A stretch of DNA of 64,000 nt from positions 1 to 64,000 of the IMG/VR virus record IMGVR_UViG_3300047362_000301; one strand, written 5' to 3'. Each line of letters starts with the position of its first letter. Position 1 is the stretch's first letter. This DNA comes from a virus. The translations under genes were made by a program, and so were the position numbers. The notes beneath the pieces are model-generated. The model searched no databases, was not told the DNA's origin, and saw nothing but the letters and a program-made list of their open reading frames with translations. Below are positions 1-64,000 of this stretch, one piece after another.

Positions 1-544
1 AACAATACTGATCATTACAGAAACCGTACCAGAGATCATTAGAACGCATCACAACTGACATATTTAGTTTATTGTTTAATACTGTAAACTGAACCGCATA
101 AGTACATGGAGTATCTTTAGCATAGTAATGATGTTCTTTACCATCATATATACTTATTGCCGCGTGTCTAGTATTAGGATTATCCTTAAGCTTTGCAACT
201 ACATAATCTAATTGATAGTTGCGTTCCCATTGCCAACCGTAATTAGATCTTACTTCATTATTACCGTCGACCATTCGTTGCCATATCTCAGGCACTCTAC
301 CATATATCTCTCCTAACTTATCTACATTAGGATCACCTGATAAGTACCATTGCCATTCAGCTTCAGCATATTCTTTATTCCATTTTCTGTGATCAGCTAA
401 TATATTGTTATCTAAAGGTTTTTCAATATAAAAACCTATATTAAACAAAGCCATTGTGTTATCAAACTTAACACCATCCCACATAATCTTTGGAAAAAAA
501 TAATTAAAAGCATCACTTGCTGTTTGAAATTTTGTTTTTATCAT
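1..544 (-). CDS. dCMP hydroxymethylase-like (thymidylate synthase family), 3' end outside window
   Basis: The first 181 residues of a thymidylate synthase-superfamily enzyme; the gene runs off the left edge. The catalytic cysteine is in DTPCTYAVQF (C147) and the phosphate-binding motif is MRSND (R167-D170). The residue 31 after the catalytic Cys is Asp (D178 in YGFCND). In thymidylate synthase this position is the Asn that reads the uracil ring; in phage T4 dCMP hydroxymethylase it is Asp179, also 31 after Cys148, in GFRND. The stretch RSNYGWQWERNYQLDYV also resembles T4 gp42 (NSNYGW...YAQYD). The likely reaction is dCMP to 5-hydroxymethyl-dCMP in the nucleotide pool. Start is the ATG at 544, which overlaps the upstream gene by 32 bases. 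A dCMP methylase or an unusual thymidylate synthase are the alternatives. Confidence 0.75.
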   Translation of the reverse strand, partial: MIKTKFQTASDAFNYFFPKIMWDGVKFDNTMALFNIGFYIEKPLDNNILADHRKWNKEYAEAEWQWYLSGDPNVDKLGEIYGRVPEIWQRMVDGNNEVRSNYGWQWERNYQLDYVVAKLKDNPNTRHAAISIYDGKEHHYYAKDTPCTYAVQFTVLNNKLNMSVVMRSNDLWYGFCNDQYC

Positions 545-791
545 AATAAAATCTATATAATTCGAATATTTTAGTATTTAATTGTTTACCATCGTATTTA
601 AATGGTGATCGTTTCTTAGCTCCGTTAACCTCAACGTCTATCCACCAGTAATAATTATCATATTCATTACTAGCTGCAAAAGGAGATATTTTAACACCGT
701 TGTTTATACACCAGTGATAAGCCTCACGATCTTCATCAGTCCATTCAGGCCCTAAAATGTTAACCTTTTTTTTCTTCCAAGCCGCACTCAT
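513..791 (-). CDS. Hypothetical protein, 92 aa
   Basis: A small, charged, aromatic-rich soluble protein (WWIDVEVNG, FKYDGK) that I do not recognise. A reading from an upstream TTG at 800 is possible, but the ATG at 791 overlaps the stop codon of the primase-helicase gene (TTAATGAG), a coupling junction used repeatedly in this genome, so I prefer it. The gene lies between the primase-helicase and the hydroxymethylase-like gene and is presumably co-transcribed with them. Nothing in its sequence indicates a function. Confidence 0.65.
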   Translation of the reverse strand: MSAAWKKKKVNILGPEWTDEDREAYHWCINNGVKISPFAASNEYDNYYWWIDVEVNGAKKRSPFKYDGKQLNTKIFELYRFYYDKNKISNSK

Positions 792-2515
792 TAATCCCAA
801 GGCATTGCCTCTTCTTCTAGCTCAGCTAGTTGATGAGGTATGAAACAACCTGATTTATGTTCCCATTTAAAATGAGCTTCAGCTCCGTTCTCACCTAGGT
901 TTTGAAACTTTACTTTAAGTACTTTTGCTTTAACTGTTTTAGCTTCATAATCTCTGTGGACCAGTATACCATGATAACTTGCATCATACCATTCACCACC
1001 GCCTTTAATATTATACATAGTAGGTTCTTCAATTTTACCATCTTTATCTCTATACATTTTAGTTGGATGTGCTACAATAAAAACTAAGACATCATATTTC
1101 TTACAAAACATTTCAATCTTAGTTAGATATTCCATTGTATATCTATTTACATCCTCGGTTTTACAATCAACATCTCTAATCTTATTAAATGGATCTATGA
1201 CAAGACATTTAATACCCTTACGTTTAACTAGCTCAGCACCCTTACGTAATACAGACTCAAGAGTATAACGTTCCATATCAATATGAAAAAAGTTATCATT
1301 ACAATGTTCCGCAATCTGATTCCATTTATCTGAATGTATATCATTTCTTGTTGGCATATCTTGCCATATCTTACGCATAAGCTTATGAGCATGTAAATAA
1401 GTAGGAGCATTTTCAGGACTAGCAAAAGCTGTTTTCCATTGATACCTTTGGTTGTAACCAACTACCATCTGATCAACGAAATCTGACTTTCCGCTAGATG
1501 GTATGCCAGTAACAGTGATAAACTGCCCAGTATAAGTACTAAAAATATCATCAAAATTAGGTAAGCCAATTTGGTACCCAGGCTTAAAACCATTTTTAAC
1601 AAAGTCTGTAATTTCATCTTCAATATCTTTAAATGTTTTTACGTTTTCTAATGGAACAGGTCTTGCATCATTAATCTTATTTTTTAATTGTTCCTTACCG
1701 TATTTTATTAAATATTCATTTGCATCCTTACAATCTTCAAAACTTGCCATAAAACAAACTTCAGCACCAAGACGTCTAATAAGTTCTTGTTGCAAAGCTT
1801 GACCAGGTTCATCATTATCTACTGCTAGTATTACTTTTTCTTTATCTTCAAAGTAATCTATACAGTTATCTAAGTAATCTAAATTATTAGAGTTTAGAGT
1901 TGCACCGTTAGGTACTGATATTGCATTTGTTATTCCAGCTTCATGCAATGCTAATACATCCATTTCACCTTCAGTTATAACACAAGTATCAAAACCTACA
2001 ATACTATTTATATTATAAAATACTTTTTCAGCACCTTTATATAATTTAAAATTTTTACGACCATCTCTGTATTTAACATTGATTAACTCATCGCCTACTA
2101 TATAATTGAACTGAATTGTATTCTCGGACTTGCCGGTCTGTGGCATAAACTCAGGACCCTCTGTGACCATAAGATCGTCGAGGGTTTTCTGAGATATTCC
2201 ACGTGACTCAAACCATTTAAAGACCTTAGACGTTATTTGTTTTGGGTCTACAACGTTTAACGAATCAGGACGTATATATGTCTTCTCAGACGATCCTTTA
2301 CGTTGATACGTATGTAATTGGAATGATGAATCACAATGATGGCAAGTACCCAAACCTCGTTCCCAATCATAACTAGCACATTTAGCCTTTTGGTTTTTAG
2401 GCTTCCTATCATGTGAACACAGGGGACAAATCCCCTGCGTCTTTCCTACATCTAGTTTATGTTGGTTAAACTGGTCGATTAAAAATCCATTAATCTCCGT
2501 GTTGTTTACTTGCAT
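791..2515 (-). CDS. Bifunctional DNA primase-helicase (T7 gp4-like)
   Basis: Replicative primase fused to a DnaB/RecA-type hexameric helicase, 574 aa, close to the size of T7 gp4. An N-terminal zinc-binding domain has C30, C33, C58 and C61. A Toprim domain follows, with the acidic motif VITEGEMD (E182) and AVDNDEPG (D233, D235). The helicase domain carries Walker A TGIPSSGKS (337-344) and a Walker B Asp in CLVIDPFNK (D441). It should synthesise lagging-strand primers and unwind the phage replication fork. It lies beside SSB and recombination genes in the same direction. The start at 2515 gives MQVNNTE. No truncation is seen. Confidence 0.93.
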   Translation of the reverse strand: MQVNNTEINGFLIDQFNQHKLDVGKTQGICPLCSHDRKPKNQKAKCASYDWERGLGTCHHCDSSFQLHTYQRKGSSEKTYIRPDSLNVVDPKQITSKVFKWFESRGISQKTLDDLMVTEGPEFMPQTGKSENTIQFNYIVGDELINVKYRDGRKNFKLYKGAEKVFYNINSIVGFDTCVITEGEMDVLALHEAGITNAISVPNGATLNSNNLDYLDNCIDYFEDKEKVILAVDNDEPGQALQQELIRRLGAEVCFMASFEDCKDANEYLIKYGKEQLKNKINDARPVPLENVKTFKDIEDEITDFVKNGFKPGYQIGLPNFDDIFSTYTGQFITVTGIPSSGKSDFVDQMVVGYNQRYQWKTAFASPENAPTYLHAHKLMRKIWQDMPTRNDIHSDKWNQIAEHCNDNFFHIDMERYTLESVLRKGAELVKRKGIKCLVIDPFNKIRDVDCKTEDVNRYTMEYLTKIEMFCKKYDVLVFIVAHPTKMYRDKDGKIEEPTMYNIKGGGEWYDASYHGILVHRDYEAKTVKAKVLKVKFQNLGENGAEAHFKWEHKSGCFIPHQLAELEEEAMPWD

Positions 2516-2531
2516 GTATTTAATTTAATTA

Positions 2532-2618
2532 TTAATCACCGTCTCTACAATCTGGACATATGTCGCAGAACATATATTCGTCCTGCGTCATACCTTGTCC
2601 ACACATTTCACATTCCAT
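2532..2618 (-). CDS. Zinc-ribbon micro-protein, 28 aa
   Basis: A very short ORF (MECEMCGQGM...FCDICPDCRDGD) with three CxxC-type pairs, the pattern of a zinc ribbon. Its ATG overlaps the stop codon of the SSB gene (TAATG), so it is probably translated by coupling. It fills the gap between SSB and primase-helicase exactly, which supports it being a real gene. Function is unknown; a small zinc-binding partner of a replication protein is only a guess. Confidence 0.6.
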   Translation of the reverse strand: MECEMCGQGMTQDEYMFCDICPDCRDGD

Positions 2619-2929
2619 TAAAATGGAAGATCATCTTCAATAGCTGCCGGAGCTGCTACAGGCGGTGCCGCTTGTTGTTGCGGGTTATCAAACTTCTTAA
2701 CTTCTCCGTTGGTCCATACTAATTTTACATTACCTAAGTATGTCTTTGCTTGTTTCGCTTCACGTTCTTCTTTACTTTGCGATACAATGACTGGACCCTG
2801 ATTACCGAACTGATCAAGCTCATCGTTAAGAGTAATACTGATAGGTAAGTATTTACCCTTCTTACCAACAATGATTTTGTCTTTAGGTATTTCATTTAGA
2901 TTAATGCTTGCTGCTAATATTAATGCCAT
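2618..2929 (-). CDS. ssb: Single-stranded DNA-binding protein
   Basis: A 103-aa protein with a compact beta-rich body (KGKYLPISITLND, TYLGNVKLVW), a Pro/Ala/Gln-rich linker, and an acidic C-terminal tip ending EDDLPF. That tip is the hallmark of SSB proteins, which use it to recruit partners such as primase and nucleases. It is shorter than cellular SSB (about 170 aa), as is common in phages. It starts one base into the stop codon of the preceding gene and is followed by the zinc-ribbon micro-protein. The assignment rests mainly on the tail and the replication context. Confidence 0.75.
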   Translation of the reverse strand: MALILAASINLNEIPKDKIIVGKKGKYLPISITLNDELDQFGNQGPVIVSQSKEEREAKQAKTYLGNVKLVWTNGEVKKFDNPQQQAAPPVAAPAAIEDDLPF

Positions 2930-3132
2930 TATGCTGTTGTATTAAATAGGTTTGTGAACATAGTTCTAAGATCTGCTGCGTTTACACCAGTTCTTCTTCT
3001 GAAATTATCTGCTTTTTTAGCGTATGGGTGCAAACCATCTGCAGTTGTATTGTTCTTGTAAAATTCAGTTACAGGAAAATTCATTCCAGTCATTGCACAT
3101 TGTTTTGTTGTTACTTTTCTTGCTCTTGCCAT
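2929..3132 (-). CDS. Degenerate phage zinc-finger-like protein, 67 aa
   Basis: A small basic protein. The stretch CAMTGMNFPVTEFYK, then DGLHPYAKKADNFRR, matches the layout of the common phage CxxCG-xxKPLxxFYK-DGL-xYCKxCDxxRR zinc-finger family. Three of the four expected zinc-binding cysteines are replaced (Thr in the first pair, Ala in both positions of the second). If the relationship is right, the fold must hold without zinc. It sits between the nuclease and SSB genes, so a DNA-binding role is plausible but unproven. Confidence 0.55.
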   Translation of the reverse strand: MARARKVTTKQCAMTGMNFPVTEFYKNNTTADGLHPYAKKADNFRRRTGVNAADLRTMFTNLFNTTA

Positions 3133-3144
3133 AATAAAATAAAA

Positions 3145-3873
3145 TTAAAGGGTTTTACTAATAAAATATTGTTTCGGATCGAAACTGTCTGTCTTATAAA
3201 ACAGATCGTAAGCCTCACAGGCTCTTTTAACCTTGTCCTGCCCAGTTTCATAAAACTGAGGTGAACAGTCATAAATACCTATTTGATGTGTCTTTTTGTC
3301 TATAACAATAAACATAAATTCATAACCAAATAAACTACTATAAATAAAAGCTTGACTATCGTAATTGTATTTAGAAGCTGAATACTTAAATTTAGTAAGA
3401 TCTGCTGTAGTCTTCAAATCAATGATTAACTTTTCATCGTGATTAACTATGTCAGCTTTACCTTTCCACATTTGTCCTTCAAGTTCTACAATACCAGGTT
3501 GTTCATATTCAACATTACCTGTTATTAAACTTTTACATACGTCATTGCTCATGATTTTTTCTCTCATTAATTCTATAGAGTCAACCTCATGTTGCAGTAG
3601 ACATAACTCTCCTCCAGCTATGTCTTTATAAGCTTTAGTATTTCTAGTAGACGATTTCACAACTTTATACTTATCAAGCTTATTAGGCTCTAGTATAGCT
3701 GTGTGAAAATAACCACCGACTAAAAATGCAGCCGATGGTGGTGACTGTTGTCCAAGTGCTAAAGGGTTGTTTAACAAAGCTGATATATCTGAGTTACTAA
3801 GGTATTGTTTACCAAAGTCTCCGTAGTAATGCTCATCAATTTTAAGCTTATCTAACACCTCTTGTTTAGTCAT
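3145..3873 (-). CDS. PD-(D/E)XK exonuclease (RecE/RecB-like)
   Basis: A 242-aa nuclease of the PD-(D/E)XK superfamily, similar in plan to the putative exodeoxyribonuclease 8 family of phages. The N-terminal part has the NSDISALLNNP motif typical of the group. The catalytic core is GKADIV, then LIIDLKTT (the D-x-K pair), followed by an aromatic/Gln motif (YDSQAFIYSSL). It should resect double-stranded ends to give single strands. The adjoining ERF-type annealing protein upstream makes a two-component recombination system, as in RecE/RecT or exo/beta pairs. Confidence 0.82.
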   Translation of the reverse strand: MTKQEVLDKLKIDEHYYGDFGKQYLSNSDISALLNNPLALGQQSPPSAAFLVGGYFHTAILEPNKLDKYKVVKSSTRNTKAYKDIAGGELCLLQHEVDSIELMREKIMSNDVCKSLITGNVEYEQPGIVELEGQMWKGKADIVNHDEKLIIDLKTTADLTKFKYSASKYNYDSQAFIYSSLFGYEFMFIVIDKKTHQIGIYDCSPQFYETGQDKVKRACEAYDLFYKTDSFDPKQYFISKTL

Positions 3874-3874
3874 A

Positions 3875-4381
3875 CTATAATGTTATTTGTTTTTCAATTT
3901 CAGGAGTTACATTATATTTCTTTTTGATAGCATCGAGCTTTCCACCGGCTTGTACAAAGTCTTTAGCTTTTTGTATAGCTGCTTTGTTCATTGGTAAACC
4001 ATTGGTTGCATCAGCATCTTTGGTATCATCAATTAGGAATAAGTTACCTAATGCGTATTTCTTCCCATAACTTGAAGCAGTACCGAACTGTTGTGGTGTC
4101 TGCATACCTTTTTGATTAAGATCAACACCAACTAATGCTGTAGCAGGTATTGTATTTTCTCCATCAGATATAGTAGCACAACTTTCAATAATAGGCACAG
4201 GACTAGTCTCAACTAAGTTTTCATTAATTGTTACTGTTACTCCTAATTCTAATAAATAGGGTTTTGTTGCTTCAAGGATGTCTTCGGCTGAGCGGAAGTA
4301 GTATTTGCCGAATGAATTAAATCTACTTTTCTTCGATTTAAATTTGGTCTGGATTGTGGCCAGCTTTTGGTTTAAGGTCAT
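3875..4381 (-). CDS. erf: ERF family single-strand annealing protein
   Basis: A 168-aa recombinase-type annealing protein. The family signature is visible in the middle: GTASSYGKKYALGNLFLIDD, with the run-up PQQF and a preceding beta-sheet region (PATALVGVDL). ERF proteins anneal complementary single strands during phage genome circularisation and recombination. It directly precedes the RecE-like nuclease with one base between the two genes, a classical functional pairing. Confidence 0.85.
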   Translation of the reverse strand: MTLNQKLATIQTKFKSKKSRFNSFGKYYFRSAEDILEATKPYLLELGVTVTINENLVETSPVPIIESCATISDGENTIPATALVGVDLNQKGMQTPQQFGTASSYGKKYALGNLFLIDDTKDADATNGLPMNKAAIQKAKDFVQAGGKLDAIKKKYNVTPEIEKQITL

Positions 4382-4424
4382 AGTTATATAATTACATGTT
4401 AAAATTAAGTTTTACAAAAGTAAA

Positions 4425-5192
4425 CTACAGATAATCAAGTACTTGCGAGTGATCTACATTATCAATTAGTTTATCTACAGCTTGCTTTTTAAGCTCTGAA
4501 ACACGTACATAAGCACTGCTTCCTTCGATGTTTAATATCTCTGCTATTTTATTAGCTGAATGTTTTTCACAGTCTAATCCATAGCTTAATCTTAACACCT
4601 CATATTCTTTTTCATTTAAATGAGTTTTTAATAAACCAGTTAAATAAACGTTTAATAAACCTATATTATATGGCTCTGATTTATCAGCAATTTGATAGAT
4701 CATAGACTCTTCATCATCAGTATTTTTAGGTTTATCATCAATAGATAAAAACATACTATTAAAAAACATAGCAACCATCTTTTGATCTTTACCATTGTTT
4801 TTACGTATTTCATTAAGTTTATGCTCAGGTATTCTTATATCGCCTCTGTTTATATCAACAGCACGTCTTATACCACCTTTAATACGTTTAGATAAAAAAG
4901 ACTTTAATGTTTTTTCTTGATCATCTGATTCACTTAATCTAACCCAGTCTATTTTTCTAATAGCTTTAGTTAAACTTAAATTACCTTCTTGTATAAGATC
5001 ATTAATACTCATAACACCTGATGCTTGCTGTGTTGTAGAGAATTTACGAGCTATGTTTTCTACTAATAGCATAAATTTCCATTGCAATTGTTCCTGACTT
5101 AAATATTGAACATCAATATCTTCTATTAGTTTTAGTTTAATTATTAAATCGTTTTTATAACGAATATAATTAGGTATATTATATTTTTTCAT
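4425..5192 (-). CDS. RNA polymerase sigma factor, sigma-70 family
   Basis: A 255-aa protein with the sigma-70 family plan. Region 2 contains INDLIQEGNLSLTKAI (core binding and -10 recognition), followed by FLSKRIKGGIRRAVD. A region-3-like segment includes RIPEHKLNEIR. Region 4 near the C-terminus (LNEKEYEVLRLSYGL, then SANKIAEIL, SAYVRVSELKKQAVDKL) is a helix-turn-helix for the -35 element. It probably redirects host RNA polymerase to phage promoters. The seven-copy element at 8.1-12.6 kb and the late control region are candidate targets. It overlaps the upstream HTH gene by 14 bases. Confidence 0.82.
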   Translation of the reverse strand: MKKYNIPNYIRYKNDLIIKLKLIEDIDVQYLSQEQLQWKFMLLVENIARKFSTTQQASGVMSINDLIQEGNLSLTKAIRKIDWVRLSESDDQEKTLKSFLSKRIKGGIRRAVDINRGDIRIPEHKLNEIRKNNGKDQKMVAMFFNSMFLSIDDKPKNTDDEESMIYQIADKSEPYNIGLLNVYLTGLLKTHLNEKEYEVLRLSYGLDCEKHSANKIAEILNIEGSSAYVRVSELKKQAVDKLIDNVDHSQVLDYL

Positions 5193-5820
5193 TTGATTGA
5201 TTTAAAAGTTCTTTTTCTTTTTTAAGTTCATAACTCATGTTTCTATGTATAGTTCTAGCAGAGCAATTTAACAAACCTGCAAGTCTGTTTATAGTTATTC
5301 TTTTACCCATGTCATTTATATCTAGCATACATTGGTAAATATCATCTTCGTGTATTCTTTTTGATCTACCTATTAATTGACCCACGATCGTTAGTTTTTG
5401 TGACAGATCTAAAGGGCAATTGTCATTAAATATAACTTTTCTTAGTTTATTTTTAGGTGGTTCTTCAAGATCACACATGCTCACATCATATATTATTCTT
5501 TTAAGTAATTCTGGAGGTATATCAAACGCAATAAATCCATACTTATAATTAGCTATAGTTTCAGATAGCTTTGTAAACTCGTTCATGTCTAATTGTGGGT
5601 TTAAATACCACAAGACTAACAGATGCCATTTTAATGATTTGTATGTAGTAATTTTAGCTTTACTACGAAACAGATCATAACATTCATAAGTACCTTCTTC
5701 ATAAAATTTACCGTACTCAAACTCTAATGTAGGTTTATCTGTTATTGGATTACGTCTGTATACAATCCGCCTTTTGTTTAAATAATATAAATGACGCGGT
5801 ATTGATACGTAATGTGACAT
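5179..5820 (-). CDS. Helix-turn-helix protein, 213 aa, upstream of the sigma factor
   Basis: The N-terminal two thirds do not resemble a family I can name; they are rich in Tyr, Leu and basic residues (YYLNKRRIVYRRNP). The C-terminus holds a clear helix-turn-helix (ITINRLAGLLNCSARTIHRNM) followed by a basic tail. Overlap with the sigma gene indicates a shared transcript and possibly a shared job in switching transcription. It may be a DNA-binding regulator or a replication accessory protein; the sequence alone does not decide. Confidence 0.65.
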   Translation of the reverse strand: MSHYVSIPRHLYYLNKRRIVYRRNPITDKPTLEFEYGKFYEEGTYECYDLFRSKAKITTYKSLKWHLLVLWYLNPQLDMNEFTKLSETIANYKYGFIAFDIPPELLKRIIYDVSMCDLEEPPKNKLRKVIFNDNCPLDLSQKLTIVGQLIGRSKRIHEDDIYQCMLDINDMGKRITINRLAGLLNCSARTIHRNMSYELKKEKELLNQSNEKI

Positions 5821-5945
5821 TAGCCTCTTACTCTCTTATTCTTAGACCTATTGTCACGTCTAGGTTTTTGAAATGATTTAACTTTTGTTTTTATTTTAAA
5901 AACATCAGTTGACATTAAATGTTTTATTTGTTTAGTTGTACTCAT
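5820..5945 (-). CDS. Small basic protein, 41 aa
   Basis: MSTTKQIKHLMSTDVF then a strongly basic C-terminal half (KSFQKPRRDNRSKNKRVRG). The stop codon overlaps the ATG of the HTH gene (TAATG) and the start lies within the 3' end of the 3D-domain gene, so it fills the gap fully. A nucleic-acid-binding role would fit the charge but is inference. Confidence 0.5.
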   Translation of the reverse strand: MSTTKQIKHLMSTDVFKIKTKVKSFQKPRRDNRSKNKRVRG

Positions 5946-6306
5946 ATAATTTAATTTTTACGTTATTCCATTTACCTCCCTTCAATGTCTCGTCGACCAG
6001 GAAGTCTATTCTATTAGTCCATCGTTTGTTCATTCGATCTCTTATGACCCAAAGGCCATTCATTTTACCTGCATTACTAACAACCACTAACTTGTTCATA
6101 GTGAAGCCTTTACCTTCAAGATCCCGAGACACAGCAATTATTCTGTGTGACTCAGGATTGTTCATATTGATTTTAAAGTTTGTAGCTGTTCTATCAGGCG
6201 TACTGTCTGTTTGCTTGATGGTAGCGTGATATATAGTTGCCGTTACTGTCAAGTCTGACGTCGAGATCGTCGACATCAAAAGGGTACTCAGTATAAGGTT
6301 TTTCAT
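5932..6306 (-). CDS. Exported 3D-domain (double-psi beta-barrel) protein
   Basis: A 124-aa protein with an N-terminal hydrophobic stretch (MKNLILSTLLMSTIST) that looks like a short signal peptide or anchor. It is followed by a body resembling the 3D/RlpA-type beta-barrel: VTATIYHAT near the start, GLWVIRDRMNKRW and RIDFLV near the end, where Asp residues of the family lie. Related domains occur in lytic transglycosylases and other cell-wall proteins. It may act on or bind peptidoglycan. It overlaps the next upstream gene by more than 100 bases in a different frame, which is unusual. Confidence 0.6.
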   Translation of the reverse strand: MKNLILSTLLMSTISTSDLTVTATIYHATIKQTDSTPDRTATNFKINMNNPESHRIIAVSRDLEGKGFTMNKLVVVSNAGKMNGLWVIRDRMNKRWTNRIDFLVDETLKGGKWNNVKIKLYEYN

Positions 6307-6763
6307 CTTTATTAATTATAGATTTTTTATCGTTAATATAATAATTCCAATAAGCTTTTAAACTGTTCCAAGTTACTTTATATTCATCAGGCATACATTG
6401 TGGAGGCATTGTAAAATGACCATTTTGCATACCCTCAGGAGGATTTAACAATACTTTAGCACATTTAGTTATACTTAAATGCTTTTTATTGTAACGTTTA
6501 GTATATTCCTCACCAAGCGCCATCATATAATCATATAACCAAAAATACGTTTGCATATTTTCTCTTGCCCATTTTGTTGAGGGATGATTATAATGTGCTT
6601 TACGGTAAGGAATATAACTACCGTCATACTCATACAACTCAGCATAATGATGATGAGCTGTACAGAGCATTTGTGCTGCTTCGAGTATCATCTTAACTTT
6701 ATGTTTGTCATAATGATAAGCGGCAGCTTTATTCGGGTCAGGGTGTAAATAAAATATATTCAT
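6194..6763 (-). CDS. Conserved phage protein, possibly pyrimidine-dimer glycosylase-related
   Basis: A 189-aa protein beginning MNIFYLHPDPNKAAAYHYDKH, then KMILEAAQMLCTAHHHYAE. This opening is familiar from many marine phages. I believe it is distantly related to the pyrimidine-dimer DNA glycosylase (Pyr_excise) family, but I cannot confirm that from sequence alone. Many His, Tyr and Trp residues suggest a metal-binding or base-binding pocket. Its 3' end is read through by the start of the 3D-domain gene in another frame (113-base overlap). Confidence 0.6.
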   Translation of the reverse strand: MNIFYLHPDPNKAAAYHYDKHKVKMILEAAQMLCTAHHHYAELYEYDGSYIPYRKAHYNHPSTKWARENMQTYFWLYDYMMALGEEYTKRYNKKHLSITKCAKVLLNPPEGMQNGHFTMPPQCMPDEYKVTWNSLKAYWNYYINDKKSIINKDEKPYTEYPFDVDDLDVRLDSNGNYISRYHQANRQYA

Positions 6764-6861
6764 GTCTTATTTACTCTGTTATAATGTTGATCAAGTAGCA
6801 TGTTGGCAACTTCCATGCTGATCATATTGTCGTGATATAATTGCCAAACTAGTTTACTCAT
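6760..6861 (-). CDS. Micro-protein, 33 aa
   Basis: MSKLVWQLYHDNMISMEVANMLLDQHYNRVNKT, a predicted amphipathic helical peptide. It starts inside the end of the ligase gene and its TGA overlaps the ATG of the 189-aa gene (ATGA), so it bridges both genes exactly. No function is apparent. Confidence 0.5.
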   Translation of the reverse strand: MSKLVWQLYHDNMISMEVANMLLDQHYNRVNKT

Positions 6862-7696
6862 AGTTACGAATAGTTTTAAACAATGGATGTCTGTAACTAC
6901 CGTATTGAGTACGTTCGAAATATGTGAACGTAGCTGTTTTACCTATGTAGTCATGAATGTTTTTAAGCATATCAGCTAGAGCCTTGTAATTGTAGCCTTT
7001 ACCTGGAGGACAACCAAACTTGTTGCCATCATCATCTTGCATTAAGAATTTGCCAAGAGTACCTTCACGCTTGCCTTTACCTTCTTCATAGCCAATAATT
7101 GTAGCTTCGGTGTCACTAAAGTCTTTAAACTTTTGTAAGTTGTAAGATCTTTTGCATTGATAAGGAGCATCTAGACGTAATATAGAGCCTTCGTAGCCAT
7201 TATTTAGATTGTATTGATGTCTTATCTGTGCAGCTTCTTTAGAATTAACTAAAGTAGTTTCTACATATTTAACACAATCAGAATACATATCACTTGTAAC
7301 AAGTTGATTCATTCTAGTACTGTAATCATGCATTTGATCTATGTAGTCATAACAATGAAATTGTACTAATTCTGCAGCTTCTAGCTTATCAGATTCAGTT
7401 GGTTTTTGTTTTCTGACTAATGATATAATCTTTTCGAAATTATCTCTTAGATCATGGTTATACAATTCACCGTCTAGTATTACATCATCATGAAACTCAA
7501 ACCAAGGTTTTAATGAGTCTTTAATGTGATCAAGGTTGTGAAACTCTTTACCTGTTCTAGAAAAACATCTAATGTTTTCTTTTTCATCGAAAGTTATAAC
7601 ACAACGTACGCCGTCAAGCTTAGGTTGAATGTATACTTTCTCGGACCAGTCGACAGGTTTTTTGTCTACTTTGTATGCGAGCATTGGTTTAATCAT
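6854..7696 (-). CDS. ATP-dependent DNA ligase
   Basis: A 280-aa nucleotidyltransferase ligase. The adenylated lysine is K26 in QPKLDGVRCV. Further motifs are VILDGELYNHD, YEGSILRL and LQKFKDF, followed by a C-terminal OB-fold segment (EGTLGKFLMQDDDG, TATFTYFERT). It is shorter than T7 ligase (359 aa) but holds all expected core motifs. It seals nicks in phage DNA during replication and recombination. The start at 7696 overlaps the upstream gene's stop. Confidence 0.93.
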   Translation of the reverse strand: MIKPMLAYKVDKKPVDWSEKVYIQPKLDGVRCVITFDEKENIRCFSRTGKEFHNLDHIKDSLKPWFEFHDDVILDGELYNHDLRDNFEKIISLVRKQKPTESDKLEAAELVQFHCYDYIDQMHDYSTRMNQLVTSDMYSDCVKYVETTLVNSKEAAQIRHQYNLNNGYEGSILRLDAPYQCKRSYNLQKFKDFSDTEATIIGYEEGKGKREGTLGKFLMQDDDGNKFGCPPGKGYNYKALADMLKNIHDYIGKTATFTYFERTQYGSYRHPLFKTIRNYE

Positions 7697-7965
7697 AATT
7701 TATCTATTTTATTTTGAATTAATATTATTTTTTGTTTGTATATTTCAGCTTTTTCGTATTGCTCGTCTTCAATAAATTTGTTTTGTAACAAGCATAATCT
7801 ACTAAGCTCATCTTGTAATACTTCGCGTTCTGACAACTTACCTTCATATATAGGTTTGTCTTCTACGTATTTAATACCATAAGATGCTGTTTCAGGATTA
7901 ATAAACTCTTGATATAGATCGAATTTAATTCTATCTAATAATTCTTCGTATTCTTTGTCTGTCAT
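7693..7965 (-). CDS. Coiled-coil protein with UVR-like motif, 90 aa
   Basis: A helical, charged small protein. Its C-terminal half (QNKFIEDEQYEKAEIYKQKI) resembles the UVR helical hairpin that links UvrB to UvrC and also occurs in unrelated proteins. Overlaps of 1-4 bases on both sides place it in the ligase operon. I cannot assign a function; a protein-interaction role is inferred. Confidence 0.5.
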   Translation of the reverse strand: MTDKEYEELLDRIKFDLYQEFINPETASYGIKYVEDKPIYEGKLSEREVLQDELSRLCLLQNKFIEDEQYEKAEIYKQKIILIQNKIDKL

Positions 7966-8141
7966 TAGTATAATCCTAGTTTAGAAGGGTTATTTAAAAA
8001 GTATTTTATGTCAGATTGTTTAGCTTCTAAAGCTTCAATTCTTTCTAACATTTCTTTGAGAGTGTGTAACTCTCCATCTTCGTGAGATTTTATACCTCCG
8101 TAGATGTTTTGTGCGTTGATCGTTAGATCTTCTTTAAACAT
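7965..8141 (-). CDS. Small coiled-coil protein, 58 aa
   Basis: MFKEDLTINAQNIYG followed by a heptad-like helix (LKEMLERIEALEAKQSDIKYFL). An ATG at 8150 is in frame, but the codons between it and 8141 are part of the conserved GGATAAT element, so I take the inner ATG as the more likely start. Function unknown. Confidence 0.5.
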   Translation of the reverse strand: MFKEDLTINAQNIYGGIKSHEDGELHTLKEMLERIEALEAKQSDIKYFLNNPSKLGLY

Positions 8142-8171
8142 ATTATCCATATTTTATCGTATTTAGTTTGT
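8141..8171 (-). promoter_or_regulatory. Bipartite promoter-like element, copy 1 of 7
   Basis: Minus-strand ACAAACTAAATACGA, 8-base spacer TAAAATAT, then GGATAATA. The first half includes the stop codon of the 164-aa gene (ACA AAC TAA). Here the ATG of the next gene follows GGATAAT directly, closer than in the other copies. Confidence 0.6.
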
Positions 8172-8657
8172 AATTTTAGTTCTATTTACCGCGTTAGTTT
8201 CTACTAAAAACTTTTCAGTCCAGTCTGTATAACCCATGTTTTTTTGTTTATACCTGTGTATAAGTTTATCAGGTGTGCCAACAAATTCACATACATTATT
8301 GTACTGATTATAAGCACTTAACCACACGTCGGGTTTACCTACCCATATAATCCATGTATATTCATGATCTACAGAGTCAACATTAGGATATAGGTATTGA
8401 CTATTGTAATGAAAGTCATGTACTAAATGTGATGCTATTCTTGATCCATCACCAAAGTTGTTAAAACCTTTGTATTCTTGCATGTGATTAATCCAGTTAG
8501 CAAGCTCTATACCTCTCCACTCAGGATAACCATCGTGGTGCAGATACATGTGAACATTAGCTTTATCACTAACCAATTGAGGTTTAAGTGCAAAGCCAGC
8601 TTCATGTTCTTCTGCGTGTGATCTATCGACCACCATTGTTACGCTTCTAGTACTCAT
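8163..8657 (-). CDS. Conserved phage protein, 164 aa
   Basis: Begins MSTRSVTMVVD and contains VHMYLHHDGYPEWRGIELA, a His-His-Asp-Gly-Tyr-Pro motif seen in a widespread but uncharacterised phage protein family. Many aromatic residues and a WIIWVG strand suggest a compact alpha/beta fold. No membrane segment. Its stop codon lies inside promoter-like element 1. Function unknown. Confidence 0.6.
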   Translation of the reverse strand: MSTRSVTMVVDRSHAEEHEAGFALKPQLVSDKANVHMYLHHDGYPEWRGIELANWINHMQEYKGFNNFGDGSRIASHLVHDFHYNSQYLYPNVDSVDHEYTWIIWVGKPDVWLSAYNQYNNVCEFVGTPDKLIHRYKQKNMGYTDWTEKFLVETNAVNRTKITN

Positions 8658-8830
8658 TATACTAATTCTTCTACTATACTGACTACTTCAGCAATTATTA
8701 ATATTGTAACACCTATAGAAATAGATGACATTAGCAGTATAAAACCGCCTACTCTAAGCACAGATTTAACTACGCTTGCTGCAAAATGAGGAGTAAATTT
8801 ACATCTCATTTGATCATAAAAATTATTCAT
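8657..8830 (-). CDS. Small membrane protein, 57 aa
   Basis: MNNFYDQMRCKFTPHFAA followed by a long hydrophobic segment (GGFILLMSSISIGVTILIIA) that should span the membrane once. Its TAA overlaps the ATG of the following gene (TAATG). It starts just after the tRNA-Gln gene and its conserved trailer. It may be a host-modifying early membrane protein; no family recognised. Confidence 0.55.
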   Translation of the reverse strand: MNNFYDQMRCKFTPHFAASVVKSVLRVGGFILLMSSISIGVTILIIAEVVSIVEELV

Positions 8831-8836
8831 ATTATT

Positions 8837-8852
8837 ATTATTTAATGTTAGT
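8837..8852 (-). repeat. 16-base tRNA trailer repeat, copy 1
   Basis: ACTAACATTAAATAAT (minus strand) directly follows the last base pair of tRNA-Gln and leads into the start codon of the next gene. The same 16 bases follow tRNA-Met at 9659-9674, and a near copy follows the tRNA-like element at 11912. Confidence 0.7.
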
Positions 8853-8924
8853 TGACTCGCTAGGGCTCGAACCTAGACTCTTCTGGACCAAAACCAGACG
8901 TGTTGCCAGTTACACCACGAGTCA
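8853..8924 (-). tRNA. tRNA-Gln (TTG)
   Basis: A 72-base cloverleaf. The acceptor stem TGACTCG/CGAGTCA pairs fully. The anticodon arm is TCTGG-TTTTGGT-CCAGA with anticodon TTG. The T-arm is CTAGG-TTCGAGC-CCTAG. CCA is not encoded. It reads CAA, a favoured Gln codon in this AT-rich genome, so it may support late translation. Confidence 0.93.
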
Positions 8925-8929
8925 TTATT

Positions 8930-9178
8930 TTAAGACAATTGTTGTTGTATATCAAGATAATCTACTCTTTCGTGATCTTTTTCTATTAATGAAGCTATGT
9001 AATCCCACACGTCTCGTTGTTTTTTTGTGTGATCTAACACGCCTTGAAGTTGTTCTATCGTAATAAAAGGAGTTTGATTATCTTTTATTTCTTGCTTTAA
9101 CCTGCTAATGTCATTGTCTAGTGAATATATAGTAGCAAAAGCTTTGTCATGCGCTCTGTTTTGTATATCTTTTTCCAT
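8930..9178 (-). CDS. Coiled-coil early protein, 82 aa
   Basis: Acidic, helical protein (IYSLDNDISRLKQEIKDNQ, then KKQRDVWDYIASLIEKDHERVDYL) that probably forms a coiled coil. It lies just upstream of tRNA-Gln and one base from the next gene. No recognised family. Confidence 0.5.
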   Translation of the reverse strand: MEKDIQNRAHDKAFATIYSLDNDISRLKQEIKDNQTPFITIEQLQGVLDHTKKQRDVWDYIASLIEKDHERVDYLDIQQQLS

Positions 9179-9179
9179 A

Positions 9180-9413
9180 TTATTTGTTAATTATAGAGTT
9201 ACCATACATTATATCTTGAGCAGATAAATTGTAAGTTTTTATGTCACAGTATACTGATATATCAGATATTTGACTTACAGTTAAGTCATACCATGATGTT
9301 TCAGACATAAGCGCATACTTAAGTCTTTTAGCGCTAGAATATTTTCTAGCATTTTCTTGTAGTGACAACTTAAAACCTGGTTTTAGTTTGTCATAAATTG
9401 TTTTTAATTTCAT
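9180..9413 (-). CDS. Small early protein, 77 aa
   Basis: A basic N-terminus (MKLKTIYDKLKPGFKL, KYSSAKRLKYAL) is followed by a polar C-terminal part. A helix-turn-helix around TVSQISDISVYCDIKTYNL is conceivable but weak. It starts 9-10 bases after promoter-like element 2 and so is probably the first gene of its own transcript. Confidence 0.5.
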   Translation of the reverse strand: MKLKTIYDKLKPGFKLSLQENARKYSSAKRLKYALMSETSWYDLTVSQISDISVYCDIKTYNLSAQDIMYGNSIINK

Positions 9414-9418
9414 ATTTA

Positions 9419-9449
9419 TATTATCCGTTTTAATTCGTATTTAGTTTGT
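9419..9449 (-). promoter_or_regulatory. Bipartite promoter-like element, copy 2 of 7
   Basis: Minus-strand ACAAACTAAATACGA, spacer ATTAAAAC, GGATAATA. The stop codon of the 70-aa gene lies inside the first half. The next ATG is only 5 bases beyond GGATAATA (TAAAT), implying a very short or absent leader if this is a -10 box. Confidence 0.65.
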
Positions 9450-9653
9450 AACAAATCTTTCTTTATTACTATCGATTATTTCACCGATTTCGTCTTGCAT
9501 AGCTACTACATCCATAGCAAGTAGTTGTAGTTCTGCTAATCCATCAACTTCATAGGTACTTAAATCATTGACTTCATTATCTTGTATAGCGTTTACACAG
9601 TCTCTTAACGCTCTTGCAGTATTCTCAAACCTGCAGTAACTCATGTTAGGCAT
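9441..9653 (-). CDS. Conserved phage protein, 70 aa
   Basis: Begins MPNMSYCRFENTARALRDC, an opening I recognise from many phage hypothetical proteins, followed by an acidic helical part (VDGLAELQLLAMDVVAMQDEI). It follows tRNA-Met and its trailer repeat. No known function. Confidence 0.6.
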   Translation of the reverse strand: MPNMSYCRFENTARALRDCVNAIQDNEVNDLSTYEVDGLAELQLLAMDVVAMQDEIGEIIDSNKERFVTN

Positions 9654-9658
9654 ATTTA

Positions 9659-9674
9659 ATTATTTAATGTTAGT
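9659..9674 (-). repeat. 16-base tRNA trailer repeat, copy 2
   Basis: ACTAACATTAAATAAT directly after the last pair of tRNA-Met, identical over 16 bases to the copy behind tRNA-Gln, and again leading into the next start codon. Confidence 0.7.
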
Positions 9675-9746
9675 TGCGGCGGAAGGATTCGAACCCCCGA
9701 CCTTCGGGTTATGAGCCCGACGAGCTGGCCACTGCTCTACGCCGCA
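9675..9746 (-). tRNA. tRNA-Met (CAT), initiator-like
   Basis: A 72-base cloverleaf with a fully paired acceptor stem TGCGGCG/CGCCGCA and anticodon CAT. The anticodon stem ends in three G-C pairs (TCGGG-CTCATAA-CCCGA), and the D-arm is GAGC...GCTC. Both are marks of initiator tRNA rather than elongator tRNA-Met or tRNA-Ile2. The first pair is T1-A72, weak, in place of the usual C1-A72 mismatch. The T-stem contains two G-T pairs. CCA is not encoded. Confidence 0.88.
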
Positions 9747-9749
9747 TTT

Positions 9750-10056
9750 AGTGGAAGTGGGCGGAGTCGAACCGCCGTTTACTATACGACCATGTATTTA
9801 TGGGTATTAGTACTTACCTTATCACTCCCATTTCGAGGCACCAGTTGTGGACAGGTAGTTAACTAGTATTGTCATTTATCCACACTTTCTGTTTTGTACT
9901 GGCACAGTCGTATCCATCCGTTTGGTTCATAACTGCGCCGATCTACCTAACGTGACCTGTATGCCGCCGCCTCGATTGTAACAAGCATTGGAGGATCTTC
10001 GTTAGCTTAACAGTTTAAATTACCACTGCCATACTAAGCCCTCTACCGCTTGCTAT
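9750..10056 (-). ncRNA. Structured non-coding RNA with tRNA-like 3' end
   Basis: About 307 bases without a credible gene, between a zinc-finger gene and tRNA-Met. Its 3' end (9752-9776) is exactly a T-arm (GGCGG-TTCGACT-CCGCC) plus an acceptor strand CACTTCC and discriminator A. The best 5' acceptor partner is GGGAGTG at 9823-9829, 78 bases in all, but no normal anticodon arm fits. Further 5', nested helices are visible: 9991-9994 with 10040-10043, 10005-10009 with 10035-10039, 10011-10014 with 10025-10028; also 9901-9908 with 9932-9939. Candidates are an intron-bearing tRNA, a tmRNA-like RNA or an unnamed phage RNA. I found no tmRNA tag sequence. Confidence 0.55.
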
Positions 10057-10245
10057 TTATTTTCTACGCCAAGCTTTGTGTACTTGATCGCTTAGCTCTT
10101 GGCTTACTATTTGTAATTCAAGAACTTGTTTGTTGGCAATAATAGGAATATAACTATATTGCTGTGTTGCGCTGCAGTTTACACAATTTGAATAACCTAA
10201 TGCTATTCTGCCTGCCGGTATTTTGTTGTTACATTTACATCTCAT
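10057..10245 (-). CDS. Small zinc-finger protein, 62 aa
   Basis: MRCKCNNKIPAGRIALGYSNCVNCS has a CxC and a CxxC pair, a likely single zinc site, followed by a helical tail ending HKAWRRK. The longer reading starts at a TTG (10260) inside promoter-like element 3, so the ATG at 10245, five bases after the GGATAATA box, is chosen. Function unknown; a DNA- or RNA-binding early protein is plausible. Confidence 0.55.
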   Translation of the reverse strand: MRCKCNNKIPAGRIALGYSNCVNCSATQQYSYIPIIANKQVLELQIVSQELSDQVHKAWRRK

Positions 10246-10250
10246 ATTTA

Positions 10251-10281
10251 TATTATCCAATTATGTTCGTATTTAGTTTGT
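10251..10281 (-). promoter_or_regulatory. Bipartite promoter-like element, copy 3 of 7
   Basis: Minus-strand ACAAACTAAATACGA, spacer ACATAATT, GGATAATA, then TAAAT and the ATG of the zinc-finger gene. It lies just after the stop of the 67-aa gene. Confidence 0.65.
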
Positions 10282-10283
10282 AA

Positions 10284-10487
10284 TTAGTCTTCATCTAAAC
10301 CCGCATGTAATTTTTCTATTGTAGCAGACATAATCATGTGCATTAATTGATTGTACTCGTCACCTTCTAGTTTGTTATGATCTAGTTCTGAACCATCAAT
10401 AGCCCACTGAACAGAATCATACAATGTTTCTTTGATGTAAGAGACTTGAGCGTCTGCTATTTCATCTATAATTTTCATTTTACTCAT
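10284..10487 (-). CDS. Small acidic early protein, 67 aa
   Basis: MSKMKIIDEIADAQVSYIKETLYD, a helical acidic protein ending EKLHAGLDED. Its ATG overlaps the end of the previous gene by 4 bases. No family recognised. Confidence 0.5.
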   Translation of the reverse strand: MSKMKIIDEIADAQVSYIKETLYDSVQWAIDGSELDHNKLEGDEYNQLMHMIMSATIEKLHAGLDED

Positions 10488-10741
10488 AATATTGCTTTTT
10501 TTACTTGTTTTAAATCGTATTTTTCATGTGAATCACGCCACATTTTGTGCATTGTGTACTTACTTACTTGACTATAAGATGATTTACCTCGTAGTTTTAC
10601 TTGTTTGTACTCGCGATCAGTAAATGGTTGGCATTCACCATGCACTTTGTTGATCTGATAGTGCTGAAATGCACGCTTTTTTCTGTTAGAAGCAACGTAT
10701 TGCTTCAGCTCTTGCATATTACTACACATAGATTCTATCAT
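10484..10741 (-). CDS. Small basic early protein, 85 aa
   Basis: MIESMCSNMQELKQYVASNRKKRAFQ..., rich in Lys, Gln and Tyr, with KQVKLRGKSSYSQVSKYTMH near the middle. The HTH-like spacing of that segment is weak. It overlaps both neighbours in the same transcript. Function unknown. Confidence 0.5.
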   Translation of the reverse strand: MIESMCSNMQELKQYVASNRKKRAFQHYQINKVHGECQPFTDREYKQVKLRGKSSYSQVSKYTMHKMWRDSHEKYDLKQVKKAIL

Positions 10742-10868
10742 TTATAGTATACCAGTTTAAGTAATCTGTGTATTCTGTGTTTTGATGTAGTCTAGTTAGA
10801 GCTTTGTAGCCATTATCTGTTTCGATAATAGCATTGCCAGTTTCTTGATTGAATTTGATTTTTTTCAT
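10722..10868 (-). CDS. Small early protein, 48 aa
   Basis: MKKIKFNQETGNAIIETDNGYKAL then a Tyr-rich C-terminus (YTDYLNWYTINDRIYV). The ATG follows promoter-like element 4 by 7 bases, and the gene overlaps the 85-aa gene by 20 bases. No recognised family. Confidence 0.5.
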   Translation of the reverse strand: MKKIKFNQETGNAIIETDNGYKALTRLHQNTEYTDYLNWYTINDRIYV

Positions 10869-10875
10869 ATATAAT

Positions 10876-10906
10876 TATTATCCTTTATTATTCGTATTTA
10901 GTTTGT
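10876..10906 (-). promoter_or_regulatory. Bipartite promoter-like element, copy 4 of 7
   Basis: Minus-strand ACAAACTAAATACGA, spacer ATAATAAA, GGATAATA, then 7 bases to the ATG of the 48-aa gene. It follows the stop codon of the 136-aa gene by one base. Confidence 0.65.
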
Positions 10907-10907
10907 A

Positions 10908-11318
10908 TTATAATTTACCATAATAGTGGTTTTTTAAGTAGAAGTCTAGCATAAATTTCATTCTAGCCATAGTATTCCATATTGGAACTCTAGTGACACC
11001 TTCGTAAATATATGTTTTAAGTGTGCCTTCGTCTGTTAGAAACATTTGTCTACGCTCTGATTTGTACACTGGATTTAGTTGATAGTTAGATGAGCAACTG
11101 TTACAGTTTCTTACATAACCAGATTTATACACTGCTAGTCTTAGTCGTTTGCCATTTGGCCATCTTTTTCTTGATGGTACAGGAAATTCAAATTCTCTTG
11201 TACCATTTTTAGCTTGACGCTGTGTTGTGACTTCTTTGATATTATACTCGACTAGTAGTCGTCTAGCGAACGCATTTTCTAATGCTTCTTGTTCGAGTTT
11301 CCATTGTTTATACGCCAT
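10908..11318 (-). CDS. Hypothetical basic protein, 136 aa
   Basis: Begins MAYKQWKLEQEALENAFARRLL and contains a strongly basic middle (VPSRKRWPNGKRLRLAVYKSGYVRN) with CNSC, a lone CxxC pair. The aromatic C-terminus (MKFMLDFYLKNHYYG) is probably helical. Charge and the Cys pair would suit nucleic-acid binding, but I do not recognise the family. It overlaps the previous gene by 11 bases or less. Confidence 0.55.
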   Translation of the reverse strand: MAYKQWKLEQEALENAFARRLLVEYNIKEVTTQRQAKNGTREFEFPVPSRKRWPNGKRLRLAVYKSGYVRNCNSCSSNYQLNPVYKSERRQMFLTDEGTLKTYIYEGVTRVPIWNTMARMKFMLDFYLKNHYYGKL

Positions 11319-11502
11319 ATTTAATTGTTTTTACTATATTTTGTCGCCATTCCCACTCACGTTTACGAAATTCATAGCTGTTACACCATTTTTTCCATGA
11401 AGTGACTGTCATGCACTCACCGTATTTTGCTTCGTAGTCAAGACATTGTTGTAATTTGTCTTGTATTTGTGAAGCGGGATAGTCTTCAAATTGTTCTTTC
11501 AT
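11308..11502 (-). CDS. Small early protein, 64 aa
   Basis: MKEQFEDYPASQIQDKLQQCLDYE, then Trp/Arg-rich (WKKWCNSYEFRKREWEWRQN). A longer reading from the ATG at 11517 would be encoded by element 5 itself, so the inner ATG at 11502 is preferred. Function unknown. Confidence 0.5.
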   Translation of the reverse strand: MKEQFEDYPASQIQDKLQQCLDYEAKYGECMTVTSWKKWCNSYEFRKREWEWRQNIVKTIKYGV

Positions 11503-11507
11503 ATTAT

Positions 11508-11538
11508 TATTATCCATTAGTAATCGTATTTAGTTTGT
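11508..11538 (-). promoter_or_regulatory. Bipartite promoter-like element, copy 5 of 7
   Basis: Minus-strand ACAAACTAAATACGA, spacer TTACTAAT, GGATAATA, then ATAAT and ATG. The element also encodes the last residues of the 47-aa gene (NTITNG-stop), so it overlaps coding sequence. Confidence 0.65.
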
Positions 11539-11653
11539 GTGTAAGTATAATACCTTCTACGTCTGCTCTTGTAAGCTCGCCAGTCATTTGTCTGAGTATA
11601 GCCCAAGTGAGATTTATTTCTTTACTGTAATGTGTATTTAAAGTGTAGATCAT
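11510..11653 (-). CDS. Micro-protein, 47 aa
   Basis: MIYTLNTHYSKEINLTWAILRQMTGELTRADVEGII..., probably helical. Its ATG overlaps the TGA of the preceding membrane peptide gene (ATGA), and its stop lies in promoter-like element 5. No known family. Confidence 0.45.
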   Translation of the reverse strand: MIYTLNTHYSKEINLTWAILRQMTGELTRADVEGIILTHKLNTITNG

Positions 11654-11742
11654 AGTATTACATTTGTTAGTATGATTATTAAAGCGATAGTAAGTATTAA
11701 GTTACCTTTTTGCATTTGAGTTAATTTTCTGTTATTGTTCAT
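11650..11742 (-). CDS. Single-span membrane micro-peptide, 30 aa
   Basis: A short polar start (MNNNRKLTQMQKGN) followed by a fully hydrophobic helix (LILTIALIIILTNVIL). Likely an inner-membrane micro-peptide. ATGA overlap with the next gene supports translation. Confidence 0.45.
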   Translation of the reverse strand: MNNNRKLTQMQKGNLILTIALIIILTNVIL

Positions 11743-11746
11743 ATTA

Positions 11747-11890
11747 TTAAATTTTATTTATTAGTTTTGTTAAAGATTTTTTTAAAATGGTTTTAGTAAT
11801 ATTACCATTTAAGTATTGATTTAGTTCGGAAATAGTATTTTTTATTGAAATACTAGTGTGTACATTAAAGAAATATTCATTATTTTCCAT
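11747..11890 (-). CDS. Micro-protein, 47 aa
   Basis: MENNEYFFNVHTSISIKNTISELNQYLNG..., with a Lys/Leu/Ile-rich helical C-terminus (TKTILKKSLTKLINKI). It begins about 20 bases after the tRNA-like element. Nothing known. Confidence 0.45.
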   Translation of the reverse strand: MENNEYFFNVHTSISIKNTISELNQYLNGNITKTILKKSLTKLINKI

Positions 11891-11911
11891 TTTATTTTAT
11901 TTAAGATTAGT

Positions 11912-11953
11912 TGTCACAGTGTGAATCGAACACACTTGTATACCATAGTGACA
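11912..11953 (-). ncRNA. tRNA-like acceptor/T-arm minihelix
   Basis: A 42-base element with a tRNA T-arm (GTGTG-TTCGATT-CACAC) and an acceptor-like stem (TGTCAC...GTGACA, 6 pairs), then discriminator A and a trailer like the other tRNA trailers. Only 12 bases (TATGGTATACAA) join the halves, so there are no D- or anticodon arms. Upstream, ACTTGTT...AACAAGT can form a 7-bp helix. It could be a tRNA remnant, a tRNA mimic or the end of a larger RNA. Confidence 0.5.
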
Positions 11954-12009
11954 TTTTACTTGTTCGCATTTTTATACTTATAGAAACAAGTGGAACTTAA
12001 AGTTGTAGA

Positions 12010-12237
12010 TTATACTAATTCTACATTTCTTAGTACTACTGGAATATTATTAGTAGCAGTATAACTTTTGTACTTTATGAAGCAAGCCATTTTTTCTAAG
12101 TTTGCTTTCATGATATTGTACGCTTTATCATGATTGTAAGTGTGCTTGACACCTTTTTTGTTAGTAAATTCGATAGTTACATTTTTTCCGATTAGTGATT
12201 TTCTGATTACAAATCTTTTTGAAGTTAATTTAGTCAT
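12010..12237 (-). CDS. Small basic early protein, 75 aa
   Basis: MTKLTSKRFVIRKSLIGKNVTIEFTNKKGVKHTYNHDKA..., with alternating hydrophobic and basic residues suggesting a small beta-rich domain, then a helix and a beta strand (PVVLRNVELV). Promoter-like element 6 lies about 45 bases upstream of its ATG. Function unknown. Confidence 0.5.
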   Translation of the reverse strand: MTKLTSKRFVIRKSLIGKNVTIEFTNKKGVKHTYNHDKAYNIMKANLEKMACFIKYKSYTATNNIPVVLRNVELV

Positions 12238-12282
12238 AGTATTATATTTTATTTATTATTATTAGTTTATTAGTTACATTTA

Positions 12283-12313
12283 TATTATCCAATTGTTGTC
12301 GTATTTAGTTTGT
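12283..12313 (-). promoter_or_regulatory. Bipartite promoter-like element, copy 6 of 7
   Basis: Minus-strand ACAAACTAAATACGA, spacer CAACAATT, GGATAATA. Unlike the others it is followed by a start-stop pair (ATGTAA), and the gene starts farther downstream at 12237. Confidence 0.65.
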
Positions 12314-12385
12314 ATGTTAGTGTAATATTGTTTATTGTATTATATTTGTTTGTATGTATACCACACTGTCACTATATATATATTA

Positions 12386-12577
12386 TTATATTAATATAGT
12401 ATCTAAATTTAATTCATCAGTTTCTATTATATATTTAATATTATTATTATTTAATATTTCAATTGTGTTATAGAAATCATCAATTGTATTTTCATATAGT
12501 ATAAATTCTGATTTGTTATTATCATTGTAGTGAATTTCATCATTTGGTAGTAGTGATTGTAATTTTGTAAAAGTCAT
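12386..12577 (-). CDS. Small acidic early protein, 63 aa
   Basis: MTFTKLQSLLPNDEIHYNDNNKSEFILYENTIDDF..., Asn/Asp/Ile-rich. It is the first gene of the minus-strand arm. Element 7 lies about 30 bases upstream; an out-of-frame 20-codon ORF starts directly behind that element (ATG 12602) and overlaps this start. No recognised family. Confidence 0.5.
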   Translation of the reverse strand: MTFTKLQSLLPNDEIHYNDNNKSEFILYENTIDDFYNTIEILNNNNIKYIIETDELNLDTILI

Positions 12578-12605
12578 ATTGTATATTGTTTTTGTTATTC
12601 ATATA

Positions 12606-12636
12606 TATTATCCAAGTGAAGTCGTATTTAGTTTGT
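12606..12636 (-). promoter_or_regulatory. Bipartite promoter-like element, copy 7 of 7
   Basis: Minus-strand ACAAACTAAATACGA, spacer CTTCACTT, GGATAATA. It is the outermost copy, at the border of the divergent region, with no gene upstream of it; this argues that the conserved part is not coding. Confidence 0.65.
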
Positions 12637-13022
12637 ATAATAAGTTAGTTAGTTTATAATATGTAAAACATAAACATGTATTTATAAAATAAGAAAAAAG
12701 GTAAAACATTTTTGTAAAATTAAAAAAAACATTGGGGGGCCCCATAATTTAAAATCATTTTGCGTAACACGTTGGTAGTCAGTAGTATAGGGGTAACACC
12801 ATACTTCTATATAACTAACAACTTTTATAGTGACATAAGCCTATTAAGGTAGTATAGTAACAGGCTAGTGTCACACTTTTAAAATATGCATCTATATATA
12901 AGAGTAAACCTAGTTAAAAACGTGTGATATTACTAAGCATAGCGCGCTTCACAAAAGCCCGTTAGAGAAAAACTCATAAATTCACATGTTTACACGGTAG
13001 ACAGAATATAAATAAAAAAAAT
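12637..13022. promoter_or_regulatory. Divergent intergenic control region
   Basis: About 390 bases without a gene between the leftward early arm and the rightward late arm. It holds a G/C-rich palindrome TGGGGGGCCCCA (12733-12744) next to an A-run (a T-run on the minus strand). It also holds a two-step stem-loop, GTGACA (12830-12835) with TGTCAC (12869-12874) and AGCCT (12838-12842) with AGGCT (12862-12866). Within that stem, GTGACA and TATAGT (12853-12858) are 17 bases apart, like a sigma-70 promoter pointing to the late genes. TATAAATA lies about 7 bases before the first late ATG. Promoter or origin roles are inferred. Confidence 0.5.
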
Positions 13023-13646
13023 ATGGCACAAATCTCTTCATATCCCTTACTAACACCACAGCTTGGTGACAAAGTACTAGGATCTAATGTATTTGACAGT
13101 TCGGGTAATGCAGTATTAAACAACCCAACGTGTCAATTCAACTTCACAGACGTAAAATCTCTTATCGATCAACAATACACACAAAAGCTATCAGCTTCCA
13201 ACACAGGAACGATCACTCCGGGTAACAATAATACCGGTTTAATCCTAACTTTTGGTGCAGCACAGGGTACTTCATCCGATGATGTCATGATTGATGTTAA
13301 TGGTAAGGTAACATTTAACACAATGGGTAGCTATGTTGTACAGCAAATTTACTATGCACAAGCTACTAGTGGAAACAACATCATATTAAACTTTAAAACA
13401 GTACAGGATGGCGCCACTCAGGTTGGTCCTACCTCTATGGTTAAGTTTTTATCTAATTCTACAACAGCAAGAGAGAGAATTAATATAACATCTTATATAA
13501 GTGTGTTGCAATCTTCTGTATATTACAATTTTTGGGTACAAAACCCAACATCAGGGGCTGCAGCAACACTACAACCTGAATCAACAGCTGCTTCGTGGGG
13601 AACAGACGTACCCTCTGCACAATTAATCATTACAAAACTAATATAA
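13023..13646 (+). CDS. Tail fibre/virion appendage protein, 207 aa
   Basis: The N-terminus (SSYPLLTPQLGDKVLGSNVFDSSGN) matches that of the next, 1,255-aa protein and is probably a virion-attachment domain. The C-terminal part (TGLILTFGAAQG, NGKVTFNTMGSYVVQQIYY, INITSYISV) looks like a beta-sandwich of the jelly-roll or C1q-like type. It starts at the first ATG after the divergent region. Likely a short fibre, receptor-binding or decoration protein. Confidence 0.6.
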   Translation: MAQISSYPLLTPQLGDKVLGSNVFDSSGNAVLNNPTCQFNFTDVKSLIDQQYTQKLSASNTGTITPGNNNTGLILTFGAAQGTSSDDVMIDVNGKVTFNTMGSYVVQQIYYAQATSGNNIILNFKTVQDGATQVGPTSMVKFLSNSTTARERINITSYISVLQSSVYYNFWVQNPTSGAAATLQPESTAASWGTDVPSAQLIITKLI

Positions 13647-13647
13647 C

Positions 13648-16600
13648 ATGGCAATAATATACTCATACCCTACAGTAACGCCTACATCTGATGATTTAGT
13701 TTTAGGTACAGACGTAAATGGAGAGGGTAAACCAACAAAAAACTTTACGATACAAAGTATTGTAGACATCGTACAGGGTGGAGCCACTGGTTTAGGTGCA
13801 GTACTTACTATTAGTAGTGATGCCCTTCAACAACCTGCTACAAACTTTACAAATGTACAAGGTACAGGAACATCTACCTTTGGATCATTTACCGATGGTA
13901 CAATGACAATATCAAATGGTGTCGGTACTGGGTTCACAGCTTTTACATCCACAGCTATAACCGGTACATTACAAACAGCTGCTCAGCCAAACATTACATC
14001 CCTTGGTAATTTAACTGGTTTAGTAATAAACGGGGCAGTCTCTGGAACAAACGTAATAACAAGTACCACGCTTGCTGGTGCTTCTAATACAAACATAGCA
14101 AGTACCCTTGCAATTAAAACATATGTAGACAGTAACCCATCAGGTGCTGAATCACTAGCCGCAACATTACTTATTGGTAATATAACAAATGGTAGAGATA
14201 TAGCTGTATCCGCAGGTGATGACATTACTTTTACAAATACATCTAAAATATTAATGGGTACAACAGCTGTTGATAATTTAGAAATATACAGTGATAGTGC
14301 TAATAGTATAATAATAGACAGAAGCCCTGGTGCTTTAAAACTACAAACAAGTTTATTGTCTGTAAGAAACGAAGCAGATACAACTCAAACAATAAGTGCT
14401 AGTGCTGCTGGTGCCGTAGAATTATACCACGGAGGAACAAAAAAATTCGAAACAACATCATCTGGTGTTAAAACAGACGGTATAGTAGAAAACCCAGCTG
14501 GTACATCAGGTGCACCTACTTTTACTTTTACAGGTGATACCAGTACTGGTATGTATCGATCAGGTGCTGGTTTTGTTGCTTTTAGTTCAAATGGTAATAT
14601 AACTGCTAGAATAAGTGAATCAGATTTTGAATCTGAAAGTACTGATTTTACAGTTAATGGTGTGTTTAGAGCATTTTCAACTGCTCAAGCTTCTTTTGGT
14701 GGTAAACTTACAGTAGCTACTCCAACAGCTTCATCAGATGCAGCAACTAAAGGATATGTTGATTTAAACAATGCAGGTCAAACATTGGAATATGCTGGTG
14801 ATGCTACAGGACCATTTGCTTTAAATTTAGCTGATGATGATTTAGAATTTAATGGTGATTCAAACATAACAGTTACCGCAGCTGCAGTTGCTACTAACAA
14901 AGGTATTGTAACTATTGGTTTAAATAATAGTGTCGGTATATCCGGTACAATGACTGCTGGTACATTTACAGATGGAACTTTCACAGGATCTTCTGGTACA
15001 TACACGGGTTATGTAAGTATTACATCAGCTGCGTTTGTTGGGCCTTTAACAGGCAATGCAACTACAGCAACTGCTTTAGCCACTGCTGGTACAATACAAT
15101 TGTTGTCTGGCTCTGGTGCAACACAAGGTGTAGCAAGTAATGCTGTAACTTATACAAGTGGAGGTGATATTCAATTAACTACAACTCTTGCTGACACAAC
15201 GGTTACTGCAAAAGCTTTAACTAATTTACCAACCCCTACGTCTAGTGCAATTTCAGCTTCTGATACGATACTTGCTGCGATGGCAAAATTACAAGGACAA
15301 ATAACTTCAACAACAGGTTTATCTTACGAAGGAACATGGGATGCTAGAAACTCTGCTGAAGGTGGTTCAAGTGATGGTGGTAACCCTGATTTAACACAAT
15401 CTGGCAAAAAAGTAAATGGGCATTTTTATATAGTAAATACCCCTGGTAATGCAGAGCCTAACGGTGGTAGTGGTACTCAATTATCTCCTTGGGCTGTAGG
15501 TGACTGGGTTATATATGTTGCTAGTTCTGGTACGACTGAATGGCAAAAGCTAGATCAATCAAATGAGGTGTTAGGATCTGGTGCTGCAACTAAACTAGCC
15601 TTATGGACATCTACAAATACTTTAGGTACAGGTCTTATATCTGATGATGGTGCAACAGTGACTATAGGTACTAACGGTAATTTAGTAGTACAAGGCGATA
15701 CAACATTAGGTGATAATGCTGCACTTGACACGGTTACATTAAACGGTCCAACTACTTTTGAGTCAACAGGTATATTTAAAAAAGGTATTGCTTTAGGTGC
15801 TGGAGGAACTGATTATGGTGATGGAACAAAAGTATTAACATCAAGTGGTGCTGCAGGAACTCCACCTACTTGGGAAACACCTACTACAGGTATAGTTACA
15901 AGCATAACAGGTGACTATGGTATAACGGTAGCTGGTACAGCCGCTGTTCCTACAATAGCTGTTACCACTGATACAAATAATTTAATAAATCAAGCCACTA
16001 CAAAAGCCACACCAGTAGGCGCGGACACTATATTAATAAATGACAGTGCGGCTAGTGATGTTCTTAAAAAAGCTACATTAACTTCTATAAAAACATTTAC
16101 AGCTGAAAGCTGGTTATTAGATGTAGATGGTGGTACTGCTGCAACTATATCAGATGGTAATCAAGTAGGTTTTAATAGTGGAACTGGTATTGTACAAACT
16201 TTATCAACTAAAGATGTTTCAACAGCTTTAAGATATGATGATAGTGATAATTCTGGTACAATTAAAAACTTTATAGAGGCTGCAACAACCGCAGCTCCTG
16301 GAACTGGTGACTTCTTAATATTTGGTGATCAAGCAGGTGGTAGTGCTATAAACAGTGTTAAAAAAGCTACTATAGAAGATATTGTAGATTTAGGTAATGA
16401 AACCTTAAAACAAGTATTAGAGAATGGCAATATAACTGATGGTACTAATATTGCAGTAAGTTCAGGAGATAATATAACTTTTGCAAATAATAGTAAAGCG
16501 TTTTTTGGTAATAGTAATGATTTACAAATATTTCATAATGGAACAGGCGCTCGTATAGAGAATACTACTGGATCGTCAACTATTTTATCAGACACTCTTA

Positions 16601-17415
16601 GTATAAACAATGCAGCTGATAGTGAGACTATGGCTCAGTTTGTTCATAATGGTGCTGTAGATCTTTATCATAATGGATTGTCAAGGTTTAAAACTACAAC
16701 GACAGGTGTTGAGGTAGTCAACACAGATGCTAATGTTCCACCAACCATATTATTAAATCAAGATTCTAATAATTTTACAATAACGCAAAATGTAGGCGGT
16801 GGTGGTGAAATAATAAACAGCTTTGGATCGTTGACTTTAAAAAACGATGGTAGTATTAATTTAAAAAATAAAGCTGGAAGTTATACTAAAGCTAGTTTTG
16901 ATAGTAATATAAGTTTTAGCCCTGATAATTTAGCTGGAACAGCTACAGTACCAGGTGTTACTATTTATCAATCTACAGATGCTACAGCCGACGGAACTAG
17001 AACTAGAGTGTATGGTAATTTACAAGTTGATGGCAATATAATTCACGCTGATGCTGGAAACAGTGGTACATATAACTTTGATGATACAGTTAATGCTAGT
17101 TCAAATGAAAATATATTTTCAATAACTGGAGGTGATGGTGCTTGTGCTTTTACAGTATATTTCACTTGTAACACTGCTTCTTATTCGGTAGCAAAAGTTT
17201 ATACGGTAGTTCATTCATACGGTACAACGGTAGTTTACAATAAATTAGTAGATTCAGGACCTTATGGTGGTCATGACTTTACCCCTACTTTTACGGGAGC
17301 TACTAATGTATTAACGTGCAACATTGCAAACGGTTCTGGATCAATAAGTGCTAATATATCTACAACAGTTATATTAGGTGCATCTCCTCAAAACTTAACA
17401 GTTGCAGCATTATAA
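13648..17415 (+). CDS. Long tail fibre protein, 1,255 aa
   Basis: Very Gly/Thr/Ser/Ala/Asn-rich with few charged residues, as expected for a fibrous trimeric protein. The first ~45 residues (YSYPTVTPTSDDLVLGTDV) share the attachment motif of the 207-aa neighbour. Phrases such as FTGDTSTGMYRSGAGFVAFSS and ASSDAATKGYVDL recur in phage tail fibres. A small beta domain ends the protein (CAFTVYFTCNTASYSVAKVY). It begins one base after the previous stop. Role: adhesion to the host surface. Confidence 0.8.
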   Translation: MAIIYSYPTVTPTSDDLVLGTDVNGEGKPTKNFTIQSIVDIVQGGATGLGAVLTISSDALQQPATNFTNVQGTGTSTFGSFTDGTMTISNGVGTGFTAFTSTAITGTLQTAAQPNITSLGNLTGLVINGAVSGTNVITSTTLAGASNTNIASTLAIKTYVDSNPSGAESLAATLLIGNITNGRDIAVSAGDDITFTNTSKILMGTTAVDNLEIYSDSANSIIIDRSPGALKLQTSLLSVRNEADTTQTISASAAGAVELYHGGTKKFETTSSGVKTDGIVENPAGTSGAPTFTFTGDTSTGMYRSGAGFVAFSSNGNITARISESDFESESTDFTVNGVFRAFSTAQASFGGKLTVATPTASSDAATKGYVDLNNAGQTLEYAGDATGPFALNLADDDLEFNGDSNITVTAAAVATNKGIVTIGLNNSVGISGTMTAGTFTDGTFTGSSGTYTGYVSITSAAFVGPLTGNATTATALATAGTIQLLSGSGATQGVASNAVTYTSGGDIQLTTTLADTTVTAKALTNLPTPTSSAISASDTILAAMAKLQGQITSTTGLSYEGTWDARNSAEGGSSDGGNPDLTQSGKKVNGHFYIVNTPGNAEPNGGSGTQLSPWAVGDWVIYVASSGTTEWQKLDQSNEVLGSGAATKLALWTSTNTLGTGLISDDGATVTIGTNGNLVVQGDTTLGDNAALDTVTLNGPTTFESTGIFKKGIALGAGGTDYGDGTKVLTSSGAAGTPPTWETPTTGIVTSITGDYGITVAGTAAVPTIAVTTDTNNLINQATTKATPVGADTILINDSAASDVLKKATLTSIKTFTAESWLLDVDGGTAATISDGNQVGFNSGTGIVQTLSTKDVSTALRYDDSDNSGTIKNFIEAATTAAPGTGDFLIFGDQAGGSAINSVKKATIEDIVDLGNETLKQVLENGNITDGTNIAVSSGDNITFANNSKAFFGNSNDLQIFHNGTGARIENTTGSSTILSDTLSINNAADSETMAQFVHNGAVDLYHNGLSRFKTTTTGVEVVNTDANVPPTILLNQDSNNFTITQNVGGGGEIINSFGSLTLKNDGSINLKNKAGSYTKASFDSNISFSPDNLAGTATVPGVTIYQSTDATADGTRTRVYGNLQVDGNIIHADAGNSGTYNFDDTVNASSNENIFSITGGDGACAFTVYFTCNTASYSVAKVYTVVHSYGTTVVYNKLVDSGPYGGHDFTPTFTGATNVLTCNIANGSGSISANISTTVILGASPQNLTVAAL

Positions 17416-17423
17416 AATAAAAT

Positions 17424-19472
17424 ATGGCTAATTTATCTAATATAAATAATAAGTTCATCGTCACTGACGGAGGTAATGTTTTAATTGGTCAAACAAATAA
17501 TTCTTCTGGTATACTACAAATTAAAGACACTCAAACTAGTAGTTTCAATGATGGTTTAGCTATTACTAGAAATAATGCCGCTCAAACAGGTTATATAAAC
17601 ATGGTTGGTGGAGCTTTTAATTTTAATAGTCCTGGACTTTCTTATAAGTTTAGAAATAATGGAACGCAAACTTTAGAGTTAGACAGTTCTGGAAACGTCG
17701 GAATCGGAATAACGCCAAATGTTAATTCTAATGTTGTAAATGTAATACAGCTTGGTAAAGGTATGACTTTACTGGGTAACGTGAATGACGACAGAGCAAC
17801 TATGGCTGCAAATTTATATCTTGATACTGGAACTGCTTTTAGATATGTAATGGATGGTTTAGCAGGTAGATTTAGTATAGAAGATGGGAATATGGTTTGG
17901 GGTACTGCAAGTTCAGGAACAGCAGGTACAGTTGCCACAGTAGAGACTAAAATGACTTTATTAAATAATGGATTTTTAGGAATAAACAGAAACTCCCCAA
18001 ATGGGTTGTTACATCAACAAAGTGAAGCAGGAAGTAATTCTGAATACTATATCCAAACAGGTGATACAACTACTAACTCAACTATTTATTTTGGTGATTC
18101 CGATTCATCAATTCATGGTGGAATAGATTATGACCATAATGACGATAGTATGTCATTTAAAGTAAACAATAGCACTAGAATGCGTATAAAATCTGACGGT
18201 GTAATTACTTTTTCTACAACAGCAGTCACAAGTACTCCAGCTGGTAGCATAAATCATGGAAGTAATAACTTTCTTTACGTTACAGGAGGTACAGGAGGTG
18301 CTTCTTTTGGAGATGATGCACACGCTACGCGTATGATAGTGTTTGATAATAATTATGTAAGGTTTGATACTGGTGGTACAGAAAGAATGCGTATTACAAA
18401 TGCAGGGCAAGTACAAGTAGGTTATTATAATACCGCAAGGGGCGGAAGTAATACTACTTTTATGACAGGTAAATCTGGCACAACATATCTTGAATTAAAT
18501 GGAGGTGATGTTAATGGAGAAGGAGGAATATTGTTTGCTGATGGTTCTGGTGGAAACTATGGTTTAATTAATTATAGTCACGTTAGCGATATAATGCAAT
18601 TTTATACTGCTTCTGGAGAAAAAATGCGTATTACAAATGCAGGGCAAGTTAATATTTATCCTGTAAATGATACAAGTGAAGCGTTTAGAGTTTTTAGAGG
18701 AACTGGTGCGTATGCAAGTCAATCAATTTCTATTGATGCAAAAGGTGGAGATGCAAATATTAGATTACTTGCAACTGATACCGCAAGATCAACTGTATTT
18801 TATAGGTCATCGGATGGAGGCGGTAATTTTGCAGAAAGTATGCGTATAGACAATAATGGTAGTATCGGAATGGGTGCAAATAGTGCTCCATATAGATTAA
18901 GGGTAAAATCTGACGCAACGGTAGATAATGGTATTTATCTAAGTGCAGGGTCATCAAGTGCAAATCATATTTTATATGTAGAAAATCAAGATAGTAGTGC
19001 TGAATATTTTGCGGTAAGAGGTGATGGAGAAATTAGATTAAATGCAACAAGCGGTCATACATTTGCAAACAAAGGAATTAGATTTGGAACTAATGCTTCA
19101 GCTAATAACTTAGATGATTATGAAGAAGGAACTTTTACTGCTACAACTAACAATGATGGAGTAGGTCTTCCAGTTACTGCTAATTACAGAAAAATTGGAC
19201 AATTAGTTACATACACAGTTTATATTCCAAATTGGAGTCCTACTTCTGCAGGAACAGCAGTTATTGCAGGGTTTCCTTTTACTGCTATAACTTCTAATGG
19301 ATATGGAGTTGGAAATGTTACTCATTCAACAGGAGTTTTAAATTGTTCTGGTGGGTATCACGATGGTACAAATTGGAATGGAACACAAAATAATAGTACA
19401 GGCAGGTCATCTTGGGTAGTTGCAAGTGCAAGGTCAATAATGGTATCAGGATTCTATTATACTACATCATAA
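17424..19472 (+). CDS. Tail fibre protein, 682 aa
   Basis: Starts MANLSNINNKFIVTDGGNVLIG, an N-terminal tag shared with the fibres at 19753 and 22000. The body consists of short beta repeats, e.g. RMRITNAGQV and KMRITNAGQV, encoded by near-identical DNA at about 18386 and 18622. The C-terminus (NLDDYEEGTFTATTNN, then YRKIGQLVTYTVYI) is a common phage fibre end domain. No S74 chaperone domain is present, unlike the two later fibres. Confidence 0.8.
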   Translation: MANLSNINNKFIVTDGGNVLIGQTNNSSGILQIKDTQTSSFNDGLAITRNNAAQTGYINMVGGAFNFNSPGLSYKFRNNGTQTLELDSSGNVGIGITPNVNSNVVNVIQLGKGMTLLGNVNDDRATMAANLYLDTGTAFRYVMDGLAGRFSIEDGNMVWGTASSGTAGTVATVETKMTLLNNGFLGINRNSPNGLLHQQSEAGSNSEYYIQTGDTTTNSTIYFGDSDSSIHGGIDYDHNDDSMSFKVNNSTRMRIKSDGVITFSTTAVTSTPAGSINHGSNNFLYVTGGTGGASFGDDAHATRMIVFDNNYVRFDTGGTERMRITNAGQVQVGYYNTARGGSNTTFMTGKSGTTYLELNGGDVNGEGGILFADGSGGNYGLINYSHVSDIMQFYTASGEKMRITNAGQVNIYPVNDTSEAFRVFRGTGAYASQSISIDAKGGDANIRLLATDTARSTVFYRSSDGGGNFAESMRIDNNGSIGMGANSAPYRLRVKSDATVDNGIYLSAGSSSANHILYVENQDSSAEYFAVRGDGEIRLNATSGHTFANKGIRFGTNASANNLDDYEEGTFTATTNNDGVGLPVTANYRKIGQLVTYTVYIPNWSPTSAGTAVIAGFPFTAITSNGYGVGNVTHSTGVLNCSGGYHDGTNWNGTQNNSTGRSSWVVASARSIMVSGFYYTTS

Positions 19473-19494
19473 TTAATAATTAAAAATAAACAAA

Positions 19495-19743
19495 ATGAGT
19501 TTATCTAAAAAAAGAATACAAGACAAAATTGAAATAGTAGGAGAATTTAAAACTATACAAGTTAGATATGCTGACCAGATTATTGAAGATGGTCAAGTTT
19601 TATCTCAAACTTACCATAGAGAAAGTATAGAATGTGACAATGAAGCAAAAGCTATTGAACACAATGTAAAAGCTTTAGCTGATATATACTGGACAGATGA
19701 AATAAAAGAAGCTTATACAAAAAGTTTAGAAATAGTAGGTTAA
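19495..19743 (+). CDS. Small protein within the fibre cluster, 82 aa
   Basis: MSLSKKRIQDKIEIVGEFKTIQVRYADQII..., a charged alpha/beta protein lying between two fibre genes. Its position suits a fibre-assembly helper or a small virion protein, as found among other marine phage fibre genes. Sequence alone does not prove it. Confidence 0.5.
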   Translation: MSLSKKRIQDKIEIVGEFKTIQVRYADQIIEDGQVLSQTYHRESIECDNEAKAIEHNVKALADIYWTDEIKEAYTKSLEIVG

Positions 19744-19752
19744 ATAAAATAA

Positions 19753-21999
19753 ATGGCAAAATTATCTAATATTAATGGTAAATTTGCGGTTGAAGATACC
19801 GGTGCTATAAGATTTAGTGATCAAACTGGTACCACAGGCCAGATATTAAAATCAAATGGTAATTCAGCCCCAACCTGGGTTGATCCAAACACTGTTGGTA
19901 CAGGGCCTTGGTTACCTTTAGCTGGTGGTGTAGTTTCTGGCCCTACAACTTTTCAAAGTAGTTTAACCGTTGGTGGGTTATTAACAGGAGCTAACGCAAC
20001 GTTTAATGGTTTAATGAAGCTTGATGCTGGAGGTATTTTGCAATTTGCCGCAAATACTGCTACACCATCAATGGGTGTTGCTATTCATAGATCAGCAGCT
20101 GACACTTTAAATTTTGTTACAGCTTCAACAAACAGGTTAACCATAAATGGTTCAGGTACAGTTGATATAACCGCTACCGTATCGGATGCTGTATTTTTAA
20201 GAAGTTCACAAGCTACAACTACAAACGTATACATAACAAACACAAATGCTACTTCAAATAATACTGCTAACTTATATTTTGCACCCGCTAATAACATAGC
20301 TGGTTCTTACATACAATCAACAGCAATAGAAGATTTTTCAAGTTCGGCAAATAGAACATCAGATTTGAGGTTTGCAGTTAGAAAAGATGGTACATTTAAT
20401 GAAGCTGTTATTATAGATAGTTCTGGAAACGTAGGAATTGGAGTAACACCTTTTGCGCATACATTATCGACGTCTGCTTCATTGGATTTAAAAGGTAATG
20501 GTGGAATATGGGGTTATGCTGGTGCAACTTATGTAAATTCAAATGCTTATTACGATAGTGGATGGAAATATAAAACAACAGCTCCAGCAGCGGTTTTACA
20601 AGTAGGTGGTTCATCACAGGAATTAACTTTTAGACAAGCGGTAAGCGGAACAGCGGGTAATGCTATAACATATACTCAACCTTTTACAATAGATACTTCA
20701 GGCAAAGTCGGAATCGGAACAACTTCACCTACTGCTCGTTTTAATGTTAAGGCTAGTGGCTCTACTGTAGATCAAATAGCGGTTACACATTCTGGTAACA
20801 CAGTTGAAATTGCTCAATTAGGACAAAGCGCTAATGGTAATTCAGCAGGTGCTTTACTGTTAAAAACCAATGGTGGAACTGATAAAATATATTTAGATGC
20901 AGCAGGAACTTCTTATTTTAATGGCGGCAACGTAGGAATAAATGCAACTGACCCAGTAAAAACTTTAGACGTTCGAGGTAGTTTAGCAATATCAAATAGT
21001 ACAGGTTCATATTGGTATATGGACAGAAATGATACTACAGGTAATTTTGATTTAAATGAAAATGTTAATGGTACTCTTTTTACTGTTACTCCAAATGGAA
21101 ACGTAGGAATAGGAACGACTGCTATACCATCAGATCTTTATACTGCTTCAGGTGGTGGATGGAAAGTGTTACAAATAGGACAGTCAAGTCAAATAGCCGC
21201 TTATGGAACAGATGATGAAATAGCAATATGTCAAAATACTTATTTAAATTCATCTGGTGTATTTCAAGCTATTACAAGTAATGTAGCGGGTTCATCTATA
21301 ATTTTAGTAGATGGAAAAATATATTTTAAAAACGCAAGTACTAGTGGCACGGCTCAAACTACTTCTACAAGTATGTTTATTGATACAACTGGAAATGTAA
21401 CTGTTAATGAAGGGAATTTATTTTTAGGAGTTACTTCATCAAAACAAGGAACTGCATATTTTTGGTCAAATGCAAATGATTCAAGAATGTCTATTGCAAA
21501 TACTGGTAGTGCTTTTGAATTAAGAGCAACATATTTAAGTACTGCAGGATATAAACCTATTGATTTTTATACAAGTGATTCTTTAAGTATGCGTATAACA
21601 TCTGGGGGTCAAATAGAATTTGCTGCCACTTATAACAATACTACTGCGTCTGCTGCAAATATGCACATAAGTAGTGCAGGAGGTCAAATTTTTAGGTCAA
21701 CTTCATCTTTAAAATACAAAACAGATGTTAGAGATTATGACAAAGGATTAAATGAAGTAATGCAATTACAACCTAAATACTATAAAGGTAAAGATGATGG
21801 CGATACTCAATTTGCAGGTTTAATAGCAGAAGATGTTAACGATTTAGGATTGACTGAATTTGTACAATATGCAGAAGACGGAACTCCAGATGCTTTGGCT
21901 TATACTCATATGGTGGCATTATTAGTTAAGTCAATACAAGAACTAAAAGCAGATAACGATATACTAAAAGCTAGAATAAAAATATTAGAAAATAAATAA
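19753..21999 (+). CDS. Tail fibre with C-terminal S74 chaperone domain, 748 aa
   Basis: N-terminus MAKLSNINGKFAVEDTGAIRFSD, related to the flanking fibres. A long Gly/Thr/Ser/Asn-rich shaft follows with repeated GNVGIG(V/T)T units. The last ~120 residues form an intramolecular chaperone of the endosialidase (peptidase S74) type: SSLKYKTDVRDYDKGLNEVM, then FAGLIAEDVNDLG and a terminal coiled coil (KSIQELKADNDILKARIKIL). Such domains trimerise the fibre and then cut themselves off. The candidate Ser-Lys dyad is in SLKYK. Confidence 0.85.
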   Translation: MAKLSNINGKFAVEDTGAIRFSDQTGTTGQILKSNGNSAPTWVDPNTVGTGPWLPLAGGVVSGPTTFQSSLTVGGLLTGANATFNGLMKLDAGGILQFAANTATPSMGVAIHRSAADTLNFVTASTNRLTINGSGTVDITATVSDAVFLRSSQATTTNVYITNTNATSNNTANLYFAPANNIAGSYIQSTAIEDFSSSANRTSDLRFAVRKDGTFNEAVIIDSSGNVGIGVTPFAHTLSTSASLDLKGNGGIWGYAGATYVNSNAYYDSGWKYKTTAPAAVLQVGGSSQELTFRQAVSGTAGNAITYTQPFTIDTSGKVGIGTTSPTARFNVKASGSTVDQIAVTHSGNTVEIAQLGQSANGNSAGALLLKTNGGTDKIYLDAAGTSYFNGGNVGINATDPVKTLDVRGSLAISNSTGSYWYMDRNDTTGNFDLNENVNGTLFTVTPNGNVGIGTTAIPSDLYTASGGGWKVLQIGQSSQIAAYGTDDEIAICQNTYLNSSGVFQAITSNVAGSSIILVDGKIYFKNASTSGTAQTTSTSMFIDTTGNVTVNEGNLFLGVTSSKQGTAYFWSNANDSRMSIANTGSAFELRATYLSTAGYKPIDFYTSDSLSMRITSGGQIEFAATYNNTTASAANMHISSAGGQIFRSTSSLKYKTDVRDYDKGLNEVMQLQPKYYKGKDDGDTQFAGLIAEDVNDLGLTEFVQYAEDGTPDALAYTHMVALLVKSIQELKADNDILKARIKILENK

Positions 22000-23772
22000 A
22001 TGGCAAACTTATCAAATATAAATAACGTATTACGAGTTTCATCAAATCTTAGAGTTGGTATAAATACAGATGCAGCTTCTTATGCTTTAGAAATAGGTGG
22101 AACTAATTCAGGTATTAAATTAAAAAATTCAGGTGGTAGTGGTAAAGTTTACTCTATTTTATCAGATACATCTGGTAATTTTCAAATATATGATGATGCG
22201 GCTGGAGATGGAAGATTAGTTATAAATGATATTGGAAATGCAACTTTTGCAAAAAATGTATTATTAAATGGATATTTAAGTGTTGAAGGTACTACAGGAA
22301 ATACAGGTGGTGCAACAGATAGATGGATAGGTGGAGATGGAACAGCAGGAACTTGGTTTTATAATGTTCCAACAGGTTCAAGTCATTTATTTGGAATAAA
22401 TAATTCTAATGTTTTAACTTTAAATGGAACAGGAGCAGCTTTTACAGGAATCGTAACAACAGATAAAATATTTGTTGCTAAAGGTCAAAACTTAACACAC
22501 ACAGCAAGTTCTGTTAAAATTTCACAAGAAAATACAACTAAAAGTCAAATTAGATGTTATGGTGCAGACGTAAATACAGCAGGAACCTTTGAGCTTATTC
22601 TTAGCTCTACTGATGGAACCCCTAGTTATACAGCGTTAGCTTTCGATAATACTGCAAATGCAACTTTTGCAGGAAATATTTATAGTGGACTTAATGGAAT
22701 GATGGAGTTTCGTTCATCTAGCTATAATAATAGACAAATTGGAATTGATTCTCAAGGTTTTTACGTTTTTAATCCAGTTGCGGTTAGTGGAGGTAGATAC
22801 GATTTAAAAATGAATGATAGTGGAAACGCAATTTTTGCAGGAAATGTAAATGTAGGTGGTTCTGTTAGTTCGCCTGCAAGCGTAGGAACAGTTTTAGGTG
22901 TAGTTGGTAGAAATGGAATAGGTGCAGGAACAGCAGGAATTGTATTAAAAGATTATGATAATGCAGCTTGGGATATATGGAATAGTGGAGGAATATTAAA
23001 TTTTAGATATAATAATGGTGCAAGTGGAGCAGGAAATGGGGTTAATATAGATACAACTGGTAACGTAAGTGTGTATGGAAGAATGCGTATTTTTGCAGGC
23101 TCTAATAGTAGTTGTTTAATAAAATTTGGCACAGATGATTCTGATCCATCAAATAGTGGTATTGGTCGTATAGAATATTTAAATTCGGATAATTCTATGA
23201 GATTTAGAACTAACAATACGGATAGAATGCGTATAACATCTGGAGGACATATTTTATTTGGAAATACAAGTGCTTCTTTAACGTCTGGTCTTGGTTTTAA
23301 ATATATCGATGATGCAATTGCTCCTTATATAGGTTTAGTAGGAAATAGTTCGTCATCTACAGGTAATACAAATTATCATTATTATAACACGAATGCTTCG
23401 TATAATGGTTTTAGATTTTATATAGCTAACAATGGAGGTATATATAATTTTGCAGCTAACAATGTAAATCTATCAGATGAAAGAGTAAAACACAATATTG
23501 AAAACTCTGGAAAATATTTAGATAAAATATGTTCTATCCCAGTAAGATTATTTAATTACAAAGATGAACCAGAAGGAACTAACAAAAATCTTGGTGTTAT
23601 TGCACAGGAAGTCGAAGCTATAGCACCCGAACTTGTAAACAATGATGGTTTTGGAGAAACTCCAGAAGATGGAATAGAATTAAAAACTGTTTATTCAACT
23701 GATATGATGTATGCTTTGATGAAATCAATACAAGAACTAAAAGCAGAAATAGAAATATTAAAAAACAAATAA
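22000..23772 (+). CDS. Tail fibre with C-terminal S74 chaperone domain, 590 aa
   Basis: N-terminus MANLSNINNVLRVSSNLRVG, sharing the MA(N/K)LSNIN tag. The shaft repeats GNATFA(G/K)N units. The C-terminus is an S74-type chaperone with LSDERVKHNIENSGKYLDKI (Ser and Lys of the cleavage site), LGVIAQEVEAIAPELV, and a terminal coiled coil ending QELKAEIEILKNK, similar to that of the previous fibre. Two self-processing fibres in a row suggest alternative or co-assembled receptor-binding proteins. Confidence 0.85.
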   Translation: MANLSNINNVLRVSSNLRVGINTDAASYALEIGGTNSGIKLKNSGGSGKVYSILSDTSGNFQIYDDAAGDGRLVINDIGNATFAKNVLLNGYLSVEGTTGNTGGATDRWIGGDGTAGTWFYNVPTGSSHLFGINNSNVLTLNGTGAAFTGIVTTDKIFVAKGQNLTHTASSVKISQENTTKSQIRCYGADVNTAGTFELILSSTDGTPSYTALAFDNTANATFAGNIYSGLNGMMEFRSSSYNNRQIGIDSQGFYVFNPVAVSGGRYDLKMNDSGNAIFAGNVNVGGSVSSPASVGTVLGVVGRNGIGAGTAGIVLKDYDNAAWDIWNSGGILNFRYNNGASGAGNGVNIDTTGNVSVYGRMRIFAGSNSSCLIKFGTDDSDPSNSGIGRIEYLNSDNSMRFRTNNTDRMRITSGGHILFGNTSASLTSGLGFKYIDDAIAPYIGLVGNSSSSTGNTNYHYYNTNASYNGFRFYIANNGGIYNFAANNVNLSDERVKHNIENSGKYLDKICSIPVRLFNYKDEPEGTNKNLGVIAQEVEAIAPELVNNDGFGETPEDGIELKTVYSTDMMYALMKSIQELKAEIEILKNK

Positions 23773-23773
23773 A

Positions 23774-24145
23774 ATGGCAATAACTTACAAATGGACAATT
23801 AACCAAATGAATGCACATATCCAAGCTGAAGGCGAGGACAATGTGATTTTTACAGTACACTGGACGTATTCTGGATCAGAAGATGTTAGTGGAAAAATTT
23901 ACTCAGCAAGTCAAATAGGTGCTACAAGTTTTACTTATGTAAAAGGAGATCCTTTTATACCTTACGAAGACACTGAAGCTTTTGAAAACGTAGTAATTGG
24001 ATGGCTTGAAGGTGTGCTAAACGTACCGTCTATGCAATCCAGTATTGAAGCTACTATTCAAAAAGAAATTACACCTGTTAACGAAGATTTATACTTTACG
24101 TGGCAAAACCCACCCGCACCACCGGTACCACCTGTGGAAGAATAG
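23774..24145 (+). CDS. Small virion-associated protein, 123 aa
   Basis: MAITYKWTINQMNAHIQAEGEDNVIFTVHWTYSG..., a beta-rich start, an acidic helix (DTEAFENVVIGWLEGVL) and a Pro-rich end. Proteins of this type are common near tail genes of marine phages. It ends the fibre operon; a hairpin-rich gap follows. Confidence 0.6.
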   Translation: MAITYKWTINQMNAHIQAEGEDNVIFTVHWTYSGSEDVSGKIYSASQIGATSFTYVKGDPFIPYEDTEAFENVVIGWLEGVLNVPSMQSSIEATIQKEITPVNEDLYFTWQNPPAPPVPPVEE

Positions 24146-24185
24146 TGTAAGTTTGTAAAAAAACAAGTGATAGTATAACTAAACC

Positions 24186-24208
24186 TATGTCACTGTGGTA
24201 GTGACATA
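24186..24208 (+). promoter_or_regulatory. Perfect 9-bp hairpin between fibre and groEL modules
   Basis: TATGTCACT-GTGGT-AGTGACATA, fully paired, in the 103-base gap 24146-24248. No T-run follows it, so it is not a classical terminator. Its right half begins a 17-base sequence (24199-24215) that matches 12828-12844 at 16 positions, suggesting a shared regulatory site. Confidence 0.55.
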
Positions 24209-24248
24209 AACCTATAAAATAATGTTTAACCCTTAAAACCTAAAAACA

Positions 24249-24575
24249 ATGACTTATTTTTATTCGTTGAGCTCAAGTATGGGCCAACCCCAACAACCAC
24301 AGATTACCGAAGAAACTATTAAATATTGGAAGCATTTAGCTGAAAAGAAAAACTGGAGAATTGTTCAGTTACCTAATGGTTATTTTCAAACCGAGTACAA
24401 AGACCCAAATTGCACGTGTGATCCCGAAAAAGATCCGTGTTGCGAAAAATGGATAGACGTAACGAGGCGTGAAACTATGAAAGCCGCTGAAACTGCTATT
24501 GATGGTAGTGTTGATCACTACGGTAAAAAAGTAGATTTCTTAAAAGGACCTAAAGTAGTTAAGACGTTTAAATAA
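24249..24575 (+). CDS. Hypothetical protein with Cys cluster, 108 aa
   Basis: MTYFYSLSSSMGQPQQPQITEETIKYWKHLAEKK..., with an aromatic N-terminus and a cysteine cluster (CTCDPEKDPCCEKW) that could bind a metal. It lies directly before groEL. I do not recognise the family. Confidence 0.55.
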   Translation: MTYFYSLSSSMGQPQQPQITEETIKYWKHLAEKKNWRIVQLPNGYFQTEYKDPNCTCDPEKDPCCEKWIDVTRRETMKAAETAIDGSVDHYGKKVDFLKGPKVVKTFK

Positions 24576-24607
24576 TATCAATCAATCAAATCAAATTAAA
24601 TTAAATT

Positions 24608-26164
24608 ATGTCAAATGCAATTGTAAAAAATCTGAACTTTGGTTCGGATGCTAAAAACAATGTGTTTGCTGGTATTACAAAACTTACACAAGCCGTTAGC
24701 TCCACACTAGGAGCTAGTGGCAAATGTGTTATGTTAGAAGATAGTACTGGTCAACCTATTATTACAAAAGATGGTGTAACTGTAGCTGAAGCTATTACAC
24801 TTCTTGATCCTGTTGAAAACATGGGAGCAACATTACTTAAACAAGCCGCAAAAAAAACTGTTAGTGAAGCAGGTGATGGAACCACTACAGCAACCGTATT
24901 GGCTCATGCTATACTAAGTGAAGCATACAAAGTAATAACAAAAGAAAACTCAAGAGAAGTAAAAGAAAGTATACTTACGGCTACAAACAAAGTAGTTGAT
25001 TACTTAGATTCTATAGTAACACCAGTAGATGGTGATATGATAGATCAAGTTGCTACAATATCTACAAATAATGATCCTATACTTGGTAAAATTATTGCAG
25101 ATGCTTTTAGATCAGTTGATCAAACAGGTGTAGTGATGCTAGAGGTTTCTGATTTACCAGAAACTAATTTTGAAACTATTGATGGTGTACAATATGATAG
25201 AGGATTAAAAAATATACATTTTGTAACTAATCAAGATACTAAAACAGCTGAACTAGATAAACCTTTAGTTTTAATTGTAGAGTCAGAGGTTGAAAATGTA
25301 AGAAAAATACAAAGTGTTTTAGAGTATGCTATAAAGAATAAAAGAGCATTGCTTATTATTGCTGATGTTGATCAACAAGTTATGTCAGCTTTAGCAATGA
25401 ACAAAATAAAAGGTAATATTAAAGTAAATGTTATCGATGCACCTATTTATGGTGTAAATAAAAAAGAAACACTAGAAGATTTAGCGTTACTTACAGGTGC
25501 TACAGTTATCAATGAAGATCTTGGAGATGATATTGATTTAATACAACCTGAACAACTTGGTGAATGTAAGAAAACAATAACTAGTGAGCATGAAACCATA
25601 TTGCAAGTTCATGAGGTGAATAAAGAAGTCAAAGATTTAATTGAAGATATAAAAGCTAAACTTAAAACAGCTAAACACCCAGGTATTGTAGTTAATAATG
25701 AAAAAAGATTAGCTAGGTTATCAGGTAAAGTTGCTGTTGTAAAAGTTGGTGCTAATTCCGAAGTTGAATTAAAAGAAAAACGTGATAGAGTTGAAGATGC
25801 TATCTGTGCTACTAAAGCTGCTATTAAAGAAGGTATTGTACCTGGTGGTGGTATTGCTTTATTAAATGCATCACAAGAAATAGATACTTCAAACTCTTTA
25901 GAAAAAATACTTTTAAGAGCTATTAAATCTCCTTTCAATACAATACTTGCTAATGCTGGTATTAAAAATGAAAAGTTTTTTAATCAAGAAGGTAAAGGTC
26001 TAAACGTTGTTACAGGAAATATGGTAAATATGATTGAGTCAGGGATTATTGATCCTTTACTTGTCACAAAAAGTGCATTAAAAAATGCTAGCTCTGTGGC
26101 TAGAACTATTTTATCAACCGATTGTGTAATCAATAATCTTAGAATTAATGAAAGCAATAGGTAA
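24608..26164 (+). CDS. groEL: Chaperonin GroEL, phage-encoded
   Basis: A 518-aa GroEL-family chaperonin (cellular forms are about 545 aa). The ATP-site signature is AGDGTTTATVLAHAIL (D90-T94), preceded by ITKDGVTVAEAI and followed, near residue 415, by VPGGGIALLNA. The apical-domain helix residues (DRGLKNIHFVTN) are present. The Gly-Met-rich C-terminal tail of bacterial GroEL is missing; the protein ends NLRINESNR. It overlaps groES by 17 bases. It probably folds phage capsid or tail proteins. Confidence 0.93.
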   Translation: MSNAIVKNLNFGSDAKNNVFAGITKLTQAVSSTLGASGKCVMLEDSTGQPIITKDGVTVAEAITLLDPVENMGATLLKQAAKKTVSEAGDGTTTATVLAHAILSEAYKVITKENSREVKESILTATNKVVDYLDSIVTPVDGDMIDQVATISTNNDPILGKIIADAFRSVDQTGVVMLEVSDLPETNFETIDGVQYDRGLKNIHFVTNQDTKTAELDKPLVLIVESEVENVRKIQSVLEYAIKNKRALLIIADVDQQVMSALAMNKIKGNIKVNVIDAPIYGVNKKETLEDLALLTGATVINEDLGDDIDLIQPEQLGECKKTITSEHETILQVHEVNKEVKDLIEDIKAKLKTAKHPGIVVNNEKRLARLSGKVAVVKVGANSEVELKEKRDRVEDAICATKAAIKEGIVPGGGIALLNASQEIDTSNSLEKILLRAIKSPFNTILANAGIKNEKFFNQEGKGLNVVTGNMVNMIESGIIDPLLVTKSALKNASSVARTILSTDCVINNLRINESNR

Positions 26165-26408
26165 TAATTTAATAGTGGACATGACAAAACAAGGTGTCTC
26201 TGAAACCAAAGGCGGTTTGTTTTTAGCAGAAAAACAACGAGAAGATATAAGATATGCTGAGGGTACTGTGTTGTCAGTAGGCTCTAGTGTTGTAGGGATT
26301 AAAGAAAATGATGTTATTTATTTTGATAAAAACAACGCACATCAAATAGAAATTAAAAAAGAAATATATCAAGTTGTTAACATAGCACACGTAGTTGTTG
26401 TGTTATGA
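26148..26408 (+). CDS. groES: Co-chaperonin GroES, phage-encoded
   Basis: An 86-aa GroES-type protein with the roof and mobile-loop region (TKQGVSETKGGLFLAEKQRE), the strand GTVLSVGSSVVGIKENDVIYF and the closing strand around NIAHVVVVL. It starts inside the last codons of groEL and its stop overlaps the next ATG (ATGA). In bacteria groES precedes groEL; here the order is reversed. Confidence 0.88.
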   Translation: MKAIGNNLIVDMTKQGVSETKGGLFLAEKQREDIRYAEGTVLSVGSSVVGIKENDVIYFDKNNAHQIEIKKEIYQVVNIAHVVVVL

Positions 26409-26848
26409 GATTAGAACCAAGTGATATTCGAGATCAAAATATTTTAAAACATTACAGGATCATAAGAAAATGGGCTTGTAAGAACAATGATTTAAACGAT
26501 GCTGATTTAGAATTACTAATTTATTTCGATTGCATGGATCTTTTTACTAGAGAAGATTTTAAAATCGGTACATATTCTTATAGTTGGGATAACAGACGCT
26601 GGAACAGATTACTTAAAGAAGGTTGGATAACGGTTTGGAGAAAACACAACCGCACAACACAAAAGTATAATATTTATAAAGTTTCCTTTAAGTGTAAACA
26701 ACTAATAAGTCGCATGTACCGTATCATGCTTGGTAAAGAAGATATACCAACTTCTACCGCTAGAAATAAAATAATGAAAGGTAAAACTTATATAGACAAG
26801 GTTATGATTACGTCTATAAACCACGTTAATAAAGATAAAAACAGATAA
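26405..26848 (+). CDS. Winged-helix DNA-binding protein, 147 aa
   Basis: The central part (DADLELLIYFDCMDLFTREDF, then WDNRRWNRLLKEGWITVWRKH, then YNIYKVSFKCKQLISRMYRIM) has the pattern of a winged helix as in MarR-type regulators: helices, a Trp/Arg-rich recognition helix and a beta-hairpin wing. Overlap with groES puts it in the chaperonin operon. Likely a late transcription regulator; target unknown. Confidence 0.65.
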   Translation: MRLEPSDIRDQNILKHYRIIRKWACKNNDLNDADLELLIYFDCMDLFTREDFKIGTYSYSWDNRRWNRLLKEGWITVWRKHNRTTQKYNIYKVSFKCKQLISRMYRIMLGKEDIPTSTARNKIMKGKTYIDKVMITSINHVNKDKNR

Positions 26849-26850
26849 TC

Positions 26851-26946
26851 ATGGGAAAAAAAGAAAAAGAAGTTGTAAAAAAAGAATCTTCTTACAACAA
26901 AATTATTCACAAAAAAATTGAAAAGCTTAAAGCTAGACTAAAATAA
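26851..26946 (+). CDS. Lysine-rich micro-protein, 31 aa
   Basis: MGKKEKEVVKKESSYNKIIHKKIEKLKARLK, a highly basic helical peptide. TAATG overlap with the next gene supports translation. Possibly DNA- or protein-binding. Confidence 0.45.
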   Translation: MGKKEKEVVKKESSYNKIIHKKIEKLKARLK

Positions 26947-27308
26947 TGGGATTACTTTCTAATATAGGTTCAGACTTGATTAAAAAAGCTATGGATGCCA
27001 GAAAAGATACGTCTAAACCTGGTCACACTCATTCTTCTGAAAAAGAAAAACCTGTTTATGATAAACCGCCTGAAGTAGGAGGAGTGTCTTCTGATCCTGC
27101 ACCTAGTTTTATGGGTAAGAATCAAGTTGATGATTTTAAAATATTAACTGATCCTTTATCTGTAGATAGAGGTGGTAGAACAGTTGCTCAACCAGATGGT
27201 TTAGATAAAGTAGGTATATTACCAGCCATGAACCCTCCAATGGCTGTACCAACATCACCAAATATAGATGAACAAGGTGTTAATAGCTTGTACTCTGATA
27301 AAATGTAA
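26946..27308 (+). CDS. Hypothetical disordered protein, 120 aa
   Basis: MGLLSNIGSDLIKKAMDARKDT with a short amphipathic start, then a Pro/Ser/Gly-rich low-complexity region (KPPEVGGVSSDPAPSFMGKN, MNPPMAVPTSPN). Position among late genes suggests a virion-associated protein. No family recognised. Confidence 0.5.
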   Translation: MGLLSNIGSDLIKKAMDARKDTSKPGHTHSSEKEKPVYDKPPEVGGVSSDPAPSFMGKNQVDDFKILTDPLSVDRGGRTVAQPDGLDKVGILPAMNPPMAVPTSPNIDEQGVNSLYSDKM

Positions 27309-27313
27309 ATATT

Positions 27314-27484
27314 ATGATAAAAAAACCAGGACAAAACGGACAAAACGCTATATGGGACTCAGGTTTAGCAAAAGAAGGTAGAACGCTTGTAAAAGGTAAT
27401 TCAAGATACGGTGACAACTGTATGGAGGTTATGAAAGCTGATGTACCTTATAAAGCAGGACCAATCAGTTCTTTAGCAAAGTAA
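27314..27484 (+). CDS. Hypothetical protein, 56 aa
   Basis: MIKKPGQNGQNAIWDSGLAKEGRTLVKGNSRYGDN..., a small Gly/Asn-rich protein that fills the gap before the endolysin. Similar short proteins occur in marine phages. Function unknown. Confidence 0.5.
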   Translation: MIKKPGQNGQNAIWDSGLAKEGRTLVKGNSRYGDNCMEVMKADVPYKAGPISSLAK

Positions 27485-27496
27485 AAACTCACTAAA

Positions 27497-27961
27497 ATGA
27501 GTGATAGAATAAGTGAACACATCTCGCTTAAAGAAGGGATTAAATCTAACACAGCCACTAGGTTAAATATTGATAATACACCTCGTGATTTAGACTTGAT
27601 TAACATGAAAACTATTGCTGAAAAAGTTTTTGAACCATTACGTAAATTTGTAGGTGGTCCAATCGCTATTAATAGTTTCTATCGCTCACCCAAATTAAAT
27701 TCTGCTATTGGCGGAAGTACAACCTCACAACATTGTATAGGATGTGCAATTGACATAGATGATAAATACGGTCATAAAACTAATGCAGAAATGTACGAGT
27801 ATATTAAAAATAATTTAGATTATGATCAGATGATTTGGGAGTTTGGAACAGAAAATAATCCAGACTGGGTACATGTAAGTTATGTTTCAGAAGACGTTAA
27901 TAGAAGACGATGTTTACAAGCTTACAAAGAAAATAGTAAAACAAAATATAAAGTAATATAA
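27497..27961 (+). CDS. Endolysin, M15 D-Ala-D-Ala peptidase type
   Basis: A 154-aa zinc peptidase of the M15 family. Metal and catalytic motifs are SQHCIGCAIDID (His79 and Asp86) and WVHVSY near residue 127, with the substrate strand INSFYRSPKLN before them. It should cut peptidoglycan cross-link peptides for cell lysis. No signal peptide is seen, so release depends on a holin, consistent with the holin candidate at 31182. Confidence 0.88.
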   Translation: MSDRISEHISLKEGIKSNTATRLNIDNTPRDLDLINMKTIAEKVFEPLRKFVGGPIAINSFYRSPKLNSAIGGSTTSQHCIGCAIDIDDKYGHKTNAEMYEYIKNNLDYDQMIWEFGTENNPDWVHVSYVSEDVNRRRCLQAYKENSKTKYKVI

Positions 27962-28239
27962 TGGCATACGTACAGCATGGATCTCCTTTTACAAGACTTA
28001 GAAAAACAACTAAAGGTAAAGGAAGAAATTTTAGAAGTGCTGATGAAGGTGCTGGTATGACTGATAAGGGTGTTAAAGAGTATAGAAAACAAAACCCAGG
28101 TAGTAAATTAAAAACTGCAGTAACAGGTAAAGTTAAACCTGGTAGTAAAGCTGCTAAAAGAAGAAAATCATTTTGCGCTAGATCAAAAGGTTGGACCGGT
28201 GAAAGAGGTAAAGCCGCTAGACGTAGATGGAAATGTTAA
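27961..28239 (+). CDS. Small basic phage protein, 92 aa (DUF6321-like)
   Basis: MAYVQHGSPFTRLRKTTKGKGRNFRS, then MTDKGVKEYRKQNPG and GSKAAKRRKSFCARSKGW, ending ARRRWKC. The KSFCAR motif with Lys/Arg-rich flanks is known from small phage proteins near virion genes. Strong positive charge suggests binding to phage DNA, perhaps as a packaged or head-completion protein. Confidence 0.6.
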   Translation: MAYVQHGSPFTRLRKTTKGKGRNFRSADEGAGMTDKGVKEYRKQNPGSKLKTAVTGKVKPGSKAAKRRKSFCARSKGWTGERGKAARRRWKC

Positions 28240-28262
28240 ATAAAAAAAAAAAATAAAACATT

Positions 28263-29027
28263 ATGATTAGAAATTATTATACTGAAGCTTTTAAAGGTGG
28301 TGTTACACCAGTTGTCAGTGGTACTCAATTGATTGACGGTACAGTTAAAATAACAGAATCAACAACAGCAACATCAGTTACTAATGCGGCTACATCTGTA
28401 ACTATAGTATTAACACTTAATGCTTCTATAAAAAGAGGTATGTATATCACAGGACCCACAGTAGCTCCTAGCCCAATAACTATAAATGATAATCTTATAG
28501 TTGAGCAAGTTGTACATGCAACTAATACTACTATAACATTAAACAAACCTGTTCAAATGAATGCTGGTCAAACATTAACATTTTTTAATGTAAATCAGAA
28601 TAGTTGGAAAGAATATAGTTTGTATGTAGGTATCTCACCAGAACAAGGTAACAATTTTGGATCAGTAACTAGTGCAACAGCAAATCTATCAGCTGCTGCT
28701 CAAAAAGTTGTAACTTATAAAGTTTCTAATCCATATATTCAGTCAGGGATGAATGTTTATGATGATGGCGTTTTAGTTGGAGTTGTTGATGTAGTAAATA
28801 CTGCTAACCAACTAACGTTAGTAGCTAATTTAGCTGCTCTTATAGCTAATGATTCAGTTTTAACCTTTTCATTCAGTGTATTACCTAGTGTGTCTGTTTT
28901 AACTGTTGATAACCAAACAATGACATTTACAAATCCTGCTCAAGGTTTTGTATTGCCAGTTTCAGTTGTTCAGGTAACTGCAGTAGCAGGAGGTATAACA
29001 GCAGCAAGTTTAATCGCATTACATTAA
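28263..29027 (+). CDS. Beta-rich virion protein candidate, 254 aa
   Basis: Rich in Thr, Val, Ala and Asn with alternating hydrophobics (ATSVTNAATSVTIVLTLNAS, VVTYKVSNPYIQSGMNVYDDG), probably two or three beta-sandwich modules. No catalytic motifs. Composition and place suggest a capsid decoration or fibre-type protein. Confidence 0.55.
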   Translation: MIRNYYTEAFKGGVTPVVSGTQLIDGTVKITESTTATSVTNAATSVTIVLTLNASIKRGMYITGPTVAPSPITINDNLIVEQVVHATNTTITLNKPVQMNAGQTLTFFNVNQNSWKEYSLYVGISPEQGNNFGSVTSATANLSAAAQKVVTYKVSNPYIQSGMNVYDDGVLVGVVDVVNTANQLTLVANLAALIANDSVLTFSFSVLPSVSVLTVDNQTMTFTNPAQGFVLPVSVVQVTAVAGGITAASLIALH

Positions 29028-29031
29028 TATT

Positions 29032-29238
29032 ATGGCTTATATACAATCTCCATTATTAAAAAAATTTCCTGAAATAAAGGAAAGTAATAAAGGTAAATTT
29101 ACAGCTTGGGCTAAAAAGAACGGTTTTAAAGACGCTTGTTCTGCTGCTAGTGCTGTAATGTCAAAACAAAAAGAATATTCACCAGCGGTGGTCAAAATGG
29201 CTAACTACGCTAAAAACTTCGGATGTAAATCCAAATAA
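29032..29238 (+). CDS. Small basic protein, 68 aa
   Basis: MAYIQSPLLKKFPEIKESNKGKFTAWAKKNGF, then DACSAASAVMSKQKEYSPAVVKMANYAKNF. The N-terminus resembles those of other small basic late proteins here. Probably helical; DNA or virion association is inferred. Confidence 0.55.
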   Translation: MAYIQSPLLKKFPEIKESNKGKFTAWAKKNGFKDACSAASAVMSKQKEYSPAVVKMANYAKNFGCKSK

Positions 29239-29247
29239 AAAAAAACT

Positions 29248-29466
29248 ATGGATACAAAAATTACTAAAGGTAATGTGAAGTCTGCCATCAAAGATGATAA
29301 AGCTCACATCGATTATTTAAAAAGAGATGTTTTAGATGATCAAAAAAAAGGAGGTAAATACAAAGATATTAATCAAACAGCTGACGAAAAACATATTTCT
29401 AAACTAGCTGGAGACATAAAGCATGATCATACTTTTTTGTCTAAACATATGAAACACAATAAATAA
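29248..29466 (+). CDS. Small Lys/Asp-rich protein, 72 aa
   Basis: MDTKITKGNVKSAIKDDKAHIDYLKRDVLD..., a charged helical protein with many His and Lys residues (HISKLAGDIKHDHTFLSKHM). Function unknown; it belongs to the string of small late genes. Confidence 0.5.
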   Translation: MDTKITKGNVKSAIKDDKAHIDYLKRDVLDDQKKGGKYKDINQTADEKHISKLAGDIKHDHTFLSKHMKHNK

Positions 29467-29468
29467 TC

Positions 29469-30308
29469 ATGGGAAAATTTAAACATTACAAAGGAAGTAT
29501 CGGCGGAGGTGTCGATGTTTCACACAAGTCAAAAATGAGTGGTAAAGCAAAAAGTTTAATGTCATTTCCAGGTGGTATGCCCGGACCTGGTGAGTATGGT
29601 AGTATGAACAATAAGGTTGTAGGAAAAGGTATGATGAAATATATGGCTGGAGAACCTGTAGGTATGGGTAAATACAAAAGCGATGCTCAAAGAAAAGCTG
29701 CACACGCTAGTATGGCTGAGCAAGGTGCTGCTAAATATGGTAAACACATGGGTCCTGAAAAAGAACTAGTTGGTAAACAAAAAAATTTACCAGAGGAACT
29801 TAAAGCTAAAATTGAAGCTGCTCCAGGAAAATACGGACATAAAAAAGGACCTGCGAAAAAAAAAAAATATATTCAAGATAAAGAAGGTAAAATAGAAGGT
29901 AAAGCAAAAAGAATTATCGGTAGCGGATCTGGAACAGTTTTAGCTTCAAGAGATAAAAAAGAAGTAGGTAAAAAATATATAAGAAAAGGACCTGGAAATT
30001 TTTTCTCTACAACAGGTAGTGATAAACCAAAAGAAGAAGAAAATAAATCTATGTCTGATGGTGAAAAAATCAAAGCTTCAAAAGCTAAAAAAGAAGCTGC
30101 TGGAAATAAAAAGAAAGCAGAAGGACAAGCTGATTTAAAGAAAGCTAAAGAAATGAAATTTATCTCAAGAGGTAGTGGAGAAGATTCTGGTGTTGCGACT
30201 AGAGAAGAAAGAAGAAAAGCTATAAGAGCGGCTAGAGCTAAGAAAAGAGCTGGTAGAAAAGAAGCTAGAAAAGCTAGAAAGAAAACAGTTATTAAACAAA
30301 AAATTTAA
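29469..30308 (+). CDS. Lysine/glycine-rich basic protein, 279 aa
   Basis: N-terminal Gly/Met-rich half (MSFPGGMPGPGEYGSM, VGKGMMKYMAGEP) and a C-terminal half dominated by Lys, Ala and Arg (KAIRAARAKKRAGRKEARKA), like a histone tail. It is likely disordered and DNA-binding and may be packaged with or condense the genome. No enzyme motif. Confidence 0.6.
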   Translation: MGKFKHYKGSIGGGVDVSHKSKMSGKAKSLMSFPGGMPGPGEYGSMNNKVVGKGMMKYMAGEPVGMGKYKSDAQRKAAHASMAEQGAAKYGKHMGPEKELVGKQKNLPEELKAKIEAAPGKYGHKKGPAKKKKYIQDKEGKIEGKAKRIIGSGSGTVLASRDKKEVGKKYIRKGPGNFFSTTGSDKPKEEENKSMSDGEKIKASKAKKEAAGNKKKAEGQADLKKAKEMKFISRGSGEDSGVATREERRKAIRAARAKKRAGRKEARKARKKTVIKQKI

Positions 30309-30378
30309 TAAAACCAATAAAACCATTAATTATACACCAATTAACAATTAATTATTAACAAAACAAAAAACAATTATT

Positions 30379-30723
30379 ATGGCTTATTTAGAAATCCCAA
30401 TTACGGGTGGATCAGGTGCAACATCAATTACAGACAAATTTGTTATCGACAAAGACAAGATTGTCTTAATTCATCAAGGAAGTGTAGGGGCGCCTCAAAC
30501 TAACCCAACAACAGTATCATCTATCATTTGTGAAGGTGGTGTTGAATTACAAATTACTCACACGGCTGCTGCTACTGGATTTTCAGTACTAAACGCACTT
30601 TTAGATGCTTACTCTGGATCTCCAGGAAATGGTGTGTCTAAAGTAGGAGGTGTTCCTGCAACAGTTAGTGCAACTGGACAAGCTCTTACTTTTGTAGTAT
30701 TTTCACAAGTAGTAATTTCTTAA
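30379..30723 (+). CDS. Small virion protein candidate, 114 aa
   Basis: MAYLEIPITGGSGATSITDKFVIDKDKIVLIHQGS..., beta-rich and low in charge, ending in strands (ALTFVVFSQVVIS). The preceding gap (30309-30378) is A/T-only, giving a strong A-rich leader, which would suit high expression. Possibly a head decoration protein. Confidence 0.55.
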   Translation: MAYLEIPITGGSGATSITDKFVIDKDKIVLIHQGSVGAPQTNPTTVSSIICEGGVELQITHTAAATGFSVLNALLDAYSGSPGNGVSKVGGVPATVSATGQALTFVVFSQVVIS

Positions 30724-30724
30724 C

Positions 30725-30874
30725 ATGAAACCTGGTTTAGGTGATAAAATAGAGTCTTTCACTAAGGCCACTGGTATCAAAAAAATCGTTGACACAGTTT
30801 CACAGGGTTTAAATATACCCTGTGGCTGTGAAAAACGTAAAAACGTATTAAATAAAATGTTTCCTGGAAAATGA
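30725..30874 (+). CDS. Small Cys-containing protein, 49 aa
   Basis: MKPGLGDKIESFTKATGIKKIVDTVSQGL then IPCGCEKRKNVLNKMFPGK. The CGC-x-KRK-x-LN pattern is a common motif of small phage proteins of unknown role. Its stop overlaps the next ATG (ATGA). Confidence 0.55.
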   Translation: MKPGLGDKIESFTKATGIKKIVDTVSQGLNIPCGCEKRKNVLNKMFPGK

Positions 30875-31179
30875 GTTTTAAATTAAAATCACCTTTTACA
30901 AAACACGCTACTCCAATAGTTAATATGCCTATGGAAGAAAACGTTATGGGTAGAGCTGATAAACGAGGAAATATTTTACTAAATAAAGATTTAACAGATC
31001 CAAAACAAATAGAAGATACTATTAATCATGAAAATGTTCACATCGAACAAATGAAGTCAGGTGAATTAGATTATGATGATAAAGCTGTTTATTTTAAAGG
31101 TAAAAAATTTTTAAGAAAAGAATTTAACGAATCAAATAAGAATTTACCTTGGGAGGTGGAAGCTTATAAAGCAGGATAA
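30871..31179 (+). CDS. Zincin-like protein with HExxH motif, 102 aa
   Basis: A short protein with HENVH at residues 53-57, the zinc-binding signature of metallopeptidases, followed by an acidic helix and LPWEVEAYKAG, where a third ligand (Glu) could lie. At 102 aa it is small for a peptidase. Related small zincin-like proteins occur in marine phages. It precedes the holin candidate and may help lysis or virion maturation. Confidence 0.6.
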   Translation: MSFKLKSPFTKHATPIVNMPMEENVMGRADKRGNILLNKDLTDPKQIEDTINHENVHIEQMKSGELDYDDKAVYFKGKKFLRKEFNESNKNLPWEVEAYKAG

Positions 31180-31181
31180 TT

Positions 31182-31634
31182 ATGTCTAAACCTAAAAAAA
31201 AATTTAAAGATACTAAGGTAGGAAAATTTCTACTAGGTAAATCAGGTATTATAAATGTAATAGGAGATATATTGCCTGATCAAGGTGCACTAGGTATGGT
31301 TAAAAACCTTATAGACAAAGATGAAGACTTACCACCACAAGACAAAGAAATAGCTCTTAAATTATTAGAGCAAGATATGACTGAACTACAAGAAATTTCA
31401 AAACGTTGGGAAAGCGATATGAAATCAGATAGTTGGTTATCTAAAAACACACGACCAATGACATTGATATTTTTAACAACATCTCTTGTTATTTTTATTT
31501 TGTTAGATGGTTTTGATATAGCATTCAGTATTGATACTGGGTGGATTGATCTTTTAAAATCACTTCTAATAACCGTTTATGTTGCCTATTTCGGTTCAAG
31601 AGGTGCAGAGAAATTTAAATCAATAGGCAAATAA
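31182..31634 (+). CDS. Holin, 3TM gene-transfer-agent type
   Basis: A 150-aa protein with a charged N-terminal domain, the phrase WESDMKSDSWLSKNTRPMTL, then two clear membrane helices (LIFLTTSLVIFILL and LLKSLLITVYVAYF) and a basic tail. This arrangement matches the holin family found in gene transfer agents and many marine phages. It would form the membrane lesion that releases the M15 endolysin. Confidence 0.72.
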   Translation: MSKPKKKFKDTKVGKFLLGKSGIINVIGDILPDQGALGMVKNLIDKDEDLPPQDKEIALKLLEQDMTELQEISKRWESDMKSDSWLSKNTRPMTLIFLTTSLVIFILLDGFDIAFSIDTGWIDLLKSLLITVYVAYFGSRGAEKFKSIGK

Positions 31635-31648
31635 TTAAATTTAATAAA

Positions 31649-31906
31649 ATGAGTGAAGCTAAACAAATGATTACCGAAGACCAACTGAAAAAAATCCAAG
31701 GCTTTCAAAAAGACTTAAACAAGTTGTTAAATGAAGTTGGATTTTTAGAAGCCCAAAAATCCCAAGTATTAGGAAAATTTGGTGAAGTCAACAAACAAAC
31801 TGAAGATTTCAAAAAAGAGTTAGAAAAAGAATACGGATCGATTAACATTAATCTTGAAGACGGATCTTTTGAACCTATCGAAAAAGAAGAAGACAAGAAA
31901 GAGTAA
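31649..31906 (+). CDS. Coiled-coil protein, 85 aa
   Basis: Heptad-rich and charged (DQLKKIQGFQKDLNKLLNEVG, FGEVNKQTEDFKKELEKEYG) with an acidic C-terminus. Coupled to the next gene by a TAATG overlap. Possibly a structural or scaffolding helper; no family recognised. Confidence 0.55.
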   Translation: MSEAKQMITEDQLKKIQGFQKDLNKLLNEVGFLEAQKSQVLGKFGEVNKQTEDFKKELEKEYGSININLEDGSFEPIEKEEDKKE

Positions 31907-32133
31907 TGTCATCTGTTATTAGAAAAATTAGCATTGGTTCTGATTATAAAACCGATGCAATGCATTATTCTTTGACCCAGTCAGTATATGGAGGTCATAC
32001 TATATCTCATATACTCTTTGATACAAAAGATAATTCTTATAACATTTACATTAAAAAAAACAACGAGGTATTGCCGTGGAAGAAATTTAATTCTAACATG
32101 GCTATATCTGTTGAGTATGATTTAGAGTATTAA
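31906..32133 (+). CDS. Hypothetical protein, 75 aa
   Basis: MSSVIRKISIGSDYKTDAMHYSLTQSVYGGHTISHIL..., a small alpha/beta protein of a type often seen near phage terminase genes. TAATG junctions on both sides. Function unknown. Confidence 0.5.
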   Translation: MSSVIRKISIGSDYKTDAMHYSLTQSVYGGHTISHILFDTKDNSYNIYIKKNNEVLPWKKFNSNMAISVEYDLEY

Positions 32134-32738
32134 TGAAAAGTTTATTTGATTTTATCGTTGAGCCCTACGGCCAGCGATATAATAATAAAGTAAAGGTAGG
32201 TGACAAAAGCCTTATAATTAACACTCAAGTCGAAACTTTTAAAGCTGTAAATAATATAGCAAAAGTTATAGAAGTGCCTTTATCATATAAAACACCAGTT
32301 AAAAAAGGTGATTTAATAATGATTCATCATAATGTATTTAGAAGATGGTATAATATGAGAGGTGAAGAAAAAAATAGTAAATCGTATTTTAAAGACGGTT
32401 TATATTTTGTACAACAAGATCAAGTTTATTTATACAAAAATAAAGACAAATGGTTGTCATTTGGTGATAGATGTTTTGTTGCACCACTCAAAGATAAAAT
32501 TGAAATACATAACGTTTTAGAACAAAATCTTATTGGTGTATTAAAATATGGTAATAGTGCGTTAGAAGCGCTAGAAATAAGCGAGGAAGATGTTGTAGGT
32601 TATAAACCTTTTGGTGAGTATGAATTTATTGTAGATGGTAAGCGCTTATATTGTATGAAATCAAATGATATTGTAATTAAGTATGAACGTCAAGGAAACG
32701 AAACAGAATATAATCCTAGCTGGGCACAAAGCAGTTGA
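32133..32738 (+). CDS. Tandem GroES-like co-chaperonin candidate, 201 aa
   Basis: The second half (SFGDRCFVAPLKDK, LIGVLKYGNS, SEEDVVGYKPFGEYEF, LYCMKSNDIVIKYE) follows the order of GroES motifs: opening strand, G-x-V-x-x-x-G, V-x-x-G-D-x-V-x-Y and the closing S-D-I strand. The first half (AKVIEVPLSYKTPVKKGDLI MIHHNVFRRW, LYFVQQDQVYLYK) shows the same pattern once more. So it looks like two fused GroES barrels, near twice the size of GroES. A substrate- or capsid-specific cap for GroEL is the inferred role. Confidence 0.6.
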   Translation: MKSLFDFIVEPYGQRYNNKVKVGDKSLIINTQVETFKAVNNIAKVIEVPLSYKTPVKKGDLIMIHHNVFRRWYNMRGEEKNSKSYFKDGLYFVQQDQVYLYKNKDKWLSFGDRCFVAPLKDKIEIHNVLEQNLIGVLKYGNSALEALEISEEDVVGYKPFGEYEFIVDGKRLYCMKSNDIVIKYERQGNETEYNPSWAQSS

Positions 32739-32958
32739 GGAATTAATAAAAGTTGCTAAAGAAGCTATTGTTGATTCTGATGATGATATATCAGCTGATA
32801 GATTAAAAAATGCTGCAGCTACAAAAAAGCTAGCTATATTTGATGCTTTTGAAATACTTAATCGTATTAAAGAAGAAGAAGATATGTTAAACGATAAACC
32901 AAAAGAAGAAAAGAAGAAAGAAGCTTTTGGAGGTTTTGCAGAAAGACGATCTAAATAA
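32683..32958 (+). CDS. Terminase small subunit candidate, 91 aa
   Basis: Mostly helical and charged (HKAVEELIKVAKEAIVDSDDD, AATKKLAIFDAFEILNRIKEEE) with a Lys/Glu-rich end. It immediately precedes the large terminase, its stop overlapping the TerL ATG (TAATG), and it overlaps the 201-aa gene by 56 bases. Position and composition suggest the small subunit that binds DNA for packaging; there is no clear helix-turn-helix. Confidence 0.5.
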   Translation: MNVKETKQNIILAGHKAVEELIKVAKEAIVDSDDDISADRLKNAAATKKLAIFDAFEILNRIKEEEDMLNDKPKEEKKKEAFGGFAERRSK

Positions 32959-35165
32959 TGTATAAACAAACATTATACCAAATAATTGATCATATAAAAC
33001 CACATGTAATACAAAGATTAAACAAATCTAAAAAGTGGGAGTATGGTTATAACAAAGAACACGATGTTATTGTTATATCTAAAACTGGTCAAATAGGTGA
33101 TATATACGAGATACAAAACTTAAAAATAGCGTTACCAAAAGAAAAAGATGTTGATAAAGAACATGATAGGTGGAAACCACATGAGTACCCTAAGACATTA
33201 AAAAAGATTAAAACAATATTTGACTGGAAACAATATCCAGATGATTTTAAAGATAAATGGTATGCGTACATTGATAGAGAATTTGCCAGGCGCCACGAAG
33301 GTTATTGGTTCACTAATAAAGGTAAAGCTACTTATATTACTGGTACTCATTATATGTACTTGCAGTGGTCCAAGATTGATGTTGGGCAAGCAGACTTTAG
33401 AGAAGCAAACAGATTATTCTATATATTCTGGGAAGCTTGCAAGGCAGATACAAGATGTTACGGAATGTGCTACCTCAAAAACAGACGGTCTGGTTTTTCA
33501 TTCATGGCATCAGGCGAAACTGTCAACCTTGCAACCATCTCTAGTGATGCTAGATACGGTGTGTTATCAAAATCTGGATCTGATGCAAAAAAAATGTTTA
33601 CCGATAAAATCGTACCCATATCAGTTAACTACCCTTTTTTCTTTAAACCAATACAAGACGGTATGGACAGGCCAAAAACTGAGCTTGCATACAGGGTTCC
33701 AGCTAGTAGGTTTACAAGAAAAAAATTAGATACTAACGAGCAGTTAGAAGAGCTTGAAGGATTAGATACAACTATTGACTGGAAAAATACAGGGGATAAC
33801 AGTTATGATGGTGAAAAATTAAAACTACTTGTACACGATGAATCTGGTAAGTGGGAAAAACCTGACAACATATTAAACAACTGGAGGGTTACAAAAACTT
33901 GTTTACGATTAGGTTCTAGAATTATAGGTAAGTGTATGATGGGATCAACGAGCAACGCTCTTGACAAAGGTGGTAGAAACTATAAAAAAATATATGATGA
34001 CTCAGACGTTACCAGAAGAAACCGCAATGGACAGACTAGCTCGGGATTATATAGCTTGTTCATACCTATGGAATGGAACTACGAAGGATACATTGACTCT
34101 TATGGGTTACCTGTCTTCGAGACGCCAGAAAAACCAAAAAAAGGTCCAGACGGTTTCCCAATTGAAATCGGTGTTATCGAGCACTGGGAAAATGAAGTAG
34201 ATGGCCTTAAGGATGATCCTGATGCACTTAATGAATTATACAGACAGTTTCCACGTACAGAGAAACATGCATTCAGAGATGAAACAAAACAATCTTTATT
34301 TAATCTAACTAAGATTTACGAACAAATAGATTATAATGAAGATTTAAAACATTCAAACGTTGTAACTAAAGGTAATTTTCAATGGCAAGATGGTGTTCAA
34401 GATACAAGTGTTATGTTTGTTCCTAGTAATCAAGGTAGATTTTTAATTTCTTGGGTGCCAAACATAAATCAACAAAATAGAATTATTGTTAAAAACGGTA
34501 GAAAATATCCTGGTAACGAACACATGGGTGCTTTTGGTTGTGACTCATACGATATATCAGGTACTGTAGATGGTAGAGGATCAAAAGGTTCTTTACATGG
34601 TTTAACTAAGTTTAGCATGGAAGATGCTCCTGCTAATTTATTTTTTTTAGAATATATAGCTCGACCTCAGACCGCAGAAATATTTTTTGAAGATGTACTC
34701 ATGGCTTGCATATTTTATGGTATGCCAATACTTGCAGAAAACAATAAACCAAGGTTGTTATATCATTTTAAACGAAGAGGTTATAGAGCTTTTTCTATGA
34801 ATCGGCCAGATAAAACAGCACATAAATTATCTGTAACAGAAAAAGAAATAGGTGGTATACCTAATTCAAGTGAAGATGTTAAACAAGCACACGCTGCTGC
34901 TATTGAAGCTTATATTGAAGATTTTGTAGGTTATAATAATGAACAGTATGGCACAATGTATTTACAAAAAACATTAGAAGACTGGGCGGCATTTGATATA
35001 AACAATAGAACTAAACATGATGCGTCGATTAGTTCTGGCTTAGCTATTATGGCTTGTAATAAAAACAAATATAGACCCGTTGCTGAGGTTGTAAAACAAC
35101 CAGTTAATTTGAGTTTTTCAAAATATGATAATAGAGGCAATGAATCAAAAATAATTAATAGATGA
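32958..35165 (+). CDS. terL: Terminase large subunit
   Basis: A 735-aa packaging motor. The ATPase half contains NRRSGFSFMASGE (175-187) at the Walker A position and KLLVHDESGKWE with D294-E295 as Walker B. The Walker A lacks the usual GK(S/T), a departure known in some phage terminases. The nuclease half has an Asp-rich motif (AFGCDSYDISGT) and DGRGSKG. An ATGA overlap couples it to the portal gene. It pumps genome DNA into the procapsid and cuts it. Confidence 0.87.
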   Translation: MYKQTLYQIIDHIKPHVIQRLNKSKKWEYGYNKEHDVIVISKTGQIGDIYEIQNLKIALPKEKDVDKEHDRWKPHEYPKTLKKIKTIFDWKQYPDDFKDKWYAYIDREFARRHEGYWFTNKGKATYITGTHYMYLQWSKIDVGQADFREANRLFYIFWEACKADTRCYGMCYLKNRRSGFSFMASGETVNLATISSDARYGVLSKSGSDAKKMFTDKIVPISVNYPFFFKPIQDGMDRPKTELAYRVPASRFTRKKLDTNEQLEELEGLDTTIDWKNTGDNSYDGEKLKLLVHDESGKWEKPDNILNNWRVTKTCLRLGSRIIGKCMMGSTSNALDKGGRNYKKIYDDSDVTRRNRNGQTSSGLYSLFIPMEWNYEGYIDSYGLPVFETPEKPKKGPDGFPIEIGVIEHWENEVDGLKDDPDALNELYRQFPRTEKHAFRDETKQSLFNLTKIYEQIDYNEDLKHSNVVTKGNFQWQDGVQDTSVMFVPSNQGRFLISWVPNINQQNRIIVKNGRKYPGNEHMGAFGCDSYDISGTVDGRGSKGSLHGLTKFSMEDAPANLFFLEYIARPQTAEIFFEDVLMACIFYGMPILAENNKPRLLYHFKRRGYRAFSMNRPDKTAHKLSVTEKEIGGIPNSSEDVKQAHAAAIEAYIEDFVGYNNEQYGTMYLQKTLEDWAAFDINNRTKHDASISSGLAIMACNKNKYRPVAEVVKQPVNLSFSKYDNRGNESKIINR

Positions 35166-37570
35166 AATTAAACACTGGTATTAATAGTGCATTTCCAAGT
35201 CAGATGGTATCTGAGGAAGAAAAGAAATCTTTAGAATATGGTTTGCTAGTTGGTCAAGCTATTGAATATGAATGGTTTAGAGGTGGTAGAGTAAATGGTA
35301 GCAGATGGAATACAGGTTATCAAAATTTTCACAATTTAAGATTATACGCTAGAGGTGAACAAAATGTACAAAAATATAAAGATGAGTTATCTATTAATGG
35401 TGATTTGTCTTATTTAAATTTAGACTGGAAACCAGTTCCTATTATACCTAAATTTTTAGATATAGTGGTAAATGGTATTGCCTCTAAAAATTACGATATA
35501 AAAGCTTTTTCTCAAGATCCTTTTTCATTAAGACAAAGAACTCAATACGCAACTAATTTAGTTGAAGATATGTATGGCCAAGAACTTATTGCTCAGGCTA
35601 AACAGACTACAGGTGAAGACTTTTCAAGATCTAATATTGCAACAAGTGAATTACCTAGGAATAAAGAAGAATTAGAACTTCACATGCAACTTAGTTATAA
35701 ACAAGGTATTGAAATAGCAGAAGAAGAAGTTATTGATAACGTTTTAGCTAATAATAAATATAATTTAACTAAAAAAAGAGTTATTGAAGATATAGCTACA
35801 ATAGGTATAGGAGCTACTAAAACTAGTTTTAATAAATCAAACGGTGTTGTTGTTGATTATGTTGATCCTGCTAATTTAGTTTATTCATATACAAATGACC
35901 CTAATTTTGAAGACATATATTATGTTGGTGAAATTAAATCGATGACTTTAGCTGAAATAAAAAAACAATTTCCATATCTTACAGACAAAGAATTAGAGCA
36001 AATGGTAAGATACCCAGGGCGTGATGGTTATATAGCAAATCCTAATTACGATAATGATTTAGTTCAAATATTATTTTTTGAGTATAAAACGTTTATTGAT
36101 CAAGTTTTTAAAATTAAAAAAACAGATACTGGTTTAGAAAAAACATTACAAAAATCAGATAGTTTTAATCCACCTGAAAGCGACAATTTTAGTAGAGTTT
36201 CAAGAACAATAGAAGTTTTGTTTAGTGGTGCAAAAGTTATGGGTGTCCCTCAAATGCTAGAGTGGAAGCTAGCAAAAAACATGACAAGACCTGTATCTGA
36301 TACAACTAAAGTTAATATGAATTATACTATATGTGCCCCTAATTTATATCAAGGCCGTATAGAATCATTAGTTAGTAGATGTACAAGTTTTGCTGATATG
36401 ATACAACTTACATCTTTAAAACTTCAACAAGTTATTCAACGTATGGTTCCAGATGGTGTATTTGTAGATGTTGATGGTTTAGCAGAAGTTGATTTAGGCA
36501 ATGGCACTAATTATAATCCTCAAGAAGCTTTAAATATGTATTTCCAAACTGGTAGTATCGTTGGTAGAAGCTTAACACAAGATGGCGATCCTAATAGAGG
36601 TAAAGTCCCAATACAAGAATTACAAACATCAGCATCTAATGCTAAAATACAGTCTTTAATAGCCACATATCAGTATTACTTACAAATGATACGTGATGTA
36701 ACCGGTTTGAATGAAGCTAGAGATGGTAGTCAACCTGATCCTAATGCTTTAGTTGGATTACAAAAAATGGCGGCAAATGCTTCTAACATAGCAACTAAAC
36801 ATATATTAGAGTCTAGTTTATATTTAACATTAAGAATATGTGAAAACATTTCGCTTAGAGTTGCTGATGCTTTAGAGTTTCCATTAACAGCAAACTCATT
36901 AAAAGAAAGTATATCTGTTTTTAATGTTGAAACATTAAAGGAAATAGATACATTAAATCTTCACGATTTTGGTATATATTTAGAATTAGAACCAGATGAA
37001 GAAGAAAAAGCTCAATTAGAACAAAATATTCAAGTAGCTTTACAGTCTCAAGGAATTGATTTAGAAGATGCTATTGATATAAGGCAAATAAAAAACCTTA
37101 AGTTGGCTAATCAAATGTTAAAGCTTAAAAGAAAACAAAAACAAATTCAAGATCAAGCTAATCAAAAAGCTATGATTCAAGCCCAATCAGAAGCTAACGC
37201 TAAAACAGCTGAGTCAGCAGCTATGAATGAAGTTGAAAAACAACAAGCTTTAGCTCAAACAGAAATACAAATAGAACAAGCCAAGTCTCAATTTGAAATA
37301 CAAAGAATGGAACAAGAGGCTTTAATTAAAAAACAATTGATGGCTGAAGAATTTCAATATCAATTACAATTAGCAAAAGCTAAAATAAATACTGATAGAG
37401 AAAAAGAACAATTTATAGAAGATCGTAAAGACAAAAGAACTAAAATACAAGCAACACAACAATCAAAAATGATTGATCAACGTAAAAATGATTTATTACC
37501 TACAGATTTTGAATCAGCTGGTAATGATAATTTAGACGGATTTGGTTTAGAGCAGTTTATGCCTCAATAA
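35162..37570 (+). CDS. Portal protein
   Basis: An 802-aa protein directly after TerL. The body is a mixed alpha/beta portal (e.g. YLNLDWKPVPIIPKFLDIVVNGI, LKLQQVIQRMVPDGVFVDV) and the last ~170 residues are a long Gln/Ala/Glu/Lys coiled coil (NAKTAESAAMNEVEKQQALAQ), as in portal barrels of short-tailed phages. It forms the 12-fold DNA entry ring and the platform for the tail. Confidence 0.85.
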   Translation: MKLNTGINSAFPSQMVSEEEKKSLEYGLLVGQAIEYEWFRGGRVNGSRWNTGYQNFHNLRLYARGEQNVQKYKDELSINGDLSYLNLDWKPVPIIPKFLDIVVNGIASKNYDIKAFSQDPFSLRQRTQYATNLVEDMYGQELIAQAKQTTGEDFSRSNIATSELPRNKEELELHMQLSYKQGIEIAEEEVIDNVLANNKYNLTKKRVIEDIATIGIGATKTSFNKSNGVVVDYVDPANLVYSYTNDPNFEDIYYVGEIKSMTLAEIKKQFPYLTDKELEQMVRYPGRDGYIANPNYDNDLVQILFFEYKTFIDQVFKIKKTDTGLEKTLQKSDSFNPPESDNFSRVSRTIEVLFSGAKVMGVPQMLEWKLAKNMTRPVSDTTKVNMNYTICAPNLYQGRIESLVSRCTSFADMIQLTSLKLQQVIQRMVPDGVFVDVDGLAEVDLGNGTNYNPQEALNMYFQTGSIVGRSLTQDGDPNRGKVPIQELQTSASNAKIQSLIATYQYYLQMIRDVTGLNEARDGSQPDPNALVGLQKMAANASNIATKHILESSLYLTLRICENISLRVADALEFPLTANSLKESISVFNVETLKEIDTLNLHDFGIYLELEPDEEEKAQLEQNIQVALQSQGIDLEDAIDIRQIKNLKLANQMLKLKRKQKQIQDQANQKAMIQAQSEANAKTAESAAMNEVEKQQALAQTEIQIEQAKSQFEIQRMEQEALIKKQLMAEEFQYQLQLAKAKINTDREKEQFIEDRKDKRTKIQATQQSKMIDQRKNDLLPTDFESAGNDNLDGFGLEQFMPQ

Positions 37571-37601
37571 ACCTATTTATTAATTTTTATTATATTATAT
37601 T

Positions 37602-38789
37602 ATGTCAGAAGAAGTAAAACAAGAAGGTACTTTTAAAATTAAAAGTAAACCTAAACAATTAGTTAAAAAAGATATTGTTAAAATCGATTTATCAAAAACT
37701 AAAAAACAAGAAAAAGATGCCGTTCAAGTCGGAGAAACAAAGAAGGTGGCTGTGGAAGAACAAGCCGGAAATAGCCCTCAAATGGACAAACCAGTATCAG
37801 AGCCCAAAGAAGTTTCTGAAACTAAAGAAGAACAACCAATAATACAAGAGGTTGTTGAAAAAGAAAAACCTAATGAAGAAAAAGTTGAAGAAGAAATAGT
37901 ACAATTAGGTGAAAAAATAGAAGAAAAAGTTATTGCTCCTACGCCTGAAGAGGCAAGAGAAGTAGCTAAATTACCTGAAAACATCGAAAAAGTCGTAGAC
38001 TTTATGAAAGAAACAGGTGGAACATTAGAAGATTATGTAAGATTAAATGCAGATTATTCTAATGTAGATAATGATACTCTATTAAGAGAGTATTATAAAC
38101 AAGCCAAATCACACTTGGATTCGAATGAAATTAACTTTATGATTGAAGATAATTTTTCATTTGATGAAGAAGTAGATGAGGAGCGAGATATTCGTAAGAA
38201 AAAACTCGCTTATAAAGAAGAGGTTGCTAAAGCCCGAAAGCATTTAGATGGTTTAAAAAGTCAATATTACGAGGAGATCAAGTTGAGACCTGGTACGACA
38301 CAAGACCAACAAAAAGCTATGGACTTTTTCAATCGCTATAATGAAGAGCAAAACACAGCTCAACAACAGCATGAGGCTTTTAAGTCTGATACTAAACAGT
38401 ATTTTTCTAATGATTTCAAAGGTTTTGACATCAACGTTGGAGAAAAAAAGTTTAGATATGGAGTTAAAAATCCTAATGAAGTTGCAACTAAACAATCAAA
38501 TGTTTCTAATATAATTAAGAAGTTCTTAAATAATGACGGAAGTGTTAAAGATGTTAAAGGTTATCACAAAGCTATGTATGCCGCTGACAATGTTGATTCA
38601 ATTGCAAAACATTTTTATGAGCAAGGTAAATCCGATGCTACAAAAGATCTTATTGCAAAATCTAAAAACATTACAGATGATGTAAGGTCTAAACCTACAG
38701 GAGATGTATTTGTTGGAGGATTTAAAGTTAAATCAATCAGTGGTCTTGATTCTTCTAAATTGAAGATAAAATCAAAAAAGTTTAACTAA
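37602..38789 (+). CDS. Scaffolding protein
   Basis: A 395-aa, strongly charged protein. The first ~130 residues are Lys/Glu/Val-rich and probably disordered (EEKVEEEIVQLGEKIEEKV); then come helical segments and a compact Lys-rich end (FVGGFKVKSISGLDSSKLKI). Its place between portal and major capsid genes and its composition fit a scaffold, as T7 gp9. It guides capsid assembly and then leaves. Confidence 0.8.
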   Translation: MSEEVKQEGTFKIKSKPKQLVKKDIVKIDLSKTKKQEKDAVQVGETKKVAVEEQAGNSPQMDKPVSEPKEVSETKEEQPIIQEVVEKEKPNEEKVEEEIVQLGEKIEEKVIAPTPEEAREVAKLPENIEKVVDFMKETGGTLEDYVRLNADYSNVDNDTLLREYYKQAKSHLDSNEINFMIEDNFSFDEEVDEERDIRKKKLAYKEEVAKARKHLDGLKSQYYEEIKLRPGTTQDQQKAMDFFNRYNEEQNTAQQQHEAFKSDTKQYFSNDFKGFDINVGEKKFRYGVKNPNEVATKQSNVSNIIKKFLNNDGSVKDVKGYHKAMYAADNVDSIAKHFYEQGKSDATKDLIAKSKNITDDVRSKPTGDVFVGGFKVKSISGLDSSKLKIKSKKFN

Positions 38790-38806
38790 AAACAAAATTA
38801 ATTATT

Positions 38807-40288
38807 ATGGGACAAATGACTCCTGTGTTTGGAAGTATTATACCTTCTCAACAACAACTAGCGCTACAGAATAACTACTTAGCGTTTAATACTGGTGGTG
38901 CAAATGACTTTGCTCAGCAGTACCTACCTGAAGTTTACGAAGCTGAGGTAGAAAGATATGGAAACAGAACTTTAAATGGTTTCCTTAGAATGGTTGGCGC
39001 TGAAATGCCAATGACGTCTGATCAAGTGATTTGGTCAGAACAAAATAGATTACACGTTTCTTACAACAATGTAAACCAAACTGGTGGTGCAGGTGTTGCA
39101 CAATTAGAATTTGCTTTAGGTGGTAACCCAGCTGTATCAAATGCTATTTTTCCAAATGATACAATCGTTGTAATGAACCCGACTACTGGTGTTACACTAA
39201 AAGGTGTGGTAAGAACAAGTTTACCAGGTGGTATTGGACAAAGAGTTATTGCTTATCCATTTACTGCAGCTAACTGGGATGCTTTAGGAGTTGGAGCTAC
39301 AAACCTTAAAATGTTTGTATACGGTTCTATCTTTGCTAAAGGATCTGTTGGACCTGTAGATAATGGCCTAGCGGCTGGATCTTATAAGTCTATTCAACCT
39401 TCATTTACTCAATATGCAAATAACCCGATTATCATAAAAGATTCATTCCAAATTAATGGTTCTGATATGGCTCAAATCGGTTGGGTAGAAGTTGCTACAG
39501 AAGATGGTACATCAGGATACTTATGGTATCTAAAGTCTGAGTCTGAAACAAGACTAAGATTTGATGACTATTTAGAAATGGCAATGGTTGAAGGTGAATT
39601 AGCTACTGGTGCTGGTGGACAAAGTTTTGCTGCTCAACAAGCTAATATCCAAGGATTTGGAGGCGGTATCAACGCTTACGGATCTGAAGGTCTTTTTGCT
39701 GCTATTCAATCAAGAGGTAATATCATGTCTGGATTCTCAGCTGGTACTGGTCTTTCTGATTTTGATCAAGTACTTAAAAATCTAGATACTCAAGGAGCTA
39801 TCGAAGAAAACATGCTTTTCTTAAATAGAGGTCTTGATTTAGATTTTGATGACATGCTAGGACAAATTTCAGGTGGATCTGTAGGCGGAACAGCTTACGG
39901 TTTATTTGAAAACTCTGAAGACATGGCGCTTAATTTAGGTTTCTCTGGTTTTAGAAGAGGTTCTTATGACTTCTATAAAACTAGCTGGAAATACTTAAAC
40001 GATGCTTCTACAAGAGGTGGAGTTGCAGTAAGTGGAATAGAAGGTGTATTAATACCTGCTGGAACATCAACTGTGTATGACCAACAATTAGGTACTAACA
40101 TAAGAAGACCATTCTTACATGTTAGATATAGAGCTTCACAAACTGAAGACAGACGTTACAAAAACTGGATCACAGGATCTGCTGGTGGTGCTTACACTAC
40201 TAACTTAGATGCTATGCAAGTTAACTGGTTGTCTGAAAGATGTTTGGTTACTCAAGCTGCGAATAATTTCGTATTATTCCAAAACTAA
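38807..40288 (+). CDS. Major capsid protein
   Basis: A 493-aa protein right after the scaffold gene, with a well-spaced A-rich leader and its own terminator behind it, consistent with very high expression. The N-terminal section (YLPEVYEAEVERYGNRTLNGF, MTSDQVIWSEQNRLHVSY) resembles major capsid proteins of Bacteroidetes podoviruses; HK97 fold is expected. Gly-rich loops and beta strands follow. No cleavage site can be assigned. Confidence 0.87.
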   Translation: MGQMTPVFGSIIPSQQQLALQNNYLAFNTGGANDFAQQYLPEVYEAEVERYGNRTLNGFLRMVGAEMPMTSDQVIWSEQNRLHVSYNNVNQTGGAGVAQLEFALGGNPAVSNAIFPNDTIVVMNPTTGVTLKGVVRTSLPGGIGQRVIAYPFTAANWDALGVGATNLKMFVYGSIFAKGSVGPVDNGLAAGSYKSIQPSFTQYANNPIIIKDSFQINGSDMAQIGWVEVATEDGTSGYLWYLKSESETRLRFDDYLEMAMVEGELATGAGGQSFAAQQANIQGFGGGINAYGSEGLFAAIQSRGNIMSGFSAGTGLSDFDQVLKNLDTQGAIEENMLFLNRGLDLDFDDMLGQISGGSVGGTAYGLFENSEDMALNLGFSGFRRGSYDFYKTSWKYLNDASTRGGVAVSGIEGVLIPAGTSTVYDQQLGTNIRRPFLHVRYRASQTEDRRYKNWITGSAGGAYTTNLDAMQVNWLSERCLVTQAANNFVLFQN

Positions 40289-40303
40289 GATTGCTTTAAA
40301 GTT

Positions 40304-40340
40304 TATCTCCGTCTTCGGGCGGAGATACTCTTTATTTTAT
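40304..40340 (+). terminator. Rho-independent terminator after the major capsid gene
   Basis: TATCTCCGTC-TTCG-GGCGGAGATA, a 10-bp stem (one G-T pair) with a very stable TTCG tetraloop, then CTCTTTATTTTATT. It should end or attenuate transcription, keeping capsid expression above that of the tail genes. Confidence 0.85.
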
Positions 40341-40360
40341 TAATTATATTATATTATATC

Positions 40361-41125
40361 ATGTCAAAAACAAAAGAAATAAAAGCCCCTAAATGGGAGA
40401 TAAAAGATAGAAGATACTATCTACTACACGGTAAAGAACCTTTAACATATACTTTAAATTCTAAAAATAGTCTTAGACATCCTTTACTATATTTTAATGA
40501 AGAAGTAGGGGAACAACAAGAATTAAGATATGCAACTAATCAAAATTCTCCACTTGTAAAAGATCAAAAAGGAGAAGTAACACTAGGTCATATTATATTT
40601 GAAGATGGTGTGTTAGCTGTTTCAAAACAAAAACAAAACTTACAAAAACTATTATCATTATATCATCCAAAAAAAAACATTATATATGCTGAATGGGAAG
40701 CTGATGTTGTTGCTGAAGATGAATTAGATGATATTAATATTCAACTAGATGCTATGATGGCGGCAAAAGAAATGGATATTGATCACGCTGAAGCTGTATT
40801 ACGAGTAGAAGTTGGATCTTCTGTATCTTCTTTAAGTTCTAAAGAATTAAAAAGAGATATTTTGCTTATGGCAAAGAAAAATCCAAAAGCTTTCTTAGAA
40901 ATAGCTTCTGATGATAATGTAGGTTTAAGAAATATAGGTATTAGAGCTGTAGAACAAAACATACTTAAACTAGCTCAAGACCAAAGAACTTTTCACTGGG
41001 CATCAAATGATAGAAAGCTAATGACCATACCTTTTGATGAAAATCCATACTCAGCATTAGCTGCATGGTTTAAAACTGATGAAGGTGTTCAAGTTTTTAA
41101 AACAATTAAGAAAAAGTTACAATAA
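40361..41125 (+). CDS. Virion structural protein, 254 aa
   Basis: N-terminal beta part (YYLLHGKEPLTYTLNSKN, VTLGHIIFEDGVLAV) and helical C-terminal part (RNIGIRAVEQNILKL, LAAWFKTDEGVQVFKTIKKKL). Conserved by position after the capsid gene in related phages. Probably a head-completion or head-tail joining protein; not identified further. Confidence 0.6.
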   Translation: MSKTKEIKAPKWEIKDRRYYLLHGKEPLTYTLNSKNSLRHPLLYFNEEVGEQQELRYATNQNSPLVKDQKGEVTLGHIIFEDGVLAVSKQKQNLQKLLSLYHPKKNIIYAEWEADVVAEDELDDINIQLDAMMAAKEMDIDHAEAVLRVEVGSSVSSLSSKELKRDILLMAKKNPKAFLEIASDDNVGLRNIGIRAVEQNILKLAQDQRTFHWASNDRKLMTIPFDENPYSALAAWFKTDEGVQVFKTIKKKLQ

Positions 41126-41139
41126 TATGTAACTATAAT

Positions 41140-41175
41140 ATAGTGAAGGGTCACTTATGTGGCCCTAATCACTAT
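41140..41175 (+). promoter_or_regulatory. Two-step hairpin between structural genes
   Basis: Inner stem AGGGTCAC-TTAT-GTGGCCCT (8 bp, one G-T) and outer stem ATAGTGA/TCACTAT. No T-run follows, so it may be an RNA processing or stability element rather than a terminator. Confidence 0.55.
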
Positions 41176-41191
41176 TAATTAAAATATAAAA

Positions 41192-42178
41192 ATGGCAATA
41201 AACGTAAATACTGTATATCAAACCGTTTTATTAATATTAAACAAAGAACAGAGGGGTTACATGACACCTGTTGAATTTAATAAAATAGGTGCTCAATGTC
41301 AACTAGAAATATTTGAAACATATTTTGATAGTTTAAATCAGCAGATACGTATTCCACAAACAAATACAGATTATGCAGATAGAGTCGTAAATCTTGATGA
41401 AAAAATCTCTATATTTAAAGAATTTATAAACGTTACATCTATTTCTTCAAGTAACGTTTTTAACTTACCACAACAAATAGGTCATAACAATGGTAAATCA
41501 TCTGTTATAGGTATGGTTACAGTACCAGCTGCAACCGCAGGTGCTACTACTCAATACGCTATTGGCACAGTAGGAGGTGTAGTAGGAGCAGATACTATAA
41601 CTGCAGCGCAAGCTCAAAATGGTATAATACAAATATTTGGAAATGGTAGTTTAATAACTGATGCAGAATATGCTATAAATGGAATTAATATTGATTTTTA
41701 TTCTCAACCAACAACAGGTTTAACTCTTTTAACTAATTATTATCCTAAACAATTTTATAGATTAGGACAAGTACTTTACAACGCTGGTGGAACTAAACCC
41801 ACAGAAGAACTTCAAAGAGTTGATAGAGGGGAATTATATCATTTGCTTAGTTCTAAACTAACAGCACCAACAGCTTCTTACCCAATATATACTTACGAAA
41901 ACAATCAAATAACAGTTTATCCAACTACTATAACCAGTGGTTTATCGTTAAGTTATATAAGAAAACCTATAAATCCTTCTTGGAATTTTACATTAGGAAG
42001 CGGTCAATCGTATTCTTTTAACGAATCTTCATCATTTAATTTTGAATTGCATTCAGCTGATCAAACAGAGTTAATATTAAAAATATTATTATACGCTGGT
42101 GTTGTAATTAAAAGTCCTGAAATAGTGCAAGTAGCCGCACAACAGGTTGCACAAGAAAATATAAATCAACAAAGATAA
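41192..42178 (+). CDS. Head-tail connector/adaptor protein, 328 aa
   Basis: Starts with a helical region (VNTVYQTVLLILNKEQRGYMTPVEFN, AQCQLEIFETYFDSLNQQI) followed by a beta-rich middle and an end with LKILLYAGVVIKSPEIVQVAAQQV. Position suits the T7 gp11-like tail tube or adaptor ring attached to the portal. Identification is by context. Confidence 0.6.
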   Translation: MAINVNTVYQTVLLILNKEQRGYMTPVEFNKIGAQCQLEIFETYFDSLNQQIRIPQTNTDYADRVVNLDEKISIFKEFINVTSISSSNVFNLPQQIGHNNGKSSVIGMVTVPAATAGATTQYAIGTVGGVVGADTITAAQAQNGIIQIFGNGSLITDAEYAINGINIDFYSQPTTGLTLLTNYYPKQFYRLGQVLYNAGGTKPTEELQRVDRGELYHLLSSKLTAPTASYPIYTYENNQITVYPTTITSGLSLSYIRKPINPSWNFTLGSGQSYSFNESSSFNFELHSADQTELILKILLYAGVVIKSPEIVQVAAQQVAQENINQQR

Positions 42179-42184
42179 TAAATT

Positions 42185-43618
42185 ATGCCTATACCTAATG
42201 GTGGTTTAATAACCGAAACTAACAGACAATATTACGCTGGATCACAGCAGTTTACATCAGATGGTAATGCTAATCAAACATTTACTAGCACATTTAATAC
42301 TGATCTAGTTGTTGGAACTGGTAATTATTCTGATCCAGCAACAAATGGTTATAATTTAAATAATTTTAAAATATTCACTAGCACTAACGCTAGTTTGTGG
42401 ACAGAGTTAACGCCAGCTAATACAGATGTAGACGCTTTATCAAGTGGTGCTAGTGCAGCTGGTCAAACTAATTTAACTATTGTAGCTAATACAGCGGCTA
42501 CTGGAGGCAATGTTTTTGCTGTTGTAAATAAATCAACTGGTTTTAATTATGGAACTATAGTTTCAAAAACAAATAACCTTGGTGTAGATACACTTGTAAT
42601 GAGTCAAAATTTACCAGTTGGCGGTGTACCAAACAATACTCAATTAAGTATTAGAAGAGTTACAACGTGGACAATGTCAAGTCCTAATGTAATCACAATA
42701 CCTCAGCTTTTAGCTTTAAATAGTTATGTAAAAATACAATTAAACGAAAATACATTAGATAATGTACATGGTGATTATGAATATACTAGACTTGATGATG
42801 TTATTAATAACTTTTTAATTGCTTACGTTGGGCCTGGTAAACTTATATCTAGTGTAAAAAGAACCGATGTAATTTTTCACGCTAGAAGAGGATTACAAGA
42901 ATTTAGTTATGATACATTAAAAAGTGTTAAGTCATCAGAGCTTACAGTGCCTAACAGTTTGAGTTTAACAATACCTCAAGACTATGTTAATTATGTGAAA
43001 TTATCATGGGTTGATGAATTAGGTGTTTTACATACTATATACCCTACTAATAATTTAAATCAAAGCCCTTATTATACATTTTCTCAAGACGGTGATGGTA
43101 ACCCTATACAAGACAGTAATGACAGTAACACAGAGGTTACTTCACAAATAGATGCTACATGGGATAAAACTGATCCTAGATACATAAGTGGTGGTTTTAA
43201 AAATGATTTAAACAACGCAAATGTTTTAGACAGAAGTGTTTATAGTAGTGCATTAGGTCAAAGATACGGTTTAGAACCACAAACAAGTCAAAAGAATGGT
43301 TGGTTTAAAATAGATCAAAGAACTGGTACATTTAATTTTACTAGCAACTTAGCTAACAAATTAATATTATTACAATATATATCAGATGGTAATGCTTATG
43401 ATCTTGACGCAAGAATACCTAAGTTAGCAGAGGAAGCTTTATATTCTTATATAACACATGCTATATTATCTGTTTCGTCAGGTGTTCAAGAATATATTGT
43501 AAGAAGATTTAAACAAGAAAAAAGTGCTAAATTAAGAAATGCAAAAATTAGATTATCTAATCTTAAACTTGATCAAGTTATTCAAGTAATGAGAGGTAAA
43601 TCTAAATGGATTAAATAA
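42185..43618 (+). CDS. Tail tube/ring protein, 477 aa
   Basis: Beta-rich first part (TSTFNTDLVVGTGNYS, FAVVNKSTGFNYGTIV) and a second part with DDVINNFLIAYVGPGKLISS, FHARRGLQEFSYDTL and SSELTVPNSLSLTIPQDYVNYV, a pattern familiar in marine podovirus structural proteins. The helical end is basic. Probably a connector or tubular tail protein. Confidence 0.65.
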   Translation: MPIPNGGLITETNRQYYAGSQQFTSDGNANQTFTSTFNTDLVVGTGNYSDPATNGYNLNNFKIFTSTNASLWTELTPANTDVDALSSGASAAGQTNLTIVANTAATGGNVFAVVNKSTGFNYGTIVSKTNNLGVDTLVMSQNLPVGGVPNNTQLSIRRVTTWTMSSPNVITIPQLLALNSYVKIQLNENTLDNVHGDYEYTRLDDVINNFLIAYVGPGKLISSVKRTDVIFHARRGLQEFSYDTLKSVKSSELTVPNSLSLTIPQDYVNYVKLSWVDELGVLHTIYPTNNLNQSPYYTFSQDGDGNPIQDSNDSNTEVTSQIDATWDKTDPRYISGGFKNDLNNANVLDRSVYSSALGQRYGLEPQTSQKNGWFKIDQRTGTFNFTSNLANKLILLQYISDGNAYDLDARIPKLAEEALYSYITHAILSVSSGVQEYIVRRFKQEKSAKLRNAKIRLSNLKLDQVIQVMRGKSKWIK

Positions 43619-43624
43619 TAATAC

Positions 43625-46600
43625 ATGGCAGAAATTAAAAATAGTTTTCTAAGATCCAAGATGAATAAAGACTTGGATGATAGATTAATACCTAACGGTG
43701 AATATAGAGATGCGCAGAATATATCTGTAGGTAAATCTGAAGCTGATGACATAGGTGCTTTAGAAACTGTTTTAGGTAATACTCTTGCAACTAATTTTGG
43801 TTTAAGTGGTTTTGAAGTTATAGGTTATAAAACTATTGACAATACAAACACTATTATAGTTTTTTTAACAAATAACACTGATCATTATATTTATAGCTAT
43901 ACACCTAATACTACGCCTGTTTTATTAGTTAGTGGAGCTTTTTTAAATTTCTCAACAAGTTATCCAATAAGTGGTATAAGCGTAATAGAGGAATTATTAT
44001 TTTGGACAGATAATTTTAATCAACCAAGAAAAATAAATATAACTACAGCCACTACCTTTCCAAATACATATTATAGAGAAGAAAATCATATTTCTGTAGC
44101 TAAATACAATCCCTACCAACCAATAGGTTTGTTAAGTAAATTATCAAAAACAACATCTGGACTTGCTAGTGACGTATTAACTCTTTCTGATACTACAGGT
44201 ATAACTAAAGGGATGTCAGTTGTAGATTACACTAACAGTACTTTAGGACCAGAAGATTATGTATATGTTTTAGACGTTACTTCAGCAACTACAGTTCAAA
44301 TAAAAATACCTACAGGTCACACTATATCTGGTGTTTCAAATGGTGATACAATATATTTTTTACAAACAACAATGACTGGTGAAGATATTACTTTTGATTT
44401 TAACGGAGGTAATGATTGGCCTGGTGATCCAGATTACTTAGAAAGTAGATTTGTAAGATTAAGTTATAGATTTGAATTTGATGACGGAGAATATTCTTTA
44501 ATAGCACCATTTACTCAAATAGCTTTTATTCCAAAGCAAAAGGGTTATTATCTTGGTAGTGGTGGTGTTTCAGCTACCGCTGAAGACGAAAATGAAGCTT
44601 ATAGAAGTACTATAGTAGAATTTATGGAAAATGGTGTTCAAAACATAGAACTTTTAATTCCTTTTCCAGATACATTAAATAATGTTCAACCAACACAAGA
44701 TGCGTCTTATAAAATAAAGTCAATAGATATATTATACAAAGAATCTGATGCTCTAGCTATAAAAGTCGTTGATTCTATAGAATATAACGAACTTAATGAA
44801 AATGGAAACGCTTGGACATCTACAAGCGATACTAATATTTATACTTATAATTATCAATCAAGAAAACCTTTTAGAACACTTCCAACAGTTCAAACAACTA
44901 GAGTATATGATAAAGTCCCTGTTACTGCTTTAGCCCAAGAAACAGCTGGTAATAGAATAATATATGGTAATTTTAAAGACAAGTATACGTCACCTGAAGT
45001 TATTGACTATATAGTCGGTGTAGGTCCTAAATCATTAGCTAAAGACTATGATAATTGGATAGAATACCCTACTCACTCTGTAAAACAAAATAGAAATTAT
45101 CAAGTAGGTTTTGTTCTTGTAGATAAATTTGGTAGACAATCAGACGTTGTTTTATCAGGTGTAAAAACAGAATCTACAACAGCTTCTGACGGTACAGTTT
45201 ATGGTGGTGATACTATTTATAATCCATACAATAGTACGACAACAAATATTAAAGAATTATTTGGTGATTCTTTAAAAATAGATATAGTTCAGCCTATAAG
45301 TGTAAATGTAGATACAGAATTAGGTACACCTGGTTTATATGCTAACACTGGTACTGGTTATAATACATATAACGCTAATATAATATATCAACCGACTATA
45401 AATAACAATACATATGTTTTTAATCAAGGAACAGGTCAAAATGAAATACCAACAGTCGGTTCTTTTTTAGAAGGTGAATTCACGGATTATGTAAAAGTTT
45501 TAAATGTAGCTAGCTCTGTTGAAAGCACTACTAGTTCTGATAACACTGCTGGTGGATCAACAACAGCATTAGTATTAGTAACCGGTAACGCTAATATAAA
45601 AGTGGGAATGATTGTAACTGGTGGTGGTTTACCCGCTGGAGTTACTATTACTACAGTAACAGATTCTCAAAATTTTGTATTAAGCTCAACTCAAAATATT
45701 CCAATAAATTCTTCTTTAACTTATTCTATTACTGAATATACTATTACAACAGATGGTCAAGTAAGTTCTATATATTTACAACAATCTCCTACTAATCCTG
45801 ATGTAAAATATAAATACAGCATCAACCCTACTGGTTGGTATTCTTATAAAATAGTTGTAAAACAACAAGAGCAAGATTATTATAATGTATATTTACCTGG
45901 TATATTAAATGGTTATCCTGAAATAAAACCAGGTAGTGGTGTGCCTTTTCCTTTAAACGAAGACAATAAAACAGCTAACATTGTTTTAATAAATGATAAT
46001 ATAAATAAAGTTCCTAGAGATTTATCTGAAGTTGGTCCTGATCAAAAACAATTTAGAAGTTCAGTACAGTTATACGGTAGAGTAGAAAATGCTTTTGATA
46101 CGAATAACGTGCCATCTAATAGACAGTATTTTCCTGGAATAAAATCTAATACAGCCATAAGTATAAGTACAGCAGATGATTCTAATATGGAGTTTAACAA
46201 TCTAAGTGCTGAAGGTCAAGCTAATTTATATCAAATAGATACTAATCCTTTGATAGCTAGGCTTTCTACTCTTACACCAATAGGTGTTGGTAGCAGTACT
46301 GTTGTTGCATCAAACATGACACCATTTTTAGCTATATACGAAACAGAACCTCAAGATTCTTTGCTAGATATATTTTGGGAAACACCCACTGTAGGCTTAA
46401 TATCAACTTTAAATGATGCAATAAACTCTGAGTATGATGGTGCTGTTGGATGGTCTACGTATAATTCAAATAATTTTAACGAACTTGATTCAGGTGATTT
46501 TTTAACAGGGTTATCTCCAACCGATCAATCAGGAGCTAATCTAACTAATACTTCTACTGTTATTAATCAAGTTGTAGATGGTAATGGAAACGATGTTACA

Positions 46601-47419
46601 GGGCAATTTAGTATTACAAGAACTGGAGCTGGAACGCTAGGTAATCCTTATTTATATAACTTTGGAAAAGTAGGAACTAATTTTGTTTATAATCATGATA
46701 TTAATCCTAGAAATTATACAATAAAAACAGTTATAACTAATCTTACACCTAATCCCGATGTGGTTTCATCAATTGTAGATATTGATATTTCTTTACAAAA
46801 TAAACCACCTATTATAAATGGTGGTAGTGCTTTACCGGCTATAAACAATGTTAATCAAGATTTTGAAGGAACTTTAGCGACTATAGCAGGTGAAAATGGA
46901 GCTGCAGATGCATCATTAAAATTACAAGAGTTAAAATGGAGTATTACAGCTGGTAACTCTGCAGGGTATTTTTCTATTAATGAAACAACTGGTATTTTAA
47001 GCAAATCAGGAACTGGTGCGACGGCTGCAACATATACTTTAACAATAAAATTAGAAGATACATTTAACAACACTAATACAGCTAGCGGATCACTAAGTGT
47101 TACAGCCACTCAACAAATAACAATAACCTCATCTATTATAGGAACAGCATTTCAAGCATCAGGAGTTACAGTGTTTAACGGTACTTGTAATGTAAATGGT
47201 CAAGTAAGCCCCGATTGTGGAACTGTTACTTATTATAATCAAACAAGCTCATCGCCTACAGTTGGTGATGAAATAAGAACAGGACCTAACGGTGCTAGTT
47301 CATCGCTTGCTTTGTCAGGTTTTTATTCTTATAACTGTAGCAACACAGGTGTTAATAATAGAAATTATTATCAAATAATAGGTAGCGATGGTGTAATAGA
47401 TGTGGTAGGTACATGTTAG
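43625..47419 (+). CDS. Large tail protein (tail stabilisation/nozzle), 1,264 aa
   Basis: Starts AEIKNSFLRSKMNKDLDDRL then IPNGEYRDAQNISVG, a conserved opening in large structural tail proteins of short-tailed phages. The middle is beta-rich, with a segment SVESTTSSDNTAGGSTTALVLVTGN resembling a bacterial Ig-like insert. The end contains cadherin/Ig-like modules (NQDFEGTLATIAGENGA, TYTLTIKLEDTFNNT) and a Cys-containing tip. Likely tail tube/nozzle with adhesion modules. Confidence 0.75.
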   Translation: MAEIKNSFLRSKMNKDLDDRLIPNGEYRDAQNISVGKSEADDIGALETVLGNTLATNFGLSGFEVIGYKTIDNTNTIIVFLTNNTDHYIYSYTPNTTPVLLVSGAFLNFSTSYPISGISVIEELLFWTDNFNQPRKINITTATTFPNTYYREENHISVAKYNPYQPIGLLSKLSKTTSGLASDVLTLSDTTGITKGMSVVDYTNSTLGPEDYVYVLDVTSATTVQIKIPTGHTISGVSNGDTIYFLQTTMTGEDITFDFNGGNDWPGDPDYLESRFVRLSYRFEFDDGEYSLIAPFTQIAFIPKQKGYYLGSGGVSATAEDENEAYRSTIVEFMENGVQNIELLIPFPDTLNNVQPTQDASYKIKSIDILYKESDALAIKVVDSIEYNELNENGNAWTSTSDTNIYTYNYQSRKPFRTLPTVQTTRVYDKVPVTALAQETAGNRIIYGNFKDKYTSPEVIDYIVGVGPKSLAKDYDNWIEYPTHSVKQNRNYQVGFVLVDKFGRQSDVVLSGVKTESTTASDGTVYGGDTIYNPYNSTTTNIKELFGDSLKIDIVQPISVNVDTELGTPGLYANTGTGYNTYNANIIYQPTINNNTYVFNQGTGQNEIPTVGSFLEGEFTDYVKVLNVASSVESTTSSDNTAGGSTTALVLVTGNANIKVGMIVTGGGLPAGVTITTVTDSQNFVLSSTQNIPINSSLTYSITEYTITTDGQVSSIYLQQSPTNPDVKYKYSINPTGWYSYKIVVKQQEQDYYNVYLPGILNGYPEIKPGSGVPFPLNEDNKTANIVLINDNINKVPRDLSEVGPDQKQFRSSVQLYGRVENAFDTNNVPSNRQYFPGIKSNTAISISTADDSNMEFNNLSAEGQANLYQIDTNPLIARLSTLTPIGVGSSTVVASNMTPFLAIYETEPQDSLLDIFWETPTVGLISTLNDAINSEYDGAVGWSTYNSNNFNELDSGDFLTGLSPTDQSGANLTNTSTVINQVVDGNGNDVTGQFSITRTGAGTLGNPYLYNFGKVGTNFVYNHDINPRNYTIKTVITNLTPNPDVVSSIVDIDISLQNKPPIINGGSALPAINNVNQDFEGTLATIAGENGAADASLKLQELKWSITAGNSAGYFSINETTGILSKSGTGATAATYTLTIKLEDTFNNTNTASGSLSVTATQQITITSSIIGTAFQASGVTVFNGTCNVNGQVSPDCGTVTYYNQTSSSPTVGDEIRTGPNGASSSLALSGFYSYNCSNTGVNNRNYYQIIGSDGVIDVVGTC

Positions 47420-47452
47420 TAATAATGTGATAAAATAAGTGATAATAAAACC

Positions 47453-49024
47453 ATGGCAATAATAGAAGTAAAATATTTCAATACTTTTTTAAATAAAAAG
47501 ATTAAATCTATTGTAGATGCTACAACAAAACCTGTAGCGCCTTTTGCTAATGTACCAGGTGACTATACAACAAGTGCTGCAGATGATTGGTATGTAGAAG
47601 AATCAAGAATTAGAGGAGGTTATAATAACACTACTGTTGATTTTGGTGTTAAAGCTTATTTAGATGAAGAAAATAATAAACAACAAAATAGATTTAACGC
47701 ATTAATATATTCTGGAGTATTTAACTCTAGAACTGGTGTTAATGACACTAATCAATTTTCTGTTGGTGAAGACATAACTAAAGCTACAGACCCTGCAAAT
47801 GGATCAATACAAAAACTATACGCAGAAGACACTAATTTAATTATATTTCAAGAAAATAAAGTTAGTAAAGCATTAATAGATAAAGATGCTATATACTCAG
47901 CAGAAGGTTCAGCTGCTGTAACATCTACACAACTAGTTATAGGCCAAATAGTATCATACGCAGGTGAATATGGTATATCAAAAGATCCTTTTAGTTTTGC
48001 TGTATATGGATATAGAAAATATTTTACAGATCAAAAAAGAGGTGTTGTTTTAAGATTATCAAGAGACGGTATAACAGAAATATCATCTTATGGTATGCAT
48101 GATTACTTTAGAGATAAATTAAAAACGGCAGGTACTGGTAAAATAGTTGGTGCGTGGGATAATCATAATAAAAATTATATAGTATCTATATCAACAGATC
48201 GAACTGGAACTGGACAAGTAGGTGAAAATGGACAAGCAGCTGCTCCTGTTGGTAATGATATTACCGTTACTTTAAACGCTCAGATTGGTAATATTCAAGC
48301 TGGTGATAAAGTTTACAAGTACACAGCTTCTGGTCAAATAACAAGTGAGTACTATGCTACTATAACCTCTGTTATACAAACAACTAATCCAGCTAAATTT
48401 ATAGCTAATGTTTATAATCAAATACCAGCTTTACAACCTATAATATGTTGGACTGAATCAACAGTAACCGCTAGCTTTGATGAAAGCGTTTTAGGTTGGA
48501 CAAGTTTTTTTAGTTATGAACCTACGTTTATTACTAGTTTAATTAGTGATTTTTATAGCTTTTTTAGCGGTAGAGTTTATTTACATAACTACGGTAATTA
48601 CGGTAAATATTATGGTATTAATAACGATTCTAACGTTACAGTAATATTAAACAGAGAGCCATCTATGGTTAAAAACTTTAAAACTATAAATTATGAAGGT
48701 GCTGATGGTTGGGAATTACAAAGTTTTGAAGCTAGTTCTGGAGACATTTCTTTACCTATAAGTAAATATGTTTTTCAAACTAATTTAAGTGCATTAGAAT
48801 CAAATATATTTGCTAATAGTTTTAAAAGAAAAGAAAATAAGTTTTTTGCAAACTTAATAAATAATTCATCAGCTACAAGCGGTGAAATACTTTGGGGAGC
48901 ATCATCTACTGGTTTAAAAGGTTTTTGGTCAACAGTAAAAGTTAAACTAGTAAACACTGATTATCCAACAACTAAAAAAGAATTATTTGCAGTATCAACA
49001 GATATTGTAGAATCATCATATTAA
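47453..49024 (+). CDS. Tail structural protein, 523 aa
   Basis: Contains TSAADDWYVEESRIRGGYNNT, TVDFGVKAYLDEENN and NRFNALIYSGVFNSRTGVND near the start, typical of a structural tail protein, then beta-propeller-like repeats (YSAEGSAAVTSTQLVIGQIV, GIVS-type turns). Probably forms part of the nozzle with the 1,264-aa protein. Assigned by context and composition. Confidence 0.65.
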   Translation: MAIIEVKYFNTFLNKKIKSIVDATTKPVAPFANVPGDYTTSAADDWYVEESRIRGGYNNTTVDFGVKAYLDEENNKQQNRFNALIYSGVFNSRTGVNDTNQFSVGEDITKATDPANGSIQKLYAEDTNLIIFQENKVSKALIDKDAIYSAEGSAAVTSTQLVIGQIVSYAGEYGISKDPFSFAVYGYRKYFTDQKRGVVLRLSRDGITEISSYGMHDYFRDKLKTAGTGKIVGAWDNHNKNYIVSISTDRTGTGQVGENGQAAAPVGNDITVTLNAQIGNIQAGDKVYKYTASGQITSEYYATITSVIQTTNPAKFIANVYNQIPALQPIICWTESTVTASFDESVLGWTSFFSYEPTFITSLISDFYSFFSGRVYLHNYGNYGKYYGINNDSNVTVILNREPSMVKNFKTINYEGADGWELQSFEASSGDISLPISKYVFQTNLSALESNIFANSFKRKENKFFANLINNSSATSGEILWGASSTGLKGFWSTVKVKLVNTDYPTTKKELFAVSTDIVESSY

Positions 49025-49034
49025 ATTAAATTAA

Positions 49035-49457
49035 ATGAAATTAAATATACGTAAACTACAAGAATCTGATTGGGATACTTTAGTTGATTTATGGAAAATG
49101 TGGCCTGATTGGCAGGCTCACCCTACGCAGTCTATACTGCCAGAAAACGGAACAGGTGGTCTTATAGTTGAAAAAAATGGAAAACCTATTATTGCTGGTT
49201 TTATATATACTACAAATTCAAAAATAGGTTGGATGGAATGGATAGTTTCAAATGCAGATTATAGAGAAGATGATAGAAAAGAAGCTACTTCCCTTTTAAT
49301 ATCGGGCCTTGAGCATGTCGCTAAAATTAGTGGTTGTGAAGCCGTAATAAGTATAGGTAAAAATAAAAGTTTAATGAATATTCATGAGAGCTTAGGTTAT
49401 ACTATAGACAAAACACCTTCTTATGAAATTTCAAAAAAGATAACAAAAACAATATAA
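49035..49457 (+). CDS. GNAT-type N-acetyltransferase
   Basis: A 140-aa protein with GNAT order: start IRKLQESDWDTLVDLW, a beta strand pair GGLIVEKNGKPIIAGFIYTT, an acyl-CoA-binding segment (REDDRKEATSLLISGLEHVA) and a final NIHESLGYTI, which is the usual NxxxxxxLGF-like strand. The CoA loop is not the canonical Q/RxxGxG/A. Similar genes sit beside internal virion protein genes in other marine phages. Substrate unknown. Confidence 0.7.
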   Translation: MKLNIRKLQESDWDTLVDLWKMWPDWQAHPTQSILPENGTGGLIVEKNGKPIIAGFIYTTNSKIGWMEWIVSNADYREDDRKEATSLLISGLEHVAKISGCEAVISIGKNKSLMNIHESLGYTIDKTPSYEISKKITKTI

Positions 49458-49458
49458 T

Positions 49459-50181
49459 ATGAGTTTAGTAACAGCAGCTATTATTGGCGCGGGTGCTTCT
49501 TTAGTTTCAACAGCTGTAGGCGCCGCAGGTGCATCTAAAAATGCAAGACGAGCTAGAAGTAAAGAAGAATTACAAAGAAGAGAAATAGAATCTTTAAAAA
49601 AATCAAGGCAAGCTATTGTAAATCCTTACGAAGGAACTAAAGACTTAAGTTCTATGGCTAAAGATTTGTCTGGTCAAATGTCAAATCCTTTTGCTAGCTT
49701 AGGCGTTGCAACATCTGCTGCTGAAATACAAATGGAGCAAACAGATATAGCTTTAGCAAATACATTAGATACATTAAGAGCTACAGGAGCTAGCGCTGGA
49801 GGTGCTACAGCTTTAGCTCAAGCCGCATTGCAAGGTAAAAAAGGAGTTGCTGCAAATATAGAACAACAAGAAGCTAGAAACGAAGAAATGAGAGCAAGAG
49901 GAGAACAAGCTTTACAACAACAAAAAGTATCAGAACAACAAAGATTACAAACTATAGCTATTTCAGAAGGTCAAAGGGTTCAAGCTGCAGATGCTGCTGG
50001 TAAAACTTTTGTGTTTCAACAACAAGAAGATAGAACTAATGCAGATCTTAATAGAGCAGCTGGTTTGCAACAGCAAGCTATGCAATCACAAGCTGATGCA
50101 AACTCTAATAAAGCTGCAATAATAGCTGGTGGAACAAGTGCTATTGGAAATATAGCTGGAGGTTATATGGCTAATGCATAA
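49459..50181 (+). CDS. Internal virion protein, gp14-like
   Basis: A 240-aa Ala/Gln-rich protein. The N-terminus (LVTAAIIGAGASLVSTAVGA) is a membrane-active helix, followed by helical and coiled segments (SEQQRLQTIAISEGQRVQAA) and a Gly/Ala C-terminus (AIIAGGTSAIGNIAGGY). This matches T7 gp14-type ejection proteins, which enter the host outer membrane at infection. It leads a set of three ejection-protein genes. Confidence 0.72.
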   Translation: MSLVTAAIIGAGASLVSTAVGAAGASKNARRARSKEELQRREIESLKKSRQAIVNPYEGTKDLSSMAKDLSGQMSNPFASLGVATSAAEIQMEQTDIALANTLDTLRATGASAGGATALAQAALQGKKGVAANIEQQEARNEEMRARGEQALQQQKVSEQQRLQTIAISEGQRVQAADAAGKTFVFQQQEDRTNADLNRAAGLQQQAMQSQADANSNKAAIIAGGTSAIGNIAGGYMANA

Positions 50182-50198
50182 TAATAAAAAAATAAAAC

Positions 50199-52175
50199 AT
50201 GGGAGCATACGATAATCCAAGAATAATAAGAGACACGTCAGGCCAAATATATGGTCAAGCAATAGCTACGTTTGGAAAGCAATTTGGTGATATGATGAAA
50301 AGTTATGCAGCCAATCAAAAAGCTGAGCAAGAAAAAGCTGATAAAGAAATAGAAAGAGTACAAAGAATAGCTAATCAAGTTGAAAGTAGGTTTTATGATC
50401 AAGCTAATAGAAATTATGCTTTAGTAGCAAGAGAAGATAAAACTTTGTTAAAAGGTTTTCAAAATGAAGTTGGAAATTTATTAAATGGTGTTGGTGTTGA
50501 AGGTGAAGAAGGTTATCAAATTGGTGCTATAAAAGCCCAAACATATTTAGATACTAAAAACGATTTAACAACAGAAGAAAGACAGTACTATAGAGAGGTT
50601 GTTCAAAGAGCTAAGATTTTTCAAAACAATGCTATAGCTGGTGGAGGTCAAATAATTAATGATCTTCAAGATATGAACAAAGTTAAACCTTCTGATATTG
50701 CCAGTACACATTATTGGACAGGCGCTAATGATACCGAAAGAGATACTACAATGTTAACCGCTTATGCTTTAGATGGAAAAGAAGTTGATGGAGTTGCTAG
50801 TGAAAAAAAAATCTACTCAGGGCGTAATGGTGAAATGATAGTAAAAGTTACTAGTAAAGTTAAGGAAGGTTCTAAAACTTGGAATAATTTAAGTGAAGAA
50901 ACTCAAGAACACTTACGTAACAACAATTATGAATTAACTTGGGAAAAAGATATGAATAATTTTGAAGAACTTATAGGTGAAGTTCCTGAAGGATTAGATT
51001 ATAATCAAGTTGCTGAAAATTCTAAATTTCAAAAAGATGGTAAATTAAATTCTAATTTTATTGTTGGTGGTGACGAAGGATCTCAGTATACAACTAAATC
51101 TGTTATTGGTGGTAAAAAAGAAGAAATAACATCATTAAGGTTTTTAAATATTAATAAGCTTTTGAATGATGAAACTTTTAAAGCAGATATTAAAGGTAAA
51201 GCTGAAGGATTTGTTAATATGGACAATGGTAAATTAAATGCTTTTATGAGATATACAATGAAAGATGGAAGTTTTAAAATTACAGAGTTTAGAGAAAAAA
51301 CACCACAAGAGCAAGAAAAATACATACAAGAAGCATTGAGACAAAGTTTTATAAATGAAAAAACTTCAGGTAATAACATGGGTAGTAAACAAGCTGATCC
51401 AAGAGATGTAGCACATTTTGAAAAACTTGGTGTAGCTATTGAAGAAGGAGAAACAGTATATTATCAAATAACGGGAAGAAATGTTGTTAATAAGCAAAAT
51501 AATAATAACAATAAAACAAATCCTCAAAATATAGCTTTAAACTTTGTTACAGAAGTTTTAACAAATCCAAAAGAAGTTATATCAAGAATAACTGGTAATA
51601 AAACTGGTGTTTACGATAAAGCTACTAGAACTTTTTCAATTAGAGGACAGAAAAAAGACCCTATAACTGGAGAAGTAGTTTTAGATAAAAACGAGAACCC
51701 AATTATTGTAGATAGACTATTTAAATTAGGAACAGCTAAAGGAAGAAAAGACTTTTTTGCCGAAGTCTTGCCACAACTACAACAAGGTGCATTAAGCGGT
51801 AATAGTGAAAATGCTAAAGCAGCTCAAGATTTTGTGCAACAAATTGCTGGAAGTAGCATGAAAGACTTTGACATGGAATATCCTGAAGGACCTACCGTTA
51901 AAGATAAAGCACTAGCTCAAGAAAAATTAATTTTAAACGATGTTAAAGAAGCTAGTAATTTATTTAGTTTTATGGATAATAGTGATAGATTAGAAGCTGT
52001 AAAAAATAACTTAACAAAATATGTTGATGATAATCCTCAGTATAAAGGTAAAAAATTATCAGATGTTTTAATAGCAATAGCTGGTTTAACAGAAACAGCA
52101 GATTCAACAATTAACCTAATGATTCAAAAATTAAAAGAATCAGAACCACCTGAAAAAATGGAGGAAAATACATAA
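50199..52175 (+). CDS. Internal virion protein, gp15-like
   Basis: A 658-aa mostly helical protein (NQKAEQEKADKEIERVQRIA, QEKYIQEALRQSFINEK) without recognised enzyme motifs. It lies between the gp14-like and the giant gp16-like genes, and its length is close to T7 gp15 (747 aa). It probably forms part of the DNA-ejection conduit. Assigned mainly by position. Confidence 0.6.
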   Translation: MGAYDNPRIIRDTSGQIYGQAIATFGKQFGDMMKSYAANQKAEQEKADKEIERVQRIANQVESRFYDQANRNYALVAREDKTLLKGFQNEVGNLLNGVGVEGEEGYQIGAIKAQTYLDTKNDLTTEERQYYREVVQRAKIFQNNAIAGGGQIINDLQDMNKVKPSDIASTHYWTGANDTERDTTMLTAYALDGKEVDGVASEKKIYSGRNGEMIVKVTSKVKEGSKTWNNLSEETQEHLRNNNYELTWEKDMNNFEELIGEVPEGLDYNQVAENSKFQKDGKLNSNFIVGGDEGSQYTTKSVIGGKKEEITSLRFLNINKLLNDETFKADIKGKAEGFVNMDNGKLNAFMRYTMKDGSFKITEFREKTPQEQEKYIQEALRQSFINEKTSGNNMGSKQADPRDVAHFEKLGVAIEEGETVYYQITGRNVVNKQNNNNNKTNPQNIALNFVTEVLTNPKEVISRITGNKTGVYDKATRTFSIRGQKKDPITGEVVLDKNENPIIVDRLFKLGTAKGRKDFFAEVLPQLQQGALSGNSENAKAAQDFVQQIAGSSMKDFDMEYPEGPTVKDKALAQEKLILNDVKEASNLFSFMDNSDRLEAVKNNLTKYVDDNPQYKGKKLSDVLIAIAGLTETADSTINLMIQKLKESEPPEKMEENT

Positions 52176-52179
52176 GCAT

Positions 52180-55100
52180 ATGCCTTTTACAGAAGAAGAA
52201 ATAGCAAACATGTTTACTGACACTGCGCTTGTAGAAGCTCAAGAAGAAAAATGTCCTGAAGGTTTTGAAAAAGATAATGTTACTGGAGAGTGTATACCTA
52301 CTGATTTAAAGATTTCGCCAGATTTTGATCCTCAAGAAGGTCTTCAAGACATGGTAAACTTAACAGACACATTAAAAAAAGGACCTGATGCGGTTGAATC
52401 TATAGAGATACAAGATGTAGAAAAACCTTTAGTTCCAGATATAAACTTTAGTGTTGCAACAGATTGGGGTTTAGATTTTATTAAAACAACGTTTGATAGA
52501 CAATATAAAGAAGGATATATAACAAGCGATATAGGTTACGCTAACAATTTATTAAATACAGAATTAAAAGATTATACACCTGAAGTATTACAAGAATTTT
52601 TTGGTTTAGAAATTTTAACAGATGAAAATAATAAAGAAATTGAAAATATAGCTAAAACAAAAGGGTTAGCTGTTTTTAATAGCTTAATGAAAAACAATCC
52701 TACAATAACAGATAAACTAATTCCTGCTACTTTTGAAAAAATATCACCATTATTAGAGGCTGAAAAATTAAGATTACAAAAACAATACACAGGAGAAAAT
52801 GCTGCAAAAGCAATAGAAGAATATGGGGTGTTTTTTAATAAAACTTTAAATAACGAATTAAATAAAAACCCAGTTTTTAAACAAATACTAGAAGCTAATT
52901 TAAGTTTAGCTGAAAAAACAATAGCTGAAAGTATTAGTAAATTAGGAAAAGAAGCATTAGATATAGAGGATATAGGTGATTTAGAAACAGGCGTAAGAAG
53001 AATGTCTAGATATTTAAAAGAATATGCTTTAATGACTAAAGGTTCTATTTCAGCTGGTAAATTTAGAGCGTACAATGATCAAGTTGAAAAAGATTTATCT
53101 AATGCGGAAAAATATGGTTGGACGGATGATACGGTTGTATATTTAAGAAAAGGAAAAGATCAAGGTAATCAAATAGATGGAGATGTTATTCCAGAAGTTT
53201 TAGAAGGTAAAAAGCAAAGAATACCAGGAGAACAAAACGCATATATAAAAACAACATGGAAAGAAGCTAGAGAATATCAAAAATCACTTGCTGATCCTCA
53301 AATGCAAAAAGGAGTAAGTGAAATTAGCGAAGCACAAAGAATTAAAGATGCAACAACTTATTTTGATAAAGCTGATTTAACAGACGGAATAACTTTTAAA
53401 GATTTTACTATTGGTTTAGGTGAATTTTTACCTCAAATACCTTTAGGTATTTTAACCGCTGGATCAGGAATTATATTACAAGAAACTGCAGGTAACTATG
53501 TAGATAATTTATATGCAATAGCTAAGCAAGACGGTTATGGAGATAATCCTACTGGCGATGAATTGTTTAAAATAATAGAAGAAAAAAGAGATAGAAAAGG
53601 TTTAGCTTTTTCTACCGGTATTCCACAGGGAGCTATGGAGCTTTTTGGTTTAAAGAAGTTAACTAAATTAAGTAAAGAACTTATTAAGAGTGTTCCTAAA
53701 GGAGCTTTAATAAGAGGTGGAATGAATAATTTTAAAAATGTTTTAAATGGTTTAGCAGGCTCTAAAGTTAGAAAACAACTTGCATATTCAGCTTTTTATG
53801 AAGGCTTAACTGAAACTGGACAAACGCTAGGTAGTCAAACATCTCAAACTATAGCTAGTGGTGGAGAAAGTTATTATAATTTTGACGAAATATTAAATGC
53901 AGCTGGTATGGGTTTTGCTTTAGGAGGTTTTTTACCTTTTGCAGGCGGTGCAGCAAGACAATCTTTAACAGAATTTAAAAATACAGCTTCTATTATAGCT
54001 GGTAAATTTAATCCTAATCATGTTGAAAATATATTTAACATGCAACAGTCTCAGGTTGAAAAAGATTTTAACGAGGGGCTTATATCTCCTGAAGAAAGAA
54101 GAGAAAGGCTTATAGCGTTAGGAGAAGTAAGAGCCGCTGGTGCTCAACTTCCTAAGTTTCAAATATTTAACCCTATTACTAATGCTTTTAGTAAGATGTT
54201 AGGAAGAGATGCTTCTTTAACAGGAAATATTGGGGAAAATTTAAGTCCAGAAGATAGAACTGAAGCTATAAAATTACTTATTGAACAGCAGAGATTAAAA
54301 AATTCTAAGAAAAATATTAATCCTGATCTTGTTGATCCTAAAATAAACGAAAGATTAAAAGAAATACAACAACGTTTACAAAATATAGTTATAAAAGATG
54401 AAATAAATTTAGCCAAAGAAAAAGGTAAAAGCATGACGGCTAAAGAAGATTTAAAAATAACTAAAAAATTTGCTGAAATATTAGGTGTTGAAGTAAATGA
54501 TAAGCTAGCAAATGACCCTGTAGCTTTTCAAAAATTTCTTGATGAAAATAAAATTGAGTTTAATATAGAAACCGATAGTGGATTTGTAGGTCCTGATGGT
54601 AACACTTTATATATTAATTTACCTACTATAAAAAAGAATGGTGTTAACTTTAAAACAGCTTCACATGAACTTCTTCATGTTATGCTTTATGAAGAAATAC
54701 AAAAAAATCCTACAAAATTTCAAGCAGATGTAGATAGTTTAATTGATAGTTTAAGTCCTGCTCAAAAAGAAACTTTAAACTTATTAATGCAACCGTATCT
54801 AGAGCAAACAATTGAAATAGAGGAAAATGGAAAAAAAGTACAAGCCCCTTATTTAGAAGTAAGGCCTGATGAATTTATTACTCAAATGTGGGAAGGTGGT
54901 TTGTTTGAAAAAGATCCTTCGTTATTACAAAAATTTATAGATTTTATAAAAAATATTTTTGGTAATGTTTTTGGTTCTAAAGTTGATGTAAACATTGATA
55001 ACCCAAATGATTTAAAATCTTTTTTTAACGCTTATAAAGAAAGTTATAATACTGGTAAGTTATCTCAATTTATTATAAATAAAAATAACCAAAGAACAGG

Positions 55101-58100
55101 TGTAAAACCTAGTTCGATAGCTAAATCTAGCGACCAAACCGCATTTCAAGCTATGGATCAAATAGTTCCTTTAGGCACAACAAAAGATCAATATTTAAAA
55201 TTAAATATAAATGAAGCATTTAATGCTACTATGCCTGGCAATGTTATATCTAACTATATTAGCTCAAAATCAACAAGTCCACAACAATTTAATGAAAATA
55301 TAGCAACTATTAGAGATAGATTAGCTAATTTTAATCCTGACGCTAAAAGAAAAAATGACAAAAATTCAACTCCTATACAATTTAGTGAGTTTGTTGTTGC
55401 TAATACTAATTTTAGTAAACTTGTAGCTAATAAAAAATTAGCAATAGAAGCTGATAAAAAAGCACAAGAAGATAGAATAGATGATGGAACATTGCAAATA
55501 GCTAATCCTAAGTCTACTTCTTCTAGTAAACCAGAAATAGACAAGCGTATTATATATCCTGATGCTGTTTTACCTAAAGCAAATGAATTTAGTAATAAGT
55601 TTTTGACTGATACTAAGTTTAATTTAAGCACTTTATCAACAGAAGAGTTGTCTAATTTAACATATAAAACTTCTAAAATAATTGCGCCGCAGGCTTTTGC
55701 TGATATATGGGGATTACCTTTAAAAGTAATAACTCAGAAAAACTTTAATCTAAGTGACATTAAAAATATTAGAAGAGTACAATCTTGGATAAGAACCAAT
55801 GCAATCACTCTTATTAAACTTTTACCAGAAGGTAATACTGATGTAAAAATTTCAGATTCTAAAATAAAAAACAAAGATGGTACTTTTAGAAAAATAAAAA
55901 GAGGTGGAGAAAGCTTAGCTTTACCTGATAATATAAGAGACAATCCTGTTTTTTATACTCAACTATTTAAACCAGATGGAACACCTGTAAAAATAGATAG
56001 TGAAACATTAAATGCTAAGGGTAAAAGTAAAAGTAAAAGTAATCAGTACAGAAAAAGACCTGACATAACTAGAACTCAATTTTTAAAAGCATTTGGTGTA
56101 ACAGATAATAAATCTGATAAACAGTTTGATGTAAGAGAAAGCGAAGCTCAATCAATAAAAGGTTTGTTAGAAATTGTAGGCAGAAACATTACTAATTATT
56201 ATGCAGAACAAGATTTAGATACTAGACCAGACATATCTGCAAGTAAAAAAGCTATTTCAAAAGTAAAAATGAGATCAGGAGCTAGTAAATTAGCTTTTAG
56301 TAGTGAATACCTTAAAGATTTTACTAATGATTTTCAGTTAATGAATGGTGTTTCACCAAAAGACGTTATTCCAATGTACGTTAACACTGGTAAAGAAGAT
56401 TATTCTAAATACAAATATGGTACTAAAGATCGTGATGCTTACGCTGCTGATTTAATAAAATATGGAGGAGAATATATAGGAAATCTTTTTCAAGAAGATT
56501 TAGGTGGAAGAGCTTCTTTTTTTAATTCATCTAATTTTGCAGCAGGAAGTAAAAATAGACTTGGTTCTACTTATTTTTATAGCAATGAAAGAAAACAAAT
56601 TATAAAAGAAATTAAAGAAAGACAAAAACAAAGAAAAAAAGAAGGTAAATTTGTAAAAGAATGGACTACAGAAGAAAAAGAAAAAATTAAAGTAGCTCTT
56701 AGTAATAAAGATTCTTATTTTGATACTCGTAAAAAAGGTTGGTTTGAAAATAAAACCAAAAATTATGAAGGTGGTTTATTAATTTTAAAAATGTTTTCAG
56801 ATATAGTAAACGAAAATCCTGAAGCTATAAATATGGTAACTGCGTTTTTTAATTCTGCTGTTTCTTCAACTGGTCATTTTTGGAGACAGTTATCTTTTCC
56901 TAGAATGTTAGATAATGATTATTTAAATTTTGTGAGACTAAAAAACAAAGCTAAAAGAGATTTTGAAAACAATGTTATAAGTGAAGAAAAATACGAAGAA
57001 TTAACAAATAGAACAAATGGAAAATATGCTGTTATAAAAGAACACATGTGGCAGCAAAATGCGGCTTTAGATTTTATTTTACCTGCAATGTTTGACGGTA
57101 CACTAGAAGAAAATTACAAATTTCTAGAATTAAATTATTATCAAGCAGGTATTTCTTTAACAAATGACAACAAACTAAAAGATACAGAAGGTAAATACGG
57201 TCCTAAATACAATTATGGAGAAAAAGAAGTTGCTCCTTTTAAAGAAGGTTTAATTAAAGCTATTTTAAGTGGAAACCCTAATGATGCTATAGAATCTGTA
57301 ATTAGATATTTAATGGCTGAAGTTAGTAATAATAATGGTGGCTTTAATTTAAACACGCTTACTTTTGACAATAAATCTATAGCTGAAATATATAATCTTC
57401 AGCTAAATTCAAACCAAATAAATAAACAAAGCATCGTTAATCAACAATTGTTAGCTAGACTTGTAGTTGAAAAAGCTATAACAAAAGAAAAAGCTAGACA
57501 ATTGTTGCTAAATGGAATACCTTTAACTCCTGAAATAGCGCAAACTTCTGTTATAAACAACAATAAATTAAAAAGCACTCCAATACCTTTTAGTAAAGAT
57601 ATAGTTTTTACTAATAAAAATGTATTAGATAGGATGGCTTATTTAGATGATCAGGCTAATAAAGCTAGAGTAACTTTTAGTAAAGACCAAGATTTAAATA
57701 AAGAATTTAACGAAATTATAGAAAAAGCAACCGGTATTGGTAAAGAAAAAAGATACGGTCAAACTAAAGCTAGAGCTGTTGGTGCGGATAAAGGTAGATT
57801 TGATTTGTTTGGCATACCACCGTCTGCTCAAGATTTTGTAGGTTTAACTAGATATTTTGCTGGTAAAGGAAAACAAGGCGATGCAACAATAGCTTGGGTT
57901 AAAAAGAATTTTTTAGATCCATTTGCAAGAGGAAATATAGATATATCTAACGCTAGGGTTGCTTTAAATAATGATTTTAAAACTTTAAAAAAATTATTAA
58001 ATATTAGTCCTAAAAATTTAAGTAAAAAAATAACTGGAGAACCTTACACTGTAGGTAATGCTGTTAGAGTTTACACGTGGGTTAAGCAGGGAATGACTAT

Positions 58101-59679
58101 TCCAGGATTATCTAAAGCTGATCAAAAATTATTGGTTGATTTTGTAGAAAACGACGCTAATCTTATTGTTTTTTCAGAACAATTAATTGCAATAAATAAA
58201 GAAAATGGTTATCCTAAACCACAAAGTGGGTGGTTAGCGGGTACTATAAGTACAGATTTACTTGCTAGTTTAAATAATGTTGTAAGAGCTAAGTATTTAA
58301 AACAATGGCAAACAAATGTAGATAATGTGTTCACAGAAGAAAACATGAATAAACTAGAGGCGGCTTTTGGCACTGGTTATAGAGAAGCTTTACAAGATAT
58401 ACTTGGTCGTATGAAAACTGGTAGTAACAGAGGTTTTAAAGGCGATACATTAACTGGTAGATTTATAGATTGGATCAATGGTTCTGTAGGAGCTATAATG
58501 TTCTTTAACAGTAGATCAGCTGTGCTACAAACTATATCAGCTGTTAATTTTATTAATTGGTCTGATAATAATATATTAGAAGCAGCTAAAGCTTTTGGTA
58601 ATCAAAAACAATATTGGAAAGATGTCATGGAATTGATGAATTCTGATTATTTAATTGAAAGACGTAATGGTTTAAAAATAAATGTTGCTGAAGCTGATAT
58701 TGCTGAAATTGCTGCTGAATCTAAAAATAAAGCAAAAGCTTTTATAAGTAAAATATTAAAATTAGGTTTTTTACCTACACAAATAGCAGATAGTTTTGCT
58801 ATTGCATCTGGTGGCGCTACATTTTATAGAAATAGATTAAAATCATTATTAAAAACTGGTATGTCACAAAAAGAAGCTGAAGCACAGGCTTTTTTAGACT
58901 TTAGAGAAATAGCAGAAGAAAACCAACAGTCTAGTAGACCTGATAGAATTAGTAAACAACAGGCTGGTCCAATGGGACGTATTATATTAGCTTTTGCTAA
59001 CACCCCGGCACAGTATGCAAGAATAATGCAAAAAGCTGCTAGTGATCTTAAGAATCGCCGAGGAGATGATAAAACAAATATATCTAAGATTATATATTAT
59101 GGAGCAATACAAAATGTAATATTTAACGCTTTGCAACAGGCTTTATTTGCTATAGGTTTTGGAGATGATGAACCTGATGAAGAAAAGTTAAACAAAAAAT
59201 ATACAGGCATTGTAAACGGTATGGCTGATTCATTACTAAGAGGGTTAGGCTTTCATGGTGCTGCTGTATCAACTTTAAAAAACACTATAATTAAATTAGC
59301 GGAAGGAGCTGAAGCTCAAGATGCCGCTATAGAATTATTAGATTTTTCACCACCTGTATCTTCTAAAATAGGAAAATTAAGATCTGCAGGTAGAACATGG
59401 GACTGGAATAAAAAAGAAATAAAAGAAAAGGGTTGGTCATTAGATAACCCTGCTTGGCTTGCTATTGGACAAGTTATTAGTGCTTCTACTAATTTACCTT
59501 TAGATAGAGGGATAAGAAAATTACAAAATTTAAAAGATGCGTCTGACTCAGAAAATGCTGAATGGATGAGAATAGCAAACGTTTTAGGTTGGCAAAAATG
59601 GGAATTAGACTGGGCTAAAGATAAACCTAAAAAAAGAAAAACAAGAAAAAAATCTTCTAAAAAAAGAAAAACATTTTAA
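52180..59679 (+). CDS. Giant internal virion/ejection protein with zincin motif, 2,499 aa
   Basis: The largest gene of the window, nearly twice T7 gp16 (about 1,320 aa). A zincin motif HELLH is at residues 829-833 in FKTASHELLHVML, suggesting a metallopeptidase domain. There are Gly-rich hydrophobic segments around 410-460 (PLGILTAGSGIILQETAG) and 570-590. The C-terminus (STNLPLDRGIRKLQNLKD, VLGWQKWELDW, Lys-rich tail) matches giant ejected proteins of marine podoviruses. It is likely stored in the capsid and ejected with the DNA; domains in the middle remain unassigned. Confidence 0.75.
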   Translation: MPFTEEEIANMFTDTALVEAQEEKCPEGFEKDNVTGECIPTDLKISPDFDPQEGLQDMVNLTDTLKKGPDAVESIEIQDVEKPLVPDINFSVATDWGLDFIKTTFDRQYKEGYITSDIGYANNLLNTELKDYTPEVLQEFFGLEILTDENNKEIENIAKTKGLAVFNSLMKNNPTITDKLIPATFEKISPLLEAEKLRLQKQYTGENAAKAIEEYGVFFNKTLNNELNKNPVFKQILEANLSLAEKTIAESISKLGKEALDIEDIGDLETGVRRMSRYLKEYALMTKGSISAGKFRAYNDQVEKDLSNAEKYGWTDDTVVYLRKGKDQGNQIDGDVIPEVLEGKKQRIPGEQNAYIKTTWKEAREYQKSLADPQMQKGVSEISEAQRIKDATTYFDKADLTDGITFKDFTIGLGEFLPQIPLGILTAGSGIILQETAGNYVDNLYAIAKQDGYGDNPTGDELFKIIEEKRDRKGLAFSTGIPQGAMELFGLKKLTKLSKELIKSVPKGALIRGGMNNFKNVLNGLAGSKVRKQLAYSAFYEGLTETGQTLGSQTSQTIASGGESYYNFDEILNAAGMGFALGGFLPFAGGAARQSLTEFKNTASIIAGKFNPNHVENIFNMQQSQVEKDFNEGLISPEERRERLIALGEVRAAGAQLPKFQIFNPITNAFSKMLGRDASLTGNIGENLSPEDRTEAIKLLIEQQRLKNSKKNINPDLVDPKINERLKEIQQRLQNIVIKDEINLAKEKGKSMTAKEDLKITKKFAEILGVEVNDKLANDPVAFQKFLDENKIEFNIETDSGFVGPDGNTLYINLPTIKKNGVNFKTASHELLHVMLYEEIQKNPTKFQADVDSLIDSLSPAQKETLNLLMQPYLEQTIEIEENGKKVQAPYLEVRPDEFITQMWEGGLFEKDPSLLQKFIDFIKNIFGNVFGSKVDVNIDNPNDLKSFFNAYKESYNTGKLSQFIINKNNQRTGVKPSSIAKSSDQTAFQAMDQIVPLGTTKDQYLKLNINEAFNATMPGNVISNYISSKSTSPQQFNENIATIRDRLANFNPDAKRKNDKNSTPIQFSEFVVANTNFSKLVANKKLAIEADKKAQEDRIDDGTLQIANPKSTSSSKPEIDKRIIYPDAVLPKANEFSNKFLTDTKFNLSTLSTEELSNLTYKTSKIIAPQAFADIWGLPLKVITQKNFNLSDIKNIRRVQSWIRTNAITLIKLLPEGNTDVKISDSKIKNKDGTFRKIKRGGESLALPDNIRDNPVFYTQLFKPDGTPVKIDSETLNAKGKSKSKSNQYRKRPDITRTQFLKAFGVTDNKSDKQFDVRESEAQSIKGLLEIVGRNITNYYAEQDLDTRPDISASKKAISKVKMRSGASKLAFSSEYLKDFTNDFQLMNGVSPKDVIPMYVNTGKEDYSKYKYGTKDRDAYAADLIKYGGEYIGNLFQEDLGGRASFFNSSNFAAGSKNRLGSTYFYSNERKQIIKEIKERQKQRKKEGKFVKEWTTEEKEKIKVALSNKDSYFDTRKKGWFENKTKNYEGGLLILKMFSDIVNENPEAINMVTAFFNSAVSSTGHFWRQLSFPRMLDNDYLNFVRLKNKAKRDFENNVISEEKYEELTNRTNGKYAVIKEHMWQQNAALDFILPAMFDGTLEENYKFLELNYYQAGISLTNDNKLKDTEGKYGPKYNYGEKEVAPFKEGLIKAILSGNPNDAIESVIRYLMAEVSNNNGGFNLNTLTFDNKSIAEIYNLQLNSNQINKQSIVNQQLLARLVVEKAITKEKARQLLLNGIPLTPEIAQTSVINNNKLKSTPIPFSKDIVFTNKNVLDRMAYLDDQANKARVTFSKDQDLNKEFNEIIEKATGIGKEKRYGQTKARAVGADKGRFDLFGIPPSAQDFVGLTRYFAGKGKQGDATIAWVKKNFLDPFARGNIDISNARVALNNDFKTLKKLLNISPKNLSKKITGEPYTVGNAVRVYTWVKQGMTIPGLSKADQKLLVDFVENDANLIVFSEQLIAINKENGYPKPQSGWLAGTISTDLLASLNNVVRAKYLKQWQTNVDNVFTEENMNKLEAAFGTGYREALQDILGRMKTGSNRGFKGDTLTGRFIDWINGSVGAIMFFNSRSAVLQTISAVNFINWSDNNILEAAKAFGNQKQYWKDVMELMNSDYLIERRNGLKINVAEADIAEIAAESKNKAKAFISKILKLGFLPTQIADSFAIASGGATFYRNRLKSLLKTGMSQKEAEAQAFLDFREIAEENQQSSRPDRISKQQAGPMGRIILAFANTPAQYARIMQKAASDLKNRRGDDKTNISKIIYYGAIQNVIFNALQQALFAIGFGDDEPDEEKLNKKYTGIVNGMADSLLRGLGFHGAAVSTLKNTIIKLAEGAEAQDAAIELLDFSPPVSSKIGKLRSAGRTWDWNKKEIKEKGWSLDNPAWLAIGQVISASTNLPLDRGIRKLQNLKDASDSENAEWMRIANVLGWQKWELDWAKDKPKKRKTRKKSSKKRKTF

Positions 59680-59688
59680 AATAAAATT

Positions 59689-59820
59689 ATGAATAAATCA
59701 CCATTAACTAGAAAATTAAGCGCTGGTTGCAAGGCTGCAGCTAAGAGAAAATTTAAAGTATATCCATCGGCTTACGCTAATATGTGGGCTTCAAAACAAC
59801 AAGGTAAAGGTAAGTGCTAA
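59689..59820 (+). CDS. Small basic protein, 43 aa
   Basis: MNKSPLTRKLSAGCKAAAKRKFK then VYPSAYANMWASKQQGKGKC. The YPSAYANMWASK motif recurs in small phage proteins. It overlaps the next gene by one base (TAATG) and shares the KSPLT opening with it. Probably a DNA-binding, perhaps packaged, protein. Confidence 0.6.
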   Translation: MNKSPLTRKLSAGCKAAAKRKFKVYPSAYANMWASKQQGKGKC

Positions 59821-60179
59821 TGGAATATAAGTCACCATTAACCTGTTGGAAAGGTTACAAAAGAAAACCAGGTACTAGTAGATTTGCAAAAGGTAGTTGT
59901 GTTAAAAGTAGCGGACCTGCTAAAAAAAGTTGTGGTCCAGTAAAAGGTACTAAAGGTGGTGGAACTAGAAAGGTATGTTTACCTAAAGCTAAAATTGCTA
60001 GTATGAGTGCTTCTGAAAAGCAAGCTGTTATCAGCGCTAAACAATCAGCGGCTAGTAAAGGTAAATATAAAAGAACTAGTAAAAGTAATGTTAGTGGTAC
60101 TGCTAGTAAAAATTTAAAAGACTGGGTTAAGCAAGACTGGAGACAGGTTGGAGATCCTAGTAAAAAATGTGGAGAGTAA
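59820..60179 (+). CDS. Small basic protein, 119 aa (DUF5872-like)
   Basis: MEYKSPLTCWKGYKRKPGTSR, a Cys/Lys/Gly/Ser-rich middle (SCGPVKGTKGGGTRKVCLPK) and a C-terminal NLKDWVKQDWRQVGDPSKK motif, which belongs to a small family of phage proteins. A GTG at 59814 is possible, but the ATG at 59820 gives the usual TAATG junction. Likely DNA-binding; function unknown. Confidence 0.6.
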   Translation: MEYKSPLTCWKGYKRKPGTSRFAKGSCVKSSGPAKKSCGPVKGTKGGGTRKVCLPKAKIASMSASEKQAVISAKQSAASKGKYKRTSKSNVSGTASKNLKDWVKQDWRQVGDPSKKCGE

Positions 60180-60197
60180 AACTTTAAATAAATATTT

Positions 60198-60497
60198 ATG
60201 AGTAACGAATTAGGTGTAGACATAGACGGCGATGGAAAGCCAGATTTAAGTTTAGATTTAAAAACTATTATATTAATAATAGGTGGTTTAATATCTATAA
60301 CAATGACTTATACTACTTTGACTGAGCAAATTCAGGTAAACAAAGCTGGTATTGAAGAGGCTAAAAAACTACCGCCTCAACAGTCGCATGAAGTTATAGA
60401 TCAAAAGCTTTTATATCTTGAAGAAATGATGGATAAGCTTGCTGAAGATCATGATAAACGTTTAGATAAACTAGAAGATAAAATTTACAGACGATGA
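60198..60497 (+). CDS. Membrane-anchored coiled-coil protein A, 99 aa
   Basis: A short N-terminal part with an Asp-rich motif (DIDGDGKPDLSLDL, like a calcium loop), one membrane helix (TIILIIGGLISITMTYTTL) and a C-terminal coiled coil (DQKLLYLEEMMDKLAEDHDKRLD). The layout is shared with the next gene. A spanin-like or holin-related role in lysis is possible but unproven. Confidence 0.55.
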   Translation: MSNELGVDIDGDGKPDLSLDLKTIILIIGGLISITMTYTTLTEQIQVNKAGIEEAKKLPPQQSHEVIDQKLLYLEEMMDKLAEDHDKRLDKLEDKIYRR

Positions 60498-60796
60498 AAC
60501 TAGATGAAACATCAAAAGTTCAACTAGATATTAAAACATTGATAGGTGTAGTTGCTGGTATTGTAACTATAGCTGGAATATGGTTTGATCTTACTGCTGA
60601 AATATCTACGCTAGAAAAAGATGTTTCAAGGTTACAATATAATCAAACTTTAAATGATGAATTTAGAATTAAATGGCCTAGAGGTGAAATGGGTGCATTA
60701 CCAGATGATGCAAAGCAAGATTTAAGAATAGAATACTTGCAAAAAGATGTAGAAAAATTACAACAATTAATTGAAGAATTAAAAGAAAAAAAATAG
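60494..60796 (+). CDS. Membrane-anchored coiled-coil protein B, 100 aa
   Basis: A short start, one membrane helix (LIGVVAGIVTIAGIWFDL) and a long coiled coil (STLEKDVSRLQYN, EYLQKDVEKLQQLIEELKEK). Overlaps protein A by 4 bases (ATGA) and has the same architecture (LDIKTLI / LDLKTII before the helix), so the two are paralogues. They probably work as a pair, e.g. in lysis. Confidence 0.55.
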   Translation: MKLDETSKVQLDIKTLIGVVAGIVTIAGIWFDLTAEISTLEKDVSRLQYNQTLNDEFRIKWPRGEMGALPDDAKQDLRIEYLQKDVEKLQQLIEELKEKK

Positions 60797-60839
60797 GATA
60801 AGAAAAAATGGGCACCATACCCAAAAATCCTGTAACAAG

Positions 60840-60871
60840 AAAGGGCCCTCATTACGAGAGCCCTTTTTTTA
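60840..60871. terminator. Bidirectional terminator between late and RNR genes
   Basis: AAAGGGC-(C)CTC-ATTAC-GAG(A)-GCCCTTT followed by more T; the complement also has T-residues. It lies between the converging late (plus) and nrdA (minus) genes and can stop transcription from both sides. Confidence 0.85.
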
Positions 60872-62605
60872 TTATCCATCACAACTAAGACAACCGTCAT
60901 CCATTGCTTGTTCAGCAATATCTCCACGTAATACTGACTCAGTCCGAGTGTAGTATAAGGTTTTAATACCTTTCTTCCAAGCTTCAAAATGTACTTTATT
61001 TATCCACTTAGGCGTGGCAACGCTAGGAAAAGCTAAGTTTAAACTTACGCTTTGATCTATATACTGTTGCCTGATACCTGCTTGATTAATTAATTCTAAT
61101 TGATTAATCTCTTTAAATGTTTTAAATACATCTTTAGCTGGTATATCATTATAAGGACCAACCATAACTTTATTAAGTTCTTTTAGCCCTTGTACTGATC
61201 CTCCGTCTTTTAAGATCTTAGACCAAGTAGTTTCATTATTGATTTTAAGTTTGCGAAAGAGCTTAACCAATGTGGGATTTTTGCGGATGAAAGTACCTTT
61301 AGCACTTTGCTCAGTAAATACATTAGCAGCCCAAGGCTCAATACCAGGAGATACATTACCGCTAAGCTTACTGTTACTAACGGTAGGAGCAATAGCCCTA
61401 AGGTGAGTGTTACGCATCCCAGTGCCGACACACCAAAGAGGTTCGCCAAATTCTTCAGCAAGCGCCATAGAGGCTCTTTCCGATTCAATTTTAATTTGTG
61501 AAAATATTTTACGTGTTTCATATTGTGCTAATAATCCTTCAAATGGTAGGCCCTTTTCTTGTAAATACGTGTGCCAACCTAAAACGCCTAATCCTAAAGC
61601 TCTACCTTTCTCAGCAGATCTTACAGAATTATGAAACCCAACTTTACCCTTGGATCTTTGTATGAACTCTTCTAATACACCGTCTAAAAACCATATAGAA
61701 TCATATATAACATTTGTATGTTTCCATTCATCATATTTAGCTAAGTTTAAACTAGATAAACAACATATAAAACTATGGGATTCATCAGTATGTAATGTAA
61801 TCTCAGAGCATATGTTGGTCATATGTACTTTTAAACCATGCTTTTTGTATGCTGTTGGATTACTCTTGTTTGTATTTCCTTTAAATAAAATATAAGGTTC
61901 TCCAGTTGCTTTACGCTTTTGTAAAAGCTTTCCCCATCGTTTTCTAGCTTTAACATCTCCTGTTTCAACTCGTCGCATGAACTTATCACCGACCACAGCA
62001 CACTGGTGGAGGTTGAGCGACTGACGGTTAACGTCTCCTTTAGGTTCTCTAATTTCGAGCCACTCTTCAAAATCGGGGTGTTCAATATTGATGTTAACTG
62101 ATGCAGCTCCTCGTCGGACAGATCCTTGATTAGTGGCAAGTATTGTTGAATCGTATATCTTACAAAAAGGCACAACGCCGTCAGATGTTCCATTTCCTTT
62201 AATTTTATCGCCAGCGGGTCTGATTTGATTTATACCGATGCCAACTCCACCGCCGTGTTTTGCGAGTAGCATCATCTCTAAGTTTTTAGTTCCTATGTCA
62301 TGTATACTGTCAGCAACATCTATACCAAAACAACTGATCGGCAAACCTCTGTCTGTTCCTGTATTAGACAACACAGGGGATGCAAGACATAACCAACCTG
62401 ACCAAATGTATTCAAAGAATTTTTCAGCCATATCAGGACGTTCTAAACGTCTTGCTACAGTGTTACAAACCCTATGGTAAGCATCTTTAGGTGATTCATC
62501 TTTTAAAAGATAACCACCACCTATAGTTTTTTTATACACATCAGTGTCACCCCAACTAGGGTAATCAACACCTTTTTTCCATTCATTATTCCACATCTGT
62601 TTCAA
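60872..62605 (-). CDS. nrdA: Ribonucleotide reductase class I, large subunit
   Basis: A 577-aa catalytic subunit, short compared with E. coli NrdA (761 aa) because the N-terminal ATP-cone allosteric domain is missing. Active-site elements are present: PISCFGIDV (first redox Cys), NICSE (Asn, radical Cys and Glu), FICCLSSLNL (second redox Cys), TLYYTRTE (radical-transfer Tyr pair) and the C-terminal CLSCDG shuttle pair. Starts are possible at 62605 or 62596. It makes dNDPs for phage DNA with NrdB. Lack of the ATP cone suggests weak feedback control. Confidence 0.92.
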   Translation of the reverse strand: MKQMWNNEWKKGVDYPSWGDTDVYKKTIGGGYLLKDESPKDAYHRVCNTVARRLERPDMAEKFFEYIWSGWLCLASPVLSNTGTDRGLPISCFGIDVADSIHDIGTKNLEMMLLAKHGGGVGIGINQIRPAGDKIKGNGTSDGVVPFCKIYDSTILATNQGSVRRGAASVNINIEHPDFEEWLEIREPKGDVNRQSLNLHQCAVVGDKFMRRVETGDVKARKRWGKLLQKRKATGEPYILFKGNTNKSNPTAYKKHGLKVHMTNICSEITLHTDESHSFICCLSSLNLAKYDEWKHTNVIYDSIWFLDGVLEEFIQRSKGKVGFHNSVRSAEKGRALGLGVLGWHTYLQEKGLPFEGLLAQYETRKIFSQIKIESERASMALAEEFGEPLWCVGTGMRNTHLRAIAPTVSNSKLSGNVSPGIEPWAANVFTEQSAKGTFIRKNPTLVKLFRKLKINNETTWSKILKDGGSVQGLKELNKVMVGPYNDIPAKDVFKTFKEINQLELINQAGIRQQYIDQSVSLNLAFPSVATPKWINKVHFEAWKKGIKTLYYTRTESVLRGDIAEQAMDDGCLSCDG

Positions 62606-62813
62606 ACTTTTTTTCTGGTTGAGCTCTTTTCTCTACATCTTGTAATTCTTCAACTAGCTTTTTCCAGGTATCTTCACCTATATGTAATTGAAAAGCAGTT
62701 AAAGTACCTTTAGACATTATATCTACTTGTTGTAGTTTTTGTATTAAACCATTAACTACATTAGTTAATTGTTCGATCTTTTTTTTCATTAAAATTAATT
62801 CATTTTCTTTCAT
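62586..62813 (-). CDS. Coiled-coil protein between RNR genes, 75 aa
   Basis: MKENELILMKKKIEQLTNVVNGLIQKLQQV, then a charged helix (EDTWKKLVEELQDVEKRAQP). The ATG at 62813 overlaps the TGA of the upstream gene (ATGA), better than the in-frame ATG at 62834. It may assist RNR or be an unrelated passenger; no family recognised. Confidence 0.55.
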   Translation of the reverse strand: MKENELILMKKKIEQLTNVVNGLIQKLQQVDIMSKGTLTAFQLHIGEDTWKKLVEELQDVEKRAQPEKKFETDVE

Positions 62814-63061
62814 GATATAAAATGTTTTAGCCAAGCAATAAGGCCATTAATATTTAAAGCAACTAAGTTCCATTGCTTACGCGATGCTGTTTGTACTCCA
62901 ACACAAATAAAACCAACTATATATAAAGCTGGTTCTATTGTCCATTGTGCTGCTACTAGAAAACCTGCTCCCATATAACCTATACGAGTAGCTAGTCTTT
63001 CACTAGCGTTTAGTTTTCTTTTTCTTTCGATTAAAAATCTTAGTATTTTGTATTTTACCAT
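62810..63061 (-). CDS. Small membrane protein between RNR genes, 83 aa
   Basis: A basic start (YKILRFLIERKRKLNASER), then hydrophobic segments (IGYMGAGFLVAAQWTI, PALYIVGFICVGVQTA), probably two membrane helices. ATGGTAA overlap with the end of nrdB. Function unknown; an insertion within the RNR operon. Confidence 0.6.
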   Translation of the reverse strand: MVKYKILRFLIERKRKLNASERLATRIGYMGAGFLVAAQWTIEPALYIVGFICVGVQTASRKQWNLVALNINGLIAWLKHFIS

Positions 63062-64000
63062 ACATCGTCGAAGTCTTCGCCTTCATTTGCTTTACTATAG
63101 TCAGTCGGCCTAATAGCGAAAAAATCAGTGTGAGTGTGACCCCCAGTAAGATGGTCGAACCAAGCCATTTTGTCAATTGACTTTTGGTCATATTCAAATT
63201 TAAATTTTCCTTCTGCTTTATAGCCCAGTTCTTTAAGTTTATCACCTGTACGTTTTTTAATAAAATGTTTTAGGTCATATTCTGTTATTCCTTCAATATC
63301 ACCCATTTCAAATAACTTACTTATATAAGTCATTTCAGCATTATGCATAGTTAAAGCTGCATCGTATATATGCTCTTTACATTCTTCTTTTAAACCTGGT
63401 ACTTGCGAACACATGTGTCTGAATAATTGACAACCCATTTTACTATGTAATGATTCATCTCTTACAGACCATTTCATTTGTTGGCCAATACCTTTTAATA
63501 AGTTTCTCATTTGAAAACTATAAAGCACAGCAAATGCTGAATATAAACTAACGCCTTCTGCAAATGCAGAAAATGTAGCTAATGATTTACCTATACCTAC
63601 AGGATCATTACCTTCATAAGCTACAAGATTATCAAATCTAGCAGCTGTAGCTGGTTCATGTAAGAAAGCTTCATAGTCTTCAAGACCTAAGGTTTCATTT
63701 AAATAACTATATGCTACTGCGTGAATCGTCTCTTGCGATCCAAACATCATAGCCATCTGTTGTATCTCGTGTTTCGGAAACCAAGATACAACTTTTTGCG
63801 TCCAGTAGTCGGAGACAGCGCATTCGGTTTGTGCGAAGCCGAGTAGTATGTTTCCAACAAGGTTTTTTTCTTTATCATTTAATTGTTCGTTCCAGTCTTT
63901 AAGGTCGCCTGACATAGGTATCTCAGTATGTAACCAAAATGCTTGCGCTTGTTTTAACCAACCTTCAGTGTAATACTCAGGGTATTCAAAAGGCTTGTAC
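63055..64000 (-). CDS. nrdB: Ribonucleotide reductase class I, small subunit (5' end outside window)
   Basis: The radical-bearing subunit, read through the right edge: residues encoded at 63916-64000 (EYPEYYTEGWLKQAQAFWLH) continue the frame, so the ATG at 63915 is internal. Iron ligands and radical Tyr are visible: HTEI, then QETIHAVAY (Glu, His, Tyr), FAEGVSLY (Glu), and DESLH (Glu, His). The C-terminal tail ends NEGEDFDDVW, the acidic tail that docks on NrdA. It supplies dNTP precursors with nrdA. Confidence 0.93.
   Translation of the reverse strand, partial: YKPFEYPEYYTEGWLKQAQAFWLHTEIPMSGDLKDWNEQLNDKEKNLVGNILLGFAQTECAVSDYWTQKVVSWFPKHEIQQMAMMFGSQETIHAVAYSYLNETLGLEDYEAFLHEPATAARFDNLVAYEGNDPVGIGKSLATFSAFAEGVSLYSAFAVLYSFQMRNLLKGIGQQMKWSVRDESLHSKMGCQLFRHMCSQVPGLKEECKEHIYDAALTMHNAEMTYISKLFEMGDIEGITEYDLKHFIKKRTGDKLKELGYKAEGKFKFEYDQKSIDKMAWFDHLTGGHTHTDFFAIRPTDYSKANEGEDFDDVW

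Follow-up and report, generated by a model that had tools for sequence, protein, structure and literature searches.

The gene at the left edge of the analysed stretch very probably encodes a tail-less dCMP 5-hydroxymethylase of the thymidylate synthase (TS) superfamily, as judged from its specificity residues and predicted structure. The stretch, referred to as the window, comprises bases 1–64,000 of the 66,393-bp virus record IMGVR_UViG_3300047362_000301, and the source phage is marine. Confident dCMP hydroxymethylases are thus extended from T4-like phages to a large uncultured phage clade, in which they are paired with a MazG-type pyrophosphohydrolase. The enzyme itself is of a known kind; no description of such a setting was found.

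Completion of the Gene Across the Record Ends

The hydroxymethylase open reading frame occupies positions 2–544 on the minus strand and is open at the left edge of the window. The two ends of the record share 348 bp, which points to a genome of about 66.0 kb (66,045 bp) with either a circular join or terminal redundancy, and this overlap allowed the truncated gene to be completed. The open frame resumes at the right end of the record and stops at position 65939, yielding a protein of 216 amino acids. An independent contig, L004, carries the entire gene unbroken, 99% identical and with the same neighbours, which confirmed the join of the record ends. The features of the locus are listed below, in window positions unless the record is named.

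1–348, no strand: terminal overlap, same stretch (98.9% identical) at record 66046–66393
1–544, minus: dCMP-hydroxymethylase-like gene, N-terminal 181 codons; the last 35 codons are found at the opposite end, as far as record position 65939
513–800, minus: small conserved ORF (95 aa) upstream of the hydroxymethylase, matching only a PHROG of unknown function
791–2515, minus: primase/helicase (574 aa), part of the same gene block; its Walker A motif is the only credible one among the listed ORFs of the genome
60872–62605, minus: ribonucleotide reductase large subunit, same block across the circular join
63055–64000, minus: ribonucleotide reductase small subunit, the gene running to record position 64032
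record 64441–64926, beyond the window: resolvase-like nuclease (DUF1064)
record 64907–65182, beyond the window: small ORF
record 65172–65939, beyond the window: MazG/PRA-PH pyrophosphohydrolase, its start codon touching the hydroxymethylase stop

Several other features of the genome were noted. A GroEL-like chaperonin and two GroES-like proteins (24608–26164, 26148–26408 and 32133–32738) are encoded within the structural-gene block, which ends with a single ORF of 2,499 aa (52180–59679). A sigma-70-like factor of 255 aa (4425–5192, minus strand) was found, in the genome comparison, only in gene-bearing genomes. The 189-aa protein encoded at 6194–6763 (minus strand) weakly resembles pyrimidine-dimer glycosylase (Pfam, 1.4e-6); it is kept in four of five complete gene-bearing genomes, and no counterpart turned up in the 25 relatives that lack the hydroxymethylase, 19 of which are partial. 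It is a possible partner in base modification.

Active-Site Residues

The preliminary description, prepared from the window sequence, had reported a catalytic Cys147 followed 31 residues later by Asp178, and this was borne out in the translation of the minus-strand ORF, which reads ...DTPC(147)TYAVQF...MRSNDLWYGFCND(178)Q. When aligned with E. coli ThyA, Cys147 and Asp178 correspond to Cys146 and Asn177, and when aligned with T4 gp42, to Cys148 and Asp179. The completed protein matched PF00303 (E=4.7e-24), and a sequence search of the PDB returned a T4 dCMP hydroxymethylase chain first (2.7e-19), then MilA and then thymidylate synthases. Asp178 and the key specificity and hydroxymethylation residues are invariant in 88/88 sequences (the window protein and 87 relatives). 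Given the PF00303 match, the top-ranking PDB chain and the invariance of Asp178, the Cys147/Asp178 pattern is not a chance occurrence.

All 14 active-site positions of T4 gp42 that were compared are identical in the window protein, namely Glu60, Trp82, Ser94, Tyr96, Arg123, Asp145, Cys148, Thr149, Arg168, Ser169, Asp171, Asp179, His216 and Tyr218 in T4 numbering. In window numbering, they include Glu63, Trp88, Ser100/Tyr102, Arg126, Asp144, Cys147, Thr148, Arg167/Ser168, Asp170 and Asp178.

In the T4 enzyme, which is without the TS C-terminal tail, cytosine specificity is set by Asp179, and Ser-x-Tyr together with an Asp three residues before the Cys has been proposed as the hydroxymethylation signature (PMC6400193). 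Enzymes acting on deoxyribose substrates are marked by Ser169/Arg123 rather than Ala/Lys (PMC5175136). In the MetaGPA study, the residues that ranked highest for association with modified-cytosine contigs were those at positions 147 and 177 (PMC8670742).

The window protein combines the TS-superfamily fold and the catalytic Cys and Glu with the cytosine-recognition Asp (Asp178, T4 position 179), the hydroxymethylation signature (Ser100, Tyr102 and Asp144; 88/88) and the deoxyribose-preference residues Ser168 and Arg126. It ends with HLYNDKITK at residue 216 and has no TS-type C-terminal tail. At the positions where CMP hydroxymethylases (MilA/BcmA) have Ala176 and Lys133, it carries Ser and Arg. 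Among the sequences compared, thymidylate synthases have Asn177 and His147 (Val147 in phi3T), and dUMP hydroxymethylases have Asn at both the 147 and 177 positions.

A dCMP 5-methylase would share the cytosine specificity, with the intermediate reduced by hydride transfer to give 5-methyl-dCMP. Phage XP12 has been reported to have such a dCMP 5-methylase route to 5-methyl-dCMP. In the cited literature, an Asn-to-Asp exchange in TS at the position equivalent to Asp178 yields a dCMP methylase. However, the window protein lacks the C-terminal tail, which seals the TS site for hydride transfer, and it carries the Ser100/Tyr102/Asp144 signature, whereas E. coli TS has Leu for the Asp and no Ser; the sequences compared on this point included no natural phage dCMP methylase. 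A methylase activity is considered improbable.

Phylogeny and Predicted Fold

The hydroxymethylase was matched by 525 viral contigs. A tree was calculated from 118 sequences after removal of the four specificity columns; it gives no settled root or deep branching order. The window protein grouped with Bacteroides phage BF503P2 in a clade of 30 rows (SH-aLRT 100). Thymidylate synthases and dUMP hydroxymethylases formed separate clades (SH-aLRT 99 each), and the T4-like enzymes, which have the same residue code, formed a further one. The predicted dCMP 5-hydroxymethylase of the window sits, in this tree, in a clade distinct from that of T4. The preliminary description had called for such a phylogeny, holding that a position firmly within thymidylate synthases would speak against its reading; the protein fell outside the TS clade.

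Two members of the family stood out. The second hydroxymethylase paralogue of BF503P2 (L087:5109-5915) is extremely divergent (tree branch 4.2) and has kept the specificity residues. The gene of Agathobaculum phage AB434P2 at L088:2860-3522 is annotated as a deoxyuridylate hydroxymethyltransferase, yet it has cytosine-type residues (Asp, Thr).

The L004 copy was modelled with AlphaFold2 at a pLDDT of 95.9. Among PDB fold matches, MilA was the best (TM 0.90), and both MilA and T4 dCMP hydroxymethylase were ahead of TS by E-value. The dCMP-hydroxymethylase reading of the preliminary description is supported by the specificity residues, the signature, the missing TS tail, the tree and these fold matches.

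The model also matched 9iqc (TM 0.86), a protein of similar length described in the PDB as a riboflavin-dependent monooxygenase with dCMP and FAD, which would suggest a flavin-dependent dCMP monooxygenase producing 5-hydroxy-dCMP for later glycosylation. However, five of the compared positions set 9iqc and its close homologue from Acinetobacter phage AM101 apart from T4: Trp82 is replaced by Ala, Ser94 by Thr, Asp145 by Glu, Asp171 by Asn and Tyr218 by Phe. The window protein agrees with T4 at all five. Judging from these two sequences, Thr94, Glu145, Asn171 and Phe218 (T4 numbering) would define monooxygenase activity; the window protein has Ser, Asp, Asp and Tyr there, and this activity is highly improbable. 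An ordinary thymidylate synthase supplying dTMP, to which the names of the PF00303 and PHROG matches and the failure to find ThyX in the genome might point, is scarcely credible in view of Asp for Asn177, Thr for His147, Asp for the hydrophobic residue (Leu) at −3, the missing tail and the exclusion from the TS clade by the tree.

MazG Gene Pair and Remaining Pathway Steps

Modification-transferase genes had been expected to lie to the left of the window. The stretch was found to contain the MazG-type pyrophosphohydrolase, the resolvase-like nuclease and ribonucleotide reductase, with no recognisable glycosyl- or carbamoyltransferase or dNMP kinase.

A MazG homologue was detected beside the hydroxymethylase in 79 of the 80 loci from close relatives. 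In more distant phages, MazG was located within 400 bp of the hydroxymethylase in 52/80 loci, and there it is often a separate gene encoding about 100 aa. The catalytic EExxE/ExxD motif of the MazG-type enzyme is invariant, and the model of the protein weakly resembled human DCTPP1 and the S-2L MazG-like enzyme in fold, with no Foldseek match below E=0.001. A GIY-YIG-like appearance of its N-terminus had no Pfam backing and is conjectural. The adjacent MazG-type pyrophosphohydrolase may serve as a dCTPase. Asp177, position 147 and co-occurrence with PF01503 were associated with modified-cytosine phage contigs by MetaGPA (PMC8670742).

Further pathway components were sought in the genome. No kinase-like P-loop was recognised in any selected ORF of at least 50 aa, and 20 contigs from the wider clade contained no member of the DNMK family. 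Family A DNA polymerase was found neither in the whole 66.4-kb record nor in 19 gene-bearing relatives, and no other DNA polymerase was detected among the scanned ORFs. These ORFs, which did not include some large ones of the structural block and some small ones, likewise yielded no hmC glucosyl- or other transferase; the PF02543 carbamoyltransferase, DHFR and ThyX were not found in the genome.

With no kinase, polymerase or hmC transferase recognised, a T4-style pathway is incomplete. The T4 kinase gp1 acts on HMdCMP, not dCMP, according to a database record note. As T4 needs its own kinase gp1 and none was recognised here, the conversion of hm-dCMP to hm-dCTP is the weakest step. Family A polymerase is missing although genes for primase/helicase, ligase, an Erf-like annealing protein and exonuclease are present; the cultured relative phi38:1 does encode a family A DNA polymerase.

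Relatives, Host and Palindrome Statistics

The terminase relatives comprise phages of Flavobacterium, Cellulophaga, Maribacter and Tenacibaculum and one uncultured podovirus, and PF00303 was absent from all six of these that were tested. It was also absent from 19/20 uncultured terminase relatives; the remaining one, G039, carries a TS-family gene and did not enter the comparison. No TS-family gene was present in the cultured relatives elemo, Panino, phi19:3, phi38:1 and Gundel, and the comparison thus turned up no cultured representative of the clade.

Contigs that carry a copy of the hydroxymethylase are binned with Flavobacteriaceae, Saprospiraceae and Sphingobacteriaceae, and also with Aliivibrio, Halieaceae and Verrucomicrobiales, so this mixture of bins is not enough by itself to identify the host. 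A Bacteroidota host is suggested mainly by the terminase relatives.

Phage DNA is often purged of restriction sites, and modified cytosine should relax this purging. Palindromes were counted in samples of up to 40 kb per genome, and those with an observed-to-expected ratio (O/E) below 0.15 were taken as nearly absent. For 4-base palindromes containing C, O/E ranged from 0.90 to 0.97 in 20 genomes of the gene-bearing clade, compared with a median of 0.66 (0.54–1.00) in the 25 terminase relatives that lack it (Mann-Whitney p=1.6e-7, treating non-independent genomes as independent). The contrast is essentially that of one clade with its relatives, and a common host trait could explain the same pattern. 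Palindromes without C differed slightly (medians 0.98 and 0.94, respectively), and 6-mer palindromes separated the two groups less cleanly than 4-mers.

In distant gene-bearing lineages, for which there was no matched control, the median O/E was 0.86, often with a shortage of GATC, and a nearly absent palindrome other than GATC occurred in 5/20. The T4 control (40 kb) gave an overall O/E of 0.80, driven by GATC and CATG, and none of its palindromes was nearly absent.

A genuine dCMP hydroxymethylase could merely drain host dCMP/dCTP and leave the virion DNA unmodified, in keeping with the fact that no kinase for hm-dCTP and no phage polymerase or transferase were recognised. Against this, a nearly absent C-palindrome was seen in none of the 20 clade genomes, compared with at least one in 23/25 relatives without the gene; a drain-only role is regarded as unlikely. 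The absence of strongly avoided restriction palindromes thus forms a genome signature that separates the gene-bearing phages from their terminase relatives, and it provides moderate support for modified DNA. The virion DNA of the phage is probably cytosine-modified, and the earlier suggestion that it may contain 5hmC is plausible.

Proposed Mechanism and Module

The enzyme class, specificity residues and conserved gene pair follow from sequence and predicted structure; the activity of the enzyme, the substrate of the MazG-type protein, the kinase step and the modification of virion DNA are inferences. By homology to T4 gp42, Cys147 would attack C6 of dCMP, and Asp178 would hold and protonate cytosine N3. 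A one-carbon unit from methylene-tetrahydrofolate would then be transferred to C5, and a water molecule activated by Asp144 would add to the exocyclic methylene, giving 5-hydroxymethyl-dCMP and THF. The MazG-type neighbour probably hydrolyses dCTP to dCMP, feeding the hydroxymethylase and keeping plain C out of DNA. Hydroxymethyl-dCTP would be made with a host or unrecognised kinase and incorporated by the host polymerase, resulting in cytosine-modified virion DNA that resists restriction.

It is tentatively proposed that a minimal module of hydroxymethylase and MazG-type dCTP hydrolase might suffice for fully cytosine-modified DNA in a large uncultured phage clade, presumably infecting Bacteroidota, in which neither an hm-dCMP kinase nor a DNA polymerase or hmC transferase is recognisable. 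Handling of hm-dCTP would then have to fall to the kinase and replicative polymerase of the host, unless a phage protein that escaped recognition fills the gap. The novelty lies in this possible module, which would operate with neither a phage kinase nor a phage polymerase; should the DNA be modified, the question arises of how hm-dCTP is made and polymerised in these phages.

Comparison with Known Systems

T4 gp42 (PDB 1b49, 1b5d, 6a9b) shares with the window protein 14/14 active-site positions, the TS fold and the lack of a TS-type tail, and in both phages the gene lies near replication genes. The T4-like sequences are only about 26–32% identical to the window protein (alignment A1) and form a separate clade, and T4 gp42 has 246 aa compared with 216 aa for the window enzyme. 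The T4 gene neighbours beta-glucosyltransferase, whereas its counterpart here neighbours MazG, and no gp1-like kinase or DNA polymerase was found in the window phage.

MilA CMP 5-hydroxymethylase (PDB 5jnh, 5b6d) is the best fold match (TM 0.90) and has the cytosine Asp. It differs in having Ala176/Lys133 for ribose, in place of Ser168/Arg126 in the window protein, and in its extra helical C-terminus.

The TS family of MetaGPA modified contigs (PMC8670742) is similar in Asp177, in a differing position 147 and in co-occurring PF01503. Those contigs are often linked to a 5hmC carbamoyltransferase, whereas PF02543 is absent in the window phage.

The nearest named phage protein, with 47% identity, is the deoxycytidylate 5-hydroxymethyltransferase of Bacteroides phage BF503P2 (WAX07047), to which this function is assigned by annotation only. 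It belongs to the same clade and has the same residue code, but BF503P2 is a different, 53-kb phage, which carries a second, highly divergent paralogue.
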